From NCBI GenBank assembly GCA_019114415.1, contig DXFO01000039.1, forward strand, positions 1-64,000: a stretch of 64,000 nucleotides of DNA. Reading direction: 5' to 3'. The DNA is from Candidatus Gemmiger faecavium (lineage in GTDB: Bacteria > Bacillota > Clostridia > Oscillospirales > Ruminococcaceae). A model generated the notes under the pieces. That model did no database searches. It was not told where the DNA came from and worked only from the letters and a program-made list of their open reading frames with translations. Below are positions 1 through 64,000 of this stretch, in pieces. How positions within the stretch are numbered: the first letter of the stretch is position 1; every line of letters starts with the position of its first letter. The position numbers were made by a program, and so were the translations under genes.

Positions 1-1251
1 CTGGGCGGCGACGACTTCGACCAGCGCATCATCGACTGGATGGCCGAGGACTTCAAGCGCGAGAACAACATCGACCTGCGCAACGACAAGATGGCTGCCC
101 AGCGTCTGAAGGAAGCTGCTGAGAAGGCCAAGATCGAGCTGTCCAGCGCCACTTCCACCAACATCAACCTGCCCTTCATCACCGCGGACGCCAACGGCCC
201 CAAGCATCTGGACATGACCCTGACCCGCGCCAAGTTCAATGAGCTGACCGCTGATCTGGTCGACCGCACCATGACCCCCGTCCGCAAGGCTCTGGCCGAC
301 GCCGGCCTGCAGGCTTCCGACCTGAAGAAGGTCCTGATGGTCGGCGGTTCTACCCGTATCCCCGCTGTCTACGACGCTGTCAAGAAGGAGCTCAACTGCG
401 AGCCGTTCAAGGGCATCAACCCCGACGAGTGCGTTGCTGTGGGCGCTGCCATCCAGGGCGGCGTTCTGCAGGGCGACGTCAAGGGCCTGCTGCTGCTGGA
501 CGTCACTCCCCTGAGCCTGGGCATCGAGACCCTGGGCGGCGTCTGCACCAAGATCATCGAGCGCAACACCACCATCCCCACCAAGAAGAGCCAGGTGTTC
601 TCCACTGCGGCCGACAACCAGCCCAGCGTTGAGGTCAACGTCCTGCAGGGCGAGCGTGAGTTTGCCCGCGACAACAAGAGCCTGGGAACCTTCCATCTGG
701 ACGGCATCGCTCCGGCGCCCCGCGGCGTGCCTCAGATCGAAGTCACCTTCGATATTGATGCCAACGGCATCGTCCATGTCAGCGCCAAGGATCTGGGCAC
801 CGGCAAGGAGCAGAGCATTACCATCACCGCTTCCACCAACATGAGCAAGGAAGACATCGACAAGGCCGTCAAGGACGCCGAGCAGTACGCTGCCGAGGAC
901 AAGAAGCGCCGTGAGGAAGTGGATGTCCGCAACAACGCTGACCAGATGGTCTTCCAGACCGAGAAGGCCATGGGCGAGTTCGGCGACAAGATCTCCGCTT
1001 CCGAGAAGAGCGACATCGAGACCAAGGTCAGCGCCCTGAAAGAGGCTCTGAAGTCCGGCACCATCGATGACATCAAGGCCAAGCAGGAAGAGCTGCAGAA
1101 GGCATTCTACGCTGTCAGCGAAAAGGTCTATCAGCAGGCTGCCCAGGCCCAGCAGGCACAGCAGCCCGGCACTGACCCCAACGCGGGTGCTCAGGGCGGC
1201 GCTTCCAAGAGCGATGACGGCGCCGTTGACGCCGACTTCCACGAGGTCTGA
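1..1251 (+). CDS. dnaK: Chaperone DnaK (Hsp70), 3' part only
   Basis: ATP-dependent Hsp70 chaperone that holds unfolded proteins in the cytoplasm with DnaJ and GrpE. The gene runs off the left edge: the open frame starts at base 1 with [10 protein letters not shown], inside the ATPase domain, so the ATG at 40 in the ORF track is internal. About 416 residues are visible. [11 protein letters not shown] and [11 protein letters not shown] are late ATPase-domain motifs, [14 protein letters not shown] opens the substrate-binding domain, a helical lid follows, and the acidic tail [11 protein letters not shown] replaces the usual EEVD-like end after a Gln/Ala-rich linker. dnaJ follows on the same strand, the normal order. 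Identity is secure. Confidence 0.97.
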
Positions 1252-1344
1252 TTTACAAAACCTGTGACGGGGACCCAGGCGACGGAACAGGCGGCCGCCG
1301 TCCGGCGTGCCGCAAAGCCCGGCGCCGTCCCTGAAACTGAGAGA

Positions 1345-1398
1345 TGAACCCACTGGCCGTCGCCGGCAATTCTGCCCGGCGGCGGCCCTTGTGGGGTT
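1345..1398 (+). other. Stem-loop between dnaK and dnaJ
   Basis: The arms AACCCACTGGCCG and CGGCGGCCCTTGTGGGGTT can form a long GC-rich imperfect hairpin in the 225-bp gap. No T-run follows, so it is more likely an RNA-stability or partial-attenuation element than a full terminator. Confidence 0.45.
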
Positions 1399-1476
1399 TA
1401 ACAGCCAATCACTGAACCTGCTTTGACAGGCGCCGTCGTGCGCCGGTGGGGACAGCGAATGGAAAGGTGTGATTGT

Positions 1477-2640
1477 ATGGCAGATAAAAGAGATTACTAC
1501 GAAGTCCTGGGCGTCGGCAAAAACGCCAGCGACAACGAGATCAAAAGCGCCTACCGCAAACTTGCCAAAAAGTACCACCCTGACCTGAACCCCGGCGACA
1601 AGGAAGCCGAGGAAAAGTTCAAGGAGGTCAACGAAGCCAACGACGTTCTGTCCGACCCGGAAAAGCGCAAGCGCTATGACCAGTTCGGCTTTGCGGGCGT
1701 CGATCCCAACTATGCGGCCAGCCAGGGCCAGGGCGGCTTTGGCGGCGGCTTCGGCGGCGTGGACCTGGGCGATATTTTCGGTGACATTTTCGGCGGCAGC
1801 TTTGGCGGCGGTTTCGGCGGTTTTGGCGGCGGCCGGACCAACCCCAACGCCCCCCGCAAGGGCCATGACATCCAGGCCAGCGTCATCCTCACCTTTGAGG
1901 AGGCTGCCCACGGATGCAGCAAGACCGTTACCATCAACCGGCAGGAGACCTGCCACGACTGCAACGGCACCGGCGCGGAGCGGGGCACCAGTCCCGAGAC
2001 CTGCCCCCACTGCGGCGGCCGGGGCTATGTGGTGACCCAGCAGCGCACCCCCTTTGGCGTGATGCAGAGCCAGCAGCCCTGCAGCCACTGCGGCGGCCGG
2101 GGCACCATCATCAAGAACCCCTGCCACACCTGCCGCGGCACCGGCAAGACCGGTTCCCGCAAAACGCTGGAGGTCCGCATTCCCGCGGGTATCGACGATG
2201 ATCAGAACATCGCGCTGCGCGGTCAGGGCGACGCCGGTACCAACGGCGGCCCGGCCGGTGATGTAATCGTCCATGTCACCGTCAAGCCCGACCCCGTCTT
2301 TGAGCGGGACGGCTTTGACGTGTGGGTCCATGAACCCATCACCTTCAGCCAGGCGGTCCTGGGCGCCGAAATCACGGTGCCCACTGTGGACGGCAAGGTG
2401 GCCTACCGCATTCCGGAAGGTACCCAGAGCGGCACCAAGTTCCGTCTGCGGGGCAAGGGCATCCAGTACCTCAATGGCAGAGGCCGCGGCGACCAGTACG
2501 TGGTGGTGGATGTGGAAATCCCCAAAAAGCTGACCAAGGCCCAGCGTGACGCCCTCAAGACCTTTGAGGACTCCCTGCGCGAGGAAAACTACGAAAAGCG
2601 CAAAGGCTTTTTTAAGAACCTGAAAGACCGCTTCATGTGA
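1477..2640 (+). CDS. dnaJ: Chaperone DnaJ (Hsp40)
   Basis: Co-chaperone that stimulates the DnaK ATPase and delivers substrates. The ATG at 1477 gives [13 protein letters not shown], the family's standard start, 387 residues in all; the ORF-track start at 1423 adds an 18-residue tail with no ribosome site. Domains in order: J domain (about 1-70) with HPD in KKYHPDLNP; a Gly/Phe-rich linker (about 80-125); a zinc domain with four CxxCxGxG repeats ([32 protein letters not shown]); and two C-terminal substrate-binding barrels. This is a complete type I DnaJ. It ends before a clear terminator. Confidence 0.97.
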
Positions 2641-2735
2641 CCTGTTACGGCGCAGTCTGGCACCGCGATCCTGCGGTCGCGCGGTCACGACCCTGACAGC
2701 GGGGAAGTGCCCCAAGACATATCCCGGGCAAACAG

Positions 2736-2788
2736 ATCGGCCCGCACTCCATGGCAGAAACACTGCCGGAGTGCGGGCCGATTTTTTT
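2736..2788 (+). terminator. Rho-independent terminator after dnaJ
   Basis: Perfect 15-bp arms (ATCGGCCCGCACTCC and its complement) around a 17-base loop, followed by seven Ts. Confidence 0.9.
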
Positions 2789-2829
2789 GCTGTCTTTATA
2801 AGCCGGGGTTCATACCGGGGCGGGGAAAA

Positions 2830-3756
2830 TCATTTCCACAGCCCCTGCGGATAGGTCCCGGCGTCGGTCATGGCCTGGAGCGCGGCCATCAGGGCGGGTT
2901 TGTCCTCCCGGTAGGTGATGCCGTACCACTTGTCGGTGCTGGTCAAAACCTTTACCTCGGCGCGGCCGTCCGCCAGCGCCGCAGAGACGACGCTGGGCAG
3001 GTAATACTCACACTTGAGAGGATTGACGGGCAGGTTCTGTCGCAGGAAATCCGCAAAGCCCTGCTGTGCCGCTGTGACAAAGCTGCGGGTAAAGCCCCAC
3101 AGGTTCATGCTGACCAGGGAATCGCCGGGCAGCTCCGTCCAGGTCTTGCCCTCGTCCTCGGTGTAGGCGATGGCATCGCCCTTGGGCTCGATGCGGGTGC
3201 GCTCGGTGACCGAGACCAGGTTGCCCGCCGCGTCGGTCTCGCAGACGCCGCGGCTGACCGAACCGTTCTCGCTCACCGTGTTTTTCAGGTGGAACCCGAC
3301 CATGGCCCAGGCAAACTTGTCTCCGTCCTCGTGGGTGGACAGGTATTCATAGATCAGGCGGAAGCAGGTGGGGCCGTAATAGTCGTCGGCATTGATGACC
3401 GCAAAGGGGGCGTCGATGCACTCTGCCGCAGACAGCACCGCGTGGGCGGTACCCCAGGGTTTGACGCGGCCTTCCGGCACGGCAAAGCCCTCCGGCAGGA
3501 TGTCCAGCTGCTGAAAGGCATAGCGGACCTCCAGCCCGGCCTGCTCGGCCCGGGCGCCTACCGTGCGCTTGAAATCCTCCTCGATCTCATGCTTGATGAT
3601 GAACACTACGGTGGAAAATCCCGCCCGGCGGGCGTCGTACAGGCTGTAATCCAAAATAGCCTCGCCGCAGGGGCCAACCGGGTCGATCTGCTTCAGCCCG
3701 CCGTAACGGCTGCCCATGCCCGCTGCCATAACTACCAGGATCGGTTTGTTGCTCAT
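2830..3756 (-). CDS. Sugar-phosphate nucleotidyltransferase family protein
   Basis: Member of the NTP-transferase superfamily that couples a nucleotide to a sugar phosphate. The signature VVMAAGMGSRYGGLKQ near the N-terminus is the nucleotide-binding loop, and INADDYYG supplies the metal-binding acidic residues. The start was moved from the track's TTG to the ATG at 3756, because AAGGAG lies 8 bases before the ATG but only 2 before the TTG; this gives 308 residues. It stands alone between a terminator and a divergent promoter, so the substrate cannot be told from context. It resembles the stand-alone nucleotidyltransferases of Firmicutes more than true GalU. Confidence 0.8.
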   Translation of the reverse strand: MSNKPILVVMAAGMGSRYGGLKQIDPVGPCGEAILDYSLYDARRAGFSTVVFIIKHEIEEDFKRTVGARAEQAGLEVRYAFQQLDILPEGFAVPEGRVKPWGTAHAVLSAAECIDAPFAVINADDYYGPTCFRLIYEYLSTHEDGDKFAWAMVGFHLKNTVSENGSVSRGVCETDAAGNLVSVTERTRIEPKGDAIAYTEDEGKTWTELPGDSLVSMNLWGFTRSFVTAAQQGFADFLRQNLPVNPLKCEYYLPSVVSAALADGRAEVKVLTSTDKWYGITYREDKPALMAALQAMTDAGTYPQGLWK

Positions 3757-3821
3757 TGCCAAAACTCCTTTTTTCAGCCCCGCTGCCGCATGACCGGACA
3801 GGGAGACGGTGGTCTGCTTTT

Positions 3822-3850
3822 ATCATACACGCAGGAAACGCCGGATGCAA
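3822..3850 (-). promoter_or_regulatory. Putative sigma-A promoter of the nucleotidyltransferase gene
   Basis: On the minus strand TTGCAT lies 17 bases before TATGAT, about 65 bases upstream of the start codon. The -35 match is weak. Confidence 0.5.
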
Positions 3851-4014
3851 GTTGTTCGCCCTGGTTCTGCAAACAGAAATCACGTTTTGTCAGTAGCGTT
3901 TTTTGCGCAGGAATGCTATAATGCAGTCAATCAGAATGTTGTTTCCGGCAGAACGGTAGCCGATGAAAACAATGGACAAAATTGACAAAAATGTATAAAA
4001 TGTGCGGCCGCTTG

Positions 4015-4023
4015 TGATATAAT
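4015..4023 (+). promoter_or_regulatory. Extended -10 promoter for the patatin gene
   Basis: TGATATAAT is a consensus extended -10 element 30 bases before the start codon. The nearby TTGACA at 3982 is too far away (30-base spacing) to be its -35, so the extended TG probably compensates. Confidence 0.6.
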
Positions 4024-4053
4024 GGAAAGACATCAGACAGGAGGAAAAACACC

Positions 4054-5244
4054 ATGCGCAGTGAAGCAAAAGCTCTTGTTCTGGCAGGCGGCGGCGCCAA
4101 AGGCAGCTACCAGGTGGGCGTTTACCGTGCCCTGCGGGAGGTGGGCTGGCTGCCTGACATCATCACCGGCACCAGTGTGGGCTCCTTGAACGGCGCGCTG
4201 TTCGTGATGGACCATCTGGATGAGGCGGAACAGCTGTGGCGCACGCTGGACGTCCACGGCGTGCTGGAAGTCCCCCAGGGCAAAAAGCCGGAGGAACTGC
4301 GCAGCTTTCTTTTGGATGTCCTGCGCAAGGGCGGCCTGAACATTGACCCGTTGGGAGACACCATCGACGACTATCTGGACGAGGAAGAAATGCGGGGTTC
4401 CGCCGTCCGTTACGGTCTGGTCATGACCGAGATGAATACCCTGCGCTCCCACCAGTATACCCTGGAGGAGATCCCCCGGGGCCGCCTGAAAGAGTATATG
4501 ATGGCGTCCAGTGCCTGTTTCCCGGCCCTGCGCCCCCAGGAGATCGACGGCGTCAAATACATCGACGGCGGCTGGAGCGACAATATGCCCATGCACCTTG
4601 CGGCGCGGATGGGCGCCACCGAGCTGATCGCGGTGGATATTGACGGGGTGGGCATCAACCGTCCCAACACCACGGGCCTGCCCACCCGCATCATCCACAG
4701 CCACTGGGACCTGGGCCCGCTGTTTGACTTTGACGGCGAGCGGGCCCAGCGCAACATCAAACTGGGCTATCTGGATACCCTGCGGATGTTCGGGCGGGTG
4801 GGCGGCACTGCCTATGCCATTCTGCCGGCGGAGGATACCTTCCCGGCGGACTTTGCCCTGGCCTACCGCGGAGCACTCATGGAGGCCGCCCAGCGTGCGC
4901 CCATGCTCTGGCTGACCGAGAGCATGGCCCGCCAGGTCAAGGGTTACCCGCCTACCTACGACAAGGACCCCACCGCCCCCACGGCCGCCGCGCTGGCCCC
5001 GCTGGAAATGGCGGCGGAGCGGATGCAGGTGCCGCCGGATGAACCCATGACGGCAAAACTGCTGGCACTGACGTTTTTGGGGAGTTTTGACCGTGACCCG
5101 GCGGATAAGTTCCCCATTCTGCTGGGCAAGCAGGAGGGAAATGTGGTGGGCGAGGCGGCCATGGCAGCCGCCGCACCCGAAGAATTTGTGACTGCGCTGG
5201 TTTCGCACACTCTGTCCGGGATGGGTACCGGCGTATTCTGGTAA
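4054..5244 (+). CDS. Patatin-like phospholipase (RssA/YlbK type)
   Basis: Predicted serine acyl hydrolase with a Ser-Asp dyad. The oxyanion loop GGGAKGSYQVG and the nucleophile elbow GTSVG (within ITGTSVGSLNG) lie in the first 50 residues; the catalytic Asp is in DGGWSDNMP near residue 175. It has 396 residues, about 100 beyond the usual bacterial patatin domain, and the C-terminal extension has no recognised motif. There is no signal peptide, so it is cytoplasmic or peripheral on the membrane. GGAGG precedes the ATG. It sits 64 bases before the enzyme I-like gene and may share its transcript. The lipid substrate is unknown. Confidence 0.85.
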   Translation: MRSEAKALVLAGGGAKGSYQVGVYRALREVGWLPDIITGTSVGSLNGALFVMDHLDEAEQLWRTLDVHGVLEVPQGKKPEELRSFLLDVLRKGGLNIDPLGDTIDDYLDEEEMRGSAVRYGLVMTEMNTLRSHQYTLEEIPRGRLKEYMMASSACFPALRPQEIDGVKYIDGGWSDNMPMHLAARMGATELIAVDIDGVGINRPNTTGLPTRIIHSHWDLGPLFDFDGERAQRNIKLGYLDTLRMFGRVGGTAYAILPAEDTFPADFALAYRGALMEAAQRAPMLWLTESMARQVKGYPPTYDKDPTAPTAAALAPLEMAAERMQVPPDEPMTAKLLALTFLGSFDRDPADKFPILLGKQEGNVVGEAAMAAAAPEEFVTALVSHTLSGMGTGVFW

Positions 5245-5308
5245 GGATGCCGCATGGCGCGCGGGGCAAGCTGCCCGCAGTGCGCCACGGCGGGAAAGGA
5301 GGATGTCT

Positions 5309-6913
5309 ATGCCTGCGTTTAAGGGAATCAAAGTATCGCCCGGTGTGGCGGTAGGACCGGTGGCACGGCTGGACCGCGGCATTGTGGGTCTGCACCGCAT
5401 TGTCAGCGATCCTTTCCGGGAGCGCGCACTGTACGAGGCGGCCATCGTTTTGGCAAAGGACGAGCTGACCTGCCTGCAGCAGCGCGCCCAGGGAGCGGAT
5501 GCCGATATCCTGATGTTCCAGATCGCATTGCTGGAGGATGAATCCTTCACCAATGAGATCGGCGACTATATCGCGGCGGGCGCGGGCAGCGCGGCCGCGG
5601 TGGAACGGGCGGAGCAGATTTTTGCGGCCCGGCTGAACAATGTGGATAACGACTATATCCGGCAGCGCAGCGTGGACGTGCGCGATGCCTGCCGCCGTGT
5701 CGTGGATATTCTGGACGGACGTCCCCGCCAGAAACTGCATCTGACAAAACCGTCCATTCTGGTGGCGGACCTGTTTTTCCCCAGCGACATTTTTGCACTG
5801 GACCGGTCCATGATCCTGGGCATCGCGGCGGACAACGACAGCGAGACCAGCCATGCGGCCATTATGGCGCGGACCATGGGCATCCCGGCGGTGTTCGGGC
5901 TGGGCAAAGGGGTGGCTGCCCTGGCGGAGGGCCGGGACGTGCTCATTGACGGTCAGGCAGGGACCCTGACCATCGACCCCACCCCCGATGAGATCGCCCA
6001 GGCGAACCATCGGTTCGCGCTGCTGCAGCGCAAAAACCGCAAGCGTCATGCGCTGGCGGGCAAGCCCTGCGTTACCCGGGACGGCACCCAGGTGTCGCTG
6101 TACGCCAGTGCATCTTCCCCCGAGGATATTGAAAACGCCATGCACGCCGGGGCCGACGCCATCGGCCTGGTGCGCACCGAGCAGCTTCTGCTGGACCACC
6201 TGGGGGAGGAAAAGCAGTATTATTACTACATCAACTGCCTTGGCGCGGCGGGCGGACGTCCGGTCACGGTGCGTACCGGTGACGTGGGCGCCGACGACGC
6301 CGCTCCCTGGGTGGAGGACGTCCGCCGTGCGGCGGAGAACCGGCGCAGGCTGTCCACCCAGATCGCGGCCCTGCTGCGGGCGGGGACCCGGGGCGGACTG
6401 CGAGTGGTCTTGCCCATGATCACCGGCCCGGAGGAATGGGACGACGTCATGGCAGAGGTGGAGCGCTGCAAGGAACGGCTGCACCGCCGGGGCGTGGAAT
6501 ACGACCGCGACCTGGAATTCGGCTGCCTGATCGAGATCCCCGCCGCAGCGCTGGTGGCGGATCAGATCATGGACCACGGGGCAAAGTTTCTGGCCATCGA
6601 CATCGACGACCTGGTGCGCTACACCGTGGCTGCCGGACGTCCCGAAAGCCAGCGCGGCCGCTATGAGCGGGCGGATGTTCCCGCTGTGCGGCGTCTGGTG
6701 GATATGGTCTGCCGGATGGCAGCCGACCGGGGCATCCCGGTGTACATGTGCGGCATCATGGCGGGGGCTCTGCCTGAGATGGAAGCCTACCTGCGGGACG
6801 GCATCCGCGGCTTCTGCCTGGAATGGATCAGCCTGAACGATCTGAAGGCGGAATTTATGGAGATCGACCTTGCCGACGATGGAAAAAGTGTTGACAAATC
6901 GAATGGGATGTGA
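5309..6913 (+). CDS. Divergent PTS enzyme I (PEP-utilising) homologue
   Basis: Homologue of PEP-protein phosphotransferase, which passes phosphate from PEP to HPr. The second ATG (5309) was chosen because AAAGGAGG abuts the ATG at 5303; this gives 534 residues, shorter than the usual 570. The phospho-His region reads SETSHAAIMARTMGIPAV, and CLIEIPAAALVADQIM and the active-site Cys (YMCGIMAG) are kept. Several PEP-site loops differ: RTGDVGADD replaces RTxDxGGDK, DIDDLVRYT replaces GTNDLxQYT, and the NPxLGxRxxR stretch is missing. It could be a specialised second enzyme I or a PEP-binding protein with a changed role. No HPr gene is adjacent. Confidence 0.7.
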   Translation: MPAFKGIKVSPGVAVGPVARLDRGIVGLHRIVSDPFRERALYEAAIVLAKDELTCLQQRAQGADADILMFQIALLEDESFTNEIGDYIAAGAGSAAAVERAEQIFAARLNNVDNDYIRQRSVDVRDACRRVVDILDGRPRQKLHLTKPSILVADLFFPSDIFALDRSMILGIAADNDSETSHAAIMARTMGIPAVFGLGKGVAALAEGRDVLIDGQAGTLTIDPTPDEIAQANHRFALLQRKNRKRHALAGKPCVTRDGTQVSLYASASSPEDIENAMHAGADAIGLVRTEQLLLDHLGEEKQYYYYINCLGAAGGRPVTVRTGDVGADDAAPWVEDVRRAAENRRRLSTQIAALLRAGTRGGLRVVLPMITGPEEWDDVMAEVERCKERLHRRGVEYDRDLEFGCLIEIPAAALVADQIMDHGAKFLAIDIDDLVRYTVAAGRPESQRGRYERADVPAVRRLVDMVCRMAADRGIPVYMCGIMAGALPEMEAYLRDGIRGFCLEWISLNDLKAEFMEIDLADDGKSVDKSNGM

Positions 6914-6919
6914 TTAAAT
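6891..6919 (+). promoter_or_regulatory. Promoter of the T-box/trpXYZ unit
   Basis: TTGACA lies 17 bases before TTAAAT, which is preceded by the extended -10 TG. It lies inside the last codons of the enzyme I-like gene and would start transcripts just before the T-box leader. Confidence 0.7.
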
Positions 6920-6925
6920 AACTTC

Positions 6926-7220
6926 AAACCAGTGAAGCGAAAGTAAAACTGCAGGCGCACGCAAAGAGAGCCCCCGTTGCTGGGAGTGGGGCCGGAAGCG
7001 GGGCAGACAAATGGTTCGCTGAGGGCACGGGGAAAGGCCGAAACGGCCCAGTATCCGCTGACGGAAGCCTCCGTTACAGGGCAGGGGAATGATGGTTCTC
7101 CGCAAAGGGGCCGCGCCACAAAACGCGGCAAGCAAGGTGGCACCGCAGGTCGCCAAAGTATTTGGATTTGTCCTGTCCTTGCACAACACCCGTCTGGGGT
7201 TGTGCGGGGGCAGTTTTTTT
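6926..7220 (+). ncRNA. T-box riboswitch leader, probably tRNA-Trp responsive
   Basis: T-box leaders sense uncharged tRNA and then let transcription pass a terminator. The hallmark AAGGTGGCACCGC is at 7134-7146, just before a strong terminator. A GA-rich AAAGAGAG near 6963 fits the base of stem I. A TGG triplet at 7012-7014 is a candidate Trp specifier codon. The antiterminator bulge TGGC would pair with a tRNA ending GCCA, and bacterial tRNA-Trp has G73, which agrees. The downstream importer belongs to the family often under Trp T-boxes. The T-box is certain; the tryptophan assignment is inferred. Confidence 0.88.
7173..7220 (+). terminator. Regulated terminator of the T-box leader
   Basis: The GCACAAC/GTTGTGC stem is extended by CTGTCC/GGGCAG pairing and followed by seven Ts. 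It competes with the T-box antiterminator just upstream. Confidence 0.85.
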
Positions 7221-7365
7221 ATACCCGCATCCCGGAACCTGTTGAAAGGGAGCGTGCAGCTTATGAAACTTTCTCTCCATCCCGGCCGGCGATGGCGCGG
7301 CAGCAGACCGTCCGCCGTTCCAACCTGCGCCGGATAAGGCGCCAGACCCAAAAGGAGAAATTATC

Positions 7366-8391
7366 ATGAAAAAACTGTTTGCTGTTATGACCGCCTCCGC
7401 CTTTGCCCTGTCCCTAGCCGCCTGCTCGGGGAATACCGTTTCCGGCAGCCAGTCCTCCGCCGCGACCGGTGAGACCACCTCCGGCGACGGTGCAAGCTAC
7501 CGCATTGCCATTGTCCAGCAGGTGGACCACTCCTCCCTGGATGAGATCCGCACCGCCGTTGAGGCTGAACTGGATGCCCGGGCCGCTGCCGACGGCATCA
7601 CCATTGAATATACCGAGTTCAACGGCCAGGGGGACAGCACCGTCCTGAACCAGATCGGCAGCCAGGTCGTCTCCGACGGCTACGACGCCGTGATCCCCAT
7701 TGCCTCCCTGGCGGCCCAGTGCATGGTCAACGCGGTGGACGGCGATGTCCCCGTGGTCTATGCCGCCATCTCCGATCCCGCCACTGCCGGCCTGACCGAG
7801 CTGGAAAACGTCACCGGCACCTCCGATGCCCTGGATACCAAGTTCATCCTGGACATGATGCTGGCCGCTGATCCCGACATCCAGACCGTCGGCCTGCTTT
7901 ATTCCAACTCTGAGCCCAACTCCGAGACTCCCATCGCCGAGGCAAAAGCCTACCTGGAAGAAAAGGGCATTGCCTACGTGGAGCGCACCGGCACCACCGC
8001 CGATGAGATCCTGACCGCCGTCTCCGCCATGACCGACCAGGTGGACGCCGTCTTTACCCCCACCGACAACAAGGTCATGGAAGCCGCCGGCGCCGTTGCC
8101 GAAGCCCTGACCGATGCGGGCATCCCCTTCTACGCGGGCGCTGATTCCTTCGTGACCTCGGGGGCTTTTGCCACCTGCGGCGTCAACTACACCGACCTGG
8201 GCACCAAGACCGCCGACATGGCTGTGGACGCCCTGCTGTCCGGCACTGTTCCTGCCGACTACTACGTGATGGAAGGCGGCGTCATCACCGTCAACACCGA
8301 GACCGCCGCTGCCCTGGGCATGGATTACAGTGCCTTCAATGACATGGCAGCTACCGTGGTGGAGGTCACCACCGCTGCCGCGGGCGAATGA
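7366..8391 (+). CDS. trpX: ABC importer substrate-binding lipoprotein (TrpX type)
   Basis: Extracytoplasmic solute receptor of the ABC_sub_bind family, tethered to the membrane by lipid. MKKLFAVMTASAFALSLAACSGN is a lipoprotein signal with the lipobox LAAC, followed by a Ser/Thr-rich linker and a two-lobed periplasmic-binding fold (341 residues; motifs YRIAIVQQVDH, IIPIASLAAQ-like VIPIASLAAQ and YAGADSFV). It is first in a three-gene importer operon behind a T-box whose features favour tRNA-Trp, so tryptophan is the likely ligand. That rests on the regulatory context; the fold alone does not fix the substrate. Confidence 0.87.
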   Translation: MKKLFAVMTASAFALSLAACSGNTVSGSQSSAATGETTSGDGASYRIAIVQQVDHSSLDEIRTAVEAELDARAAADGITIEYTEFNGQGDSTVLNQIGSQVVSDGYDAVIPIASLAAQCMVNAVDGDVPVVYAAISDPATAGLTELENVTGTSDALDTKFILDMMLAADPDIQTVGLLYSNSEPNSETPIAEAKAYLEEKGIAYVERTGTTADEILTAVSAMTDQVDAVFTPTDNKVMEAAGAVAEALTDAGIPFYAGADSFVTSGAFATCGVNYTDLGTKTADMAVDALLSGTVPADYYVMEGGVITVNTETAAALGMDYSAFNDMAATVVEVTTAAAGE

Positions 8392-8485
8392 CCCGGGCAG
8401 GGGCCAAACGAGTAAAACCGCACGGCGGGGCAGGGCAGAGGGCCTTGCCCCGCACGGTGCGCTCTGAACCAAAGGAGCTGTTACC

Positions 8486-9409
8486 ATGATCACCACCGCT
8501 ATTGTGCTGAGTGCGCTGGAGCTGGGCTGTATCTATGCTCTGGTCGCCATGGCACTGTTTTTGAGCTTCCGCGTCCTGAACATCGCGGACATGACCACCG
8601 ACGGCGCATTTACCCTGGGCTGCGCGGTCTCTGCTACCATGGCTGTGGCGGGGCATCCCATCCTGGGCTTGTTTGCCGCCATGGTGTCCGGCGCTGCGGC
8701 GGGCTTTGTCACTGCCTTTTTGCAGACGCGGATGGGGGTGCCCTCCATTCTGGCAGGCATCATCACCAATACCGGGCTGTACACCATCAACCTGGCGGTG
8801 ATGGGCTTTTCCTCCAATGTGCCCATGCTCAAAACCACTACGCTGTTCACCATGGCGGAGTCGCTGTTCGGGGAGAACGCTCCCTACAAGCTCATTACCG
8901 CCGCTCTCATCACGGCGGTGGTCTGCGCTTTGCTTATCGCGTTCCTGGGTACACGGCTGGGCCTTTCCATCCGCGCCACCGGCGATAACCCCGACATGGT
9001 CCGCGCCAGCTCCATCAACACCGCCTTCACCGTCACGGTGGGTCTGTGCATCGCCAATGCCATGACCGCCCTGTCCGGCGCGGTGCTGGCCCAGTACCAG
9101 AAATCCGCCGATATCAACCTGGGCACCGGCATGGTGGTCATCGGTCTGGCCTCCCTCATCATCGGGGAAACTCTGTTCGGTCACGGCGGGCTGTGGACCA
9201 AGGCAGTGGCCGCCGTGGCAGGCAGCATCATCTACCGCTTCATCATCGCCATTGCCATGCGGGCCAACCTCCCCTCCGAGGCGCTCAAGCTGATCTCCGC
9301 CATCATCGTGGTGCTGGCCATCTCGGCCCCTGCCCTCAAGAAGGGCGCTCAGTTCCAGCGCCGCCGCTACGCTGCCATGTTCGGGAAGGGAGGCAATCCG
9401 GATGCTTGA
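8486..9409 (+). CDS. trpY: ABC importer permease (TrpY type)
   Basis: Integral membrane channel subunit of the same importer, BPD_transp_2 family (LivH/RbsC-like), with about eight hydrophobic segments in 307 residues. The conserved cytoplasmic loop GTRLGLSIRATGDNPDMVRA would contact the ATPase. It starts at ATG 8486 behind AAAGGAG, 94 bases after trpX, and its last codons overlap the ATPase gene by 8 bases, which suggests translational coupling. Confidence 0.9.
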   Translation: MITTAIVLSALELGCIYALVAMALFLSFRVLNIADMTTDGAFTLGCAVSATMAVAGHPILGLFAAMVSGAAAGFVTAFLQTRMGVPSILAGIITNTGLYTINLAVMGFSSNVPMLKTTTLFTMAESLFGENAPYKLITAALITAVVCALLIAFLGTRLGLSIRATGDNPDMVRASSINTAFTVTVGLCIANAMTALSGAVLAQYQKSADINLGTGMVVIGLASLIIGETLFGHGGLWTKAVAAVAGSIIYRFIIAIAMRANLPSEALKLISAIIVVLAISAPALKKGAQFQRRRYAAMFGKGGNPDA

Positions 9410-10220
9410 ACTCAGACAGGTCAAAAAGACCTTCAATCCCGGCACGGTCAATGAGAAAAAGGCCCTGACCGGCATCGACCTCAAACTGGAACAGGGGGAC
9501 TTTGTCACCATCGTCGGCTCCAACGGCGCGGGCAAATCCACCCTGTTCAACGCCATAGCGGGCAGTTTTATCCCCGACAGCGGCAGTATTCTGCTGGACG
9601 GCAAGGACATCACCTTCTGGCCGGACTATAAGCGGTCCAAGACCATCGGCCGCCTGTTCCAGGACCCCCTCAAAGGCACAGCCCCCAGCATGACCATTGA
9701 GGAAAACCTCGCCCTGGCCTACCTGCGGGCGTCGGGGCATACTTCGCCCTTCTCCCGCATCTCCAAGACTGAGCGGGAACTGTTCCGCGCCCGGCTGGCC
9801 GCTTTGGACCTGGGGCTGGAGGACCGCATGAAACAGCCGGTGGGCCTGCTTTCCGGCGGCCAGCGCCAGGCGCTGACGCTGTTGATGGCTACGCTGGTCA
9901 CCCCCAAACTGCTTCTGCTGGACGAGCACACCGCAGCCCTGGACCCCGCCACCGCCGACAAGGTCCTGGCTTTGACCCGCAGCATCGTGGCGGAACACAA
10001 CATCACCTGCTTGATGATCACCCACAACATGCACGCCGCCCTGGAACTGGGCAACCGCACCCTGATGATGGACGCCGGACATATCGTGCTGGACATCGGT
10101 GGGGAGGAGCGCAGCCAAATGACGGTGGACGACCTGCTGGAACGGTTTGCCCGGGATGCGGGACACAAACTGGACAACGACCGCATCCTGCTCAGCAAGG
10201 CGCAGACTGCCGCTGACTGA
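9402..10220 (+). CDS. trpZ: ABC importer ATPase (TrpZ type)
   Basis: Nucleotide-binding subunit that powers the importer (272 residues). Walker A is GSNGAGKST, the Q-loop lies in GRLFQDPLKG, the ABC signature is LLSGGQRQAL and Walker B is LLLLDEHTAALDP, where His takes the position usually held by Pro. The switch His is in MITHNMHAALELG. It overlaps the permease gene by 8 bases and ends just before a bidirectional terminator. Confidence 0.9.
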   Translation: MLELRQVKKTFNPGTVNEKKALTGIDLKLEQGDFVTIVGSNGAGKSTLFNAIAGSFIPDSGSILLDGKDITFWPDYKRSKTIGRLFQDPLKGTAPSMTIEENLALAYLRASGHTSPFSRISKTERELFRARLAALDLGLEDRMKQPVGLLSGGQRQALTLLMATLVTPKLLLLDEHTAALDPATADKVLALTRSIVAEHNITCLMITHNMHAALELGNRTLMMDAGHIVLDIGGEERSQMTVDDLLERFARDAGHKLDNDRILLSKAQTAAD

Positions 10221-10250
10221 ACGGAGACACCGGCCGATATTGTGACATCA

Positions 10251-10288
10251 AAAATCCGGGAAGAGCGAATGCTCTTCCCGGATTTTGT
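10251..10288. terminator. Bidirectional terminator between trpZ and apbE
   Basis: A perfect 15-bp stem (AAAATCCGGGAAGAG and complement) with a 5-6 base loop carries As on one side and Ts on the other, so it can stop both converging operons. Confidence 0.88.
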
Positions 10289-10303
10289 CTTGTGCGTGAA
10301 AAG

Positions 10304-11323
10304 TCAGGAATCAAATCCCTCGGTGTGGGTGATGGTGTGGCCCTCTTCCTCAAACCAGATGGCATCCACGCCGTCCAGGCTGTCCACAAGGGTCAGGCCG
10401 TCGTCCAGGGGCATGCAGTACAGCCCGGTGGACAGGGCGTCCCCCACACCGCCGTCGGAGCACAGCACCGACACACTGCGGAAATATTGGGCAGGGTAGA
10501 GGGTCTCCAGATCGATCAGGTGGGAATACCGCACGCCGTTTACCTCAAAATAGCGCTGGGTGTCGGCGCTGGTCACCAGCGACTGTCCCGATGCCAGGGG
10601 AACTTCCATCAGATCGGAGGAATCCTCATCCCAGGGCGCGGTGATACCCGCCACCCAGGAACTGCCGTCGGCGTGGGTACCGATGGCCCGGATGTTGCTG
10701 CCCGCGTCAATGAGAGCGTTGGTCAGGCCCCGGGCCTCGGCGGCCCGGGCGGCAGCCTCGATGGCCCAGCCTTTGGCCAGGCTGCCCGCGTCAATGCTCA
10801 TGTCGGGGTCAGCCAGGCGGACGGTTTTGGCGGTTTCATCCAGGATCAGGTCGTCCATGGAACAGTGCTGCGCGGCCTGCTGCAAGGCGGCGTCGCCGGG
10901 CAGAGCGGGGACTTCCGCTTCCCGGGCGTCGTGCCATAAAGCCAGCACCGACCCCGCCGCAATGTTGCAGCGGCCATCGGTCAGCTCGTACATCTCCTTG
11001 CCCATGGTCAGCAGCTGGAACAGGGCGTCGTCCACGGAAACGGCGTCGCCTCCGGCCTGGGCGTTGATGTCCGCCAGATTGGTCATGCCGTCGTAGCTGT
11101 TGTAGATGTCAAACAGCTTGTGATAGTACAAAAGATCGTCGTGCAGGGCCTGGGACTGCTGCTCCCATTCTTCCTCGCTCTCGCAGTAGGCTGTGACCCG
11201 GATGATCGAGTCAAACAGGTCAAAGTAGGTGGTCTGGTATTTCTGGCGGGTATCGCAGCCGGTGAGCGCCGCCAGCATCAGGACGGCCAGAGCAGCCGCT
11301 GCCGCCCGCAGACCTCGCCTCAT
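10304..11323 (-). CDS. apbE: FAD:protein FMN transferase (ApbE lipoprotein)
   Basis: Extracytoplasmic enzyme that attaches FMN to a Thr in the [ST]GAT-like motif of RnfD, RnfG and related flavoproteins. The signal peptide has the lipobox LTGC, so it is a lipoprotein of 339 residues. Family motifs are present with small changes: IDAGSLAKGWA (usually GGxxKG), IDAGSNI (usually GGN), SHLIDLETLYP (usually HIIDPxTG) and the metal-binding GDALSTGLY. Its start overlaps the stop of the DUF3783 gene (ATGA). The Rnf operon 14 kb away encodes two likely substrates. Confidence 0.88.
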   Translation of the reverse strand: MRRGLRAAAAALAVLMLAALTGCDTRQKYQTTYFDLFDSIIRVTAYCESEEEWEQQSQALHDDLLYYHKLFDIYNSYDGMTNLADINAQAGGDAVSVDDALFQLLTMGKEMYELTDGRCNIAAGSVLALWHDAREAEVPALPGDAALQQAAQHCSMDDLILDETAKTVRLADPDMSIDAGSLAKGWAIEAAARAAEARGLTNALIDAGSNIRAIGTHADGSSWVAGITAPWDEDSSDLMEVPLASGQSLVTSADTQRYFEVNGVRYSHLIDLETLYPAQYFRSVSVLCSDGGVGDALSTGLYCMPLDDGLTLVDSLDGVDAIWFEEEGHTITHTEGFDS

Positions 11324-11736
11324 TGGGGCTGACCGCTGCCCAGTGCCGCGTGTTCGGCAGACAGCTCCTCCAGCAGATGGCCCAGCGTCCAGGCGGCGCT
11401 GGTGGGGGTGACGGCCGCCCGCACCGGGAAGGTCATGCCGGTCTTTTTCACGGCGTCCAGCCAGGCGTTGAGATCGCCGTTGTCATGGCGCAGCCCGCCC
11501 ACGATCATGGCAGGAGTATTGCTCAAAGGCAGGGGATCGGGCAATGCCTGGACCGGGGCGGAAGCCTTGCCCGCGCACAGGTCGCCGATGGTGGTATCCA
11601 GGTCGTCCGCCCCCACAAAGCGGGGCGTCAGGCGGAAATCGGCGGCGCGGCGCAGCAGCGTGTCACAGCCGGGGGTCTCGGGGGTGATGCCCCACAAAAG
11701 CAGGGCGCGGGGTTCCTGACGGATATGAGCTTTCAT
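11320..11736 (-). CDS. DUF3783-like protein
   Basis: Small soluble protein of 138 residues with no known function. The C-terminal half (AMIVGGLRHDNGDLNAW, then AAVTPTSAAWTLGHLLEEL) resembles my recollection of the DUF3783 pattern, where a Thr-rich strand precedes a Trp and a terminal helix. GGGAGGA sits about 8 bases before the ATG. It lies between azlD and apbE in a tight operon and overlaps apbE by 4 bases, but the neighbours give no clear role. Confidence 0.65.
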   Translation of the reverse strand: MKAHIRQEPRALLLWGITPETPGCDTLLRRAADFRLTPRFVGADDLDTTIGDLCAGKASAPVQALPDPLPLSNTPAMIVGGLRHDNGDLNAWLDAVKKTGMTFPVRAAVTPTSAAWTLGHLLEELSAEHAALGSGQPQ

Positions 11737-11761
11737 AATAGGAAAATCCTCCCGTTTGGTG

Positions 11762-12088
11762 TTACAGCAGACGGATCAGCAGCATATAGGCCGCTGTGCC
11801 GCCCGCAATGCTGAGCAAAGTGTTGTGCTTCCACAGGTGCAGCCCAGCCACCAGGGCGCAGGCTGCAAGCTGCGGGACAAAGCCCGCGGCGGCGGTAAAG
11901 CTTACCGAGCGCAGGCAGTAGACGACCAGAATGGCCATGACGGCAGGGGGCAGCACCCGCCCCAGATACAGCACTGTCCGGCCCGGCGTACCGCTGCGGC
12001 CGAACAGCACAAAGGGCAGCGCCCGCACCGCGATGGTGCAAAGACTGGCCACCAGAATGATGGCAAGGTCGGAGAGAAAGGCAGTCAC
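11762..12088 (-). CDS. azlD: Branched-chain amino acid exporter small subunit AzlD
   Basis: Small membrane partner of AzlC, together exporting branched-chain amino acids or analogues. The real start is the GTG at 12088 (VTAFLSDLAIILVASL), preceded by GGAGGTGG and overlapping the azlC stop as GTGA; the track's 166-residue version starts inside azlC. It has 108 residues with about four hydrophobic segments and the family-typical RALPFVLFG and GRVLPPAVMAILVVY. Confidence 0.87.
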   Translation of the reverse strand: MTAFLSDLAIILVASLCTIAVRALPFVLFGRSGTPGRTVLYLGRVLPPAVMAILVVYCLRSVSFTAAAGFVPQLAACALVAGLHLWKHNTLLSIAGGTAAYMLLIRLL

Positions 12089-12786
12089 GGGGCGTCCACC
12101 TCCTCCGTTTGAGGCTGGAGCGTTCCGCGGCAGAGCAGCAGGACCAGCACGGTACAGACCAGGGCAGGCAGCAGGAACCGGTCGGGCCCCAGTACCACCA
12201 GCCAGAGCAGTCCGAAGCCAAGCCCCGCAACGGCGGGCAGGCGGCTTTTGGCCCCGCGCCACTGGTCCACAAAGATGACCACAAAGAGGGCGGTCATGGC
12301 AAAGTCGATGCCGGTCAGATCAAAAGGCAGCACGCTGCCCAAAATCGCCCCGGCAGCGCTGCCCGCCACCCAGTAGGCATGGTCCAGCAGGGCAATGTAC
12401 AGCCGTACCCGATCGGCGTCAAGCCCCTTGGGCGGCTGCAGGCTGCATAGCAGGGAGTAGGTCTCGTCGGTAAGGGAAAAGATCATATAGGGCTTTGCCC
12501 GGCCCATCTTGCGGAAAGTCTCCAGAAAGGACAGGCCGTAAAACAGGTGGCGGCTGTTGACCGACAGGGTGGTCAGGGCGACCGACAGCAGGCTGGCAAA
12601 TCCGCCGCCCAAAAGGCCCACCAGAACAAACTGCATGGACCCGGCGTAGACAATGACGCTGGTCAGCACGGCCCAGGGCCAGCCGTATCCCGCCTGCTGG
12701 AGCAGCAGACCGAAGGCAAGGCCCAGAAACAGGTATCCGCACAGGACAGGCACCGTCTGGCGGAAGGCATAACGAAGTTCCCGCAT
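12085..12786 (-). CDS. azlC: Branched-chain amino acid exporter large subunit AzlC
   Basis: Polytopic membrane protein of the AzlC/YgaZ family (233 residues). Typical motifs are GYLFLGLAFGLLLQQAGYGW, YAGSMQFVLVGLL and NSRHLFYGLSF. It heads the operon azlC-azlD-DUF3783-apbE. An AAGGAG lies about 14 bases before the ATG, longer than ideal; no better start gives the family N-terminus. It lies just after the secA terminator, and no clear promoter was found in the 44 bases between that terminator and the start codon. Confidence 0.88.
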   Translation of the reverse strand: MRELRYAFRQTVPVLCGYLFLGLAFGLLLQQAGYGWPWAVLTSVIVYAGSMQFVLVGLLGGGFASLLSVALTTLSVNSRHLFYGLSFLETFRKMGRAKPYMIFSLTDETYSLLCSLQPPKGLDADRVRLYIALLDHAYWVAGSAAGAILGSVLPFDLTGIDFAMTALFVVIFVDQWRGAKSRLPAVAGLGFGLLWLVVLGPDRFLLPALVCTVLVLLLCRGTLQPQTEEVDAP

Positions 12787-12829
12787 GGAAAAAGTTCAAG
12801 GCTCCTTTGCTTTGGTATTGGCATGCTGC

Positions 12830-12880
12830 AAAGACAAAACGCGGCGCAGCCCGCGGCCGGTGGCCGGGCGTGCGCCGCGC
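12830..12880 (-). terminator. Terminator after secA
   Basis: On the minus strand GCGGCGCA and TGCGCCGC bracket an inner GC hairpin, followed by TTTTGTCTTT. Confidence 0.75.
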
Positions 12881-12894
12881 TTCCCGACGCGGGC

Positions 12895-15771
<2,877 letters not shown>

Positions 15772-15873
15772 AAGCACACACCTGTTCTGACTGATTTAGA
15801 AAATGTCATCGCAGCAGCGGCAAAATTCCGCCCTGCAAAGCGCCGTTATCCGGCGCTGGATACACACTCTAAT

Positions 15874-15917
15874 ATAATACACCCGCGCAGGCAATGCTGT
15901 CAAACCTGCGCGGGTGT
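15874..15917 (-). promoter_or_regulatory. secA promoter within a 13-bp inverted repeat
   Basis: On the minus strand TTGACA (15903-15898) and TATTAT (15879-15874) are 18 bases apart, about 100 bases before secA. The -35 lies in the 13-base loop between perfect 13-bp arms (ACACCCGCGCAGG and complement) whose right arm fills most of the spacer. The palindrome could be an operator or the terminator of the upstream gene; the AT-rich ATTATATT that follows is a poor T-tract. Confidence 0.6.
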
Positions 15918-15942
15918 AGAAAAACGGGAATTTGTTGCTGTT

Positions 15943-16296
15943 TCAGGAATGTTTGCTGGCTGCCCGGCGGTTTTGCCGCGTGGTCAGGACCAACGCCGCA
16001 AAAAGCAGAACCGCCCAGACAGGCAGGCCGCAGATCAGCCGCAGCCCGGAAAACTCGCCGGAAGCGGGCCGGAGAAGGTAGCAATAGAGACCCCATCCCA
16101 GACTGTTGACGAACTCGGCGGCCAGATACCAGACGACTGCCGTTTTAAGTCCTGTCCGGGTGCGGTTTTGCCGCTGCACCAGGACCAGAATGGCGTAAGC
16201 CACTGCACACAGGAGCCAGAACAGCAGCCAGAGATCGACGTCGGACGGCCAGGATGTACCGCGTTCCTGTGCGGCGGCCAGTAGTGCTACGCCCAT
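15943..16296 (-). CDS. Small three-helix membrane protein, unknown
   Basis: Not recognised. ATG 16296 has AAAGGAGG at good spacing, giving 117 residues; the track's upstream extension has no ribosome site and overlaps a terminator-free leader. Three hydrophobic stretches are seen (WLLFWLLCAVAYAILVLVQR; VVWYLAAEFVNSLGWGLYCY; LPVWAVLLFAALVLTTRQ) with Arg-rich loops and a basic tail. It is upstream of secA on the same strand, but the secA promoter and palindrome separate them. No function is assigned. Confidence 0.65.
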   Translation of the reverse strand: MGVALLAAAQERGTSWPSDVDLWLLFWLLCAVAYAILVLVQRQNRTRTGLKTAVVWYLAAEFVNSLGWGLYCYLLRPASGEFSGLRLICGLPVWAVLLFAALVLTTRQNRRAASKHS

Positions 16297-16379
16297 GGAG
16301 AGCCTCCTTTTCTCGTCAATGCGTGTAAAATCTTGGCGGGATATCCACAGTATATCATGGGAACCCGCCGCCGGCAATG

Positions 16380-16423
16380 TAAAAAGCCGGATGGAGCCTG
16401 AAAAATCAGACTGCACATCCGGC
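16380..16423 (-). terminator. Terminator after the EamA gene
   Basis: GCCGGATG and CATCCGGC arms followed on the minus strand by five Ts. Confidence 0.8.
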
Positions 16424-16446
16424 AAGACCGTAAAGAACTTCCGTGT

Positions 16447-17373
16447 TCAGTTTTTGGCCCCCGAGTGTTGCGGCCGGGGGGCGGGCTGATTTGCCCCGGC
16501 GGACAGCAGCACCAGCATGACAAAGATGCAGCCGAATCCCAGGGCGTCCCACACCGTAAAGGGGGAACCCAGGGCCAGGGTGGAGATGAGGGCGGCGGTG
16601 GCGGGCTCGGCAAAGCTGTACAGACTGCTGCGCTGGGGGCCGATCAGCTTGACGCCCTGCATATAGCAGCAGAAGGCCAGCAAGTTGCCCACGCAGACCA
16701 CCACCGCGATGCCCAGCACACCCCCGGGACCCGGCACATACCCCGACTCCCACGGGCGGAAGAGCAGGCAGAACAGCGCGCCGCCCATGAGAAAAGCCCA
16801 GCCCTGTAACATGGGTGTGGGATAGCGGCTTTGCAGCTGCTTGGGCCACATGGTGTAGATGACCACACAGACGGCACTGAGCATGCCGGTCAGGAAAGCC
16901 CCCGGGGAGATGGCAAGCCCGGTCAGGCTGCCGTGGGTGGTCAGCAGAAAGACGCCCAGCATGGCCAGCAGGATGGAGGCCAGCTCAAAGGGCCTGGGCA
17001 GCCGCCGTGCCAGCAGGCAGGTGACCACCAGGATCATGGCGGGGGAGACATTCTGCAAAATGGTGGCCATGCCTGCCGTGGACTGGTCGATGGTCATAAA
17101 GTACATCAGCTGGCAGCAGCTGACACCGGCCAGGCCGTAGATCAGAAGGTCCACGGCATCCCGGCGGGAGCGCCAGGGGGCAACCAGCAGCCTGGGATCG
17201 CGGATGCAGTAATACCCGCACAGGATCAGTCCCGCCAGCAGCAGGCGGATGGGCGTCAGCCAGGTGGCGCTCATGCCCTCGTAGGTAAAAAGATACTGCC
17301 CCGTACAGCCGGACAGACCCCAGCAGGCGGCACCGCCGAAGGCCAGGATGGAACCCTTTACACGGTCGGTCAT
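16447..17373 (-). CDS. EamA/DMT-family permease
   Basis: Drug/metabolite-type exporter of the inner membrane with two EamA repeats and about ten hydrophobic segments in 308 residues. ATG 17373 (MTDRVKGSILAFGGAACWG) is 8 bases after GGAGGA; the track starts 5 codons earlier at a TTG inside that site. Repeat motifs include MATILQNVSPAMILV and YSFAEPATAALISTLALG, the latter a very typical second-repeat signature. Substrate unknown. It follows the HAD gene by about 60 bases and may be cotranscribed with it. Confidence 0.85.
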   Translation of the reverse strand: MTDRVKGSILAFGGAACWGLSGCTGQYLFTYEGMSATWLTPIRLLLAGLILCGYYCIRDPRLLVAPWRSRRDAVDLLIYGLAGVSCCQLMYFMTIDQSTAGMATILQNVSPAMILVVTCLLARRLPRPFELASILLAMLGVFLLTTHGSLTGLAISPGAFLTGMLSAVCVVIYTMWPKQLQSRYPTPMLQGWAFLMGGALFCLLFRPWESGYVPGPGGVLGIAVVVCVGNLLAFCCYMQGVKLIGPQRSSLYSFAEPATAALISTLALGSPFTVWDALGFGCIFVMLVLLSAGANQPAPRPQHSGAKN

Positions 17374-17431
17374 GGAAAATTCCTCCAAAAAGGCGCGGCA
17401 GGCAAAACGCCGTCGCGCCGGAATACAGTGT

Positions 17432-18094
17432 TTATTCTGCCTGTCTGCTGCCGCTCAGGATCAGGTCGGCAGCAGCGGTCAGGGTGGGAACCACCGGGGC
17501 GCCGGTGGAGGCAAGGGCCTCGGCGGTCTGGTGGCCTCCGCTGTACAGGATGCAGCGGACTCCCAGAGCCTTTGCTACCTGGTAGTCGTGGGTGGAGTCA
17601 CCGATCATGACTGCACGGTCGGGGTCAAACCCGCTGCGCTCCAGATAGGAAAGCCCCAGCTCCACCTTGCTCTTGGCGTAAATGTCGCCCAGCCCCAGCA
17701 TGGTGTCAAAACAGTCGGCCACACCGCGCTCGGCAGTCTGCCGCCGCAGCGTGTCGATGGGGGAGGCGGACAGGATCACCTGACGCAGCCCCGCGTCGTG
17801 CAGACGGTCCAGGGTAGGCCGGGCGTCGGCAGTCAGAGGGCAGTGGACGCTGGCGGGAATGTAGTCGGCCATGTAGCTTTGGGCCAGCTCGTCAAAGCTG
17901 TTGCGGGTAAAGTCGAACCCGGCCCGGAGGTAATATTCCTCCACCGGGAAGCCGAAGATCTTCCGGTAGCTGTCCAGGTCGTACCGCTGGGAATACCCGT
18001 GGCGTGCCAGCAGACGGTTGAGCGCATCCACGCACAGTGCCACATCATCCAGCAGGGTACCGTTCCAGTCCCACAGAACCAGATCTGTCCTCAT
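17432..18094 (-). CDS. HAD-superfamily phosphatase (phosphoglycolate phosphatase-like)
   Basis: Soluble phosphatase of 220 residues. HAD motifs are all present: I, LWDWNGTLLDD (the nucleophile is the first Asp); II, VILSASP; III, the Lys in AKSKVELGLSYL; IV, VMIGDSTHDYQVA. The cap lies between motifs I and II, as in the Gph/PgmB-like group. AAGGTGG precedes the ATG at 9 bases. It may repair phosphoglycolate or another small phosphate ester; the substrate is not readable. Confidence 0.85.
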   Translation of the reverse strand: MRTDLVLWDWNGTLLDDVALCVDALNRLLARHGYSQRYDLDSYRKIFGFPVEEYYLRAGFDFTRNSFDELAQSYMADYIPASVHCPLTADARPTLDRLHDAGLRQVILSASPIDTLRRQTAERGVADCFDTMLGLGDIYAKSKVELGLSYLERSGFDPDRAVMIGDSTHDYQVAKALGVRCILYSGGHQTAEALASTGAPVVPTLTAAADLILSGSRQAE

Positions 18095-18138
18095 TCGGGG
18101 TCACCACCTTGAAAAACAGAGTATGCGAAAAAATCAGG

Positions 18139-18744
18139 TCATGCACGCACGGCCTTGAGCAGGGCCGGGGTGGATTCCACGATGCGGGCAAACAGCACGC
18201 CCAGGATCATGCAGCTGATGACCTCGCCCACACCAACGGTGAAGGCGCTCCAGGCGATCAGCGGCAGCGTAGCCGGAGAATCCGAGAAGAAAATGGCGAT
18301 CTCGGGGCCGACGATCAGTGCGTTGAAGATGACCGGCGGAATGGAAGCCGGAATGGCCAGGCCCTTCCAGCGGATGTTGCGCAGCTGGTAGGTGACCAGG
18401 CAGGCCAGCAGGGTGGCGACTGTGCCGAACACGATGTCCACCGCAGCGGTGGTGCCCATAGCAACGCCCATCAGGTTGGACAGGAAGCAGCCCACCGTCA
18501 CGGCGGTGATGTACTCGGCACCGAAAATCGGCATCAGGGTCAGGATCTCAGCCACGCGGACCTGGACGGCGCCGAAAGAGAAGGGCGCCAGCACCAGGCA
18601 GAGCGCCACATACACAGCGGCCACCATGGCGACCCGCGCCGTGCGGGTGGTGGAAGGCTTGGTTGCCTTGCGGTCCATTGCCAGGCGGATGCCCGCGATG
18701 ACGGCGATCAGAACGACCACGAAAAGAAAAATCCAATACAGCAT
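18139..18744 (-). CDS. queT: Queuosine-precursor ECF transporter S component QueT
   Basis: Membrane substrate-binding subunit for preQ1/queuosine precursor import; it needs a shared ECF ATPase/T module that is not in this window. ATG 18744 follows CCGGAG at 6 bases, giving 201 residues with about six hydrophobic helices. Family motifs: LCLVLAPFSFGAVQVRVAE, ILTLMPIFGAEY, GCFLSNL and FGTVATLLACLVTY. The leader matches a preQ1-III riboswitch, which independently supports the substrate. Confidence 0.92.
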   Translation of the reverse strand: MLYWIFLFVVVLIAVIAGIRLAMDRKATKPSTTRTARVAMVAAVYVALCLVLAPFSFGAVQVRVAEILTLMPIFGAEYITAVTVGCFLSNLMGVAMGTTAAVDIVFGTVATLLACLVTYQLRNIRWKGLAIPASIPPVIFNALIVGPEIAIFFSDSPATLPLIAWSAFTVGVGEVISCMILGVLFARIVESTPALLKAVRA

Positions 18745-18749
18745 AATAC

Positions 18750-18856
18750 ACTCCGGCGGATAGATTTTGACCGTTCGCAAGACCGCCAGCCTTGCGTCGG
18801 TTTGTCGCCGTCTCCCATGGGGGGAGGGGCGGAGCCTAAAATCCTAAGTTGCTCAA
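18750..18856 (-). ncRNA. preQ1-III-like riboswitch of queT
   Basis: The leader keeps the two blocks I remember from the Faecalibacterium preQ1-III aptamer: GCAACTTAGGATTTTAGGCT at its 5' side and GGCGGTC...CGGTCAAAAT...ATCCGCCGGAG at its 3' side. GGCGG can pair with the CCGCC that abuts the Shine-Dalgarno CCGGAG, so ligand binding would hide the ribosome site. The assignment comes from memory of the published class and from the gene it controls; a covariance search was not run. Confidence 0.85.
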
Positions 18857-18865
18857 CAAACCGTT

Positions 18866-18894
18866 ATTATAGCAAACTTCCCGGCCACTGACAA
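18866..18894 (-). promoter_or_regulatory. queT promoter
   Basis: TTGTCA lies 17 bases before TATAAT on the minus strand, placing the start of transcription at the 5' edge of the riboswitch. Confidence 0.8.
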
Positions 18895-18915
18895 GAGGCG
18901 CGGGAAGCCGTACAG

Positions 18916-18963
18916 ACAAAAAAACGACCGCCCGCCGTCCCATAAACGGGAGAGGCAGGCGGC
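18916..18963 (-). terminator. Terminator after degV
   Basis: An imperfect GC stem (GCCGCCTGCC with GGCGGGCGGT) is followed on the minus strand by seven Ts. Confidence 0.82.
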
Positions 18964-18979
18964 CGGAACGGATACAGGG

Positions 18980-19882
18980 TTACGGCAGGGAGGGGGCATA
19001 ATCGCACAGGCGGCGGGGCTTGCCCTCAAAGACCACTGCCACGGCGTCGGGGCCGGTGTTGGCGCTGACGGCGCCGCCCAGCTGGAAGGTGCACAGCGGC
19101 GCATGGCCGAATTCCTTCTTGCACAGTTTGACCAGCTCATCGCGGCGGGCGGTGGAGGCGGTATATGCCACCATGTAGGGGGTATCCTTCATGTCTTCCA
19201 CACGGGTATGGACCCACTTCAGCATGGCAGGGGGGACGGCGGCGTCGCCGCGGACCTTGGCTTCCACGCGGGAAATACCGTCGTTCAGGCTGATGATGGG
19301 GCGCAGGCCCAGCAGCTCGCCCGCAAAAGCGGCGGCAGCGGAGACGCGGCCGGACTTCTTCATCTGCTTCAGGGTGTAGGCTGCCAGGCAGACCTCCACA
19401 CGGGCAAATTTTTCTTCCATCTCCAGCACGGCATCCGCCACGGTGGCGCCGTTGCGGACCTTGCGGGCGCACTCGCAGACATACCAGCCGAACACCATGG
19501 AGTAGGTGTGGCTGTCAATGATGCGCAGCTTCATCTGGCAGTCGGGACGCTCGTCGGCCAGCATTTTGGCGGCGGCGTGGGCGTTCTGGTTGGTGCTGGA
19601 ACCGCCCGCGTTGATGGTCACGTGGACCAGATCGGTGTAGCCTTCGTCGGCAAAACGGGTGTAATATTCCAGCCACTGCAGCGGAGTGATGGCCGCGGTG
19701 GTGGGCACGCCCTTGGCCTCGCGCATCATTTCATAGAACTGATCGTTGGTCATGTCGCGGCGTTCAATGTACTCTTTCCCATCCAGGTTGATCGGGAAAC
19801 AGGCGATCTCGATCCCGTATTTTTCGGCAAGATCGGCGGGAATGTCGCAGCTGGAATCGGTCAAAAATGCTACCTTACTCAT
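18980..19882 (-). CDS. degV: DegV-family fatty acid-binding protein
   Basis: Cytoplasmic protein that binds a fatty acid; in related bacteria DegV-like FakB partners FakA to make acyl-phosphate. The N-terminal FLTDSSCDIP and the internal VPTTAAITPLQWLEYY and VHVTINAGGSSTNQNA are DegV motifs, with GRVSAAAAFAGELLGLRPII further on. Start chosen at ATG 19882 (MSKVAFLTDSS, 300 residues); an in-frame ATG at 19900 overlaps trmL and is also possible. It follows trmL closely and ends in a strong terminator. Confidence 0.9.
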   Translation of the reverse strand: MSKVAFLTDSSCDIPADLAEKYGIEIACFPINLDGKEYIERRDMTNDQFYEMMREAKGVPTTAAITPLQWLEYYTRFADEGYTDLVHVTINAGGSSTNQNAHAAAKMLADERPDCQMKLRIIDSHTYSMVFGWYVCECARKVRNGATVADAVLEMEEKFARVEVCLAAYTLKQMKKSGRVSAAAAFAGELLGLRPIISLNDGISRVEAKVRGDAAVPPAMLKWVHTRVEDMKDTPYMVAYTASTARRDELVKLCKKEFGHAPLCTFQLGGAVSANTGPDAVAVVFEGKPRRLCDYAPSLP

Positions 19883-19890
19883 CTTCCGTG

Positions 19891-20388
19891 TCACTTCCAT
19901 TCGTAATTGGTCAACTGTCCGTGGGTCTCAAGCTCGGCAAAATCCCATTGCCGCAGCGCTTCATACACGCCGACGGCCACCGAATTGGACAAATTCAGGC
20001 AGCGCTCGCCATGGCGCATGGGGATACGCACACAGGAATCCGGGTGCTGCACCAGCAGCGACTCCGGCAGGCCGGCATCCTCCCGCCCGAACACCAGATA
20101 GGCGCCGTCGGGGTACGAAACATCCGTATGCCGGTGCAGACCCTTGGAGGTGAAGTAGAAAAAGGGGCCTGCATTCTTTTCCGAAAAATCGGCATAATCC
20201 CGATAATATGTTATATCAAGCTGGTGCCAATAGTCAAGCCCGGCGCGCTTGAGTTTGCGGTCGTCCACGGTAAAGCCCATCGGTCCCACCAGGTGCAGCC
20301 GGGCACCGGTCACGGCACAGGTCCGCGCCACGTTGCCGGCATTCTGGGGAATGCGCGGTTCCACCAATACGATATTCAAAACAGGCAT
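19891..20388 (-). CDS. trmL: tRNA (cytidine/uridine-34-2'-O)-methyltransferase TrmL
   Basis: SPOUT-class enzyme that methylates the wobble-base ribose of tRNA-Leu isoacceptors using S-adenosylmethionine. It has 165 residues, the usual length. Knot motifs: NIVLVEPRIPQNAGNVARTC at the N-terminus, LVFGREDAGLP, and NLSNSVAVGVYEALRQ at the C-terminus. AAAGGAA precedes the ATG. It is followed by degV on the same transcript. Confidence 0.94.
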   Translation of the reverse strand: MPVLNIVLVEPRIPQNAGNVARTCAVTGARLHLVGPMGFTVDDRKLKRAGLDYWHQLDITYYRDYADFSEKNAGPFFYFTSKGLHRHTDVSYPDGAYLVFGREDAGLPESLLVQHPDSCVRIPMRHGERCLNLSNSVAVGVYEALRQWDFAELETHGQLTNYEWK

Positions 20389-20432
20389 AGGGGATTCCTT
20401 TCACGTCCTTGCCAGCCCGGCGGTTTGCAGGG

Positions 20433-20456
20433 CAAAAATGCGGGCATCCCGCCCGC
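20433..20456 (-). terminator. Terminator after the pyridoxal kinase gene
   Basis: Short stem GCGGGC/GCCCGC followed by ATTTTT on the minus strand. Confidence 0.65.
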
Positions 20457-20530
20457 AAACCACCGAAAACCGGCTGAAAACTGTTATATTTTGGAAGGAT
20501 AATACAAAATGTAAATAAATGGCATCCGCT

Positions 20531-21397
20531 TTATTCTGGATAGCCGCCCCGGACAGGGGAGAGAGGTTCCTCCCGGTCGGCGCTCAGCAAAGGAAGCGCA
20601 GCTTCCAGCCAGACGCCCAGCCGCTCGTCGGCGCCCTCCGGTGTGGCGCGGATGCACTCCACCACAAAGGCAGCGGCGGTCTGCACGGCGGCCTCGGTGA
20701 CGTTGCCCTGCATCATCCGTCCGGCCACCACTGCGCCGAAAATGTCCCCGGTGCCGTGGTACAGGCGGGGGATAAAGGAGGAGCGGATCACAAACCCGTG
20801 GCCGTCCCGCTGCGCGCCGATGCAGGCGATGGACCGCTGCCCGGCACGTACCCCGGTCACCACCACCCGGGGGCAGAGGGCGGTCAGGCGCGCTGCCTGC
20901 TGGGACACGCTCTCCAGGGTGGGCGCGGCGGAGGGAGTCTCCTCCAGAAGGAGCGCGGCCTCGGTGGGGTTGGGCAGGATCAGCCCGGCCCGGGCGCACA
21001 GGCTGCGCATGGCGGGGATCATGTCCTCGGACAGTCCGCTGTACAGTTTGCCGTGGTCGCCCAGCACCGGGTCAACGATGGCCAGGGCATCGGGCCACAG
21101 CTCCAGCGCTTGCTGGACCAGATGGGCCTGCCCGGCGTCGGCTAGATAGCCGGAGTAGATGCAGTCAAACCGGATGCCCAGCCGCTTGTAGTGGGCCAGG
21201 GCGGCGGGACCGTAGCCCGGGTTGGACATGCGGGCGGGAGTGCCCAGCCCTCCGGTATGGGTGGACAGCACGGCGGTGGGCAGAGCCACGGCCTGAACAC
21301 CCAGAGCGGACAGCACCGGGATAATGACCGAGAGACTGGCCCGGCCGAATCCGGGCAGATCATGGATGCATAGGATGGTTTTGGGGGCGGATATCAT
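20531..21397 (-). CDS. pdxK: Pyridoxal/pyridoxamine kinase (PdxY/PdxK type)
   Basis: Ribokinase-fold kinase that makes pyridoxal 5'-phosphate from salvaged vitamin B6. The true start is ATG 21397 (MISAPKTILCIHDLPGFGRAS), giving 288 residues; the track's extra 113 residues run through a terminator and leader. Motifs: LSTHTGGLG, VDPVLGDHGKLY, ILPNPTEAALLL and the catalytic YHGTGDIFGAVVAG with the GTGD anion hole. The ribosome site is weak (AAAAGAG) and lies in a pairing region of the leader. Both PLP users SerC and other aminotransferases depend on this cofactor. Confidence 0.9.
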   Translation of the reverse strand: MISAPKTILCIHDLPGFGRASLSVIIPVLSALGVQAVALPTAVLSTHTGGLGTPARMSNPGYGPAALAHYKRLGIRFDCIYSGYLADAGQAHLVQQALELWPDALAIVDPVLGDHGKLYSGLSEDMIPAMRSLCARAGLILPNPTEAALLLEETPSAAPTLESVSQQAARLTALCPRVVVTGVRAGQRSIACIGAQRDGHGFVIRSSFIPRLYHGTGDIFGAVVAGRMMQGNVTEAAVQTAAAFVVECIRATPEGADERLGVWLEAALPLLSADREEPLSPVRGGYPE

Positions 21398-21460
21398 GGG
21401 GCAACGCTCTTTTCTGTGCAGGTTTTGAGAGCGTGGGACCTGTCGAGGTCTGACGCTCCG
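21397..21460 (-). promoter_or_regulatory. Candidate translational switch in the pdxK leader
   Basis: In the minus-strand RNA the segment ACGCTCT can pair backward with GAGCGT (hairpin with inner GACCT/AGGTC) or forward with AGAGCGT next to the start codon. The two stems exclude each other, and the second would hide the ribosome site. Structure was judged by eye only. Confidence 0.4.
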
Positions 21461-21499
21461 GGGGAAATCTGACACGATTTTACCACATCCGGCCTGACA

Positions 21500-21545
21500 A
21501 AAAAAGGCGTATTGGCACGAATCCCATTTTCTGTACCAAAACGCC
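21500..21545 (-). terminator. Terminator-like hairpin upstream of pdxK
   Basis: On the minus strand GGCGTTTTGG and CCAATACGCC form a near-perfect 10-bp stem followed by seven Ts, 103 bases upstream of the pdxK start codon. No minus-strand gene lies before it, so it may be an attenuator. An extended -10 TGGTAAAAT just after it could instead give pdxK its own promoter. Confidence 0.55.
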
Positions 21546-21644
21546 GGGTCCGGTGCGGCAGCTGTCGAAAAATCATGCCGGGGGAATAATGGGGCGGCGG
21601 CTAGGCACACTAAGACCAACGCTTGCAGAAAGGGGGAAAAACGG

Positions 21645-21830
21645 ATGAAATCCAGCATGGGCATGGGACAGGCCGTGGCTGTGGCTGCGGGTATGGCGGC
21701 AGGTGCCGCCGTGATGTATGCCGCCACGCGGGACAACCGTCAGATCCGCAAGACGGTACACCGCATGGCACGGGGCGCCGAAAAGACGCTGGCCGATCTG
21801 GACCGTATGGTCTCGCATTATACCCGCTGA
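21645..21830 (+). CDS. Small YtxH-like protein, unknown
   Basis: A 61-residue protein with a strong AAAGGGGG ribosome site. The N-terminal half is one Gly/Ala-rich hydrophobic segment (AVAVAAGMAAGAAVMYAATR), the rest a basic amphipathic helix ending in HYTR. This shape resembles YtxH-type small membrane proteins, but the match is only structural. It is transcribed away from pdxK and ends 10 bases before a bidirectional terminator. Confidence 0.65.
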   Translation: MKSSMGMGQAVAVAAGMAAGAAVMYAATRDNRQIRKTVHRMARGAEKTLADLDRMVSHYTR

Positions 21831-21840
21831 ACGGCAGCAA

Positions 21841-21874
21841 AAAAGACGGCGGAGCCCAGGCTCCGCCGTCTTTT
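21841..21874. terminator. Bidirectional terminator between the small protein gene and serA
   Basis: AAAAGACGGCGGAGCC and its near-complement with a short loop; A-run and T-run on the two sides. Confidence 0.9.
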
Positions 21875-21895
21875 GCTGTGTAATGGAAAAAAGTC

Positions 21896-23056
21896 TTACA
21901 GGATGCGCACACGGATGACGGAATCGATGCCGGACAGCTGTCCCATCAGGTCGTCGGCGATGGTGCCGGTGACGTCCAGCATGGTGTAGGCCACATCCTT
22001 CTTGCCTTTGTTGACCATGTTTTCAATGTTCAGATTAGCGTTGGTCAGGATGCCCGTAATGGCCGAGATGACGCCCGGCTCATTTTTATGGATGATGCAG
22101 ATACGGCGGCCGCCGGCGCGGGGCTGCTGCACGTCGGGCAGGTTGACGCTGTGCAGGATGTTGCCGTTTTTCAGGTAATCGCTCAGTTCAGAGGCAGCCA
22201 TGACGGCGCAGTTGGTCTCGCTTTCCGGGGTGGAGGCGCCCAGGTGCGGCGTGCAGTAGACGCCCTTGACTCCCAGCAGTTCCTCGCTGGGAAAGTCGCA
22301 GAAATACTGGGCAGCCTTGCCGCTTTCCAGAGCGGCAAGCATGGCGGTGGTGTCCACCAGCTCGCCGCGGGCAAAGTTGAGAACACGCACGCCGTCCTTG
22401 CACATGCTCAGGGTCTGGGCGTTGATGGTGTGCTTGGTGGAGGGCATGTAAGGAACATGGATGGTCAGGTAATCGCAGCGGGGCAGCATGTCGCCCAGGG
22501 AGACGCAGTGCTGAACGCTGCGGGACAGGCTCCACGCGGCATCGATGCTGATATAGGGGTCGTAGCCCAGCACTTCCATGCCCAGGGAGACGGCGGCGTT
22601 GGCCACCCGGGCGCCGATGGCGCCCAGGCCGATGACGCCCAGCGTCTTGCCCCGCAGCTCGGGACCGACAAACTGCTTTTTGCCCTTTTCCACGTCCTTG
22701 GCCAGCGTCTCGCTGCCTTTCAGCTTCTGCGCCCAGGCGATGGCGTCGGGCAGGTTGCGGCTGCCCGCCACCAGCGCACCGATGACCAGCTCGGCCACGG
22801 CGTTGGCGTTGGCGCCTGGGGTGTTGAAAACGACGATGCCCGCCGCAGTGCATTTGTCGATGGGAATGTTGTTGGTACCTGCACCCGCCCGGGCGATGGC
22901 CAGGAGGCTGTCGGGCAGGGGGACTTCATGCAGGTCGGCGCTGCGCACCAGAATGCCGTGGGGCGCGGCGCAGTCGTTGTCGACCTCGAACTGGGTGGCG
23001 GGCAGCTTGGCCAGGCCCACCGGGGAAATGGCGTTGAGCGTTTTGATTGTATACAT
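21896..23056 (-). CDS. serA: D-3-phosphoglycerate dehydrogenase
   Basis: First enzyme of phosphoserine-pathway serine synthesis: oxidises 3-phosphoglycerate with NAD+. ATG 23056 (MYTIKTLNAIS) has GAGGTG 8 bases upstream; 386 residues. Catalytic and NAD-binding elements: RAGAGTNNIP, the Rossmann GVIGLGAIGARVANAA, FARGELVD (catalytic Arg) and TPHLGASTPESETN (catalytic His). The C-terminal ACT domain (ICIIHKNEPGVISAITGIL) suggests serine feedback. It is the short class with one ACT domain. It follows serC by about 40 bases in one operon. Confidence 0.95.
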   Translation of the reverse strand: MYTIKTLNAISPVGLAKLPATQFEVDNDCAAPHGILVRSADLHEVPLPDSLLAIARAGAGTNNIPIDKCTAAGIVVFNTPGANANAVAELVIGALVAGSRNLPDAIAWAQKLKGSETLAKDVEKGKKQFVGPELRGKTLGVIGLGAIGARVANAAVSLGMEVLGYDPYISIDAAWSLSRSVQHCVSLGDMLPRCDYLTIHVPYMPSTKHTINAQTLSMCKDGVRVLNFARGELVDTTAMLAALESGKAAQYFCDFPSEELLGVKGVYCTPHLGASTPESETNCAVMAASELSDYLKNGNILHSVNLPDVQQPRAGGRRICIIHKNEPGVISAITGILTNANLNIENMVNKGKKDVAYTMLDVTGTIADDLMGQLSGIDSVIRVRIL

Positions 23057-23098
23057 TGGTATCACACCTCGTTTGATTTGGATGGGAATGCCCGCCGG

Positions 23099-24196
23099 TC
23101 AGGCGTTTTCCTTGCGGAACTTCTCCATAAAGACCACCAGGTCGTCAATGGCCTTGGGCGGCATGGCGTTGTAGATGGAAGCCCGCATACCGCCCACCAG
23201 GCGATGGCCCTTCAGGTTGACGAAGCCTGCCTCGGTGGCTGCGGCGCAGAAGGCCTTGTCCAGTTCCGGCGTGGGGCTGGTGAAGGTGACGTTCATCATG
23301 CTGCGGTATTTGTGCTCCACGGGATTTTTGTAGAAGTCCTGGCTGTCCAGATAATCGTAAAGGACTTTTGCCTTGGCCTCGTTGATCTTCTTCATCTCGG
23401 CCAGGCCGCCGATGTCGTGCTCCAGGTAGTCCATGACCAGCCCGGTCATGTAGATGCACCAGCAGGGCGGGGTGTTGTACATGCTGTCGCTCTTCAGCAG
23501 GGTGGTATAGTTCATCATGGTGGGGATCTGCTCGGGGGCGATGCCCTTGGCGCTCTTGCCCAGCAGGTCCTCCCGGATAATGGCAATGGCCATGCCCGCG
23601 GGGGCAACGTTTTTCTGCACGCCGAAGTAGATGCAACCGTACTTGCTCACATCCACAGGCTCGGAGAAGATCATCGAGCTCATGTCCGCCACCAGGGGCA
23701 GGCCCTCCACCTGGGGGACATCCACAAAGCGGGTGCCGAAGATGGTGTTGTTCTGGCAGATGTGCACATAGCTGGCGTCGGCATCGTAGTCGATGGTGTT
23801 GACGTCGGGAATGTAAGTGAAGTTCTTGTCCTTGCTGGAGGCAACGATGCGGGCCTCGCCGAACTTGGCGGCTTCCTCGGCGGCTTTCTTGGAGAAGTTG
23901 CCGGTCACCAGATAGTCCGCCTTGCCGGTGGTCATGAAGTTCAGCGGGACCATGGCGAACTGCTGGGTGGCGCCGCCCTGAAAGAACCCGATCTTATAAT
24001 TGTCAGGCACGTTGAGCACCCTGCGGATGCCGGCCTCGGTGCCCTGGATGATCTCGTCAAACCATTTGCTGCGGTGGCTCATTTCCATCACGCTCTGGCC
24101 GGAACCATGGTAGTCCAGCAGCTCAGCCTGAGCACGCTCCAAAACGGGTACGGGAAGCATCGACGGTCCCGCGCTGAAGTTATATACACGATTCAT
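23099..24196 (-). CDS. serC: Phosphoserine aminotransferase
   Basis: PLP enzyme that converts 3-phosphohydroxypyruvate to phosphoserine, the second step of the pathway. ATG 24196 (MNRVYNFSAGPSMLPVPVLE) lies 8 bases after GGGGAGG; 365 residues. The N-terminal NFSAGPSMLP and EMSHRS, the PLP Lys region YFGVQKNVAPAG, and NTPPCWCIYM are family hallmarks. It heads the serC-serA operon behind a 290-base leader. A phosphoserine phosphatase (serB) is not adjacent. Confidence 0.95.
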   Translation of the reverse strand: MNRVYNFSAGPSMLPVPVLERAQAELLDYHGSGQSVMEMSHRSKWFDEIIQGTEAGIRRVLNVPDNYKIGFFQGGATQQFAMVPLNFMTTGKADYLVTGNFSKKAAEEAAKFGEARIVASSKDKNFTYIPDVNTIDYDADASYVHICQNNTIFGTRFVDVPQVEGLPLVADMSSMIFSEPVDVSKYGCIYFGVQKNVAPAGMAIAIIREDLLGKSAKGIAPEQIPTMMNYTTLLKSDSMYNTPPCWCIYMTGLVMDYLEHDIGGLAEMKKINEAKAKVLYDYLDSQDFYKNPVEHKYRSMMNVTFTSPTPELDKAFCAAATEAGFVNLKGHRLVGGMRASIYNAMPPKAIDDLVVFMEKFRKENA

Positions 24197-24229
24197 GGAA
24201 AAAACCTCCCCCAATTTTCTACACGGCTC

Positions 24230-24393
24230 CATAAGAAAACAAAGTCGCAAAACTCTGACTGCAAAGCGGCATCTGCTGCGTTATCGGGTCTTGCGTTCCA
24301 CGAAGGAGCGCTTCGGCCCTCTGCCTTGCATCTGCCGCCTTGCAGCGGTTTTGCGATGCAGAGCAGTTCTTGCAGAACCTCCGTTTTCTTATG
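24230..24393. repeat. 164-bp palindromic element with 11-bp terminal inverted repeats
   Basis: CATAAGAAAAC (24230-24240) and GTTTTCTTATG (24383-24393) are perfect inverted repeats. Inside, TCGCAAAACT pairs with GGTTTTGCGA (24347-24356) and GCAAAGCGGCATCTGC pairs at 13 of 16 positions with 24328-24343, so the whole element can fold as one long imperfect hairpin with a small central CGAAG/CTTCG stem. It has no ORF. It looks like a miniature inverted-repeat element or a structured serC leader; only one copy is in the window. Confidence 0.6.
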
Positions 24394-24489
24394 TCGCTCG
24401 CGCTTTCTGCGCGGCTCCCATTTATAATGTAGCCCGCGCTTTTCCTGATTCTTACAGTCAGGTTGCTTGCGCCGTCAGCGCATACCAGT

Positions 24490-24519
24490 ATTATACGGGC
24501 CGGTGTGCGGAAATCTCAA
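24490..24519 (-). promoter_or_regulatory. Putative serCA promoter
   Basis: TTGAGA lies 18 bases before TATAAT on the minus strand, about 290 bases upstream of serC, leaving the palindromic element inside the transcript. Confidence 0.6.
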
Positions 24520-24683
24520 TGAAAAATGCTTCGGCAGTGTGCCGAAAAAACGGCCCAAAAACAGGGGATGGCTGCCAAAAGATACAACTGTGTGCCATAC
24601 AAAAACATAAACAGAGACAAATGTAAAAGAACGGCTCGAAAAAATGCACAAAACAAGCGGCAAAAATTGTCATAACCGCTCGG

Positions 24684-24713
24684 TTGACAAAATATCTGCG
24701 GCAAATGTAAAAT
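24684..24713 (+). promoter_or_regulatory. Promoter of the BlaI-type regulator
   Basis: TTGACA lies 18 bases before TAAAAT. Downstream, the palindrome ACATATGT (24733-24740) just before the ribosome site resembles the ACA...TGT core of BlaI/MecI operators and may allow self-repression. Confidence 0.6.
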
Positions 24714-24753
24714 AAAAATCACTAAAACATAGACATATGTGGGAGGAATTGGC

Positions 24754-25146
24754 ATGCAGACACTTCCGATCAGTGAGGAACGGGTCATGTGCGCGCTGTG
24801 GAACTGCGGCAAGGCGGCGACCCGGCGGGAAATCGGGGCAAAATTACCCGCCGTATGCGAATGGGCAGACTCGACACTTTTGAATTTTTTGATGCGCCTG
24901 GAGAAAAAAGGCTTTGTCCGCAGCGAGCGGCAAGGCAACAAAAATGTATATACGCCTTTAGTCCGGAGGGAGACCTACTGCGGTGCAGCCACGGCGGAAC
25001 ATCTGGAAGTTTTGTACGGCGGAGACCTGCGCGCACTGGTCAAAGCGCTGGCCGATACCGGCCGGCTGAGCTATGCGAAAATGGAGGCTTTGGCACGCTG
25101 GCTGGACGTCCGGGTGGCGGAAAGTCCAGAGTATGACTACGATTGA
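24754..25146 (+). CDS. BlaI/MecI/CopY-family transcriptional repressor
   Basis: Winged-helix repressor of 130 residues. ATG 24754 follows GGGAGGAA at good spacing. The N-terminal PISEERVMCALWNCG and the recognition region STLLNFLMRLEKKGFVRSERQGNKNVY fit the Penicillinase_R family; the C-terminal helices would dimerise. No BlaR-type sensor protease, beta-lactamase or copper gene is nearby. It lies 143 bases upstream of the Rnf operon on the same strand, so control of rnf or of itself is the simplest guess, but this is unproven. Confidence 0.82.
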   Translation: MQTLPISEERVMCALWNCGKAATRREIGAKLPAVCEWADSTLLNFLMRLEKKGFVRSERQGNKNVYTPLVRRETYCGAATAEHLEVLYGGDLRALVKALADTGRLSYAKMEALARWLDVRVAESPEYDYD

Positions 25147-25183
25147 TAAAACCTTGACAAAAGGCCGTGTTATGCGGTTTTTG

Positions 25184-25211
25184 TTGACTTCTGCGCCAAA
25201 GATGTTAAAAT
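25184..25211 (+). promoter_or_regulatory. Rnf operon promoter
   Basis: TTGACT lies 16 bases before TAAAAT, about 80 bases upstream of rnfC. Confidence 0.55.
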
Positions 25212-25289
25212 GTTTTTGTGTATTATTTGAGAACGTTTGCCGCAGCCCCCCGGCGCGGCAAAACATGGAAAATCAGGGGAGGAGCTTTT

Positions 25290-26630
25290 ATGCTGAAAGG
25301 ACTCAAGCGTTCCGCGAAGGGCGCCCGGGTGCCGCACGAGAAAGCTACGGCCGGACTGGCAACGGTACAGATGCCGGTGCCGGAACACGTGGTGATCCCG
25401 ATGCAGATGCACATCGGCGCACCGGCGGAACCCGTCGTCAAAAAGGGCGACACTGTCATGGTAGGTACGCTGATCGGCAAAGCCGGCGGCTTTGTCAGCG
25501 CAGACATCCACTCCAGCGTGTCCGGCACTGTGCTGGACGTGGCGACGATGCGGATGGTCAACGGCGCAATGTGCAAGGCAGTGGCCATCAAGACCGACGG
25601 CAAGCAGACGGTGGCCCCGTCCTGCACCCCGCCCACGGTGAATGACAAGGACAGCCTTCTGGCGGCGATCCGCGCCTGCGGTCTGGTGGGTGTGGGCGGC
25701 GCCGGTTTCCCGACGCACGTCAAGCTGGCGGCCAACACCATCGACACGCTGATCATCAACGCTGCCGAGTGTGAGCCGTATCTGACCACCGACGCGCGGG
25801 AAATGCTGGAATGCAGCGACACCATCATCTCGGGCATCACTGCCGTGATGAAGTACTGCGACATTCCCAACTGTATTATTGGTATCGAGCGCAACAAGCC
25901 CGAGTGCATCGACCTGATGTTCTCGCTGACGCGGGAGATGCCGGGCGTGTCGGTCAAGCCGCTGCCCATGCGCTACCCCCAGGGCGCTGAAAAGACCCTC
26001 ATCGAGACCTGCACCGGCCGTGAGGTCCCCCAGGTGGCGGAGTCCGGCAAGCCGGGCATTCCTGCCGACTGCGGCTGCGTGGTCATGAACGTGACCAGTA
26101 TCTCCACGCTGGGCAAGTACCTCAAGACCGGCATGCCGCTGGTCAGCAAGCGCGTCACCGTGGACGGCGACGCCATCGCCAACCCGCAGAACGTGGAAGT
26201 TCCCATCGGCACGCTGTACCGCGATGTCATCGAGGCATGCGGCGGCATCAAGCCTGACGTGGAGCTGGGCAAGATCATCTTCGGCGGCCCCATGATGGGC
26301 GGCGCCTCTCCCAGTGCGGACTTCCCGGTGCTCAAGCAGAACAACGGCCTGCTGCTGTTCAGCCGCAAGGCCGCCACCCTGCCCGAGGCCGACCCCTGCA
26401 TCCGCTGCGGCCGCTGCATTGAGGCCTGCCCCATGGGTCTGGAACCCGTGGTCATTGCGGAAAACTTCAAGAACAAGGACTTTGATGCCCTGCAGAAGCG
26501 CTGCATCGACCTGTGTGTCGCCTGCGGCAGCTGTACTTACGCCTGCCCGGCCAAGCGCCCCGTCTCTCAGACCATGGCGCTGGCAAAGGCGTGGTATCTC
26601 AAACAAAAAACGGAAAAGGCAGGTAAATGA
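25290..26630 (+). CDS. rnfC: Rnf complex subunit C (NADH-side iron-sulfur protein)
   Basis: Membrane-associated subunit of the ferredoxin:NAD+ oxidoreductase, which pumps Na+ or H+ while passing electrons from ferredoxin to NAD+. ATG 25290 follows GGGGAGGAG; 446 residues. GVGGAGFPTHVKL and INAAECEPYL lie in the Nqo1-like nucleotide/FMN domain, followed by two [4Fe-4S] clusters, CIRCGRCIEACP and CVACGSCTYACP. It is first in rnfCDGEAB, the order of Clostridia and Acetobacterium. Confidence 0.95.
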   Translation: MLKGLKRSAKGARVPHEKATAGLATVQMPVPEHVVIPMQMHIGAPAEPVVKKGDTVMVGTLIGKAGGFVSADIHSSVSGTVLDVATMRMVNGAMCKAVAIKTDGKQTVAPSCTPPTVNDKDSLLAAIRACGLVGVGGAGFPTHVKLAANTIDTLIINAAECEPYLTTDAREMLECSDTIISGITAVMKYCDIPNCIIGIERNKPECIDLMFSLTREMPGVSVKPLPMRYPQGAEKTLIETCTGREVPQVAESGKPGIPADCGCVVMNVTSISTLGKYLKTGMPLVSKRVTVDGDAIANPQNVEVPIGTLYRDVIEACGGIKPDVELGKIIFGGPMMGGASPSADFPVLKQNNGLLLFSRKAATLPEADPCIRCGRCIEACPMGLEPVVIAENFKNKDFDALQKRCIDLCVACGSCTYACPAKRPVSQTMALAKAWYLKQKTEKAGK

Positions 26631-26633
26631 CAG

Positions 26634-27626
26634 ATGGAAGAACAACGCCTGATCGTAACTGCCTCACCGCATATCCGGGACAGCGCCTCCAACCGCAGCC
26701 TGATGGGAAACGTGGTCATTGCCCTGATCCCCACGGTTGTGGCTTCGGCCTTTATCTTCGGTATGCGTGCGCTGCTGGTGGTCGCCGTGACCACCGCTGC
26801 CTGTGTAGGCTTTGAATATCTCTATACCTTGCTGATGCACAAGCGCAACCCGGTGGGGGATCTCTCCGCCGTGGTCACCGGCATCATCCTGGCCCTCAAC
26901 GTGCCGGTGGGGATGCCCCTGTGGATCTGCATCGTCGGCGCGTTTGTGGCCATCGTCATCGTCAAGCAGATGTTCGGCGGCCTGGGCTACAACGTGGCCA
27001 ACCCCGCTCTGGTGGGACGTATCGTTCTGTTTTTGGGCTTTACCTCCCGCATGACCGCCTACGTCTATCCCGACCTGGCGGTGGATGCCCTTGCCAGCGC
27101 CACCCCGCTGTCCAGCAGCGTGGACCAGACCACCGTCAGCCTGATGGACCTGTTCCTGGGCCTGCACGGCGGTATGCTGGGTGAGACCTGCATCGCCATG
27201 ATCCTGGTGGGTCTGGCTTTCCTGCTGTTCACCCGCACCATCAGCTTTGCCATCCCGGGCAGCATCGTCGGCACCGTCTTTGTGCTGACCCTGCTCACCA
27301 CCGGCGATCTGCATGTCGCTCTGGCGGAGATCATGTCCGGCGGCCTGATGTTCGGCGCCGTCTTTATGGCTACCGACTATGTCACCAGCCCCTTCACCAC
27401 CCGCGGCAAGCTGATCTACGGCGTGGTCATCGGTCTGCTCACCTTCCTCATCCGCAACTTCGGCAGCATGAACGAAGGCATGAGCTACGCCATCCTGATG
27501 GGCAACCTGCTGACTCCCTGGTTCAACGCCTGGGGCCATCAGATCCCTCTGGGACGTGCCAAACGCAAAAAGAAAGCTGACAAAAAGGCGGCCGCAGCCT
27601 CCGCCGGAAAGGGAGGGGCAGCATAA
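26634..27626 (+). CDS. rnfD: Rnf complex subunit D (covalent-FMN membrane subunit)
   Basis: Polytopic inner-membrane subunit of NqrB/RnfD type, 330 residues with about nine hydrophobic helices. DALASATPLSS fits the ApbE target pattern (D-x-x-[SA]-[GA]-A-T), so the Thr should carry covalent FMN. The start is 3 bases after rnfC. Its C-terminus is Lys/Ala-rich and its stop overlaps the rnfG start (TAATG). Confidence 0.95.
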   Translation: MEEQRLIVTASPHIRDSASNRSLMGNVVIALIPTVVASAFIFGMRALLVVAVTTAACVGFEYLYTLLMHKRNPVGDLSAVVTGIILALNVPVGMPLWICIVGAFVAIVIVKQMFGGLGYNVANPALVGRIVLFLGFTSRMTAYVYPDLAVDALASATPLSSSVDQTTVSLMDLFLGLHGGMLGETCIAMILVGLAFLLFTRTISFAIPGSIVGTVFVLTLLTTGDLHVALAEIMSGGLMFGAVFMATDYVTSPFTTRGKLIYGVVIGLLTFLIRNFGSMNEGMSYAILMGNLLTPWFNAWGHQIPLGRAKRKKKADKKAAAASAGKGGAA

Positions 27627-28213
27627 TGGCAAACAAACAGACAGCCGCGCCGCAGGAAAGCGCGGTCAAGACCATGGTGGTGCCGGTCATCGTGCTGGTC
27701 GTGATCTGCGTGGTATGCAGCGCGATCCTGGCCGTGCTCAACGACATGACGGCCCCCATCATTGAGGAAAATACCCGTCTGGAGACCCTCAACTCCTATA
27801 TTGAAGTCCTGCCCGAAGGCACCCAGGCCGAGGCCCTGACCCAGGTGGAGGGGGATGCCCTCACCACCGAAGGCGTCGAGGGTGCAGCCTACACCGCCGA
27901 CGGCGCAGCGGCCGTCAAGTCCGCCGCAGGCGGCTACTCCGGCAAGACGGTGACGGTCTACGTTGCCTTTGATTCTATGGGAACCATCACCAATATCAAG
28001 GTGGATGCCTCCACCCAGACTGCCGGCATCGGCACCAAGACCGGTGACGAGAGCTTCTACTCCGGCTTTGTGGGCTGGGACGGCTCCCAGCAGGTTTCCG
28101 CCGGCAGCCCGGTGGACGCCATCGCAGGTGCGACGGTATCCTCCAAGGCCGTTTTCACCGCAGTCAATCAGGCCATCGACTGCTATAACAATGAGCTGAA
28201 GGGGGTGGCGTAA
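27626..28213 (+). CDS. rnfG: Rnf complex subunit G (covalent-FMN subunit)
   Basis: Single-span membrane protein with an extracytoplasmic FMN-binding domain, 195 residues. An N-terminal helix (VVPVIVLVVICVVCSAILAV) precedes the domain; the ApbE motif DAIAGATVSSKAV lies near residue 170, with the Thr as flavin site. It overlaps rnfD by one base and abuts rnfE. Confidence 0.95.
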   Translation: MANKQTAAPQESAVKTMVVPVIVLVVICVVCSAILAVLNDMTAPIIEENTRLETLNSYIEVLPEGTQAEALTQVEGDALTTEGVEGAAYTADGAAAVKSAAGGYSGKTVTVYVAFDSMGTITNIKVDASTQTAGIGTKTGDESFYSGFVGWDGSQQVSAGSPVDAIAGATVSSKAVFTAVNQAIDCYNNELKGVA

Positions 28214-28897
28214 ATGGCCGAAAAGCAAAGCAAATGGCGGGTATTTACCGCCGGTATCATCCGTGAAAACCCCGTTCTGCGCCTGGTCTTGGGCTGCTGC
28301 TCGGCTCTGGCCGTCACCACCACTGTGTCCGGTGCATTGGGCATGGGCCTGGCCATGACCTTCGTTCTGCTGGGCTCCAACATTGTTATCTCGGCTCTGC
28401 GCAAGGTCATCCCTGCCAAAGTCCATCTGCCCTGCTACATCGTCATCATCGCCACCTTCGTTACCGTGGTCCAGATGGTGCTGCAGGCTTACGTGCCGGA
28501 ACTGTATGATGCCCTGGGCGTTTTCCTGGCGCTGATCGTTGTCAACTGCATCATCCTCGGCCGTGCCGAGATGTTCGCCTGCAAGAATACCGTTATCGAC
28601 TCCGCACTGGACGGCCTGGGCATGGGTATCGGCTACATCCTGACCATGGTGCTCATGTCCTCCATCCGTGAGATCATCGGCAACGGCAGCTGGATGGGCA
28701 TCCAGATCATCCCCGAGTCGGTGGACCGCATGACGCTGATGAATCAGGCTCCCGGCGGCTTCTTCGTCTTTGGCTGCCTGATGGCGCTGTGCGTCTGGAT
28801 CGAGAAAAAGACCAACCATCCCATTGAGCGCAAGACCTGCGGCGAGGCTCTTCTGGAAGAGCAGGAGACCGTGAAAGAAGGAGGTGCTGAACAGTGA
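28214..28897 (+). CDS. rnfE: Rnf complex subunit E
   Basis: Six-helix inner-membrane subunit homologous to NqrD, 227 residues. IIRENPVLRLVLGCCSALAVT and the conserved Cys in the first helix pair and in IVVNCIILGRAEMFA are the positions that hold the membrane iron-sulfur centre with RnfA. The charged C-terminal tail is a little long. It overlaps rnfA by 4 bases. Confidence 0.95.
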   Translation: MAEKQSKWRVFTAGIIRENPVLRLVLGCCSALAVTTTVSGALGMGLAMTFVLLGSNIVISALRKVIPAKVHLPCYIVIIATFVTVVQMVLQAYVPELYDALGVFLALIVVNCIILGRAEMFACKNTVIDSALDGLGMGIGYILTMVLMSSIREIIGNGSWMGIQIIPESVDRMTLMNQAPGGFFVFGCLMALCVWIEKKTNHPIERKTCGEALLEEQETVKEGGAEQ

Positions 28898-29538
28898 GCG
28901 CGGAAAACATTGCAACCTTTGCTACGATCCTTTTCAGCATGATTCTGGTCAATAACTACGTGCTGGTCCAGTTCCTTGGCATCTGCCCCTTCCTGGGCGT
29001 TTCCAAAAAGCTGGATTCCTCGGTGGGCATGGGCATGGCGGTCATCGTCGTTATGCTCATTGCCACGGCTGTGACCTTCCCCATCCAGATCTTCCTGCTG
29101 GATGCCTATGACCTGGGCTATATGCAGACCATCATTTTCATTCTGGTCATCGCGGTCCTGGTCCAGCTCATCGAGATCACCCTCAAATGCTACATCCCCG
29201 CGCTGTACAGCGCCCTGGGCGTTTACCTGCCCCTGATCACCACCAACTGCTGTGTTCTGGGCGTGACCATTCTGGCTGTGCAGGACTACTCCGGTGACAT
29301 CGCCACCTACGGCTTCGGCTTTGCCTTTGCGGAGGCTCTGGTCTGCGCTGCCGGTGCGGGCATCGGCTTCCTGCTGGCCATGGTGCTGTTCTGCGGCGTG
29401 CGTCAGCGTGTGGAAAACGCCGACCCGCCCGAGTGCTTCAAGGGCCTGCCCATCACGCTGGTGGCTGCGGCCATCACCTCTCTGAGCTTCATGGGCTTCG
29501 GCGGGCTGGTCGAAAACATCGTCAACGCGATCTTGTAA
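28894..29538 (+). CDS. rnfA: Rnf complex subunit A
   Basis: Six-helix membrane subunit homologous to NqrE, inverted relative to RnfE, 214 residues. Start is GTG 28894 behind AAGGAGG. Motifs NNYVLVQFLGICPFLGVSKK and LITTNCCVLG contain the Cys residues that ligate the intramembrane cluster. Confidence 0.95.
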   Translation: MSAENIATFATILFSMILVNNYVLVQFLGICPFLGVSKKLDSSVGMGMAVIVVMLIATAVTFPIQIFLLDAYDLGYMQTIIFILVIAVLVQLIEITLKCYIPALYSALGVYLPLITTNCCVLGVTILAVQDYSGDIATYGFGFAFAEALVCAAGAGIGFLLAMVLFCGVRQRVENADPPECFKGLPITLVAAAITSLSFMGFGGLVENIVNAIL

Positions 29539-29553
29539 GGGGGATTTGAGGAT

Positions 29554-30399
29554 ATGATTACAGCGAATCCGATCGTCTTTGCGGTGATCGTGCTGGCGGT
29601 GCTGGGCTTGGCAGGCAGTGTGATTCTGGTTCTGGCCTCCAAGTTCATGGCCGTTTATGAAGATCCCCGCATTGCCGAGATCAACGAATGCCTGGCGGGC
29701 GCCAACTGCGGCGGCTGCGGCTATGCAGGCTGTGCGGACTATGCCAAGGCCATCGTTATGGACGGTGCACCCACCCATAAATGCGCTCCCGGCGGTGACA
29801 AGACTGCCGATGCCATCAACCGCATCATGGGCGCGGAGGAGAGCAACCGCCCCAGCATGCGCGCTTTTGTCTCCTGTAACGGCGGCAAAAACTGCGGCGT
29901 GCGGTTTGAGTATCACGGCGTGCAGAGCTGCGCTGCCGCGGCTTCGGTGGCGGGCGGCCCCACGGCCTGCTCCTTCGGCTGCCTGGGCTTCGGCGACTGC
30001 GTCAATGCCTGCATGTTCCACGCCCTCAGCATCAAGGACGGCGTGGCGGTTGTTGACCGCGACCTGTGCACCGGCTGCTCTGCCTGTACCCGTGCCTGCC
30101 CCCGCGGCCTGCTGAAGATGAAACCGGTCGCCCCGCAGCCTGCGGTGCTCTGCCGCAACAAGGAACGCGGTGCGGGCGTCGTCAAGGCCTGCAAGACCGG
30201 CTGTATTGCCTGCGGCATCTGCGTCAAGAACTGCCCGCAGGAGGCCATCTTCCTGCGCAACAACGTGGCCCGTATCGATTACACCAAGTGCAACGGCTGC
30301 GGTACCTGCGTGGACAAGTGCCCCAAGAAGGTCATCCACTGGGTCGAGGGCGGTCCTACCTCCGTCGACGCTCCGGTACCCGATTACGCGGTGCTGTAA
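29554..30399 (+). CDS. rnfB: Rnf complex subunit B (ferredoxin-side iron-sulfur protein)
   Basis: Electron entry subunit that takes electrons from ferredoxin, 281 residues. An N-terminal hydrophobic anchor is followed by the [4Fe-4S] motif CLAGANCGGCGYAGC, more Cys motifs, then ferredoxin-like pairs CTGCSACTRACP, CIACGICVKNCP and CNGCGTCVDKCP. Three ferredoxin-type Cys quartets are visible after the Fe-S domain. It closes the operon. Confidence 0.95.
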   Translation: MITANPIVFAVIVLAVLGLAGSVILVLASKFMAVYEDPRIAEINECLAGANCGGCGYAGCADYAKAIVMDGAPTHKCAPGGDKTADAINRIMGAEESNRPSMRAFVSCNGGKNCGVRFEYHGVQSCAAAASVAGGPTACSFGCLGFGDCVNACMFHALSIKDGVAVVDRDLCTGCSACTRACPRGLLKMKPVAPQPAVLCRNKERGAGVVKACKTGCIACGICVKNCPQEAIFLRNNVARIDYTKCNGCGTCVDKCPKKVIHWVEGGPTSVDAPVPDYAVL

Positions 30400-30423
30400 C
30401 GCGCTGACCCAACCTTAAAATCA

Positions 30424-30487
30424 AAGGCCCCGGCCCTCGGGATTTCTCTTGCAGAGAAAAAAATGAGGGCCGGGGCTTGATTTTTGA
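30424..30487 (+). terminator. Terminator after rnfB
   Basis: Long stem GGCCCCGGCCCTC/GAGGGCCGGGGC with a 25-base loop, then TTGATTTTTG. Confidence 0.82.
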
Positions 30488-30505
30488 AAAAGGCTGTGCT
30501 ATAAT
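30477..30505 (+). promoter_or_regulatory. tRNA-Val promoter
   Basis: TTGATT lies 17 bases before TATAAT; the -35 overlaps the T-tract of the rnf terminator. The mature tRNA begins 12 bases after the -10. Confidence 0.72.
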
Positions 30506-30517
30506 CTCCTTTGTTAC

Positions 30518-30594
30518 GGATGATTAGCTCAGCTGGTTAGAGCGCTGCGTTCACATCGCAGAGGTCGAGGGTTCGAGTCCCCCATCCTCCACCA
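30518..30594 (+). tRNA. tRNA-Val (anticodon CAC)
   Basis: A 77-base cloverleaf with CCA encoded. The anticodon loop TTCACAT gives CAC, reading GTG. D arm GCTC/GAGC, anticodon stem CTGCG/CGCAG and T-loop TTCGAGT are regular. Two stem positions are not paired as written: T4-C69 in the acceptor and A50-C64 in the T stem. Confidence 0.93.
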
Positions 30595-30595
30595 G

Positions 30596-30634
30596 AATCC
30601 CGCAGACGATGTTTCGTCTGCGGGATTTTTTGTG
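30596..30634 (+). terminator. Terminator after tRNA-Val
   Basis: AATCCCGCAGACGA and its complement with a short loop, followed by six Ts. Confidence 0.9.
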
Positions 30635-30907
30635 CTGTTTTGTCGGCCTCCGCAAGGCGGTGAAAGCGCGCCGCAAAAACCGGCGCTGTATCGCGAGCAA
30701 TCGGTGAAAAAAAGATGCGCCCGGGTTTGCGGAGGGGAAAGCGGCATGCTATAACAGGGATAAATTGCGGCTATGACTATCGCTTTTACGTAACATCTTG
30801 CCATTCCGGCAGTGTCAGCCCGGCAAGGCGTCCGATGTGCAGCGGCACCCTTTCGGTGCTTTAGGGTATCATAAATCAGACATTACAACAGAAAGGCGGC
30901 GGCGCAG
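30635..30907. other. Intergenic region before the two-component genes
   Basis: No ORF with a ribosome site is seen. A small GCACC...GGTGC hairpin lies at about 30844-30860, near the response-regulator start. No convincing promoter was found. Confidence 0.4.
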
Positions 30908-31618
30908 ATGATCCGCATCGCCATTGTTGAGGATGACCCTCAGGTCCGGGAACAGCTTGCGGGATATGTGTGGCGGTATGAGCGCCAGTTCGGCAAGATG
31001 TTTGAGCTGACCACCTTTGAGGACGGGGAGGAGATCGTCACCGACTACCGGGCGGCGTACGACATTATCCTGCTGGACGTACAGATGCGGCATATGGACG
31101 GCATGGCCGCCGCAGAGGCCATCCGCAAGGCTGACAAGGACGTCATTCTGATCTTCATCACCAACATGGCGCAGTTTGCCATCCGCGGCTATGCGGTGGA
31201 CGCGCTGGATTACGTCCTCAAGCCGGTACCGTACTTTGCCTTTTCCCAGCAGCTGCAAAAGGCGGTGGATCGCCTGCGCAAACGCCGCAAGACTTTTCTG
31301 ACGGTCCCCATCGACGGCGGCCTGCGCCGCATTGATGTGAACACCATCTATTACCTGGAAAGCGAGGGGCATTCCGTCCGTTTTTATACGGAGGACGGGG
31401 AGAGCCTTGCGCCCGGAAGCCTGAAAAGCTATGAGGAAAAGCTGGCAGACAAGCCCTTTGCCCGCTGCAACAGCGGCTACCTTGTCAATCTGGAGCAGGT
31501 GATGGAAGTCCAGCAAAACACCGTGCAGGTGGGGCCCTATGCCCTCCAGATCAGCCGCCCCAAAAAGAAAGCCTTTCTGGAAGCACTGACGGATTACATC
31601 GGAGGCAGCGTGAAATGA
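30908..31618 (+). CDS. LytTR-family response regulator (AgrA type)
   Basis: DNA-binding response regulator of 236 residues. The receiver domain (1-120) has the acidic pair in VEDD, the phospho-acceptor Asp in IILLDVQM, and the Lys in DYVLKPVPY. The C-terminal LytTR domain includes INTIYYLESEGHSV-like VNTIYYLESEGHSV and FARCNSGYLVNLEQVMEV. Its stop overlaps the kinase start (ATGA). LytTR regulators bind pairs of direct repeats, and a candidate pair lies downstream before the GH3 gene. Confidence 0.93.
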   Translation: MIRIAIVEDDPQVREQLAGYVWRYERQFGKMFELTTFEDGEEIVTDYRAAYDIILLDVQMRHMDGMAAAEAIRKADKDVILIFITNMAQFAIRGYAVDALDYVLKPVPYFAFSQQLQKAVDRLRKRRKTFLTVPIDGGLRRIDVNTIYYLESEGHSVRFYTEDGESLAPGSLKSYEEKLADKPFARCNSGYLVNLEQVMEVQQNTVQVGPYALQISRPKKKAFLEALTDYIGGSVK

Positions 31619-32907
31619 CCATCCTGCCCGATATTCCCCGTCTGTATACGGCTCTGGCCGAATGGCTGGCCTGCCTGATGTACATTATCGCCCTGCGCCG
31701 GCGGTTCGGGCGCACCGGGACCATCCTGATCGCCGGAGGCTGGCTGGCGGGGCTCAGCGTATTTTTGCAGGTCACGGGCAACGTGCCGCTGGCCTGGTGG
31801 ATCCCCTGCATGGCGGCCGCCGTGGTGGGAATGTACAGCCTTTTGTATTTGTGCTGCTCCCTGTCCGCCCGTGAGGCCGGCTACTGCTGTGCGCGGGCGT
31901 TTATTCTGGCGGAGTTTGCCGCCAGCCTGGAATGGCAGATCCACTGCCTGCTGTGGCCCCAGCGTGGGGCATGGGAACCCTTGCCGCTGCTTTTGCTGAT
32001 CGTGATCTACGCCGGTGTATATGGCTTTGTCTACCGGTTTGAATTCCGCCGTGTCCGGCGCAGACCGGAACTGGGCATTACCCGCCGCGCTCTGAGCAGT
32101 GCCGTTGTCATGGCCTTGGCAGCCTTTGCCGTCAGCAACTTTGCCTTTGCTCAGACGGGGGAGGCTACCATGGACCTGTTCTATATCCGTACGCTGGTGG
32201 ACCTGGCGGGCGTGCTGGTCCTTTCCATCCAGCAGGAACAGCTGATGGAAGCAAGCCTGCACCGGGAACTGGAAGCTATGGACAACGTCCTCCACCGCCA
32301 GTATGAGCAGTACCAGCAAAGCAGGGAGAGCATCCGCCTCATCAACCGGCACTGCCACGATCTCAAATTGCAGATCGCGGCCATCCGTGCCGAGCAGGAC
32401 CCCGGCAAACAGGCGGCGGCCCTGGACGAGATGGAAAGCGGCATCCGCATGTGCGAGGCCCAGAACAAGACCGGCAACCCGGTCCTGGATACCCTTCTGA
32501 CGGCAAAAAGCCTGTACTGCCAGCAGCACGACATCAACTTTACCTGTGTGGCGGACGGTCATCTGCTGGACTTCATGCCCACGGGAGATATCTGCACCAT
32601 TGTGGGCACCGCCCTGGACAACGCCACCGAGAGCGTCCAGACCCTGGCGGACCCGGAAAAACGGCTGATCCGAACGGCCATTTATGCCCAGCACGGTTTT
32701 GTCATGCTGCGGTTTGAAAACTACTGTGAGACAGAGGTCAAACTGGATGCCGACGGCATGCCGCCCCACGGCTACGGCGTGCGGACGGTGCGTGCCGCGG
32801 CGGAAAAGTACGGCGGTACCATGACGGTCCACTGTGAGGACAACTGGTTTATCCTGCGGGTTTTGCTCCCGCACCGGAGTGAAAAAACGGGCAGGGCGCA
32901 GCAATGA
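31615..32907 (+). CDS. GHKL sensor histidine kinase (AgrC-like)
   Basis: Membrane sensor of 430 residues. About six hydrophobic segments fill the first 210 residues, followed by a coiled-coil linker. The phospho-His is in INRHCHDLKLQI; the N box is GTALDNATESV and the G box GYGVRTVRAAAEKYGG, with the HATPase_c_5 pattern of AgrC/ComD kinases. The cognate signal is unknown: no AgrB or AgrD gene is adjacent, so it may sense something other than a cyclic peptide. Confidence 0.9.
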   Translation: MTILPDIPRLYTALAEWLACLMYIIALRRRFGRTGTILIAGGWLAGLSVFLQVTGNVPLAWWIPCMAAAVVGMYSLLYLCCSLSAREAGYCCARAFILAEFAASLEWQIHCLLWPQRGAWEPLPLLLLIVIYAGVYGFVYRFEFRRVRRRPELGITRRALSSAVVMALAAFAVSNFAFAQTGEATMDLFYIRTLVDLAGVLVLSIQQEQLMEASLHRELEAMDNVLHRQYEQYQQSRESIRLINRHCHDLKLQIAAIRAEQDPGKQAAALDEMESGIRMCEAQNKTGNPVLDTLLTAKSLYCQQHDINFTCVADGHLLDFMPTGDICTIVGTALDNATESVQTLADPEKRLIRTAIYAQHGFVMLRFENYCETEVKLDADGMPPHGYGVRTVRAAAEKYGGTMTVHCEDNWFILRVLLPHRSEKTGRAQQ

Positions 32908-32943
32908 CAAAAGGGAATGTACCCTGAAAATGACGAATAACGG

Positions 32944-32975
32944 CAAAGGCCGGCGCATGGCGCCGGCCTTTGTAC
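32944..32975 (+). terminator. Probable terminator after the kinase gene
   Basis: Perfect 13-bp palindrome arms CAAAGGCCGGCGC with a 3-base loop. Only three Ts follow the stem, so it may be weak. Confidence 0.6.
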
Positions 32976-33072
32976 GTGCAGGATGCACAAAGGGCTTTCG
33001 GTCAAACTTGTGCGAAATGTATATGAAAATTTTGTAAAAAAGCGGTGCAAAAACAATTTATGCTTCAAAAAT

Positions 33073-33122
33073 GGCAGTTTTTGAAATAACCGTAGACAGT
33101 TCTTTGTGAATATCGATATAAT
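33073..33122 (+). promoter_or_regulatory. GH3 promoter with candidate LytTR repeats
   Basis: TAGACA lies 18 bases before TATAAT (33093-33122). GGCAGTTTTTG at 33073 and GACAGTTCTTTG at 33095 are direct repeats 22 bases apart, two helical turns, like the paired sites of AgrA/ComE-type regulators. The second repeat overlaps the -35. Confidence 0.5.
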
Positions 33123-33190
33123 AATTTTGCTTCATGAAGGTGGCGCGCGACCCTTCATCGTGTAAACCGAACAACAAGGAGGAAAATAAC

Positions 33191-36087
33191 ATGTTGGCTA
33201 TCAACATCGATGATGTATTGAATGTGCTGACAACGGTTGCACCGTATTTGATCGGATTCGGGATTGTTTTGGTCATCGCCATCATCGCAATGATTGCCTG
33301 CAAAAAGCAGAGCAAGGCTAAAAAGTATATGGTCCGCAGCCAGGCCGGTATGGCAATTCTGCTGGCTTTTGGCATTGTGGCAAACCTGATCGCCTTTGGC
33401 CCCATGTCCACCATGATCTCTCTGGCTACCGGCGGCGGTACCATTTCTGAAGAGTCCACCGACACAGCCACTGCGCTGTGCACCAACATTGCGGAAGAAG
33501 GCATCGTCCTGCTGAAGAATGACGACAGCACGCTGCCTCTGGCTTCCGGCGACAACATCAACGTCTTTGGCTGGGCATCCACCAATCCCTGCTACGGCGG
33601 CACCGGTTCCGGCGCGCTGAGCGAGGCGTTCCCCATGGTCAGCCTGCTGGATGGCCTGAAGAATGCCGGCCTGAACCCCAACCAGGAACTGGTCTCTACA
33701 CCAACTACAAGGCGGACCGTCCCGTGGTCGGCATGTGGAGCGGTGACTGGACTCTGCCTGAGCCCGCAGTCAGCCTCTATACCGACGAAATGATGGAAAA
33801 CGCCAAGGCCTACTCTGACACGGCCATGATCGTTATCACCCGCGTCGGCGGCGAAGGCGCCGACCTGCCCACCGATATGTACGCGCTGGCCAACGGCACC
33901 GCGTAGGATGTGGGCTACGACCAGGTCTACGACGACACCCTCAACGAGGGCGCCGACTGGGACCAGGGCGACACCTACCTGAACCTCAGCAACCAGGAAG
34001 AGGCTATGATCGACCTGGTCTGCCAGAACTTTGACAAGGTCATCGTCGTTTACAACGGCGACAACACCATGGAGCTGGGCTTTGTGGAAGAGCATCCCCA
34101 GATCAAGAGCGTTCTGTGGTGCCCCGGCACCGGTCAGTCCGGCTTCACCGGCCTGGGCAATATCATCTCCGGTGCGGTGAACCCCTCTGCCAAGACCACC
34201 GATACCTTTGTCTATGACCTGACTGCCACCCCGACCTGGAACAACTTCGGCATGATGCAGTACACCAACATGGACGAGTTCGCTGTGGACGGCACCCTGC
34301 CTTCCTTCGTCAACTACGCGGAAAACATCTACGTCGGCTACAAGTTCTATGAGACTGCCGCTGTGGAGGGCCTCATCGACTACGACACCACCGTGCAGTA
34401 TCCCTTCGGCTACGGCCTCAGCTACACCTCTTTCTCTCAGAAGCTCAACGGCGTGACCGAGGCTGACGGCGTCATCACCGTGAGTGTCACTGTCACCAAC
34501 ACCGGTTCCGTGGCCGGCAAGGACGTTGTGGAAGTCTACTACAACCCGCCCTACACCAACGGCGGCATTGAAAAGGCTTCCGCCAACCTGATCGGCTTTG
34601 CCAAGACCGCTCAGCTGGAACCCGGTGCGTCCGAGAATGTCACCATCCAGTTCAACGTGGAAGATATGGCTTCCTATGACGACCGAAACGCCAAAGCCTA
34701 TGTGCTGGAGGCGGGCGACTACATCATCTCCATCAACTCCGACTCTCACACCATCATCGACAGCAGCGTCTACAACGTTCCCGCTACCATCACCTACAGC
34801 GGCGACAACAAGCGCTCCTCCGATGAAGTGGACGCCACCAACCAGTTCGACTATGCCCGCGGCACCGCGACCTACCTGTCCCGCGCCGACGGCTTCGCAA
34901 ACTATGCACAGGCTACCGCGGCACCCACCAGCTACGAGATGCCTGCCGACTCCAAGGCGACCTTCTACAACATCTCCAACTACGACGCATCCGCGGATGA
35001 AGATCCCAACGCCGAGGCTCCCGTCACCGGCGCCGAGGGCGACATCCAGCTGGTCGAGCTGCGCGGCCTGGATTACGACGATCCCATGTGGGACAGCCTG
35101 CTGGACCAGATGACCGTGGATGAGATGAACTCTCTGATCTCTCTGGGCGGCTACCAGACCAACAGCATCGACAGCATCGGTAAGGTCCGCACCAACGACT
35201 GCGACGGTCCTGCTTCCATCAACAACAACTTCACCGGCACCGGCTCCATCGGTTTCCCGGCTGCCGTCATGATCGCCAACACCTGGAACGTGGATATCGC
35301 CACCGCTTTCGGTGACAGCATCGGCCAGATGGCTGACGAGATGGCCGTCTCCGGCTGGTATGCACCTGCCATGAACATCCACCGCTCCGCTTTCGCCGGC
35401 CGTAACTTCGAGTACTACTCCGAGGACGGCTTCCTGTCCGGCCAGATGGCTGCCCATGCCGTCCAGGGCGCTGCCCAGCACGGCGTCTACACCTACGTCA
35501 AGCACTTTGCCATGAACGACCAGGAGACCAACCGCTGCGGTATGCTGTGCACCTGGTCCACCGAGCAGGCCATGCGCGAGATCTACTTCAAGCCCTTCGA
35601 GATCGCCATCAAGCAGGGCAATGCGGGCGCCGTCATGTCCTCCTTCAACTACATCGGCAACCGCTGGGCCGGCGGCACCAAGGAACTGTGCCAGACCCTC
35701 CTGCGTGACGAGTGGGGCTTCCAGGGCTTTGTCCTGACCGACTACTTCGGCGTTTACGGCTACATGAGCGCCGATCAGGGCGTCCGCAACGGCACCGACT
35801 GCATGCTGGTCAACTATCCCACCGAGACCAGCCTGGTGGGCAGCCTGACCGATGGCAACATCAGCAACGGCGGCCTGCAGGCCATGCGCACCGCTACCCA
35901 TAACATCCTGTACACGGTGGTCAACTCCCGCGCTTACACCGAGGAGAACCTGAACCCCGGCATGGAAGGCTGGCAGATCGCTGCCATCGCCATCGACGTG
36001 GTGCTGGCACTGGTCATCGTCGTGCTGGAGATCGCAGTCATCAAAAAGGGCTACGACAAGCGCAAGAAAGAGGAAGTCGAAGTCTGA
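33191..36087 (+). pseudogene. Circularly permuted, membrane-anchored GH3 glycosidase, frameshifted
   Basis: Beta-glucosidase-family gene broken twice. The N-terminal frame (33191 on; one transmembrane helix, then IVLLKNDDSTLPL of the GH3 C-domain) is open to about 33693, where the reading continues in frame 1 (GLYTNYKADRP), as if one base were lost. A TAG at 33904-33906 then interrupts ALANGTA*DVGYDQVYDD, after which 725 codons run to 36087. Domain order is GH3_C, Fn3-like (VTVTNTGSVAGKDVVEVYY), then GH3_N with the nucleophile in VLTDYFG; this reversed order is known in Butyrivibrio and Ruminococcus enzymes. A C-terminal helix ends in a Lys-rich tail. Sequencing error is possible. Confidence 0.8.
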
Positions 36088-36217
36088 TCTGACCGCAAGG
36101 CTTCTTCAAAAACCAATCGTTTGAAATTCTGACAACGGGATAACCGGCTGCGTCTGGCTTCTGCTTGCAGGCAGGCGCCGGGCGCAGCCCATTTATCCGG
36201 GAAGGGAGCATTCCATT

Positions 36218-38647
36218 ATGCCCGCTACGAAGCTGACCCAGAAACTTACTCTGGAACAGAAATGCGCACTGCTTTCCGGTGCGGATACTTTCCGGTCCCG
36301 CGGACTGCCCCAGTACGGCATTCCGTCGGTCTGGCTGTCCGACGGCCCTCACGGTGTGCGGAAACAGGCAGGGGAGAGCGACCATCTGGGCATCAATCCC
36401 AGTGAGCCGGCGACCTGTTTCCCCACCGCGTCGGCTGTGGCAAGCAGCTGGGACCCCGCTCTGGGTGAGGAGATCGGCCGGGCACTGGGGCAGGAAGCCG
36501 CCGCACAGAATGTGGCGGTGCTGCTTGGCCCCGGCCTCAATACCAAACGCAGCCCGCTGTGCGGACGCAACTTTGAATATTTTTCCGAGGACCCCTACCT
36601 GGCCGGCAAGATGGCCGCCGCCTACATCCGCGGCATCCAGGAAAACGGCATCTCTGCCTGCCCCAAGCATTTTGCAGCCAACAGCCAGGAACTGCGCCGC
36701 ATGGCCACCGACTCGGTGGTGGACGAGCGCACCCTGCGGGAACTGTACCTGACCAACTTTGAGATCGCCGTCACCGAGGGCAAGCCCAAGACCATCATGA
36801 TCAGCTATAACATGGTCAACGGCGTCTATGCCAACGAGAATGCCCATCTGCTCAAGGAGATCTTGCGGGATACCTGGGGCTTTGACGGCGCGGTGGTCAC
36901 CGACTGGGGCGGTTCCAACGACCATGCCCTGGGCGTCAAGAACGGCTCCACGCTGGAAATGCCCGCCCCCGGTCTGGATTCGGTGCGGGAACTGGTCAAG
37001 GCGGTCAAGGACGGCAAGATCTCGGAGGCGGACATCAACGCCCGCCTGGAAGAACTGCTGGACCTGGTGGAGTCCACCTCCAAGGCGCTGGAAAAGGCGC
37101 CCAAGACCATCGACTGGGATGCCCATCATGCCCTGGCCCGCAAGGCTGCGGCGGAAAGCATCGTCCTGCTCAAAAACAAGGGCGGGCTGCTTCCCCTGGA
37201 CCCCGAGGCAAAGATCGCGGTCATCGGTGACTTTGCCCAGACGCCCCGCTATCAGGGCGCCGGTTCCAGCATGGTCAACGCACCCAGAGTGGATAACTTC
37301 CTGCAGGTGTTTGAACAGAGCGGCCTCAAGAGCGCAGGCTTTGCCAAGGGCTTTGACCGTTACGGCAAGCCCGACGCGGCCCTGCAGGCCGAAGCCGTCA
37401 AGCTGGCGGAAAGAGCCGACGCTGTTTTGCTCTTCCTGGGCCTGGACGAGGTCAAGGAGAGCGAAGGCCTGGATCGCAGCGACATGAAACTGGCCAAAAA
37501 CCAGATCGATCTGCTGCTGGCCGTGCATCGTGTCAACCCCCGGCTGATCGTTGTGCTCAGCTGCGGCAGCGCGGTGGAGACCAACTGGCAGAGCCATTGT
37601 CAGGCGCTGGTCTGGGCCGGCCTGGGCGGTCAGGCGGGCGCGGGCGCACTGCTGGACGTGCTGACCGGCAAGGTGAACCCCGCCGGACGTCTGGCCGAGA
37701 CCTGGCCGCTGCACTGCGAGGACAATCCCTCTTACAACAACTTCGGCAAACCTGGCCGCAACGTGGAATACCGCGAGGGCCTTTACGTCGGGTATCGTTA
37801 TTACCAGACGGCAGGCGTACCCGTGTCCATGCCCTTTGGCTACGGTTTGTCCTACACCACATTCGAGTACAAGGACCTCCATGCCACGCCCTCTGGCGTG
37901 TCGCTGACGGTGACCAACACAGGGGACCGTGCCGGCGATGAGGTGGTACAGGTCTATGTTTCCAAGCCCGACGCCCGGATCTTCCGCCCCGTGCAGGAGC
38001 TGAAAGGATTTGCCCGCGTCTCGCTGGAAGCAGGGGAGAGCAAGACCGTATCCATCCTGCTGGACGACAAGGCTTTCCGTTACTGGAACGACCCGGCCAA
38101 CTGCTGGGCGGTGGAAGGCGGCACCTATGTGGTGCGCGTGGGCGCTTCCTGCGAGGATATCCGCCTGGAGGCGGAGGTCACTGTGGAAGGCACCGGCCAG
38201 TCTGACCCCTATGCCGGCATTGCGCTGCCCCATTATGCGGGAGGCCAGGTCCAGGATGTCCCCGACGACGAGTTTGCCGCCATCCTCGGCCATGCCATCC
38301 CGGTGTCCAGGGTAGCCATCGACCGCAACATGACCCTGGGGGAGATCGGCCATGGCCGCAGCCCGCTGGGCTGGCTGGTCCATGTGATCCACAAGCATCT
38401 GCTGCAAAAGAGCCTTCAGGCCGGTACGCCGGACCTGAACCTGCTGTTCAACTACAATATGCCGCTGCGCGCCATTGCCAAAATGACAGGCGGTATGGTC
38501 AGCATGGGCATGGTCGACGGCCTTGTCATGGAGCTCAAAGGCTTCTGGATCATCGGTATCCTGCGGGTCCTGGTTGAGCTGGTGCGCAACTCCATCCTCA
38601 ATGCGTCGATGGAAAAGCGCCTGGCCGAGAAAAAGGAGGGCGACTGA
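36218..38647 (+). CDS. GH3 beta-glucosidase, standard domain order
   Basis: Retaining glycoside hydrolase of 809 residues with no signal peptide, so it acts on imported saccharides. GH3_N comes first (WLSDGPHGVRKQ, GRNFEYFSEDP, CPKHFAAN), with the nucleophile Asp in AVVTDWGG at about 225. GH3_C follows (ESIVLLKNKGGLLPLD), then the Fn3-like domain (LTVTNTGDRAGDEVVQVYVSKP). About 150 residues at the C-terminus are an unusual partly hydrophobic extension (MTGGMVSMGMVDGLVMELKG) of unknown role. It overlaps the GtrA-like gene by one base. Confidence 0.92.
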   Translation: MPATKLTQKLTLEQKCALLSGADTFRSRGLPQYGIPSVWLSDGPHGVRKQAGESDHLGINPSEPATCFPTASAVASSWDPALGEEIGRALGQEAAAQNVAVLLGPGLNTKRSPLCGRNFEYFSEDPYLAGKMAAAYIRGIQENGISACPKHFAANSQELRRMATDSVVDERTLRELYLTNFEIAVTEGKPKTIMISYNMVNGVYANENAHLLKEILRDTWGFDGAVVTDWGGSNDHALGVKNGSTLEMPAPGLDSVRELVKAVKDGKISEADINARLEELLDLVESTSKALEKAPKTIDWDAHHALARKAAAESIVLLKNKGGLLPLDPEAKIAVIGDFAQTPRYQGAGSSMVNAPRVDNFLQVFEQSGLKSAGFAKGFDRYGKPDAALQAEAVKLAERADAVLLFLGLDEVKESEGLDRSDMKLAKNQIDLLLAVHRVNPRLIVVLSCGSAVETNWQSHCQALVWAGLGGQAGAGALLDVLTGKVNPAGRLAETWPLHCEDNPSYNNFGKPGRNVEYREGLYVGYRYYQTAGVPVSMPFGYGLSYTTFEYKDLHATPSGVSLTVTNTGDRAGDEVVQVYVSKPDARIFRPVQELKGFARVSLEAGESKTVSILLDDKAFRYWNDPANCWAVEGGTYVVRVGASCEDIRLEAEVTVEGTGQSDPYAGIALPHYAGGQVQDVPDDEFAAILGHAIPVSRVAIDRNMTLGEIGHGRSPLGWLVHVIHKHLLQKSLQAGTPDLNLLFNYNMPLRAIAKMTGGMVSMGMVDGLVMELKGFWIIGILRVLVELVRNSILNASMEKRLAEKKEGD

Positions 38648-39219
38648 TGAATTTCTGGTCTGACTTTGCCGCCAAGCACCCGGCGGCAGCCAAATGGGTG
38701 CGGGAGGGCGGCCTCTTTGTCATTGTGAGCAACGTCATCACGGTGCTGAAATACCTGATGCTCCAGTTCCTGCCCGCGGCCTTTGCGGGCCTGGGCGACG
38801 CCAGCTTCGGCTGGCCGGGCATCCCGCTGACCCTGTTCGGCGAGACCTTTGAGTGGAACATCCTGGGCTATGACCAGGCCCACGGCGGTTTGGCCTATTT
38901 CTGCGCCTACATGGTGGCTATGGTCATCGGCGAGGTCATCAACTTCCCCATCCAGCGCAACTTTGTGTTCCGTTCCAAGGGTAAGCTGGGACCCCAGATC
39001 GCATGGTATCTGGTGGCGTTCTGCGTCATCACCTGCATCGTCAACTCCATCAACTGCATCTGGGTTGCGGTGGCCGGTCTGCTGGTCCCCGACTTCATCT
39101 ACAACATCGGCACGACGGTCCTCAACGGCGGTATTTCCATGGTGGTCTTCTTCTTTGTCAACAAGATCATCTTCCCCTCGTCGGACAGCGTGCAGAAAAC
39201 GGCTGAACAGGCCGAATGA
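38647..39219 (+). CDS. GtrA-like membrane protein
   Basis: Four-helix membrane protein of 190 residues. The central INFPIQRNFVFRSKG matches the conserved N-x-x-x-x-R-x-[FW]-[TV]-F loop of GtrA proteins, which often help move lipid-linked sugars. It is translationally coupled to the GH3 gene (TGATG). Whether it works on a sugar carrier or anchors the GH3 enzyme is unknown. Confidence 0.72.
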   Translation: MNFWSDFAAKHPAAAKWVREGGLFVIVSNVITVLKYLMLQFLPAAFAGLGDASFGWPGIPLTLFGETFEWNILGYDQAHGGLAYFCAYMVAMVIGEVINFPIQRNFVFRSKGKLGPQIAWYLVAFCVITCIVNSINCIWVAVAGLLVPDFIYNIGTTVLNGGISMVVFFFVNKIIFPSSDSVQKTAEQAE

Positions 39220-39454
39220 TCCTTAACGTTACAAATTCCTTTCCCGGCGGCACCCAATCTTCCGAATCATTGGCTCTGTTTTCCCGCCGCCGCAGCAAGA
39301 CCCCTGTTCACGGGTGACCGTGGACGGGGGGCTTGTGCTGCCGGGGAGAACGGCTCAGACCTCTGCTTCCGGGCCTCCGCTGCGCCGGTACCGCGGCGGG
39401 CATCCCGCCCTTTGCCACGCTGGGTTGACGGCTGTCCCGGTTTGGGGGTATAGT
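39220..39454 (+). promoter_or_regulatory. Intergenic region with the MBL-gene promoter
   Basis: No ORF with a ribosome site is seen. Near its end TTGACG (39425-39430) lies 18 bases before TATAGT (39449-39454), about 50 bases before the MBL gene. GC-rich inverted segments occur between 39260 and 39400 but no clear terminator. Confidence 0.5.
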
Positions 39455-39505
39455 GAGAAAAAGCGCGGCCTGCTGCCATGGCCCCGCGGAAGGGAAGGAC
39501 CTTCT

Positions 39506-40354
39506 ATGCGCATCACCGTTCTGATCGAAAATACCGCCCTCTCCGACACCCTGACTGCCGAACACGGGCTGAGTCTGTACCTGGAATACCGCGGCACGTC
39601 CTGGCTGCTGGACGCCGGGACCAGCGGCGCCTTTGCGGCCAACGCCGACAAGCTGGGGATCGACCTGGCAAAGGTGGAGACCTGCCTGCTCTCCCATGGT
39701 CACTACGACCATGCCGGGGGACTGGCAGAGTTTTTCCGCCGCAACCAAACCGCCCCGGTGTATGCCATGCGCGGGGCCGACCAACCCTATTATTCGGGGG
39801 ACGGGGAAAAACGCCATGACATCGGCATTCCCGTGGAAGTGCTGGAAGCCCTGCCCCGGCGGGTGCACTGGGTGGACGGGGGGACGGCCCTTGCACCGGG
39901 CGTGTGGCTGCTGCCCCACTCCACGCCGGGCCTGGAGCAGATCGGCGCGGCCAAAAAGCTCTACCGCGGCACGGAAAAGGGTGTGGAACCGGATGATTTT
40001 GCCCATGAAATGAGCGTCGTATTTGAAACGGCCGGGGGCCTGGTGGTGTTCAACAGCTGCTGCCACGGGGGGCTTCAGGCTGTGCTGGGAGAGGTGTCCC
40101 GCCAGTTCCCCGGCAAGCCCGTTGCCGCCTTTGTGGGCGGGCTGCATATGCGGGGACGCAGCCACGGCTGCGAGATCTGCACTTTCACCCCGCAGGAACT
40201 GCAGGCGGTGGCAGACTGCGCCGCAGACCATGGTGTGGGGGCGGTCTACACCGGACATTGCACCGGCGGCGTGGCCTATGAACTGCTGCGGCCGCTGATG
40301 GGCAGCCGGCTGCACCCGCTGTCCACGGGGCAGGTCATCGAACTGCCCGACTGA
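39506..40354 (+). CDS. Metallo-beta-lactamase-fold hydrolase
   Basis: Soluble MBL-fold protein of 282 residues. ATG 39506 (MRITVLIENTALSD) follows GGGAAGG; the track's longer version has no ribosome site. Metal ligands are in LLSHGHYDHAGGL, with later His in NSCCHGG and GGLHMRG and YTGHCTGG. The layout matches the family annotated as 7,8-dihydropterin-6-methyl-aminobenzene phosphate synthase-like, but the substrate is uncertain. Followed after 19 bases by the SRAP gene. Confidence 0.85.
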   Translation: MRITVLIENTALSDTLTAEHGLSLYLEYRGTSWLLDAGTSGAFAANADKLGIDLAKVETCLLSHGHYDHAGGLAEFFRRNQTAPVYAMRGADQPYYSGDGEKRHDIGIPVEVLEALPRRVHWVDGGTALAPGVWLLPHSTPGLEQIGAAKKLYRGTEKGVEPDDFAHEMSVVFETAGGLVVFNSCCHGGLQAVLGEVSRQFPGKPVAAFVGGLHMRGRSHGCEICTFTPQELQAVADCAADHGVGAVYTGHCTGGVAYELLRPLMGSRLHPLSTGQVIELPD

Positions 40355-40373
40355 ACCGAAAGGAGGAATCCCC

Positions 40374-40949
40374 ATGTGCGGCAGATACCATTTTTCCACC
40401 GCAGGCTGTCCGCCCCTGGCGGCATTGGCCCGGCGGCTGCAGCGCACCGGGGAAACGGTCCCTCAAAACGGGGATGTGGCGCCCTCCTGTGAAGCGCTGA
40501 CGGTGGTGCAGGGCGCAGCCGGCCCGGAGGTCTGCCTGCGGACCTGGGGGTGGCCCGGACACGGTGGACAGATCATCAACGCCCGGGCCGAGACCGTGAC
40601 CGAAAAGCCCATGTTCCGGGACAACTTTGCCCGGCACCGGTGCGTCATCCCGGCCAGTTTCTTCTATGAGTGGGACGCCGGACGCCATCCCTACCGCTTT
40701 GCCCTGCCGGGGGAGCCGCTGTATCTGGCGGGCATCTGCAACGCCGAGGGCCGGTTTGTCATCCTGACCACCGCGCCCAACGGCTGTATGCGGCCCATCC
40801 ACGACCGCATGCCCCTGATCCTGCGACCTGAACAGGTCCGCCCCTGGCTGTCAGATTCTGCCGCCGCCCTGGCACTGCTGGAAGGCACACCTCCGGAACT
40901 GGAACGGGAAAGCCTGGACGGTCAGCTGCGGCTGGAAGATCTGACCTGA
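40374..40949 (+). CDS. SRAP/YedK-type abasic-site processing protein
   Basis: HMCES/YedK homologue that crosslinks abasic sites in single-stranded DNA through its N-terminal Cys. MCGRYHFS starts the protein, so Cys2 becomes the reactive residue after Met removal. Other active-site blocks are present: INARAET (Asn), RCVIPASFFYEWD (Glu) and IHDRMPLIL (His). It has 191 residues, slightly short. Confidence 0.93.
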   Translation: MCGRYHFSTAGCPPLAALARRLQRTGETVPQNGDVAPSCEALTVVQGAAGPEVCLRTWGWPGHGGQIINARAETVTEKPMFRDNFARHRCVIPASFFYEWDAGRHPYRFALPGEPLYLAGICNAEGRFVILTTAPNGCMRPIHDRMPLILRPEQVRPWLSDSAAALALLEGTPPELERESLDGQLRLEDLT

Positions 40950-40958
40950 TACAAACAA

Positions 40959-40997
40959 AAAGCCCGTTTCTGCCATGGCGGCGGAAACGGGCTTTGC
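40959..40997. terminator. Bidirectional terminator
   Basis: AAAGCCCGTTTC and its complement around an 11-14 base loop, between converging SRAP and thioredoxin-like genes. Confidence 0.85.
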
Positions 40998-41008
40998 TGT
41001 ATCGGTGG

Positions 41009-41665
41009 TTATGCGGCGGGCAGGATCATGTCGATGCCCGTCAGGATGGTCTCGCGGTCCAGGGCGCTGAGGGCGTGGGCCACCAGATAGCCCTCGGCGT
41101 CGATGAAGTAGGTGGTGGGCAGGGCGGTGACGCCGTAGGTGATGGCGGCATCGTACTCGGTGTCGTAGTAGACGGGGAAGGAATATCCCTGCTCCTCAAT
41201 GAATTCGGAAGCACCCTCCAACGTCTCCCGAGAACCGTCGGTCATGTTGACCATGACAAAATGGATGTCCTCGCCGTATTCGGCGTAGAGTTCGTCAAAG
41301 TCGGGCATCTCTTTCTTGCAGGGACCGCACCAGCTTGCCCAGAAGTTCAAAATAATGGGCTTGCCGATGAAATCGGACAGATGCACCTCGTTGCCTTCCA
41401 GGTCGGCCACGGTAAAATCGGGGGCAGCGGTAAGCTGGGGCTCATCATTCTCCTCATCCTCGGACTCCTCCGGGGTGGCGTCGCTGTCCGGCACCTCACC
41501 GGCATCGGAGCTGTCGGCAGAGGGAGTGGGGGAAGGGGAGGGCTCCTCGCTGGCCAGGGTATCGGGGGCGTACTGAGACCCCAGACGGCTGTACAGCAGG
41601 AAAGCCCCGCCCAGCACCAGCACAAAGGCGGCCAGAAGGACCACCAGGGACAGATTCTTTTTCAT
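41009..41665 (-). CDS. Membrane-anchored TlpA-like thioredoxin
   Basis: Extracytoplasmic thiol-disulfide oxidoreductase of 218 residues. MKKNLSLVVLLAAFVLVLGGAFLLYS is an anchor or uncleaved signal; a Ser/Pro/Asp/Glu-rich linker (about 35-75) follows, then a TlpA/ResA domain with NFWASWCGPCKKEMPDF (CxxC redox site) and ALPTTYFID (cis-Pro). It is cotranscribed after ccdA, which would keep it reduced. Confidence 0.9.
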   Translation of the reverse strand: MKKNLSLVVLLAAFVLVLGGAFLLYSRLGSQYAPDTLASEEPSPSPTPSADSSDAGEVPDSDATPEESEDEENDEPQLTAAPDFTVADLEGNEVHLSDFIGKPIILNFWASWCGPCKKEMPDFDELYAEYGEDIHFVMVNMTDGSRETLEGASEFIEEQGYSFPVYYDTEYDAAITYGVTALPTTYFIDAEGYLVAHALSALDRETILTGIDMILPAA

Positions 41666-41682
41666 GGAATACTCCTTTCCGG

Positions 41683-42345
41683 TCAGCTCAAAAGGGAGAG
41701 CAGGCGGCCCAGCAGGCCGGTCATCATCAGCACGCCGATCAAAATCAGCAGACTGCCGCTGACCGTGTTGATGACGCGATAGTTGCTCTTGACCCAGTCA
41801 AAGGCGGATTTCAGCCGGTCGATGAGCACCGCACTGATGAGGAACGGCACGCCCAGACCCAGGGAGTAGGCAAGCAGCATGAGCATGCCTTCCACCACAT
41901 GACCCTGCTGGGAGGCCAGCAGCAGCGCTGACCCCAGGAAAGCGCCCACGCAGGGCGTCCAGCCCACCGAAAAGACCACGCCGAACAGGGCGGAGGAGAA
42001 AAATCCCAGGTTGGAGGTGTCCACCTGACGCCGTCCGCCCGAGAACATGTTGAGCCGCAGAACGCCCAGATAGTTCAGGCCGAACACAATGACGATCAGG
42101 CCGGACACAATGTTGACGGCAGTCTGGTAGCGGGTGAGCAGTCCGCCCACCGTACCGGCCAGCGCACCCATGAGCACGAACACGGCGGTAAAGCCCAGCA
42201 CAAAGCCCGCGGCACAGGTCAGTGTCCGGCGGGTGCTGCGCTGACCGCCGCCCGCAAAATAGGAGATATAGATGGGCAGCATGGGCAGCAGACAGGGGGA
42301 AACGAAGGTGATGATCCCTTCCAGAAACAAAATGAAATACTGCAT
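41683..42345 (-). CDS. ccdA: CcdA/DsbD-type thiol transport membrane protein
   Basis: Six-helix membrane protein that passes electrons from cytoplasmic thioredoxin to the outside. ATG 42345 (MQYFILFLEGIITFVSPCLLPMLP) follows AAAGGAG; 220 residues. The two redox Cys sit in FVSPCLLP and SVGWTPCVGAFLG. It precedes the TlpA-like gene in a two-gene operon and is divergent from a Crp-family regulator. Confidence 0.9.
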   Translation of the reverse strand: MQYFILFLEGIITFVSPCLLPMLPIYISYFAGGGQRSTRRTLTCAAGFVLGFTAVFVLMGALAGTVGGLLTRYQTAVNIVSGLIVIVFGLNYLGVLRLNMFSGGRRQVDTSNLGFFSSALFGVVFSVGWTPCVGAFLGSALLLASQQGHVVEGMLMLLAYSLGLGVPFLISAVLIDRLKSAFDWVKSNYRVINTVSGSLLILIGVLMMTGLLGRLLSLLS

Positions 42346-42457
42346 AAGGCAGGCTCCTTTCCGATATTGGGCAAGAGGGCCCGTGGTTTGCCCCGGCAAC
42401 ATCTGCCGGGCAGCACCTTAGTATATCATATATATCAGATTTGCACAGCGGGGGTCC

Positions 42458-42511
42458 GTGATGTTATCACACAGCCTGCCGTTTGACAGCGGGGCAAAAG
42501 CGTTTTATACT
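42458..42511 (+). promoter_or_regulatory. Promoter and candidate operator of the Crp-family gene
   Basis: TTGACA (42483) lies 17 bases before TATACT (42506). A perfect inverted repeat GTGAT-GTT-ATCAC (42458-42470) lies 12 bases upstream of the -35, between the divergent ccdA and regulator genes. Confidence 0.65.
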
Positions 42512-42548
42512 CACCATAGTGACTTTGTATTGAGACGGAGGTCGGACC

Positions 42549-43223
42549 ATGTCGTTTGCAGAATATTTTCCCGTGTGGGACAAGCTGGACAAGGCACAGC
42601 AGAAGATGCTTCTGGATTCTGTGACCGAGCGCAGCGCAAAAGCGGGGACGGTACTGTATACCGGCGGTTCCGACTGCCTGGGCCTGGTGGTGGTCAAGTC
42701 GGGCCGTCTGCGGGCATACAGCCTTTCGGGGGAGGGGCGGGAGATCACCCTTTACCGCCTGTTTGAGCGGGATATCTGCCTGATGACCTCCTCCTGCATG
42801 ATGCACAATCTGCAATTCGACGTGACCGTCGAGGTGGAAAAGGACGCGGAGTTCTGGGTCATTCCGCCCGCTGTCTACCGCACCCTTACCGAACAGTCCC
42901 TGGCCGCGGCGCGCTATACCAACGACCTGCTGGCTACCCGTCTGTCGGATGTCATGTGGCTGATGGAGCAGATCATGTGGCAGAGTTTTGACAAGCGCCT
43001 GGCCGAGTTCCTGCTGGAGGAAAGTGCCCTGGAAAACACCACGGTCCTGAACCTGACCCATGAGAAAATCGCCAACCATCTGGGCACCGCCCGGGAGGTG
43101 GTCACCCGGATGCTGCGATATTTCCAGGGAGAGGGCATGGTCCGCCTGGCCCGCGGCACGGTGGAGCTCACCGACCCGCAGGCCCTTGCCCGCCTGGCGG
43201 ACGCCGAGAAACCTTCAAAATAA
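42549..43223 (+). CDS. Crp/Fnr-family transcriptional regulator
   Basis: Cyclic-nucleotide-binding-fold sensor with a winged helix, 224 residues. The cNMP-like beta-roll spans about 20-140 (GLVVVKSGRLRAYSLSGEGREITLY); the DNA-binding part contains TVLNLTHEKIANHLGTAREVVTRMLRYFQGEGMV, a typical HTH_Crp. Two Cys (DICLMTSSCMM) in the sensor could be redox active. It is divergent from the ccdA-tlpA pair, so a thiol or redox input is a reasonable guess. Confidence 0.9.
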   Translation: MSFAEYFPVWDKLDKAQQKMLLDSVTERSAKAGTVLYTGGSDCLGLVVVKSGRLRAYSLSGEGREITLYRLFERDICLMTSSCMMHNLQFDVTVEVEKDAEFWVIPPAVYRTLTEQSLAAARYTNDLLATRLSDVMWLMEQIMWQSFDKRLAEFLLEESALENTTVLNLTHEKIANHLGTAREVVTRMLRYFQGEGMVRLARGTVELTDPQALARLADAEKPSK

Positions 43224-43232
43224 CACAAAATA

Positions 43233-43284
43233 CCCCCGCCAGAAAGCCGACTGCATGGCCGGTCCCGGCGGGGGCTTTTTTCTG
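43233..43284 (+). terminator. Terminator after the Crp-family gene
   Basis: CCCCCGCC and CGGCGGGGGC around a long loop, followed by TTTTTTCT. Confidence 0.75.
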
Positions 43285-43310
43285 CCGGTACACAAAGGCA
43301 ATCGGCAGGA

Positions 43311-44567
43311 TTATTTTTCGTCCTCTTCGGAGTCGGGGATGACGACGACTTTTATCTTTTCCACCCGCTTGCCGTCCATGGCAAGGACGGTCACGTCTAC
43401 GTTTTCGTAGTGGAATGAATCGCCGACTTCGGGGATGCGGGCCAGCTCGTCCATGACCCAGCCGCTGACAGTCACCACGTCCAGTTCCTTGTCGATGTCC
43501 AGCAGCTCAAACAGTTTTTCGGCGTTGGTGTGGCCCAGGACTTCGTACTCGTTCTCGCCGGTCTGGCGGATCTCCTCCACCACTTCGTCGTGTTCGTCCC
43601 AGATTTCGCCCACCAGTTCTTCCAGGATGTCCTCCATGGTCACGATGCCCACGGTGCCGCCGAACTCGTCCATGACCACGGCCAGATGGGACTTGTTTTT
43701 CTGCAGGTCCTGCAGCAGTTCGCCGATCAGCTTGTTTTCGGTCACATAGATGGCCGGGCGGATGATGGTGGAAATGTCTTTGTCGGTGTGATAGACGTAG
43801 TTGTGGAAGTCCTTCTGGTACAGGATGCCGATGATATGGTCGATGCTGTCCCGGTAGACCGGGATGCGGGAATACCCCGTCTCGGCAAAGACGGCGGCGA
43901 TGTCGTCCTTGGAATCATCCACCGACACGGCGGTCAGGTCGATGCGCGGGGTCAGCACGTCGATGGCCTGGGTCTCGGTAAACTCGATGGCGTTGCGGAT
44001 CAGCGAGCCCTCCTGGGTGTCGATGCCGCCTTCCTGCTCTGCTTCATCCACAATGGTCAGCAGTTCTTCTTCGGTAAGGGTCTGGTTGTCCGAGGAATGG
44101 AAAATCCGGGACAGCAGCTTTTTCCACTGACGGAACAAAAAGTTGAAGGGGGTCAGCAGGATCATCAGCACATGGAGAAAAGGCGCCGAGAACTTGGCAA
44201 AGGCCTCGGGGGATTCCTTGGCGATACTCTTGGGGGACACCTCGCCAAAGATCAGCACCACCACGGTGGTCACTGCGGTGGAAACGCTGGGGCCCACATC
44301 GTTGCCCAGCCATTTGGCAAACAGCAGCGTTGCCATGGATGCGCAGGCAATGTTGACGATGTTGTTGCCGATCAAAATGGTGGACAGCAGGCTGTCGTAA
44401 TTTTCGGACATGCGCAGCACCAGCTCGGCACGGCTGTCACCTTTTTCCGCCATGTTCTTGACGCGGATGCGGTTGAGAGAGGAAAACGCGGTCTCGGTCG
44501 CCGAGAAATATCCCGACATGACCACGCAGGCCACAATGAGCAGTATTGAGACGGTATCGTCGTTCAT
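43311..44567 (-). CDS. CNNM/CBS-domain membrane protein (HlyC/CorC family)
   Basis: Putative cation (Mg2+-related) transporter of 418 residues. ATG 44567 (MNDDTVSILLIVACVVMSGYFSATETAFSS) follows GGAAGGAA; the track's GTG is two codons earlier. The CNNM membrane domain (1-180) carries GYFSATETAFSSLN and FGEVSPKS; two CBS motifs follow (VLTPRIDLTAVSVD and HLAVVMDEFGGTVGIVTMEDILEE), then a CorC/HlyC C-terminal domain. Its long leader contains a separate mini-gene. Confidence 0.92.
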   Translation of the reverse strand: MNDDTVSILLIVACVVMSGYFSATETAFSSLNRIRVKNMAEKGDSRAELVLRMSENYDSLLSTILIGNNIVNIACASMATLLFAKWLGNDVGPSVSTAVTTVVVLIFGEVSPKSIAKESPEAFAKFSAPFLHVLMILLTPFNFLFRQWKKLLSRIFHSSDNQTLTEEELLTIVDEAEQEGGIDTQEGSLIRNAIEFTETQAIDVLTPRIDLTAVSVDDSKDDIAAVFAETGYSRIPVYRDSIDHIIGILYQKDFHNYVYHTDKDISTIIRPAIYVTENKLIGELLQDLQKNKSHLAVVMDEFGGTVGIVTMEDILEELVGEIWDEHDEVVEEIRQTGENEYEVLGHTNAEKLFELLDIDKELDVVTVSGWVMDELARIPEVGDSFHYENVDVTVLAMDGKRVEKIKVVVIPDSEEDEK

Positions 44568-44685
44568 GAACACATTCCTTCCTTGATGATCCCCACGGCA
44601 AGCATCTTACCTGGCTGCGGTGCGGGCGGCCGCCCGTTTTTGTCCGCGCCTTCCGGCGGGGGAGCCTGCGCCGGAAAAAGACAAC

Positions 44686-44802
44686 AAAAAGGCACAGCCC
44701 CATCACCGGCGGGGACGGACCGAAACAGCCGTTTCCCTCTGCCGCTGGGCGGCGGGGCGGTCAGTTCCGGCACATCCCGCTCTGGCGGGAGCTGTGCCTT
44801 TT
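44686..44802 (-). terminator. Terminator-like long hairpin after the mini-gene
   Basis: AAAGGCACAGC (44802-44791 side) and GCTGTGCCTTTTT pair across about 90 bases that fold into inner GC hairpins; five Ts follow on the minus strand. Confidence 0.65.
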
Positions 44803-44803
44803 G

Positions 44804-44848
44804 CTATATGCAACAGTATGGGTTGGCATCAGCGTCGATGTCGGCCAC
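44804..44848 (-). CDS. 14-residue peptide mini-ORF
   Basis: GTG 44848 lies 8 bases after a full CGGAGG ribosome site and opens a frame reading MADIDADANPYCCI, then TAG. A promoter (TTGCGA, 17, TATGAT) lies 35 bases upstream and a terminator-type hairpin follows at once, so the unit looks like a complete tiny gene. It may be a leader peptide controlling the CNNM gene about 240 bases downstream, or a free Cys-containing peptide. No family is recognised. Confidence 0.5.
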   Translation of the reverse strand: MADIDADANPYCCI

Positions 44849-44882
44849 TGTCAATTCCTCCGGTCTTGTAAGATACTCTCAC

Positions 44883-44911
44883 ATCATACCGCAATTTATC
44901 ACAAATCGCAA
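44883..44911 (-). promoter_or_regulatory. Promoter of the 14-residue mini-gene
   Basis: TTGCGA lies 17 bases before TATGAT on the minus strand. Confidence 0.6.
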
Positions 44912-45018
44912 TGGGCAAACCGCAAATATCCCCGTAACTGATGAAAAAACTGGCCGAATGTGACGTGAAACCGGACAAAATGCGAGGCCCCGGCAGCAAA
45001 AACAGGGCGCGGAGAGCC

Positions 45019-45507
45019 TCAGGCGCGGGCAGCGGCGGCAGCTTCGGCGTCGGCGGCCAGCTGCTTGCGGAACAGCACGCGGAAGATCAGACGGCACAGG
45101 GGGCCGCAGTAAAGCAGCTGCCACAAAAGGGCCATGGGCAGATTGCAGCCGAAGGTCTGCACCCAGGTGCCGAAGCTGGGCTCCTTGAACAGCAGGGTGG
45201 CGATCAGGCTCATGACGGGGCACATGATGCAGACGATCATGGTGGAAGTGGCGTAGGTGATGAACTGCGGGCGGTCGGTGGGGCGCATGAAGGTGAACGC
45301 CAGACGCACGGCCAGCTTTTCCACCAGGAAGAACTCCAGAACAAAGGCGATGGGCGCCATGATGGGCAGCTCGTGCAGGGCCAGCAGGAAGGTGATGTTC
45401 TCTACGCCGCCGGTGGCCAGGGCGACATTGTAGACGATCATTCCATAGACCATGATGATGGCCATGATGGCGGTGAAAACAACGTTCTGAAATTTGGTTT
45501 TCGGCAT
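45019..45507 (-). CDS. DUF2798-like membrane protein
   Basis: Four-helix membrane protein of 162 residues with no assigned function. ATG 45507 (MPKTKFQNVVFTAIMAIIMVYGMIVYN) follows AAAGGAG. The start pattern, with a Lys/Gln-rich front and Met-rich first helix, and a second similar half (YATSTMIVCIMCPVMSLIATLLF) fit DUF2798, which is built from two such repeats. The C-terminal tail is Ala-rich. A terminator lies only about 40 bases upstream. Confidence 0.75.
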   Translation of the reverse strand: MPKTKFQNVVFTAIMAIIMVYGMIVYNVALATGGVENITFLLALHELPIMAPIAFVLEFFLVEKLAVRLAFTFMRPTDRPQFITYATSTMIVCIMCPVMSLIATLLFKEPSFGTWVQTFGCNLPMALLWQLLYCGPLCRLIFRVLFRKQLAADAEAAAAARA

Positions 45508-45552
45508 GATTCTTTCTCCTTTGGTTTGGGTAAAATCGTGGGCAGGGGGCAA

Positions 45553-45594
45553 AAAAACGGAAGCAGCAAAACTTTCGTTCGCTGCTTCCGTTTC
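45553..45594 (-). terminator. Strong terminator in front of the DUF2798 gene
   Basis: AACGGAAGCAGC and GCTGCTTCCGTT arms followed by a run of Ts on the minus strand. It probably ends the arsR operon but lies 46 bases before the DUF2798 start codon, so it may also attenuate that gene. Confidence 0.85.
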
Positions 45595-45719
45595 CGCGAC
45601 CTACCATTTGTAAGGGAGTATAGCACGCCGGCAAGGGGCTTCGTAAGCGATTTTTTCACTTTTGTCGGGCTGCCCAGAATCATTGCGATCCTAGTGAGGG
45701 GATTTTGTGGAAAGGTGGC

Positions 45720-45920
45720 TCATCCCTGGCCTTCAAAGCGTTCTTTCAAGACCTCGTAATGATGACGGTTGGACTTGTCTCCGCCGTTATCCGGGAACAG
45801 ACAATAGGGCAGGCTGTCGGTGGTGCGGTGTTTGATGACGCAGTTGCGGCAGTTGCCGTGATTGGGACAGCTTGTCTTGGGGCACAGGCAGTCGGTGCCG
45901 CCGCAGGAGGGGGCGGACAT
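45720..45920 (-). CDS. Small Cys-rich protein of the ArsR operon
   Basis: A 66-residue protein starting at ATG 45920 behind AAGGTG. Eight Cys are present, including CGGTDCLCPKTSCPNHGNCRNC, a probable zinc or iron-sulfur site; the rest is short and charged (HHYEVLKERFEGQG). Family not recognised with certainty. It follows the thioredoxin-like gene by 5 bases and is last in the operon. Confidence 0.75.
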   Translation of the reverse strand: MSAPSCGGTDCLCPKTSCPNHGNCRNCVIKHRTTDSLPYCLFPDNGGDKSNRHHYEVLKERFEGQG

Positions 45921-45925
45921 GGAGA

Positions 45926-46258
45926 TCACCTTGCCTTCTGCAGGAGTTCGGCGGCTTCCTCCACAGTGAGGACCCGGCCGGTGCTGACCACAGTTCCGTT
46001 GATGACAAGGGCGGGGGTGCTCATCACACCGTAGGCGGCGATCTGGGCAAAATCGGTCACATGGCCGATTTGGGCGTCAATGCCAAGCTGGGCAAGGGCC
46101 GTGCGGGTGTTGGCTTCCAGCTGATTGCATTTGGTACAGCCGGACCCCAGGACCTCCACAAGAAGGCTTCCCGAAGCGGCGCTGCCGGCGGGAGCGGGCT
46201 GATTGGCGGCTGCACAGCAGCAGGATGCGGTTCCTTTCTTCTTTCCGAACAGACTCAT
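45926..46258 (-). CDS. Small thioredoxin-fold protein (redox-active disulfide type)
   Basis: A 110-residue protein with an N-terminal CCC cluster and linker, then a thioredoxin-like domain with the CxxC in VLGSGCTKCNQLEANT and the cis-Pro region GVMSTPALVINGTVV. This type usually accompanies YraQ/ArsP-like permeases. It lies 13 bases after the permease gene. Confidence 0.88.
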   Translation of the reverse strand: MSLFGKKKGTASCCCAAANQPAPAGSAASGSLLVEVLGSGCTKCNQLEANTRTALAQLGIDAQIGHVTDFAQIAAYGVMSTPALVINGTVVSTGRVLTVEEAAELLQKAR

Positions 46259-46271
46259 GACGAATGACCTC

Positions 46272-47276
46272 CTAGATAAACAGAAATGCGAACAGATTAA
46301 AGAGATATCCCACCAGAATGATACCGGCGGTACAAATGGCGATAAAAACAGCCAGCAGCTTGGGGCGCACTGCCTTGCGCAGCATGATAAGGGAGGGCAG
46401 CGACAGGGTCGTGACGGCCATCATGAAGCTGAGGACCGTGCCCAGCTGGGCGCCTTTGGCAAGCAGGGCTTCGGCAACGGGGATGGTGCCGAAGATGTCC
46501 GCGTACATGGGGATACCGACCGCCACGGCCAGCAGGACGCCAAGCGGGCTGCTGCTGCCGAGAATGGATGTGATCCAGCTTTCGGGGATCCAGTTGTGAA
46601 TGACCGCACCGACACCCACACCGATCAAAATGTAGGGGAAAACCTTGCGGAAGGTGGAGGACATCTGCTCCCGGGCGTAGGTAAGGCGCTGTGCCTGGGT
46701 CAGGGCAGGGACGGCGCTGTCCCCGGCGTGTACGGCGCGGACAAAAGGTTCCACTTCCTGGTCAAGATGCAGCTTTTCAATCAGGGTGCCGCCCGCCACT
46801 GCCACGCTCAGGCCCACTACGGTGTAGGCTGCGGCGATCTTCCAGCCGAAAATGCTTGTCAGCAGCAACAAACTGCCCAGGTCCACCATGGGGGAGGAAA
46901 TCAGAAAAGAAAAGGTGACCCCAAGGGGCAGCCCGGCACTGGTAAAGCCGATGAACAGCGGGATGGAGGAACAGGAGCAAAAGGGGGTCACGGTGCCCAG
47001 CAAAGCGGCAAACAGATTGGCCCGGATGCCGTGAAAGCGCCCCAGCAGACGCTTGCTGCGCTCGGGCGGGAAGTAGCTCTGGATATAGCTGATAAAAAAT
47101 ATCAGCACACACAAAAGGATGGTGATTTTGATAACGTCATACAGAAAAAACTGTATGCTGCCGCCCAGACGGGTGGAGATATCGATGGACAAGGCGGTGA
47201 GGATGCGGCCGATGGCGGCGTTGAGCCATTTCATGCCAAGCAGCTGATCCTGCACAAAATTCCAGATCAGTGACAT
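46272..47276 (-). CDS. YraQ/ArsP-type permease (DUF318)
   Basis: Membrane permease of 334 residues with about eight helices in two repeats. ATG 47276 follows GGAGG. Signature stretches: GTVTPFCSCSSIPLFIGFTSAGLPLGVTFSFLISSPMVD in the first half, GIPMYADIFGTIPVAEALL in the second. The TPFCSCSS Cys residues are typical. Relatives export methylated arsenicals; the ArsR regulator supports a metalloid role, but the substrate is inferred. Confidence 0.9.
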   Translation of the reverse strand: MSLIWNFVQDQLLGMKWLNAAIGRILTALSIDISTRLGGSIQFFLYDVIKITILLCVLIFFISYIQSYFPPERSKRLLGRFHGIRANLFAALLGTVTPFCSCSSIPLFIGFTSAGLPLGVTFSFLISSPMVDLGSLLLLTSIFGWKIAAAYTVVGLSVAVAGGTLIEKLHLDQEVEPFVRAVHAGDSAVPALTQAQRLTYAREQMSSTFRKVFPYILIGVGVGAVIHNWIPESWITSILGSSSPLGVLLAVAVGIPMYADIFGTIPVAEALLAKGAQLGTVLSFMMAVTTLSLPSLIMLRKAVRPKLLAVFIAICTAGIILVGYLFNLFAFLFI

Positions 47277-47563
47277 TGGCAGCCTCCTTCCTCGCAGCAG
47301 GAAAATCCGCCCAGAAATCCGCACAGGGAATCAAGGGTTTCCCGGCACAGGGAGTAGTGGGTCCATTTCCCTTCCCGCCGCGCGCAGACAAGGCCGCACT
47401 CACACAGGATCTTCATGTGATGGGACAGTGTGGGCTGTGTAATATCAAAGGTTTCCAGCAGCTTGCAGGCGCATTTTTCTCCGCTGGAAAGCAACCGCAG
47501 GATTTTCAGGCGGTTGGCGTCACTCAGAGCTTTGCAGAGCAAAGCGGCGTCCATATCGGACAT
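47267..47563 (-). CDS. ArsR-family metal(loid)-sensing repressor
   Basis: Winged-helix repressor of 98 residues. ATG 47563 lies 8 bases after GAGG. The HTH reads TQPTLSHHMKILCECGLVCARREGKW; Cys in KCACKLLE and the C-terminal FSCCEEGGCQCH are candidate metal ligands. It overlaps the permease start by 10 bases and heads the operon arsR-permease-thioredoxin-Cys-rich. Confidence 0.92.
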   Translation of the reverse strand: MSDMDAALLCKALSDANRLKILRLLSSGEKCACKLLETFDITQPTLSHHMKILCECGLVCARREGKWTHYSLCRETLDSLCGFLGGFSCCEEGGCQCH

Positions 47564-47576
47564 GATGATCACCTCA

Positions 47577-47626
47577 CATAGATAAGAGTCTATATGAGAT
47601 TATACGCATACATAGATGATTGTCAA
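47577..47626 (-). promoter_or_regulatory. Promoter and operator of the arsR operon
   Basis: On the minus strand TTGACA (47626-47621) lies 16 bases before TATAAT (47604-47599). Just downstream CATATAGAC...TATCTATG (47596-47577) is an imperfect inverted repeat with ATAGA/TCTAT cores, like ArsR operators. Confidence 0.75.
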
Positions 47627-47673
47627 TATGTTTGACAAAAATAAATCACCTTCCGGTAAACCGGACGGCGATG

Positions 47674-47736
47674 CAAAAAAACACCGGCCCCGCGTACCCC
47701 GCCGAGGAACAGGCGGTGGGGATGCAGGCCCGGTGT
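47674..47736 (-). terminator. Terminator after the sortase gene
   Basis: ACACCGG/CCGGTGT outer stem with an inner GC hairpin, followed by seven Ts on the minus strand. Confidence 0.78.
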
Positions 47737-47759
47737 GAAATTTTGGGGCAGGGGAGAAC

Positions 47760-48515
47760 TCATTCCTCCGCAAGATAGGCGTGGATGACGTACCGTTCGC
47801 TGCCGCTGCCATAGCTGGAAGCGCAGGTGGATAAGGTCAGCACCCGGCTGTTTTGCGGGACATCCACCCCGGTGTCGTAGTCGGAAACGTCGGACAGTTT
47901 CTGAATGAAGGTGTCGTATGCCTCGCCGTAGGTGCGGTCGGTGCGGTACAGGTCCTCGCCGTCCGTTGCGCTGTGGCAGGAAAAGATGTGCCAGGTCTGG
48001 TCGCCCTCCGGCGTGCACAGCACAAAGTCGGGATTTTCACGGTAAAAGGATTCCTCCTGATACTGCAAAAGACCGGCAAACATCTCTCCGGTGTGGATGT
48101 TGTGGCCGTAGATCACCCGGTACAGATCACTGTCCGCAGAGGATGCCGAAAAGAACAGGCATCCGCACGGGGAGGGACTGCCGTCAAAACTATGGTGGAG
48201 ATAGGTGTCGTTGTCCTGGGCCTGGACCACAGGCAGAGACAGCGGCAGACCGGGCATCTCCAGCCAGGCGGCAATGCCGGGGTTGATCTGTTCCAGCGCG
48301 GCAAAATCAATGCTGGACATACTCTGTTCGCCGGTGCTTTGGTGGGATAGCTGCGCCAGCTCGTCGTAGTACCGGCTGCTTTTCAGGTAGCCGTATTGCT
48401 CGTAGCCGAAAACGCCCAGGAAACCCGCCCCTGCCAGCAGCAAAACAATGCAAAGCACCAGCCACCAGCGGGAAGGCGGCTGAAGCAGACGGCTTTCGCC
48501 TTGAAAACTTTTCAT
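47760..48515 (-). CDS. srtB: Class B sortase
   Basis: Membrane-anchored transpeptidase that joins surface proteins to the cell wall or to each other, 251 residues. An N-terminal anchor (WWLVLCIVLLLAGAGFLGVFGYEQYG) precedes the catalytic domain, with His in YGHNIHTG, Cys in LTLSTCASS and Arg in GSERYVIHAYL. Its start overlaps the stop of the surface-protein gene by 4 bases, so that protein is the likely substrate. Confidence 0.93.
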   Translation of the reverse strand: MKSFQGESRLLQPPSRWWLVLCIVLLLAGAGFLGVFGYEQYGYLKSSRYYDELAQLSHQSTGEQSMSSIDFAALEQINPGIAAWLEMPGLPLSLPVVQAQDNDTYLHHSFDGSPSPCGCLFFSASSADSDLYRVIYGHNIHTGEMFAGLLQYQEESFYRENPDFVLCTPEGDQTWHIFSCHSATDGEDLYRTDRTYGEAYDTFIQKLSDVSDYDTGVDVPQNSRVLTLSTCASSYGSGSERYVIHAYLAEE

Positions 48516-50422
48516 TCGTCACGCATCCCCAATCGCCAGTATACCGGTATGCAGGACCGGCGGTAGTAGTAAAGCCCGGTGACGGCCGCGCCGCACAGGC
48601 AGACGATGCCCAGCGCCAGCCATACCCACATCAGCGGATCGTCGCCGGTCTGCACCGTCTCGGTGGGCGGACCCGGCGGGGGAGAACTCTGCGTGACGGG
48701 CGGGGTGGAAACCGGTGTCGGTGTGGGCGTGGGCGACGGCGTTGCGACGGGCTGATCCTGCATGGTCACAGTGTAATAGCCGTGTCCCGGGATGGTTCCG
48801 TCGCCGTTAAAGACAAATTCAATGTCCTGGGCAAGCTGATAGCCTGCCGGTGCGCTCTCCTCATGCAGGACATAGGTGTGACCGGCTACCAACTTTTTGC
48901 CGCTTTCGGTGGCCAGGGTGATGACATGGGGCTCGGTCTCGGTGGTCCAGCGGTCGATCTCTTCCCCGGTGGTCTTGTCAGTCAGGGTCAGCACCGCCCC
49001 GGCCAGGGGATTCCCGGCGGCGTCCACCTTGGCAAATTTGACGACCAGCTCCTTGTCGGTAATGATGAGGGTATCGCCATCCACGGTGCCGTTGTCGCCG
49101 TCCAGCCGGATGGTGAGGTCGTCGGTCACGGTAAAGGGAATGTCCAGGCTGACCGCGTACCCGGCGGGGGAGCTCACCTCATGGAGGAGAAAACGGCCGG
49201 GGTACAGCCGCACCGTGTGGGGCGTGGTGCCGGACGTCCATTGGTCGATCAGCGTCTGGCTGCCGTCGCTGGACAGGCAATACAGCTTGAGCGAGGCCCC
49301 GGGCAGTTCGTCAGTACCGGTGATGCTGCGCTTGCTGAAGGAAAATTCCTTGCTGGAATAGTTGGTGAAGGTATAGGTCTTGCCGTCCTTGCTGGAGGTC
49401 AGGGTGCTGGTATACCCCTCCAGGCCGGTCATGTCCTCCTCCAGCCAGCAGTTGGTCATGTCGTTTTGGATGGTAAAGGTGACGGAGGCATCATCCCCGG
49501 TCAGGGTGCGGCGGCTGGTCTGTTCCACGCCGTTTTCCGTGTAATGCAGAACAATGACGGCGGGGGGATGTTCCTGCCCGCCGGTTTCCCAGTGTTTGTG
49601 CACCACAATGTCGCCGTAGGTGGAGATCACGCCCTCCATATCAGTGGGGACGCTGGTTACATTGACCCGGAAGGTCCAGCCGTCAGTGCCGGGAACATAA
49701 TAGCCGTCGGTGGCCGGGACATAAATAGACTCCACCGTCTTGTCCACCGTGATGCCGATGGAAAAATAGCCGGGGTTCGCGTAGGTATCGTTGCCGATGC
49801 CGTTGGGAAAATAAACGTAGAGATAATTGCCGTCCTGGTCGAAGGAAACGCCGCCCTCGGTGTACTCGATGTTGATGCCGTCGGGGCAGAGCTCCAGCAG
49901 CCAGCTGATGTCCATGCGGAGATAGGAACTGCCCGAACTGCGGTTTTCCACCATCAGGGAGGAATCGTCCAGAATGCCCGAACTGCCGGGCGAAACACTC
50001 TGGCCGTTGAGGTATGTCGTACCGTTGACGTAGGTCACATGGGTGGAGTTTGCCTCGTCAAGCTGGGTGGGGTCGTCGGGCATATAGGCCCGTCCGCACA
50101 GTGCAAACCGGAAATTGAAGGACATGGTATCGCCCACCGTCAAAGTCAGGGGAGTCCCCGCGTCGCTGAGCGACTGCAGTTCGGAGGTGGAATACTCCTG
50201 ACCGTTTACCGTGATGGTGATTTGCTTCATGTACCGCATCAGATCCACATACCCGTTGGCGGAAACATCGTACCCCGGGTAGGAATAGGTGTTCTGTCCG
50301 CTGTCGGCGTGGACCGGTACACCGCACAGCAAAAGCAGGCACAGCAGAGCAAACAGACGGAACAGCAGCCTGACCGCCCGGGTGCACAGGGATGGGCTGG
50401 CCTTTCTGGCAAGGTCACTCAT
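48512..50422 (-). CDS. SpaA/Cna-B-type surface protein, sortase substrate
   Basis: Secreted wall protein or pilin of 636 residues. A long signal peptide ends GVPVHA; a novel N-terminal region of about 250 residues is followed by one Cna-B repeat (KHWETGGQEHPPAVIVLHY) and two SpaA repeats with Lys and Glu for isopeptide bonds (LLHEVSSPAGY, VLHEESAPAGY). A Pro/Thr spacer leads to the sorting signal VQTGD, a hydrophobic helix and a YYYRR stop, then an atypical 13-residue tail. It precedes srtB. Confidence 0.9.
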   Translation of the reverse strand: MSDLARKASPSLCTRAVRLLFRLFALLCLLLLCGVPVHADSGQNTYSYPGYDVSANGYVDLMRYMKQITITVNGQEYSTSELQSLSDAGTPLTLTVGDTMSFNFRFALCGRAYMPDDPTQLDEANSTHVTYVNGTTYLNGQSVSPGSSGILDDSSLMVENRSSGSSYLRMDISWLLELCPDGINIEYTEGGVSFDQDGNYLYVYFPNGIGNDTYANPGYFSIGITVDKTVESIYVPATDGYYVPGTDGWTFRVNVTSVPTDMEGVISTYGDIVVHKHWETGGQEHPPAVIVLHYTENGVEQTSRRTLTGDDASVTFTIQNDMTNCWLEEDMTGLEGYTSTLTSSKDGKTYTFTNYSSKEFSFSKRSITGTDELPGASLKLYCLSSDGSQTLIDQWTSGTTPHTVRLYPGRFLLHEVSSPAGYAVSLDIPFTVTDDLTIRLDGDNGTVDGDTLIITDKELVVKFAKVDAAGNPLAGAVLTLTDKTTGEEIDRWTTETEPHVITLATESGKKLVAGHTYVLHEESAPAGYQLAQDIEFVFNGDGTIPGHGYYTVTMQDQPVATPSPTPTPTPVSTPPVTQSSPPPGPPTETVQTGDDPLMWVWLALGIVCLCGAAVTGLYYYRRSCIPVYWRLGMRDE

Positions 50423-51102
50423 TGAATCAACGTCCTTTTAATTTTGACCGATCCTGTGCCGAGGGGCAGCGTCGGAGTCTTTGCCGTGCTGCCCACACCA
50501 AAACAGGCCCTGATTTTGTCCTTCCGGGAAAATCAAGAGCCTGCCGCGCAATCAAACTCCAAAGAAGCCGTCTGCCTTTGTGTCACAGGAATAATACCGA
50601 ATTTTCCAAAAAATCAACGAAAATAGTTTAACATTATATCGTGCTGTTTTCAATAGAGAAAATGGCTTTGCGTGGCAGAAAACAGGCAAAAATAAGAAAG
50701 ATTACGAAAATAAAATTATGTTGTATTTTATACCGGCAAAATCAGGCGATTTCGCCGCTTTGCCGCAGGTCACGATAGGAGAAGCCGTCCCCACGCGATT
50801 CTGGCAGAACAGCAGGCGGCCGTCTTTTGGGCCGCTGTTGAAAATACAGACGGGATCTGAATGGTTTGGCAAAAACGTCGAATCTGTGAATATTTTCTGC
50901 GCAATGATCAGTAAAAATAAAAAGGAGGGTAGGAAGAAAAGAATAGCGGGCAAAGTTTGAAAACTGTTCATAAATAAAAGTCAATTTTGTGCTATGATTG
51001 TATAAAATAAGCGCTTTCCCCGGGCGCAAAAAACGGATATCATAAAAAACAGGGTATAAGAAAAATAAGGGGCGTCAGATCCCCCTGGAAAGAGGTTTGA
51101 TT
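50423..51102. other. AT-rich intergenic region with a structured GC island
   Basis: This 680-bp divergent gap is far more AT-rich than the genes. Within it, 50735-50840 is GC-rich and holds two hairpins: GGCAAA...GGCG/CGCC...TTTGCC (50735-50764) and GCGGCC/GGCCGC (about 50815-50835). The 80-codon ORF of the track across it has no ribosome site. No firm promoter could be assigned for either flanking operon. Confidence 0.5.
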
Positions 51103-52191
51103 TTGAAAAAGGCATTGATCACCGGCGTGACCGGTCAGGACGGTTCCTACCTTTCGGAGTTTCTGTTGGAAAAAGGCTACGATGTCCATGGCATCATCCG
51201 CCGTTCCTCGGTGGATTACCGTGAGCGCATTGCCCACCTGGAAGGCAATCCCCATTTTCACCTGCATTTCGGCGATCTGAGCGACTCCATGAGTCTGGTG
51301 TCGGTCATCGGCAGTGTACGCCCGGATGAGATCTACAACCTGGCGGCCCAGAGCCATGTCCAGGTCAGCTTTGACGTGCCGGAGTACACCGCCGACGTGG
51401 TAGCCACCGGCGTTCTGCGCGTGCTGGAAGCCGTCCGCCTGTGTGGCTTGGCGGACACCTGCCGCATCTATCAGGCATCCACTTCCGAGCTGTACGGCAA
51501 GGTGGAGGAAGTCCCCCAGAGCGAGACGACTCCCTTCCATCCCTACAGCCCCTATGCCGTGGCCAAGCAGTACGGCTTCTGGATCACCAAGGAATACCGC
51601 GAAGCCTACAATATGTTCTGCTGCTCCGGCATCCTGTTCAACCACGAGTCCGAGCGCCGTGGCGAGACCTTCGTCACCCGCAAGATCACCCTGGCGGCTT
51701 CCCGCATCAAGCAGGGCAAGCAGGACAAGCTCTACCTGGGCAACCTCAGCTCTCTGCGCGACTGGGGCTATGCCAAGGATTACGTGGAGTGCATGTGGCT
51801 GATCCTGCAGCACGACAAGCCGGAGGACTTTGTCATTGCCACCGGCGAGCAGCACTCGGTGCGTGAGTTCTGCCGCCTGGCGTTCCACTACGCGGGCATC
51901 GAGCTGGAGTTCACCGGCGAGGGCATGGAGGAAAAGGGCATCGACAAGGCCACCGGCAAGGTCCTGGTGGAGGTCTCTCCCGACTTCTACCGTCCCACCG
52001 ACGTTGTCAACCTGTGGGGCGATCCCTCCAAGGCCAAGCGTGAGCTGGGCTGGAACCCCACCAAGACCAGCTTTGAGGAACTGGTCAAGCTGATGGTGGA
52101 GCATGACATGGCCAAGGTCGCCGTGGAGCGTGCCGAGGAGCATATCCGCTGCAACCTGGAAGAATACCTGGAAAAAGGCGTTGTGAAATGA
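51103..52191 (+). CDS. gmd: GDP-mannose 4,6-dehydratase
   Basis: First enzyme of GDP-L-fucose synthesis: converts GDP-mannose to GDP-4-keto-6-deoxymannose. TTG 51103 ([22 protein letters not shown]) is preferred to the track's TTG two codons earlier because AAGAGG is 7 bases away; 362 residues. The Rossmann motif [10 protein letters not shown], the [14 protein letters not shown] block and the catalytic YxxxK in [10 protein letters not shown] are clear. Confidence 0.96.
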
Positions 52192-52248
52192 TCGGCTGTC
52201 CTTAAACGACAAACCGACGCAATATGAATTAGGAGCGCGAAAAATACC

Positions 52249-53193
52249 ATGATGGAAAAGAATGCAAAGATCTACGTAGCGGGACACCGGGGCATGGTCG
52301 GTTCGGCCATTGTCCGTGAACTGCAGCGCCAGGGCTATACCAATATCATCACCCGGACCCACAAGGAGCTGGATCTCTGCCGCCAGGACGCGGTGGAGGA
52401 GTTCTTTGCCCAGGAAAAGCCGGAATACGTCTTTCTGGCTGCGGCCAAGGTGGGCGGCATCGTCGCCAACGCCGAGGCTCTGGCAGACTTCATGTACGAC
52501 AACATGGTCCTGGAGATGAACGTCATCCATTCCGCCTGGAAAAACGGCTGCAAAAAGCTGGAATTCCTGGGCAGCTCCTGCATTTACCCCCGGATGGCGC
52601 CCCAGCCCATGCCGGAAAGCTGCCTGCTGACCTCGGAGCTGGAAAAAACCAACGAGGCCTATGCCCTTGCCAAGATCTCCGGCCTGAAATACTGTGAATT
52701 CCTCAACCGTCAGTATGGCACCGACTATATCAGCGTCATGCCCACCAACCTGTACGGTCCCAACGATAACTATCATCCCACCCACAGCCACGTGCTGCCG
52801 GCCCTCATCCGCCGCTTCCACGAGGCCAAGGTCCAGAACCTGCCCTACGTCACCTGCTGGGGCGACGGCAGCCCTCTGCGCGAGTTCTTGTACGTGGACG
52901 ACCTGGCCAACCTGTGCGTGTTCCTGATGAACAATTACAGCGGCAATGAGACGGTCAACGCCGGCACCGGCAAGGAACTGACCATCAAGGAACTGACTGA
53001 GCTGGTGGCCAAGGTCATCGGCTACACCGGTGAGATCCGCTGGGATACCTCCAAGCCCAACGGCACCCCCCGCAAGCTGCTGGACGTCAGCAAGGCCACC
53101 AAGCTGGGCTGGACCTACAAGACCGAACTGGAGGAAGGCATCCGCCTGTCCTATGAGGATTTCCTCAACAACCCCATGCGTGCGGAACGGTAA
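52249..53193 (+). CDS. fcl: GDP-L-fucose synthase
   Basis: Epimerase-reductase that makes GDP-L-fucose from the Gmd product with NADPH. 314 residues. The NADP site is [29 protein letters not shown], the Ser-rich FLGSSCIYP and the catalytic [13 protein letters not shown] are family motifs. AGGAG lies a little far (about 13 bases) from the ATG pair. Second in the gmd operon. Confidence 0.96.
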
Positions 53194-53217
53194 AAATCCC
53201 GGGAAGGAGAAAGACTC

Positions 53218-54534
53218 ATGAATATCGTGTTGCTTTCCGGCGGATCGGGCAAACGGCTGTGGCCGCTTTCCAACGATATCCGCTCCAAGCAGTTCATCAA
53301 AATTTTCAAGACCGCTGACGGCGGCTATGAGTCCATGGTGCAGCGGGTCTACCGCCAGATCAAAACGGTGGATGCCGACGCCACGGTGACCATTGCCACC
53401 AGCAAGACCCAGGTCTCCGCAATCCACAACCAGCTGGGCGAAGAGGTGGGCATCTCGGTGGAACCCTGCCGCCGGGATACCTTCCCCGCCATTGCGCTGG
53501 CCACCGCTTACCTCACCGACGTCCAGGGCATTTCCCCCGAGGAGAGCGTGGTCGTCTGCCCGGTGGACCCCTATGTGGACGACGACTATTTCCAGGCGCT
53601 GAAGGACCTGGCCGCTCTTGCCGACAAAGGCGAGGCCAACCTGGTCCTGATGGGCATTGAACCCACCTATCCCAGCGAAAAATACGGCTATATCATCCCC
53701 GCGGATGCCGGTCAGGTCAGCGCTGTCTCTACCTTCAAGGAGAAGCCCGACGCTGCCACTGCTCAGAAATACATCGAGCAGGGGGCACTGTGGAACGGCG
53801 GCGTGTTTGCCTACAAGCTCAAGTATGTGCTCAACAAGGCCCACGAACTCATCGACTTCACCGATTATCAGGATCTGTTCCAGAAGTATGATACCCTGAC
53901 CAAGATCAGCTTTGACTATGCTGTCGTGGAAAAGGAGCCGAAGATCCAGGTCATGCGTTTTGCGGGACAGTGGAAGGATCTGGGCACCTGGAATACCCTC
54001 ACAGAGGCCATGGGCGAGAATGTGGTGGGCGACGGCATCCTGAACGATACCTGCAATAACGTCCACATCGTCAACGAACTGGACGTTCCCGTGCTGGCCA
54101 TGGGCCTGAGCGACGTGGTCATCTCGGCCAGCCCGGAGGGCATCCTGGTCTCGGACAAGGAGCAGTCCAGCTATATCAAGCCCTACGTGGACAAGATCGA
54201 TCAGCAGATCATGTTCGCGGAAAAATCCTGGGGCAGCTTCCGGGTGCTGGACGTGGAGGAGGAAAGCCTGACCATCAAGGTCACGCTGAACGCCGGCCAC
54301 GGCATGAACTACCACAGCCACAAAAACCGCAACGAGGTGTGGGTGGTGATTTCCGGCACCGGCCGCACCGTTGTGGACGGTATGGAGCAGAAAGTCCATG
54401 CGGGCGATGTCATCACCATGCAGGCCGGATGCCGCCACACTGTCTTTGCCGACGAGGAGCTGCAGCTGATTGAAGTACAGCTGGGCAGGGAGATCAGCGT
54501 CCATGACAAACAAAAATATGCTCTCGAGATCTGA
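53218..54534 (+). CDS. manC: Mannose-1-phosphate guanylyltransferase
   Basis: Makes GDP-mannose from GTP and mannose-1-phosphate. 438 residues. The nucleotide loop is LLSGGSGKRLWPLS, followed by SKQFIKIF; FKEKPD and the C-terminal cupin (GMNYHSHKNRNEVWVVISGTG) fit type II ManC proteins. Its cupin could also have isomerase activity, although a separate type I ManA follows. It overlaps manA by 32 bases. Confidence 0.95.
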   Translation: MNIVLLSGGSGKRLWPLSNDIRSKQFIKIFKTADGGYESMVQRVYRQIKTVDADATVTIATSKTQVSAIHNQLGEEVGISVEPCRRDTFPAIALATAYLTDVQGISPEESVVVCPVDPYVDDDYFQALKDLAALADKGEANLVLMGIEPTYPSEKYGYIIPADAGQVSAVSTFKEKPDAATAQKYIEQGALWNGGVFAYKLKYVLNKAHELIDFTDYQDLFQKYDTLTKISFDYAVVEKEPKIQVMRFAGQWKDLGTWNTLTEAMGENVVGDGILNDTCNNVHIVNELDVPVLAMGLSDVVISASPEGILVSDKEQSSYIKPYVDKIDQQIMFAEKSWGSFRVLDVEEESLTIKVTLNAGHGMNYHSHKNRNEVWVVISGTGRTVVDGMEQKVHAGDVITMQAGCRHTVFADEELQLIEVQLGREISVHDKQKYALEI

Positions 54535-55519
54535 TTGCCCGGGGCCGCTGTTTCTGCGGCCGGCGGGTAAGGACTACCTTTGGGGCGGCACCCGCCTCAA
54601 CGATGACTTTTCCAAAGGCATCGATCTGGACCCTCTGGCCGAGACCTGGGAGTGTTCTACCCATCCCGACGGTCCCAGCACGGTGGAAGGCGGACCCTTT
54701 GACGGCAAAACTTTGGCGCAAGTGCTGGAAGCCCATCCCGAATATCTGGGGACGCATCCGGTCATCCGGGACGGACTGCCCATCCTGGTCAAGTTCATTG
54801 ACGCCAAGCAGGATCTGTCGGTCCAGGTCCATCCCGACGACGACTATGCCCGCCTGCATGAAAACGGCCAGCTGGGCAAGACCGAAATGTGGTATGTGCT
54901 GGACGCAGCCAAGGATGCCTGCCTGATTTTTGGCCTGAACCGCGACATGACCGCCGAGGAGCTGCGGGACCGCATTGCCTCCGGCACGCTGGAAGGCTGT
55001 CTGCAAAGGGTGCCGATCCATAAAAACGATGTGTTCTATGTCTCGGCAGGCACCATCCATGCCATCGGGGCGGGTGCGCTGATTGCCGAGATCCAGGAAA
55101 GCTCCAACCTGACTTACCGGATGTATGACTATGACAGGGTGGGCAAGGACGGCAAAAAGCGCCCTCTCCATGTGGAAAAGGCGCTGGCCGTGGCGGACTG
55201 CAAAGCCCGCGGTATCCCGCCCCAGCCCATCCGCGTGCTGAAATACACCCGGGGCTGTGCCCGGGAATTGCTGGGCCGCTGCAAATACTTTGAGGTCTAC
55301 CGGATGCTGCTCAACACCGAGCGTTGCCGGGAAATGGTGGAATACCATGCCGGGGAGGAAAGCTTCCGGGTCCTGCTGTGCGTGGACGGCTGCGGCTCGG
55401 TGCAGCAGCCGGACGGTTCGGTGCGCAATTTTTTCAAGGGAGACTGCATTTTCTTCCCGGCGGAAAGCTGCTCGGTGTATCTGCATGGTCAGGCGCAGCT
55501 GCTGGACATCCGGGGCTGA
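54503..55519 (+). CDS. manA: Mannose-6-phosphate isomerase, class I
   Basis: Zinc enzyme that interconverts fructose-6-phosphate and mannose-6-phosphate, feeding GDP-mannose. Start at ATG 54503 (338 residues); ATG 54518 is a possible alternative. Family motifs: PAGKDYLWGGTRL, the zinc ligands in SVQVHPDDDYA, TEMWYVLDA and VSAGTIHAIGAGALIAEIQ. Mannose-6-phosphate still needs a phosphomannomutase, which is not in the window. Confidence 0.94.
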   Translation: MTNKNMLSRSDCPGPLFLRPAGKDYLWGGTRLNDDFSKGIDLDPLAETWECSTHPDGPSTVEGGPFDGKTLAQVLEAHPEYLGTHPVIRDGLPILVKFIDAKQDLSVQVHPDDDYARLHENGQLGKTEMWYVLDAAKDACLIFGLNRDMTAEELRDRIASGTLEGCLQRVPIHKNDVFYVSAGTIHAIGAGALIAEIQESSNLTYRMYDYDRVGKDGKKRPLHVEKALAVADCKARGIPPQPIRVLKYTRGCARELLGRCKYFEVYRMLLNTERCREMVEYHAGEESFRVLLCVDGCGSVQQPDGSVRNFFKGDCIFFPAESCSVYLHGQAQLLDIRG

Positions 55520-55543
55520 CAACGGGGCGAAAGAGGGGACATC

Positions 55544-56431
55544 ATGGCGGCGATGGAGCGTGATACGCTGTTTACCGATGCGGGCAGTGTCCGGTCGGAG
55601 CGCGTGCTGTATACCCCCTCGCCCTTTGCCCGGGCCAACCTGGTGCATTTGCAGGAGACCGGCCGCCTGACGGCCACGGCGGAACATACCAGTCGACGGG
55701 AAAAGCTGCAATCCTTTCTCTGCTTTGTGGTCCGCGGCGGGTCGGGGCGTCTGGACTATGACAACCAGACCTGGCCGCTGCATACCGGGGACGTGGTCTT
55801 TCTGGACTGCCGCCGCCCCTATGCCCACAGCACAGGCGGCGCGGCGGGGGAGCTGTGGACCCTTCAATGGTGCCACTTTTACGGCCCCTGCGTGGCGGCG
55901 ATCTATCAGAAATACTGTGAGCGCGGGGGACGGCCGGTCTTTCATCCTGCCGACCCGGAACGCTTTGCGGGACTTTTGTCGGAGATCTATGATCTGGCCG
56001 GCGCCGACGACTACATCCGGGATATGTGGCTCAATGAAAAGCTCAACACGCTGCTGGCCTGCCTGATGGCGGAATCCTGGCAGCCCTCTCCACGGCAGGA
56101 TCAGCGCCGCCCGGCCCGGCGGGACATTGCCCCGGTACGGGCCTATGTGGAGGAGCACTGTGCGGAAAAGCTGACGCTGGAATCGGTGGCAGAGCATTTC
56201 TTTTTGAACAAGCACTATCTGGCACGGCTGTTCAAGGAACAGTACGGCGTTTCGGTCAACGGGTATCTGACCCAGGTGCGCATCACCCGGGCCAAGCAGA
56301 TGCTGCGCTTTACCGACAAGCCCATTGCCCTGATCGGAGCGGAGTGCGGCCTGGACGACGCCAACTATTTTTCCCGCATCTTCAAAAAGGTGGAGGGCGT
56401 TACCCCAAAACAGTACCGCGATCTGTGGTGA
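55544..56431 (+). CDS. AraC-family transcriptional regulator
   Basis: Sugar-sensing-type regulator of 295 residues. The N-terminal cupin-like domain (FVVRGGSGRLDYDNQTWPLHTGDVVFLDC) binds a ligand; the C-terminal tandem HTH spans about 195-295 (LTLESVAEHFFLNKHYLARLFKEQYG and ALIGAECGLDDANYFSRIFKKVEGVTPKQYR). GAAAGAGG precedes the ATG. It is the last gene of the GDP-fucose operon, 24 bases after manA, and may control it. Confidence 0.92.
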   Translation: MAAMERDTLFTDAGSVRSERVLYTPSPFARANLVHLQETGRLTATAEHTSRREKLQSFLCFVVRGGSGRLDYDNQTWPLHTGDVVFLDCRRPYAHSTGGAAGELWTLQWCHFYGPCVAAIYQKYCERGGRPVFHPADPERFAGLLSEIYDLAGADDYIRDMWLNEKLNTLLACLMAESWQPSPRQDQRRPARRDIAPVRAYVEEHCAEKLTLESVAEHFFLNKHYLARLFKEQYGVSVNGYLTQVRITRAKQMLRFTDKPIALIGAECGLDDANYFSRIFKKVEGVTPKQYRDLW

Positions 56432-56454
56432 AACCACGCTGCAAAAAGCATAAG

Positions 56455-56505
56455 GGACCGGAGCATGGTCGCAGCAAAAGCGGCTGTGCTCCGGTCCTGT
56501 TTTGT
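56455..56505 (+). terminator. Terminator after the AraC-family gene
   Basis: GGACCGGAGCA and its complement around a 21-base loop, then TGTTTTGTT. Confidence 0.8.
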
Positions 56506-56691
56506 TATCATTCTGCGACGGCTATGTCATCTCTTTTGACCTCTTTTTGCAGAAAGATGTCGTTCTTTTTATGCGCAGGAAACGGCGAAGCCATGGGGAA
56601 CGGAATTTCGCATCGGACGAAAACCGGAATACGGCTTGTGACAGGACGTGCCCCGGCAAGAATGATTTTGTGACAACACACGGTATTTGTC

Positions 56692-56720
56692 TTTACATTT
56701 ATATCCCGAATTGATATAAT
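56692..56720 (+). promoter_or_regulatory. gntR promoter
   Basis: TTTACA lies 17 bases before TATAAT, which has the extended TG. A leader of about 165 bases with a small hairpin follows. Confidence 0.78.
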
Positions 56721-56892
56721 AAAATAAAAATAGGAAGCGGATTCTCTGCCTTGGAAAATGCCCGGACAGAGTGTATTCTGACATAAAAGCACGATAAATC
56801 GAATATATCTGTGGAAGCCTGGGAATGTTCGCCCGAAAACGGACATGCCGCCTCCATTTGTATTCGAATCGAGCCTTGAGGAGAGTGATTTT

Positions 56893-57606
56893 ATGAAATA
56901 TAAAACGCCGCAATATAAACGCATTGAGCGGGATATCAGTGAAAAAATCTCCTCCGGATATTACAGCGTGGGCAACTCCTTGCCTACGGAGCAGGAACTG
57001 GGCAAACAGTATGGCGTTTCCCGCGTTACGGTGCGCAAGGCGCTGGATAACTTGGTAGCCAAGGACCTGCTGATCCGCACGCCGGGTGTGGGCACTTTTG
57101 TCAAGCAGACGCCGACCTATCCCACCAAGAAGGTGGATTTGTGCGGCTTTACCGCCGAGATGGACGCCATGGGCCTGAAAGCCACCACCGAACTGGAAAT
57201 GTTCGAGGTCATCCGGGCCACGGAAAATATTGCCCATCTGCTGGAGATCTCGGAAGGGGACCTGATCTACCATTTCCGGCGCAGACGTTCGGTGAACGGC
57301 CGGGTGCTCATGCTGGAAAACACCTTTATGTCGGTGGACAAATATCCTGATATTTCCATCAAGGTTTTGACCGGTTCCAAGTACCAGTACTTTGAGAATG
57401 TCCTGGGGAAAAAGCCCGCCAGCAACGAGCACCAGGTCTTTCCCATCCTTGCCACGGAGGAAGTGGCGGAGATTTTCGGCATCGACGTCAATACGCCCAT
57501 CATCCGTATTGCCAACACCACCCGCTTTGCGGACGGGCAGATCATGGACTATACCGAGAACACCCTCAACTCGCCCTACTACCAGCTCAATTACCTGAAA
57601 CATTGA
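56893..57606 (+). CDS. GntR/HutC-family regulator with UTRA domain
   Basis: Ligand-responsive repressor of 237 residues. ATG 56893 follows GAGGAGAG. The winged helix (1-75) reads YKRIERDISEKISSGYYSVGNSLPTEQELGKQYGVSRVTVRKAL; the UTRA ligand pocket fills the rest. UTRA regulators of this type usually bind sugar phosphates. It faces the PTS-sulfatase operon across a shared terminator, the likely target. Confidence 0.92.
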   Translation: MKYKTPQYKRIERDISEKISSGYYSVGNSLPTEQELGKQYGVSRVTVRKALDNLVAKDLLIRTPGVGTFVKQTPTYPTKKVDLCGFTAEMDAMGLKATTELEMFEVIRATENIAHLLEISEGDLIYHFRRRRSVNGRVLMLENTFMSVDKYPDISIKVLTGSKYQYFENVLGKKPASNEHQVFPILATEEVAEIFGIDVNTPIIRIANTTRFADGQIMDYTENTLNSPYYQLNYLKH

Positions 57607-57615
57607 CAGAACCTA

Positions 57616-57664
57616 AAAAGCCTGGCCGGCTCTCCGCAAACGGGAGAACCGGCCAGGCTTTTTA
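57616..57664. terminator. Bidirectional terminator between gntR and the PTS operon
   Basis: AAAAAGCCTGGCCGG and complement plus CTCC/GGAG, with A and T runs on both sides. Confidence 0.92.
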
Positions 57665-57677
57665 TAAGGGGGAGAAG

Positions 57678-59204
57678 TTATTCGCAGTAGATGGGGCTGC
57701 TCCAGGCAATGTCACCGTTTTTCTGCCAGACGCGCAGACGGTAATTGCTGCCGGGAACCAGATCCAGCGTCTCATTGATGCTGACGAGATAAGCACTCTC
57801 GGGAGCGGCGCGGCGGACCCGGAACTTGAAGGCACTGTGCCAGATCAGGTCGTCGCGGTAGTGGTGTGCGTCGGGATACCGGTCGTACACCATTTTCTCG
57901 GCTTCCTCGTATTCGGAGTAGACCCGGGTGCCCTGCAGAAGGTCGCGGACAACCAGCGGGTAGCTCTTGCCGTTGACCGTCAGGTCCAGCACGTCGTCCA
58001 GGCTGCCTTCTACCTCGAAGATGAAGCCTTCCTGGCGGGTGGGGCTGCTGCCCATCCACTTGCCGGTCTCGGAGGTCTGGCGGGTGATCAGGTTGAAGTC
58101 GCAGCCCTTGTCGTCCTGATGGTCGATCCGCTGGCCGAAGCTGTTCCAGAGTTTTTCCACCGACAGGAGAGTACCCGGAACACGGAGGCTGCCCTCCCAG
58201 GTCTTGGTCTCGTTGCCGGGGAAGGCCTTGAGGTCGGGACCCCAGCCGAACTCCACCTCAAACTTGAAGCGGAACTTTTCGGGCAGGGGCGCGCGCTCCC
58301 AGCTGCCGGAATGGACGTAGGTCTTTTCGGGGATGCTGTCCCGCAGCAGCTCGATGCGGTCCACGGCGTTGGTGCCGGTGATGGTGATAGCCAGAGGCTG
58401 CGGGCCTGCGGGAACGGTCTCACCCATGACTTTGCCGCCGATGGAGAAGTCCACTCCGATGCGGCTGCGGCTGACGCCGTAGGTGCGGCCGTTGCGCAGG
58501 GCGGCCCAGATGGCCTCTTTGGTGTTGTTCTCTGCCAGAGCGCACATCATGCCGTGGTCGGCCTCGCCGGGAACGGCGTGGTTGTCGCCCGAGGCAATAA
58601 CGCTGACGTGATGGCCCTGGGCCAGGCCGGACTCATAGCTGGTGCCGCTGATACGGGGGCCCATGTGGACGTGGCGCACCATGGGGATGGGACCGTCGTC
58701 GTTTTCGCTGGAACCGTGGCTGGAGTAGATCTCGGCAATGGGGGAGAACTTCTCGTCGTGGGTGCTCCAGTTTTTGCCGCGGCTGTTCGGTTTGTATGCC
58801 AGATGGTGCGGCACGGCGATGGCCTCATGCCCGGCCAGCTGGTCGCGGAGCTCCAGATATTTCCGGGGCTGCAGGATAGCCTCGTCGTTGTTGAGGTAAA
58901 AGACGTTGTGGTCGCCGTCCGAACCGTCGCCCTGCCACTCGTACCCCATGAAGAAGGGCCAGCCTTCCTGTTCGGCCTGTGCAGCCAGGGCACGGACGGT
59001 CTCCCAGTCGGCGCAGTAGTCCTCCTGAGGGACCAGGTCCTCCAGCGCCGCGCCGGAGGGCGTTTTGCGGAGGGCGAAGGGATAATAGGCAATGGGCCAG
59101 AAATCCATCACTGCCTTGGCGTGTTCATACCACTGGGGCAGCTGCTTCATCTGATGATGATGGATGTTGCTGTGCATATCGGCCCAAAACTGTTGATATC
59201 GCAT
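57678..59204 (-). CDS. PHP-like metal-dependent hydrolase, function unknown
   Basis: Soluble protein of 508 residues with no signal peptide. The first 250 residues look like a PHP/DUF3604-type metal site: ADMHSNIHHHQ, GYEWQGDGSDGDHNVFYL, AVPHHLAY, EIYSSHG and IASGDNHAVPG supply His and Asp ligands. The last 250 residues are beta-rich with Trp-rich stretches (SGSWERAPLP) and no known motif. GGAG lies 5 bases before the ATG. As last gene of a PTS-sulfatase operon it may act on the imported sugar, for example removing a phosphate or opening an ester; this is only inferred. Confidence 0.65.
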   Translation of the reverse strand: MRYQQFWADMHSNIHHHQMKQLPQWYEHAKAVMDFWPIAYYPFALRKTPSGAALEDLVPQEDYCADWETVRALAAQAEQEGWPFFMGYEWQGDGSDGDHNVFYLNNDEAILQPRKYLELRDQLAGHEAIAVPHHLAYKPNSRGKNWSTHDEKFSPIAEIYSSHGSSENDDGPIPMVRHVHMGPRISGTSYESGLAQGHHVSVIASGDNHAVPGEADHGMMCALAENNTKEAIWAALRNGRTYGVSRSRIGVDFSIGGKVMGETVPAGPQPLAITITGTNAVDRIELLRDSIPEKTYVHSGSWERAPLPEKFRFKFEVEFGWGPDLKAFPGNETKTWEGSLRVPGTLLSVEKLWNSFGQRIDHQDDKGCDFNLITRQTSETGKWMGSSPTRQEGFIFEVEGSLDDVLDLTVNGKSYPLVVRDLLQGTRVYSEYEEAEKMVYDRYPDAHHYRDDLIWHSAFKFRVRRAAPESAYLVSINETLDLVPGSNYRLRVWQKNGDIAWSSPIYCE

Positions 59205-59279
59205 AGTTGCTCCGTTCCGCCGCCGTCGCCCGGCGGCATCTTTTTGTGGGGGAAAGTTTCAATGCTTCCGCAGACAGGG

Positions 59280-59717
59280 TCAATCCTCATCGACCTCGTC
59301 GTCATCATCGCCGGGCTCCGGCGGGACAAAGAGGAAGGACTGCTCCCGGATGAATTCCACCGCCTCGTTGGCCAGATCCTTGGCCGTGTCGGCATCGGTG
59401 TGGCTCAACGCAGCCGTCATCAGGATGGGAACGTTGGTGCCGCTGATGACTTCGCTGTCGGGGTAGCGCTCCATCTTCAGGCGGATGGAAACATTGAACG
59501 GGGTGCCGCCGGGGATGTCGGTAAAGACGACCACACCGTCGCACTCTTTCGCCAGGCGCTGCCATACGGCGTCGATTTTTTCGGTCAGCTGCTCCACCGA
59601 GTCGGAGGGTTCAAATTCCACAGCTTCGCAGTATTCCTGCTCGCCCACCAGCAGCTTCAGGGCGTCCAGAGCACCGGGGGCGAATTTGCCGTGTCCGGTA
59701 ACGATCATTCCAATCAT
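59280..59717 (-). CDS. PTS mannose-family EIIA component
   Basis: Cytoplasmic phospho-carrier of 145 residues that takes phosphate from HPr. MIGMIVTGHGKFAPGALDAL carries the phospho-His at position 9; FTDIPGGTPFNVS is the family's conserved turn. The C-terminus is an acidic tail (DDDDEVDED). It lies between EIIB and the PHP-like gene in the sugar operon. Confidence 0.95.
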   Translation of the reverse strand: MIGMIVTGHGKFAPGALDALKLLVGEQEYCEAVEFEPSDSVEQLTEKIDAVWQRLAKECDGVVVFTDIPGGTPFNVSIRLKMERYPDSEVISGTNVPILMTAALSHTDADTAKDLANEAVEFIREQSFLFVPPEPGDDDDEVDED

Positions 59718-59759
59718 GTCAGTCTCCTCTTCCGTCCACGCGGGACCGTTTTGTTGAAA

Positions 59760-60233
59760 TTACAGCAGGGCGATCAGGTCGGCAGCGGGATCGTTGGGAA
59801 CCAGCTGGGCAGTGATCTTGGCGCCCTGGTCGGCCAGGTAGCGGAAATCCGCCACGTCCTGCTCGTTGACGTTGACGGTCTTGCGCAGGTTGCGGCACTC
59901 GCCGCGGACGCTCATGTTGCCAACGGTGATGGCGTCAAAGTGGACGCCGGCCTCGGCCATGATCCGCAGGGAAGCGGGAGACTTGGTGACGATGAAGACG
60001 CGGTCGCCCTCGTACTTGCGGGCGATCAGGTTTTCCGCTGCCTTTTTGGGGGAGAGGATGGACAGCTTGACGTTGCCGGGACGGGCCATCTTCAAAGCTG
60101 CTTTCTGGATCTCATCCTTGACCGCGGCGGCGTCCACCACCATGATGCGGGTGGGTTTCAGCTGCTGGGTCCAAACGGTGGCCACCTGGCCGTGGATCAG
60201 CCTTTCATCAATACGAACGTTTACGATTTCCAT
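59760..60233 (-). CDS. PTS mannose-family EIIB component
   Basis: Cytoplasmic phospho-carrier of 157 residues that phosphorylates the incoming sugar. ATG 60233 (MEIVNVRIDERLIHGQVATVW) follows AGGAG; the phospho-His is in RLIHGQV. The sequence resembles the AgaV/ManX-B group. It follows a sulfatase gene by 29 bases, so the PTS genes are interleaved with sulfatases in one transcript. Confidence 0.95.
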   Translation of the reverse strand: MEIVNVRIDERLIHGQVATVWTQQLKPTRIMVVDAAAVKDEIQKAALKMARPGNVKLSILSPKKAAENLIARKYEGDRVFIVTKSPASLRIMAEAGVHFDAITVGNMSVRGECRNLRKTVNVNEQDVADFRYLADQGAKITAQLVPNDPAADLIALL

Positions 60234-60262
60234 ATCTGTCACTCTCCTGTATTGTGTATGTG

Positions 60263-61630
60263 TTAAGATTTTTTGCGTCCAAGACTTACGTAATCGTCGG
60301 GGTTTTTGCTGCTGGCCTGCATGCATTCCTTGCGGTTGACCTTCCACTCGGGGCGGACCTCAATGGGGCCGGCAAGCAGCGGGTCGTTGGTTCGCTCCAT
60401 ATGCTCCTGCAGCTTCCGGCGCAGGGTGTCGGCGATCTCACGGCAGGCGGGATCGTCGATGAGGTTGTTCCGCTCGCCGGTGTCGTAGACCATGTCGTAC
60501 AGGGCCTCGGCGGCTTTGGGGCGTTCCCGCAGTCCCTTGGTCAGATAGTAGTCCTTGGTCAGGGACTCGTCGCAGTTGGAGCAGTTGGTCTTGAGCCAGT
60601 CGGTGTCAAAGTAGCGGATGTACTTGTAGCGGTTGGTGCGGACGCAGCGGGCAGGCTCGTAGCTGGTGTGGAAGGTGACCTCGGAGTAGATCTCGTCCCG
60701 GATGGTGCGGGAGGAATCTTCCAGCATGGGGGCGAAAGAAGTGCCTTCCAGCCAGTCGGGCGTATCGATGCCCAGCAGCTCACAGACGGTGGGATAGACG
60801 TCCACGTGGCTGATCATGCCGTTGACGGCCTTGCCGTTGGAGGCGGCGCCGGGTTTGCGCAGGATCATGGCCACGCCGATGCCGGAATCAAACAGCGAGC
60901 ATTTGCAGTAGGGAGCACTCAGGCCGTGGTCGGTGGTCAGCATGATGACGGTATCGTCGTAGATGCCCTTTTCCTTGAGGGCGTTGATGACCACGCCGAA
61001 GCAGTCGTCTGCCCACTTAACGCTGGTGGCAAACTGTGCCATGTCCAGGCGGACTTCCGGGGTGTTGGGCAGGGGGACCGGGGGCTGCATGAAGTTCTGG
61101 TTCACCGACTCGTCCACCCAGTCGGGGAAACGGCGGTGGGTGGCAAACATGCCGTAGGACAGGAAGAAGGGCTTGCTGCCGTCATACTGACGGATCCAGT
61201 CGGCGGCGGAGCGGGCGTTTTCCATATCCCACTTGACCAGCTCCTCCTGACGGTATCCCTCGTCGGAATGGGTCAGGTTTTCGCAGTAGCCGATGGGATC
61301 GGCGTCCTCCTTGTTCATGTACCAGCCGGCCTCGTGCTGGATGCCGCTGAGCACGGTGTGATAGCCGTGGCGGTTGAGCCACTGGACCAGATGGCGGGAG
61401 TAATCAATGGAGAAGCCCCGCTGTGCCAGGCCCAGCATACCGTTCTGGTGGGGGTAAACGCCGGTGAGCATGGCCGCGCGGCTGGGGCTGCAGGTGGGGC
61501 CTGCGCAGTAGCACTGCTCAAACACCGCGGCATCCCCGGCAAAGTTCTCGATGTTGGGGGTGGGGACGCGGTAGCCGTAGGGGCTCAGCAGACGCCCCGT
61601 GTCATGAGTGTGAATGTACAGAAAATTCAT
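60263..61630 (-). CDS. Cytoplasmic-type sulfatase A (SGSH-like)
   Basis: Type I sulfatase of 455 residues. ATG 61630 (MNFLYIHTHDTGRLLSPYG) overlaps the upstream sulfatase stop as ATGA; there is no signal peptide. The formylglycine motif is CSPSRAAMLTG, so it needs an anaerobic sulfatase-maturing enzyme, not seen here. VYPHQNGMLGLAQRG after it resembles N-sulfoglucosamine sulfohydrolases, and MLTTDHGLSAPYCK supplies metal ligands. A sulfated amino sugar is a reasonable but unproven substrate. Confidence 0.9.
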   Translation of the reverse strand: MNFLYIHTHDTGRLLSPYGYRVPTPNIENFAGDAAVFEQCYCAGPTCSPSRAAMLTGVYPHQNGMLGLAQRGFSIDYSRHLVQWLNRHGYHTVLSGIQHEAGWYMNKEDADPIGYCENLTHSDEGYRQEELVKWDMENARSAADWIRQYDGSKPFFLSYGMFATHRRFPDWVDESVNQNFMQPPVPLPNTPEVRLDMAQFATSVKWADDCFGVVINALKEKGIYDDTVIMLTTDHGLSAPYCKCSLFDSGIGVAMILRKPGAASNGKAVNGMISHVDVYPTVCELLGIDTPDWLEGTSFAPMLEDSSRTIRDEIYSEVTFHTSYEPARCVRTNRYKYIRYFDTDWLKTNCSNCDESLTKDYYLTKGLRERPKAAEALYDMVYDTGERNNLIDDPACREIADTLRRKLQEHMERTNDPLLAGPIEVRPEWKVNRKECMQASSKNPDDYVSLGRKKS

Positions 61631-63051
61631 AGGTTGTTTTCTGCTCCTTCCTGTGTGTGGGGGCGGGCGTTGTCCAAAAGTTCCTGCCCGCGGTAGGGGT
61701 CCGGCCGGGTCACACATTCCCGGCTGAGGGGAAATCTGGCGGTGTCCCGGGGCTGCATCTGCTTGCCCCAGGCTTTCAGCAGCGGATAGCCTTTCATGCG
61801 CAGCCGCTGCCGCTCCAGGATGGCTGCCTCCTCCTCCGGAGAGGGCAGGCAGGCCAGCAGCTCGTCACACCCTTCGGTGACGGGCGTGCCGATCTCCTGC
61901 TCGTCGGAGGCCAGATCGCACACCCGGTTGCCGTCGGGGTAATGGGTCAGTTTTTTGCCGTCCAGGATCACGGACTTCAAGAAGGCGGAGGCGTCGTCGG
62001 TAACGGTCTCGATCTCCACGGGGGAGGACTGACCGGAGAACAGGTTGACGCCCCGGCTCTGGGGCAGGTCGGCGCCCGCCGCATCCAGAATGGTACGGTT
62101 GAGGTCCAGCAGGCTGACTTCCCGGGAGATGACCTGACTTTGGCGGCTGCCGTCCTCCCAGATCATGGGAATGCGGACCGAATCCTCATACAGCGTTTTC
62201 TTGCCGTAGAGTCCGCGCTTGCCCAGCTGCTCGCCGTGGTCGGAGGTGTAGATAAAGATGCCGTCGGTGCTGCTGCGGCGGAATTCCCGGTGCAGCTCAC
62301 CGATGCGGCGGTCCAGCTGACGGACCATGCCCCGGTAGGCGGCCCGGATGGTCCGCAGCTGCCGCGGCTCCACCGGCTGTACCAGGGAGTCATAGCAGGG
62401 ATGGCAGGGCCAGGAGGCGTCGTCCAGGGATTCCTCCGGTTCGATGCTGTCCCGGAAATCCTCCTCCGGACAGACAAAGGGGAAGTGGGGCGCGTACAGG
62501 CCCACCACCAGGAACAGCGGCTTGCTGCGGGGCTGCCGCAACAGCTCCACCGCGCTTTGCACGACGGCGTCGTCGTATTCCTGGGTGGGGGAGATGCCGT
62601 ACCCGGCCACCTTGCGGCAGCCGGACGCCTGCAGGCTGCCCGCGAAGTCTCCCAGATCGGTGCGGGCAACGCCCCAGTACTGGGTGGTGATGTCGCCGGT
62701 CAGGCGGCGGGCAAAACCGTGGTTCTGGTCGTGGCCCTTGAAGTGCATTCGCCCGGCCAGCACCGTGTCGTAGCCGGCGGCGGTCATGGCGTGGGCGATG
62801 GTGGGCATATCCTCGGGCAGGAGAGCGTCATTGTCAAAAATGCCGATCTCATGGGGGAGCCTGCCGGTGAGGAAACTGCTGCGGGAGGGGACGCACAGCG
62901 GTGCGTTGCAGTATGCAGCGGAAAAGACGGTGCTGCTCTGGGCCAGCTGATCCAGGCAGGGCGTATCGGTCATTCCGCCGCCCGCAAGCCCGGTATAACG
63001 GCCGTTGTGCTGGTCGCTCAGGACCAGTACGATGTCTTTGAGTCGGTTCAA
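61627..63051 (-). CDS. Cytoplasmic-type sulfatase B
   Basis: Second type I sulfatase, 474 residues from TTG 63051 (MNRLKDIVLVLSDQHNGRYTG), which follows GGAGGTG; the track's longer start has no ribosome site. The formylglycine motif is CVPSRSSFLTGR; metal and active-site blocks include LVLSDQH, LAGRMHFKGHDQNHG and IYTSDHGEQLGKRGLYGKKTLYE. No signal peptide. Different enough from sulfatase A to act on another position or another sugar. Confidence 0.92.
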   Translation of the reverse strand: MNRLKDIVLVLSDQHNGRYTGLAGGGMTDTPCLDQLAQSSTVFSAAYCNAPLCVPSRSSFLTGRLPHEIGIFDNDALLPEDMPTIAHAMTAAGYDTVLAGRMHFKGHDQNHGFARRLTGDITTQYWGVARTDLGDFAGSLQASGCRKVAGYGISPTQEYDDAVVQSAVELLRQPRSKPLFLVVGLYAPHFPFVCPEEDFRDSIEPEESLDDASWPCHPCYDSLVQPVEPRQLRTIRAAYRGMVRQLDRRIGELHREFRRSSTDGIFIYTSDHGEQLGKRGLYGKKTLYEDSVRIPMIWEDGSRQSQVISREVSLLDLNRTILDAAGADLPQSRGVNLFSGQSSPVEIETVTDDASAFLKSVILDGKKLTHYPDGNRVCDLASDEQEIGTPVTEGCDELLACLPSPEEEAAILERQRLRMKGYPLLKAWGKQMQPRDTARFPLSRECVTRPDPYRGQELLDNARPHTQEGAENNL

Positions 63052-63078
63052 AACACACCTCCGTGCCGGGATTTCATC

Positions 63079-63140
63079 GGGAAAGAAAACCGGACCGTCT
63101 GTCTCGGTGGCCAGCGGCACGCTTTGGAACAGACGGTCCG
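63079..63140 (-). terminator. Terminator-like hairpin between EIID and sulfatase B
   Basis: Perfect 12-bp stem CGGACCGTCTGT/ACAGACGGTCCG with a 26-base loop; on the minus strand GTTTTCTTT follows. It could lower expression of the sulfatase part of the operon. Confidence 0.72.
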
Positions 63141-63175
63141 GGCTCTTGCATGATTTACAAGGTTCCGGTTAGGGA

Positions 63176-64000
63176 TTAGCCCATGATGCCGAGCAGCACG
63201 CAGATGAAGACCACAACGATGCAGACCAGCAACGCCTTGATGGTGCTCCAGTGATGCTTGGTGTACAGGCGCCAGATGCCGAGGCAGAGGCACAGGGGCA
63301 GGATGCCAGGCATGATGGTGTCAAGGATGGAGGACAGGCTGATCGTCAGATCGCCGGAGACGTACTCCCAGACGATGGGCACCTTGACGGTGTTGGCAGC
63401 AACGCCGCCGACGGTGATCAGACCGACGATGCTCAGCGCGACGGTGGCAACTTCCATGATCTTGCCGGACAGGATCTTGACGGCGTCAAGGCCGAGCTTG
63501 TAGCCGCGCTCGAACAGGAAAACTTTCAGGAAAGCGCAGACCAGGCCGTAGAAGACGAACAGGAAAACGGGACCCAGCAGGGAGCCGGACTCTGCGGACA
63601 GGCCGATGGCGATGGAGGCGATGATCGTCTGGTAGACGCTGCCGATCATGGAGTCGCCCACACCGGCGAAGGGACCCATCAGGGCATTCTTGGTGCCGAT
63701 GATCATCTCTTCGGAGATGGGCTTGCCGTTGGCACGGCCTTCCTCCAGGCCGAGGGTGATGCCGGGGATCAAAGCGCCGATGGTAGGCTCAGTATTGTAG
63801 TACTGCATGTGGCGCTTCAGAGCCTTGGTGTACTCTTCCTTGTCGGGGTACAGCTTTTTCAGGGGCTTCTGCAGGCAGTGGCAGAAAGCCAGGCCCATCA
63901 TACGTTCGTAGTTCTGTGCGCAGTGGTGGAACATCATGTAGGTGATGGCGGACCGGCGCACGTCCTTTTTGGTCAACAGCTTGGTTTCGTTCGTCGTAGT
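63176..64000 (-). CDS. PTS mannose-family EIID component, 5' end cut off
   Basis: Membrane subunit that with EIIC carries the sugar across. At least 274 residues; the frame is open to the window edge (TTTNETKLLTKKDVRRS), so the TTG at 63976 in the track is probably internal and the start lies just outside. MMGLAFCHCLQ, NTEPTIGALIPGITLGLEE and GPFAGVGDSMIG are EIID hallmarks. EIIC should lie just beyond base 64000 on the same strand. Confidence 0.93.
   Translation of the reverse strand, partial: TTTNETKLLTKKDVRRSAITYMMFHHCAQNYERMMGLAFCHCLQKPLKKLYPDKEEYTKALKRHMQYYNTEPTIGALIPGITLGLEEGRANGKPISEEMIIGTKNALMGPFAGVGDSMIGSVYQTIIASIAIGLSAESGSLLGPVFLFVFYGLVCAFLKVFLFERGYKLGLDAVKILSGKIMEVATVALSIVGLITVGGVAANTVKVPIVWEYVSGDLTISLSSILDTIMPGILPLCLCLGIWRLYTKHHWSTIKALLVCIVVVFICVLLGIMG

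Follow-up and report, generated by a model that had tools for sequence, protein, structure and literature searches.

Several short repeats described in other bacteria can be set beside the element analysed here. YPAL (RU-2) of Yersinia is palindromic, about 168 nt long, intergenic and not A+T-rich, with no TA at its ends; its targets span or adjoin a dyad symmetry, filled and empty sites are known, and target duplications of 3-26 bp occur (PMC2229807). ERIC, RUP, and Correia elements have target duplications and TA at their ends, and an IS partner has been proposed for RUP (PMC2229807). REPs are palindromic, 20-40 bp long, and tagged by GTAG or CGTC (PMC3733652). IS1272, a member of the IS1182 family, targets inverted-repeat structures and replaces the whole stem-loop with no target duplication (PMC5678879). 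The MRSC-65-2 motif, a candidate mobile or repeat motif with UYCCGG, is a multicopy long covarying stem and is suspected to be selfish DNA (PMC11109978).

The window analysed in this study (64,000 nucleotides, positions 1 to 64,000 of contig DXFO01000039.1 of Candidatus Gemmiger faecavium) carries a palindrome in the serC leader (Table 1). Judged on sequence comparison, the best explanation as a whole is that it represents one copy of a dispersed, non-autonomous, MITE-like mobile repeat, which is considered quite probable. Across the compared genomes its dispersal, its placement in hairpin loops, its decay in place, and a conserved folded core are apparent. An earlier note had described a near-complete palindrome of 164 bp with perfect 11-bp terminal inverted repeats and nested arms. 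Both the 11-bp repeats (24230-24240/24383-24393) and the nested arms (24245-24253/24348-24356 and 24259-24276/24328-24345) are present, and the fold is more stable than that of shuffled sequences, while the 164 bp cover the inner repeat only of an element of 183 nt, whose ends, when copies are aligned, are GCGCG...CGCGC. As RNA, the palindrome folds with z scores of -5.7 on the + strand and -7.1 on the serC-sense strand, and in each case 0/200 dinucleotide-preserving shuffles were as stable; as DNA, the serC-sense strand gave -6.0, again with 0/200 shuffles as stable. The position within the probable serC transcript also holds, with the promoter upstream and the start of serC, the downstream ATG at 24196, downstream. 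The element shares its sense strand with serC and is placed, together with a mini-copy, between the putative promoter and the Shine-Dalgarno. ORFs can be read mechanically across the element, which had been described as without one, and none of them shows signs of being a gene.

Table 1. Features of the serC leader, with positions in the window.
Feature	Position	Strand	Basis
Complete 183-nt palindromic element, GCGCG...CGTGT	24221..24403	-	Ends from alignment of copies; R1, 207 bits
Left terminal arm, GCGCGAGCGACATAAGAAAAC	24383..24403	-	
Right terminal arm, GTTTTCTTATGGAGCCGTGT	24221..24240	-	
Conserved core common to Clostridia, CAAGGC...CGAAG...CAAG...AACGC	24268..24336	-	R2, 83.8 bits, and covariation
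Decayed 31-nt mini-copy with the same ends, in tandem directly upstream of the 183-nt element, GCGCGGGCTACATTATAAATGGGAGCCGCGC	24409..24439	-	Read directly
Probable serC promoter, TTGAGA-18-TATAAT	24490..24519	-	11/12 matches
serC Shine-Dalgarno, 8 nt from the right end of the element, GGGGGAGG	24205..24212	-	Read directly
serC (phosphoserine transaminase), downstream gene	23102..24196	-	Identity confirmed

Other features of the surroundings were recorded as well. Two unrelated sites, L021 1453-1564 and window 24221-24439, have a tandem arrangement in which one copy directly adjoins the right end of another, shrunken one. A candidate CopY/BlaI-type repressor gene, with matches below the curated cut-offs, lies divergent from serC at 24754-25146 (+), and serA is followed by a plain intrinsic terminator without an inserted element (21842-21873, -; AAAGACGGCGGAGCCTGGGCTCCGCCGTCTTTTTT). 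Further away, a PreQ1-III riboswitch at 18751-18854 (-) scored 81 bits, above the gathering score.

Searching the genome and its relatives for copies, as the note had proposed, returned many of them as well as unoccupied sites. The own genome contained 23 matches at E<=1e-5, of which about a dozen were full length and several were interrupted by contig ends. In the same search the element was found in 14 of 25 Gemmiger genomes and in none of 16 genomes outside the genus. Of 35 Gemmiger genomes, 19 contained the terminal-arm pattern, while the reversed pattern, run as a control, gave hardly any matches. The element is thus present in about half of the Gemmiger species, an approximate figure as each species is represented by one genome and many of these are drafts. 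An exact pattern with fixed arm spacing was dropped for the copy search as too strict. Copy lengths cluster at about 283, 183, 104-108, and 58-61 nt, and the longest form carries about 100 nt extra at the hairpin tip. Recognisable copies also occur in a few other genera of the same family. A genus-specific repeat family, which the note had offered as one option, is supported by the copies and empty sites; the term fits the whole sequence only roughly and falls short for the core, which extends across the class. No match to the element was found in phage, plasmid, and viral collections, the viral scan being one exact pattern, and nothing corresponding was found in the literature on Faecalibacterium and Gemmiger repeats or on the letters of the core.

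For many copies the two flanks were fused into a composite query, and the genus was searched with these for empty sites. The serC leader is unoccupied in G. gallinarum (L060) and in L058, both of which keep the TATAAT stretch of the putative promoter. The gltX site is filled in G047 and empty in G048, G004, G001, G021, G023, and G013, and uninterrupted sites were found in relatives for several further genes. Filled and empty forms of terminator sites were paired for L142/L211, L199/L209, L198/L222, L144/L210, L038/L216, and L196/L213. At L142 the sequence is CCATCCTAAAA-element-GTAAAGGGATGG, and at the unoccupied L211 it is CCATCCTAAAAAGGATGG; the element fills the loop of the native stem, which is kept. 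Since sites are unoccupied in species without the copy, the behaviour of the element is that of a MITE-like repeat that is mobile but not autonomous, the first of the options in the note, although some of the unoccupied sites in other species may have arisen by loss. A diverged Y1-type transposase match (G017:C62:21779-22045) was observed between the matches to the two flanks of site L007.

Among 62 independent sites, 22 (35%) coincide exactly with the loop of a hairpin, in most cases an intrinsic terminator; the corresponding share among 3,686 random intergenic positions is 4.3% (Fisher p about 2e-14). A site was counted as a hairpin-loop site when, with the element ends fixed, a strong stem spanned the junction at a distance of no more than 7 nt; this intergenic control superseded a first junction-stem scan, in which the control was mostly coding DNA and the offset wider. 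Such sites make up 8 of 9 convergent intergenic sites and 1 of 12 divergent ones. Many of the remaining sites are leaders, those of serC and gltX included. Copies stand at many unrelated genes in both orientations, and orientation relative to the flanking genes is unbiased (19 vs 17 overall, 16 vs 10 for leaders). A bias in orientation relative to downstream genes, likely when judged by eye, was discarded on these counts. Gene positions near copies came from a simple codon-usage caller that was retrained, as training on greedy ORFs was contaminated by antisense ORFs. The preference for loops may reflect targeting, survival where other insertions harm expression, or both.

The empty sites that the note had proposed to search for were found, while a target duplication of more than 5 bp was not: across the 62 sites no exact direct repeat longer than 5 nt occurs at the ends. 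Direct matches of 3-4 nt show a small excess over permuted flanks, and a short target duplication of 3-4 bp is possible. Flanks are A-rich, with AAA on the left and AGAA or GTAA on the right, and part of this A-rich flank probably belongs to the element itself.

Copies also differ in length at the same site. One site holds 169 nt in G008 (L147) and 61 nt in G000 (L030), and another holds only a GCGC footprint in G047 (L208) where G048 (L196) has the long form. These differences indicate that copies decay in place by loss of the middle of the hairpin. Orthologous copies are held in common at L050/L051, L198/L200, and L030/L147, and many remnants were seen, as would be expected if the element were no longer mobile and an ancient spread had been followed by inheritance, loss, and shuffling by recombination, with loop positions representing the survivors. 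Near-identical copies (93-98%) at different sites inside one genome and species-specific sites speak against such a history, which is regarded as unlikely.

The mobile-repeat reading is accompanied by a strongly conserved fold. The 48 copies aligned from the 183-nt class form a structure of 65 pairs in 95% of cells, and 27 of the 65 pairs show changes on both sides, amounting to 122 cells against 37 in shuffled alignments, a value that 0/500 shuffles reached. These changes are spread across the main stem, the side hairpin, and the tip. The check on arm covariation thus turned out very strong, and the absence of other copies and of conserved pairing, which the note had named as grounds against its proposal, is the opposite of what was found. 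Pairing in a palindrome can also be kept by arm-to-arm correction without selection. Intermediates of the G.U and A.C types are near symmetric in Gemmiger (25 vs 20 columns), a pattern more in keeping with a DNA palindrome than with a strand-specific RNA.

Of 124 genera in the family, 12 had matches to a first covariance model, built on the element; at least one of these matches (L246) resembles coding sequence and is likely due to chance. The outer arms of the family matches differ and an inner stretch of 69 nt is common to them. A second model, of this 69-nt core, recovered it from 63 of the 391 Clostridia genomes, representing 40 of the 223 genera, and many of these genomes contain at least a dozen copies; the E-values of both models are rough, as their calibration was short. 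The consensus reads CAAGGC...CGCAG...CAAG...AACGC, with conserved letters in the internal loops (CAAGG, ACG, CGCAG, and CAAG) and variable stems. Across 52 distinct members, 210 cells changed on both sides compared to 63 in shuffles (0/500), with slid controls far lower, in an alignment that was fitted to the model and leans to structure. A model-free alignment of 20 sequences (A5), with the structure assigned by hand from single folds, gave the same picture (73 vs 20.5). As a background, 523 kb of serC neighbourhoods yielded three core matches at E <0.001, the two strong ones both from Fournierella. Against Rfam 15 nothing reached a gathering score, and permissive scans returned weak, unrelated sub-threshold matches only. 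In two other Clostridia genomes (L275, L282) the core lies shortly upstream of a 16S rRNA-like gene start (AGAGTTTGATCCTGGCTCA), and in L249, L250, L269, and L129 two cores stand close together in opposite orientation, like inverted REP pairs.

The conserved internal loops with covarying stems resemble an RNA motif, the class-wide core has a slight excess of G.U over A.C intermediates (9 vs 3 columns), and copies are found in transcribed untranslated regions. A dispersed structured RNA or RNA-mobilised element, whose core works as a transcript, protein-bound or reverse-transcribed, with DNA copies following, would account for these features. This account is somewhat less likely still than a past, completed spread, as the wobble test in Gemmiger is symmetric, orientation to flanking genes is unbiased, and no recurring reverse transcriptase or other partner gene was found nearby. 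The remaining option in the note, a large regulatory hairpin, or any other control of the serCA operon in cis by its leader RNA (riboswitch, attenuator), is highly improbable, as the stable fold of the palindrome and its position on the transcribed strand between promoter and Shine-Dalgarno are outweighed by its absence from all 80 other serC loci examined, with the strong Fournierella core matches more than 2 kb away from serC, by the same sequence at many unrelated genes in both orientations, and by the lack of an Rfam match at gathering. As a mobile repeat, the copy between the promoter and the ribosome-binding site of serC would be a passenger of recent date that may modulate the message, and no serC-specific role of the element is indicated.

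A mobilising enzyme was sought among the 35 Gemmiger genomes, in which no pair of terminal arms is spaced for a coding parent, although drafts could hide one. Y1_Tnp does not follow the element in these genomes, of which the drafts may lack some genes: G020, G014, and G016 have many copies and no Y1 match, while G015 and G005 have Y1 and no element. IS1182-type transposases (DDE_Tnp_1_6) are found in only 6 of the 35 genomes, with a distribution that does not follow the element, and the IS1182-type and Y1 loci examined show no similarity to it. Genes neighbouring the copies include no recurrent gene family and no reverse transcriptase.

The mobile repeat may act as a folded hairpin, either extruded as a cruciform or as single-stranded DNA. 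A putative trans-acting recombinase would recognise the conserved folded core and join the element to the unpaired apex of a hairpin or to an A-rich single-stranded stretch, and the joining would leave no target duplication or one of only 3-4 bp. Terminator loops would be tolerated too, because both the stem and the T-run of the terminator survive when one hairpin is nested in another. Tentatively, the core may mark a Clostridia-wide superfamily of structured mobile repeats, in which a core hairpin with conserved internal loops would be inserted, guided by structure, into apical loops of terminators, probably as folded single-stranded DNA and by an enzyme acting in trans. Such a superfamily would extend the non-coding annotation of abundant gut Clostridia by a widespread group of repeats and would explain some of their contig breaks and leader hairpins. 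It would also allow insertion guided by DNA secondary structure to be tested in a case where the host terminator is left intact, and its conserved core could serve as bait for finding the mobilising enzyme.

Compared to known systems, the element resembles a MITE in its 183 nt, absence of coding capacity, GCGCG/CGCGC ends, many copies, and filled and empty sites, while an autonomous IS sharing its ends was not found in the 35 Gemmiger genomes, of which the drafts could hide one. In view of these shared features on the one hand, and of direct repeats of 5 nt at most and no partner found on the other, it is classed as MITE-like and placed in no named family. ERIC, BOX, RUP, and Correia/NEMIS are similarly short, multicopy, hairpin-forming, often transcribed intergenic repeats with size variants and lineage-restricted occurrence (PMC10969869, PMC3049150), but neither a duplication of more than 5 bp, as in ERIC, RUP, and Correia, nor an IS partner was found here. 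REP/REPIN systems with RAYT (PMC3733652, PMC3116915) share palindromic repeats and, in some relatives, inverted core pairs, and differ in that the Y1 transposase does not track the Gemmiger element. IS1272 encodes a transposase and replaces the target stem, whereas the Gemmiger element keeps the stem. MRSC-65-2 is a single long stem with UYCCGG, whereas the Clostridia core combines CAAGGC/AACGC with side and apical hairpins. Among known kinds, YPAL comes closest in size, composition, and dyad preference, a likeness drawn from its published features. YPAL makes target duplications of 3-26 bp, and at the sites of the Gemmiger element no direct repeat exceeds 5 bp, with the small excess at 3-4 nt. 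Insertion at dyad symmetry is shared by both (22/62 sites in a hairpin loop), while the Gemmiger element is distinguished by its position in the apical loop of terminators and by a core conserved across the class.

Follow-up and report, generated by a model that had tools for sequence, protein, structure and literature searches.

A mannose-family phosphotransferase operon with two leaderless sulfatases in Candidatus Gemmiger faecavium, probably serving catabolism of a small sulfated hexosamine

The DNA analysed here (the window) comprises positions 1 to 64,000 of contig DXFO01000039.1 from Candidatus Gemmiger faecavium (GenBank assembly GCA_019114415.1). Its last part carries, on the minus strand, an operon with the gene order EIIC–EIID–SulfA–SulfB–EIIB–EIIA–PHP (Table 1), which encodes a phosphotransferase system (PTS), two sulfatases and a PHP-like hydrolase and extends approximately 840 bases beyond the window. 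An earlier, sequence-only reading had described this gene set as fused in one operon and had predicted EIIC past position 64,000. All of the named genes were found, EIIC by reading onward, and the single operon stands. Gene fusion, on the other hand, was ruled out, as the genes are separate and overlapping: the EIIC and EIID genes overlap, and the SulfA stop codon is overlapped by the SulfB start codon. Judged by sequence, the sulfatases lie within the PTS operon. SulfA starts with TTG, preceded by GGAGGT, and the minus-strand sequence most like a promoter (64912-64884) lies just ahead of EIIC. The GC content of the operon genes (59-65 %, compared to 60 % for the whole window) gives no signal of recently acquired foreign DNA.

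Table 1 Features of the operon and its flanks
Feature	Position	Strand	Evidence
EIIC (mannose-family PTS)	64008-64841	-	Pfam EII-Sor 193 bits; outside window
EIID (mannose-family PTS)	63176-64033, in window to 64000	-	Pfam EIID-AGA 268 bits
SulfA, leaderless S1 sulfatase, CVPSR site	61627-63051	-	Pfam Sulfatase 153 bits
SulfB, leaderless S1 sulfatase, CSPSR site, SGSH-like	60263-61630	-	Pfam Sulfatase 128, SGSH_C 68 bits
EIIB (sorbose/mannose family)	59760-60233	-	Pfam PTSIIB_sorb 156 bits
EIIA (mannose family)	59280-59717	-	Pfam EIIA-man 79 bits
PHP-like metal-dependent hydrolase, C-terminal beta-sandwich, final operon gene	57678-59204	-	DUF3604 20.7 bits
Bidirectional terminator-like hairpin, PHP/GntR gap	57607-57677	.	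AAAAAGCCTGGCCGG...CCGGCCAGGCTTTTT, read directly
GntR/UTRA regulator	56890-57606	+	Pfam GntR and UTRA
RpiR-family regulator, divergent from EIIC	65464-66321	+	

The GntR/UTRA gene does face the operon, as had been noted, and is parted from PHP by the hairpin. In most PTS-bearing relatives the GntR gene is divergent and located at the operon head, whereas here it stands tail-to-tail with PHP. It is the likely controller of the operon. An element, AATACAAAT, occurs before both EIIC and GntR and is common to 15 of 21 upstream regions, compared to at most 7 in shuffles, many of the regions being from close relatives; as a putative operator it is suggestive only.

The PTS belongs to family TC 4.A.6: EIIA, EIIB, EIIC and EIID domains are encoded together, all far over the Pfam cut-offs, and the phosphorylatable histidines can be read in the motifs VTGHGK of EIIA and RLIHGQ of EIIB. 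In NCBIfam, EIIA and EIIC came closest to AgaF and AgaW, respectively, both below cut-off, and the GalNAc/galactosamine (Aga, Gam) equivalogs were not reached (AgaF 110 of the required 130 bits, AgaW 126 of 300, AgaE 117 of 500).

Both sulfatases begin right at the catalytic domain, their C-x-P-S-R sites are intact, and the active-site cysteine lies approximately 47-51 residues from the start, matching leaderless orthologues. No hydrophobic N-terminal segment was seen in any of 24 SulfB and 14 SulfA sequences, as judged by a hydropathy check and not by a trained signal-peptide predictor. The proposal that neither sulfatase has a signal peptide was thus borne out. Both are S1 (FGly) enzymes, with a Sulfatase domain and a C/S-x-P-x-R motif present in every aligned orthologue. 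SulfA, the nearest solved structure of which is 6fny, is related to choline sulfatase, yet at 216 bits it stays under the TIGR03417 equivalog cut-off of 433 and was not assigned to that function. SulfB carries an SGSH_C domain well over its cut-off of 29 bits, and together with the FGly-type site it shares its overall predicted fold (TM ~0.8) with human N-sulfoglucosamine sulfohydrolase (sulfamidase, SGSH; 4mhx/4miv) and S1_8 enzymes. However, its identity to any solved sulfatase is merely 22-24 %, and the usual GK-x-H motif reads GIQHE in SulfB. By sequence profile, its nearest solved relatives are a lambda-carrageenan S1_8 sulfatase and an L-galactose-6-sulfatase.

Other genes that the proposed function would need are encoded elsewhere; all genome-wide statements refer to searches by protein family in an assembly that is 92 % complete. 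An anSME gene, coding for a maturase of Cys-type S1 sites that the earlier reading had advised looking for, was found at another locus (C73) with 375 bits against the TIGR03942 cut-off of 349. A TauE/SafE exporter and a maturase are absent from the operon locus but are encoded elsewhere in the genome, where the TauE genes adjoin other sulfatases. Both NagA and a member of the NagB family are encoded in the genome as well. The family searches recovered neither GH88 nor a heparinase II/III-like gene; the search for PL8 lacked a positive control and is uninformative.

The same gene set recurs in other genomes. Thirty-nine loci with a PHP relative were compared: 26 of them also encode a sulfatase, 20 have both a mannose-family PTS and a sulfatase, and seven (L032, L036-L041) have the complete set of EIIABCD, SulfA, SulfB and PHP. 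The other 13 (L029-L031, L033, L035, L046, L047, L050, L059, L061, L065-L067), some of them cut by contig ends, have no adjacent sulfatase. A random neighbourhood of the same size in the Gemmiger genome would be expected to hold approximately 0.07 sulfatases (10 in 2.55 Mb), and the recurrence across PHP loci rules out a chance neighbourhood. In the close relative G. gallinarum PHP and GntR are retained, while the PTS genes and sulfatases are missing at that locus. Halolactibacillus has in a single run GH4, PHP, PTS IIBC, NagB (over cut-off), SulfB, TauE, an FGE-like protein and anSME (over cut-off). TauE/SafE exporter and maturase genes occur in loci L055, L062 and L063; of the Erysipelotrichaceae loci, L055 and L056 have an anSME-like gene and L055 also TauE. 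NanE precedes PHP-SulfB in L052, L054 and L057, a nagE over cut-off is paired with PHP in Cetobacterium, and the PHP–SulfB pairing is found as far as haloarchaea.

Taken together, the operon is probably catabolic for a small sulfated hexosamine, which would be imported by the PTS and then desulfated in the cytoplasm. We infer the order import, phosphorylation, desulfation: the mannose-family PTS would phosphorylate the 6-OH of the incoming sugar, and sulfate would be removed by SulfB (SGSH/S1_8-like) and the second S1 sulfatase SulfA, both presumably matured by the anSME encoded elsewhere. The released sulfate would be cleared by a TauE/SafE-type exporter, and the product would enter amino-sugar catabolism through NagA and the NagB-family enzyme. 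Phosphorylating import followed by intracellular desulfation, as first proposed from the sequence, appears well supported by gene order, the leaderless sulfatases, conserved synteny and the maturase and TauE/SafE genes co-located in relatives. As the PTS phosphorylates C6, a 6-sulfated monosaccharide is an unlikely substrate (argument in PMC5430744). Our guess would be a sugar whose 6-OH is free, such as N-sulfo-glucosamine, 3-O-sulfo-glucosamine or GalNAc-4-sulfate.

A mono- or disaccharide had been suggested as the substrate. The failure of the family searches to recover GH88 or heparinase II/III-like genes favours a scavenged monosaccharide over a disaccharide released by a lyase. It is nevertheless conceivable, if unlikely, that the PTS imports a sulfated disaccharide of the glycosaminoglycan (GAG) type, the amino sugar of which is phosphorylated and desulfated before cleavage by a glycosidase encoded elsewhere. 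Streptococcal GAG loci take up unsaturated hyaluronan disaccharides via an EIIA-EIID PTS (PMC5430744, PMC9067506), the Halolactibacillus locus has its GH4 gene, and another locus of the Gemmiger genome (C71) joins PTS genes, two sulfatases and a GH1-like protein. The operon and its versions in gut relatives, however, are without a glycosidase. A sulfated neutral sugar, such as sulfated galactose of mucin or algal glycans, with SulfB acting as an S1_8-type O-sulfatase, seems similarly improbable. The profile matches of SulfB agree with such a substrate, as do the saline habitats of some carriers (Halolactibacillus, Maledivibacter, haloarchaea), but NagB, NanE and nagE recur alongside PHP and SulfB, the GalNAc subunits are nearest to EIIA and EIIC, and the predicted fold of SulfB is nearest to sulfamidase, all pointing back to a hexosamine.

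The role of PHP is less clear. It has a PHP domain with metal-site-like residues in common with DUF3604 and CehA/McbA metallohydrolases, followed in Gemmiger by the beta-sandwich, but it is barely over the gathering score of the first (20.4 bits for PF12228, a short match only) and under the cut-off of the second (NF038032, 49 of 80 bits), so that it was not assigned to CehA/McbA. Comparison with the PDB by sequence, single and as a profile, gave no meaningful match, and nothing relevant was found in the literature on DUF3604 or CehA/McbA with sulfatases. Residues D9, H11, E89, H99, H133, E158, D207 and H209 are invariant among 27 relatives and are candidate active-site residues. The PHP structures nearest to its AlphaFold model (pLDDT 93) are 3e38 and 2anu, both carrying the annotation of predicted PHP-family metal-dependent phosphoesterases. 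Such folds would agree with the earlier suggestion that PHP acts on a sugar phosphate, as a phosphatase or phosphoesterase removing or moving the PTS phosphate. This appears quite improbable: dephosphorylation of a PTS product would presumably waste phosphate, and PHP, with or without sulfatases, also adjoins transporters that add none, namely TctABC (tripartite) in seven loci (L042, L043, L046, L047, L049, L058, L066) and NMT1-type ABC transporters in three (L029, L030, L061). Because the enzymes are reused with non-phosphorylating transporters, a need of PHP for sugar phosphate is argued against. For the same reason the substrate may vary between loci. That PHP is the sole GlcNAc-6-P deacetylase of its hosts is likewise not supported, as NagA was over cut-off in 15 of 15 genomes and missing only from the Cetobacterium plasmid record. 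Our guess is that PHP, as a metal-dependent hydrolase, could cut the same molecule once more, its most plausible target being an N-acyl or similar group and not the phosphate. A bolder and rather doubtful proposal is that PHP founds a hydrolase group specific to sulfated amino sugars (N-deacylase or even non-S1 sulfo-group hydrolase), and that PHP and SulfB together make up a mobile desulfation module moved between PTS, TctABC, ABC and archaeal settings.

Removal of sulfate from mucins and GAGs is regarded as a mostly extracytoplasmic process, carried out chiefly by Bacteroidetes. If the proposed route is true, gut Firmicutes that have it could scavenge sulfated monosaccharides, keep the desulfated sugar private and set sulfate free from within the cell. 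The exchange of transporters leads to a prediction: substrates of PTS loci would have to carry a free 6-OH, and those of TctABC or ABC loci would not. PHP is a concrete uncharacterised enzyme for which the candidate substrates are few.

The E. coli Aga/Gam and Man PTS loci likewise have EIIA, EIIB, EIIC and EIID of family 4.A.6, but the Gemmiger subunits are under every equivalog cut-off and, to our knowledge, sulfatases and PHP are absent from the E. coli loci. Streptococcal GAG clusters have a PTS of EIIA-EIID, and the Streptobacillus cluster pairs an ABC transporter with a sulfatase for which a cytoplasmic location is predicted (PMC5430744). Those clusters encode lyases as well as GH88 and take up unsaturated disaccharides; in Gemmiger the family searches recovered no GH88 or heparinase II/III-like gene. 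The closest precedent is the SPH1922-1930 island of S. pneumoniae, with a Lac-family PTS, a NanE-like/ComA-like protein, a sulfatase, a sulfatase-modifying enzyme, TauE and a ROK regulator, for which it was proposed in 2012 that sulfated sugars are taken up and that the sulfur group is then removed and exported (PMC3283741, PMC3302838). PTS-linked intracellular desulfation is therefore less new than had been stated. The two loci are alike in combining a PTS with a sulfatase, in Gemmiger within a single operon and with sulfatases that are leaderless by sequence, and the NanE-like protein recalls the NanE-bearing loci of the relatives. The maturation enzyme and TauE lie within the pneumococcal island, and elsewhere in the Gemmiger genome. 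The pneumococcal island has a Lac-family PTS, one sulfatase, a ROK regulator and no PHP-like protein named, whereas Gemmiger has a mannose-family PTS, two sulfatases, GntR and PHP. New features are a PTS of the mannose family in this role, the pairing of PHP with SulfB as far as haloarchaea, and the occurrence of the same enzymes alongside transporters that do not phosphorylate.

The genome of Candidatus Gemmiger faecavium (2.55 Mb, 75 contigs) carries on contig DXFO01000039.1, of which the window is a part, the minus-strand gene order EIIC-EIID-SulfA-SulfB-EIIB-EIIA-PHP. This confirms the operon proposed by the sequence-only reading, in which a mannose-family PTS is joined with two leaderless S1 sulfatases (SulfA, SulfB) and a PHP-like metal-dependent hydrolase (PHP). 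The EIIC and EIID genes overlap, the stop codon of SulfA is overlapped by the SulfB ATG, and the remaining gaps are approximately 30-125 bases. The best promoter-like match on the minus strand (64912-64884) lies directly upstream of EIIC, from which an RpiR-family regulator gene diverges, while a strong bidirectional terminator-like hairpin separates PHP from the convergent GntR/UTRA regulator gene.

Genes of the PTS-sulfatase operon
Feature	Position	Strand	Remark
EIIC	64008-64841	-	beyond window end
EIID	63176-64033	-	
SulfA	61627-63051	-	
SulfB	60263-61630	-	
EIIB	59760-60233	-	
EIIA	59280-59717	-	
PHP	57678-59204	-	

All four EII components score far over their Pfam cut-offs, with EIIA and EIIB each carrying its histidine motif. 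Both sulfatases contain the S1 motif C-x-P-S-R, and an anSME gene scoring above the equivalog cut-off is found elsewhere in the genome. No hydrophobic N-terminal segment precedes the catalytic domain in SulfA, SulfB or any aligned orthologue, in keeping with leaderless proteins.

A PHP-based scan of 84,980 species genomes returned 39 loci, phylogenetically non-independent, spanning Gemmiger, other Clostridia, Lachnospiraceae, Erysipelotrichaceae, Halolactibacillus, Maledivibacter and haloarchaea, the last with lower identity (PHP 33 %, SulfB 40 %). A sulfatase lay within about 9.5 kb in 26 of the 39, a mannose-family PTS gene plus sulfatase in 20, and the complete set of EIIABCD, SulfA, SulfB and PHP in seven; by chance, ~0.07 sulfatases would be expected per such neighbourhood (10 S1 sulfatases in 2.55 Mb). 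The nearest named relative found to carry this locus, Gemmiger gallinarum (PHP 84 %, GntR 83 % identical), retains PHP and GntR with the same AraC-ManA-ManC flank (L050, 10001-12390); PTS genes and sulfatases are missing from this locus and SulfB was not found in its genome, so that partial loss or another use of PHP are possible readings. In Holdemania filiformis DSM 12042 (L060, 10001-11759) the PHP frame is broken into two matching parts, which may reflect a frameshift or an error in assembly.

Halolactibacillus has a single run of RpiR, GH4, PHP, PTS IIBC, NagB (288 bits, cut-off 237), SulfB, a short protein likened by eye to glucose-type EIIA, TauE/SafE, FGE-like and anSME (409 bits, cut-off 349) genes. 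An anSME-like gene is also present in L055, with TauE, and in L056; NanE is immediately upstream of PHP-SulfB in L052, L054 and L057, and in Cetobacterium nagE precedes PHP, without a sulfatase. Because of these NagB, NanE, nagE, anSME and TauE neighbours, the related loci point to an amino sugar and intracellular sulfate release. Overall, the interpretation given in the sequence-only reading finds partial support.

Since the PTS phosphorylates at C6, 6-sulfated GAG sugars should be poor PTS substrates, as argued in PMC5430744. Compatible candidate substrates would be N-sulfo- or N-sulfo-3-O-sulfo-glucosamine, GlcNAc3S and GalNAc4S. Human sulfamidase is the closest match to the predicted fold of SulfB (E 5e-33, TM ~0.8) and outranks the S1_8 lambda-carrageenan sulfatases, whereas by sequence profile the top score goes to an S1_8A enzyme. 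As neither GH88 nor heparinase II/III-like genes were found in a search of the genome, monosaccharide scavenging is likelier than GAG degradation.

The AlphaFold model of PHP is confident (pLDDT 93) and its closest folds are PHP proteins; the invariant residues D9, H11, E89, H99, H133, E158, D207 and H209, assigned to PHP motifs by eye without superposition, are compatible with a PHP metal site. Close relatives of PHP occur rarely, in 3 of the 393 genomes sampled from the class. A further step on a sugar phosphate had been suggested for this protein. However, TctABC (L042, L043, L046, L047, L049, L058, L066) or NMT1-type ABC genes (L029, L030, L061) take the place of the PTS elsewhere, and in Clostridium chh4-2 a SulfA-SulfB pair adjoins genes for a DcuC-type carrier and for an M20 hydrolase. 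PHP and the sulfatases thus do not require a PTS; this speaks against a PHP reaction directed at phosphate. In L035 (10001-16555) PHP is followed by TctCBA and a 554-residue protein with EIIC and EIID matches, which may be a natural fusion.

Intracellular desulfation looks habitual in this genome, since leaderless sulfatases also occur on three other contigs. On C16 (3390-9373) one directly follows what by eye appear to be NMT1/Ssu-type ABC transporter genes. On C73 (12788-21650) a single run of LacI, sugar ABC transporter, leaderless sulfatase, class II aldolase, TauE/SafE and SIS-domain genes probably forms a pathway for a sulfated amino sugar supplied by the ABC transporter. On C71 (26609-37000) a second PTS locus has two leaderless sulfatases, a GH1-like protein and a TauE/SafE exporter.

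A Streptococcus pneumoniae island with a Lac-family PTS, sulfatase, modifying enzyme, TauE and NanE-like protein is proposed to take up a sulfated sugar, then remove and export the sulfur group (PMC3302838; PMC3283741); the C71 locus resembles it more closely than the present operon does. In Streptobacillus, GAG disaccharides enter via an ABC transporter and the sulfatase is predicted to be cytoplasmic (PMC5430744). The Gemmiger operon would work alike, but with another PTS family, a second sulfatase and PHP, the component likeliest to give something new.
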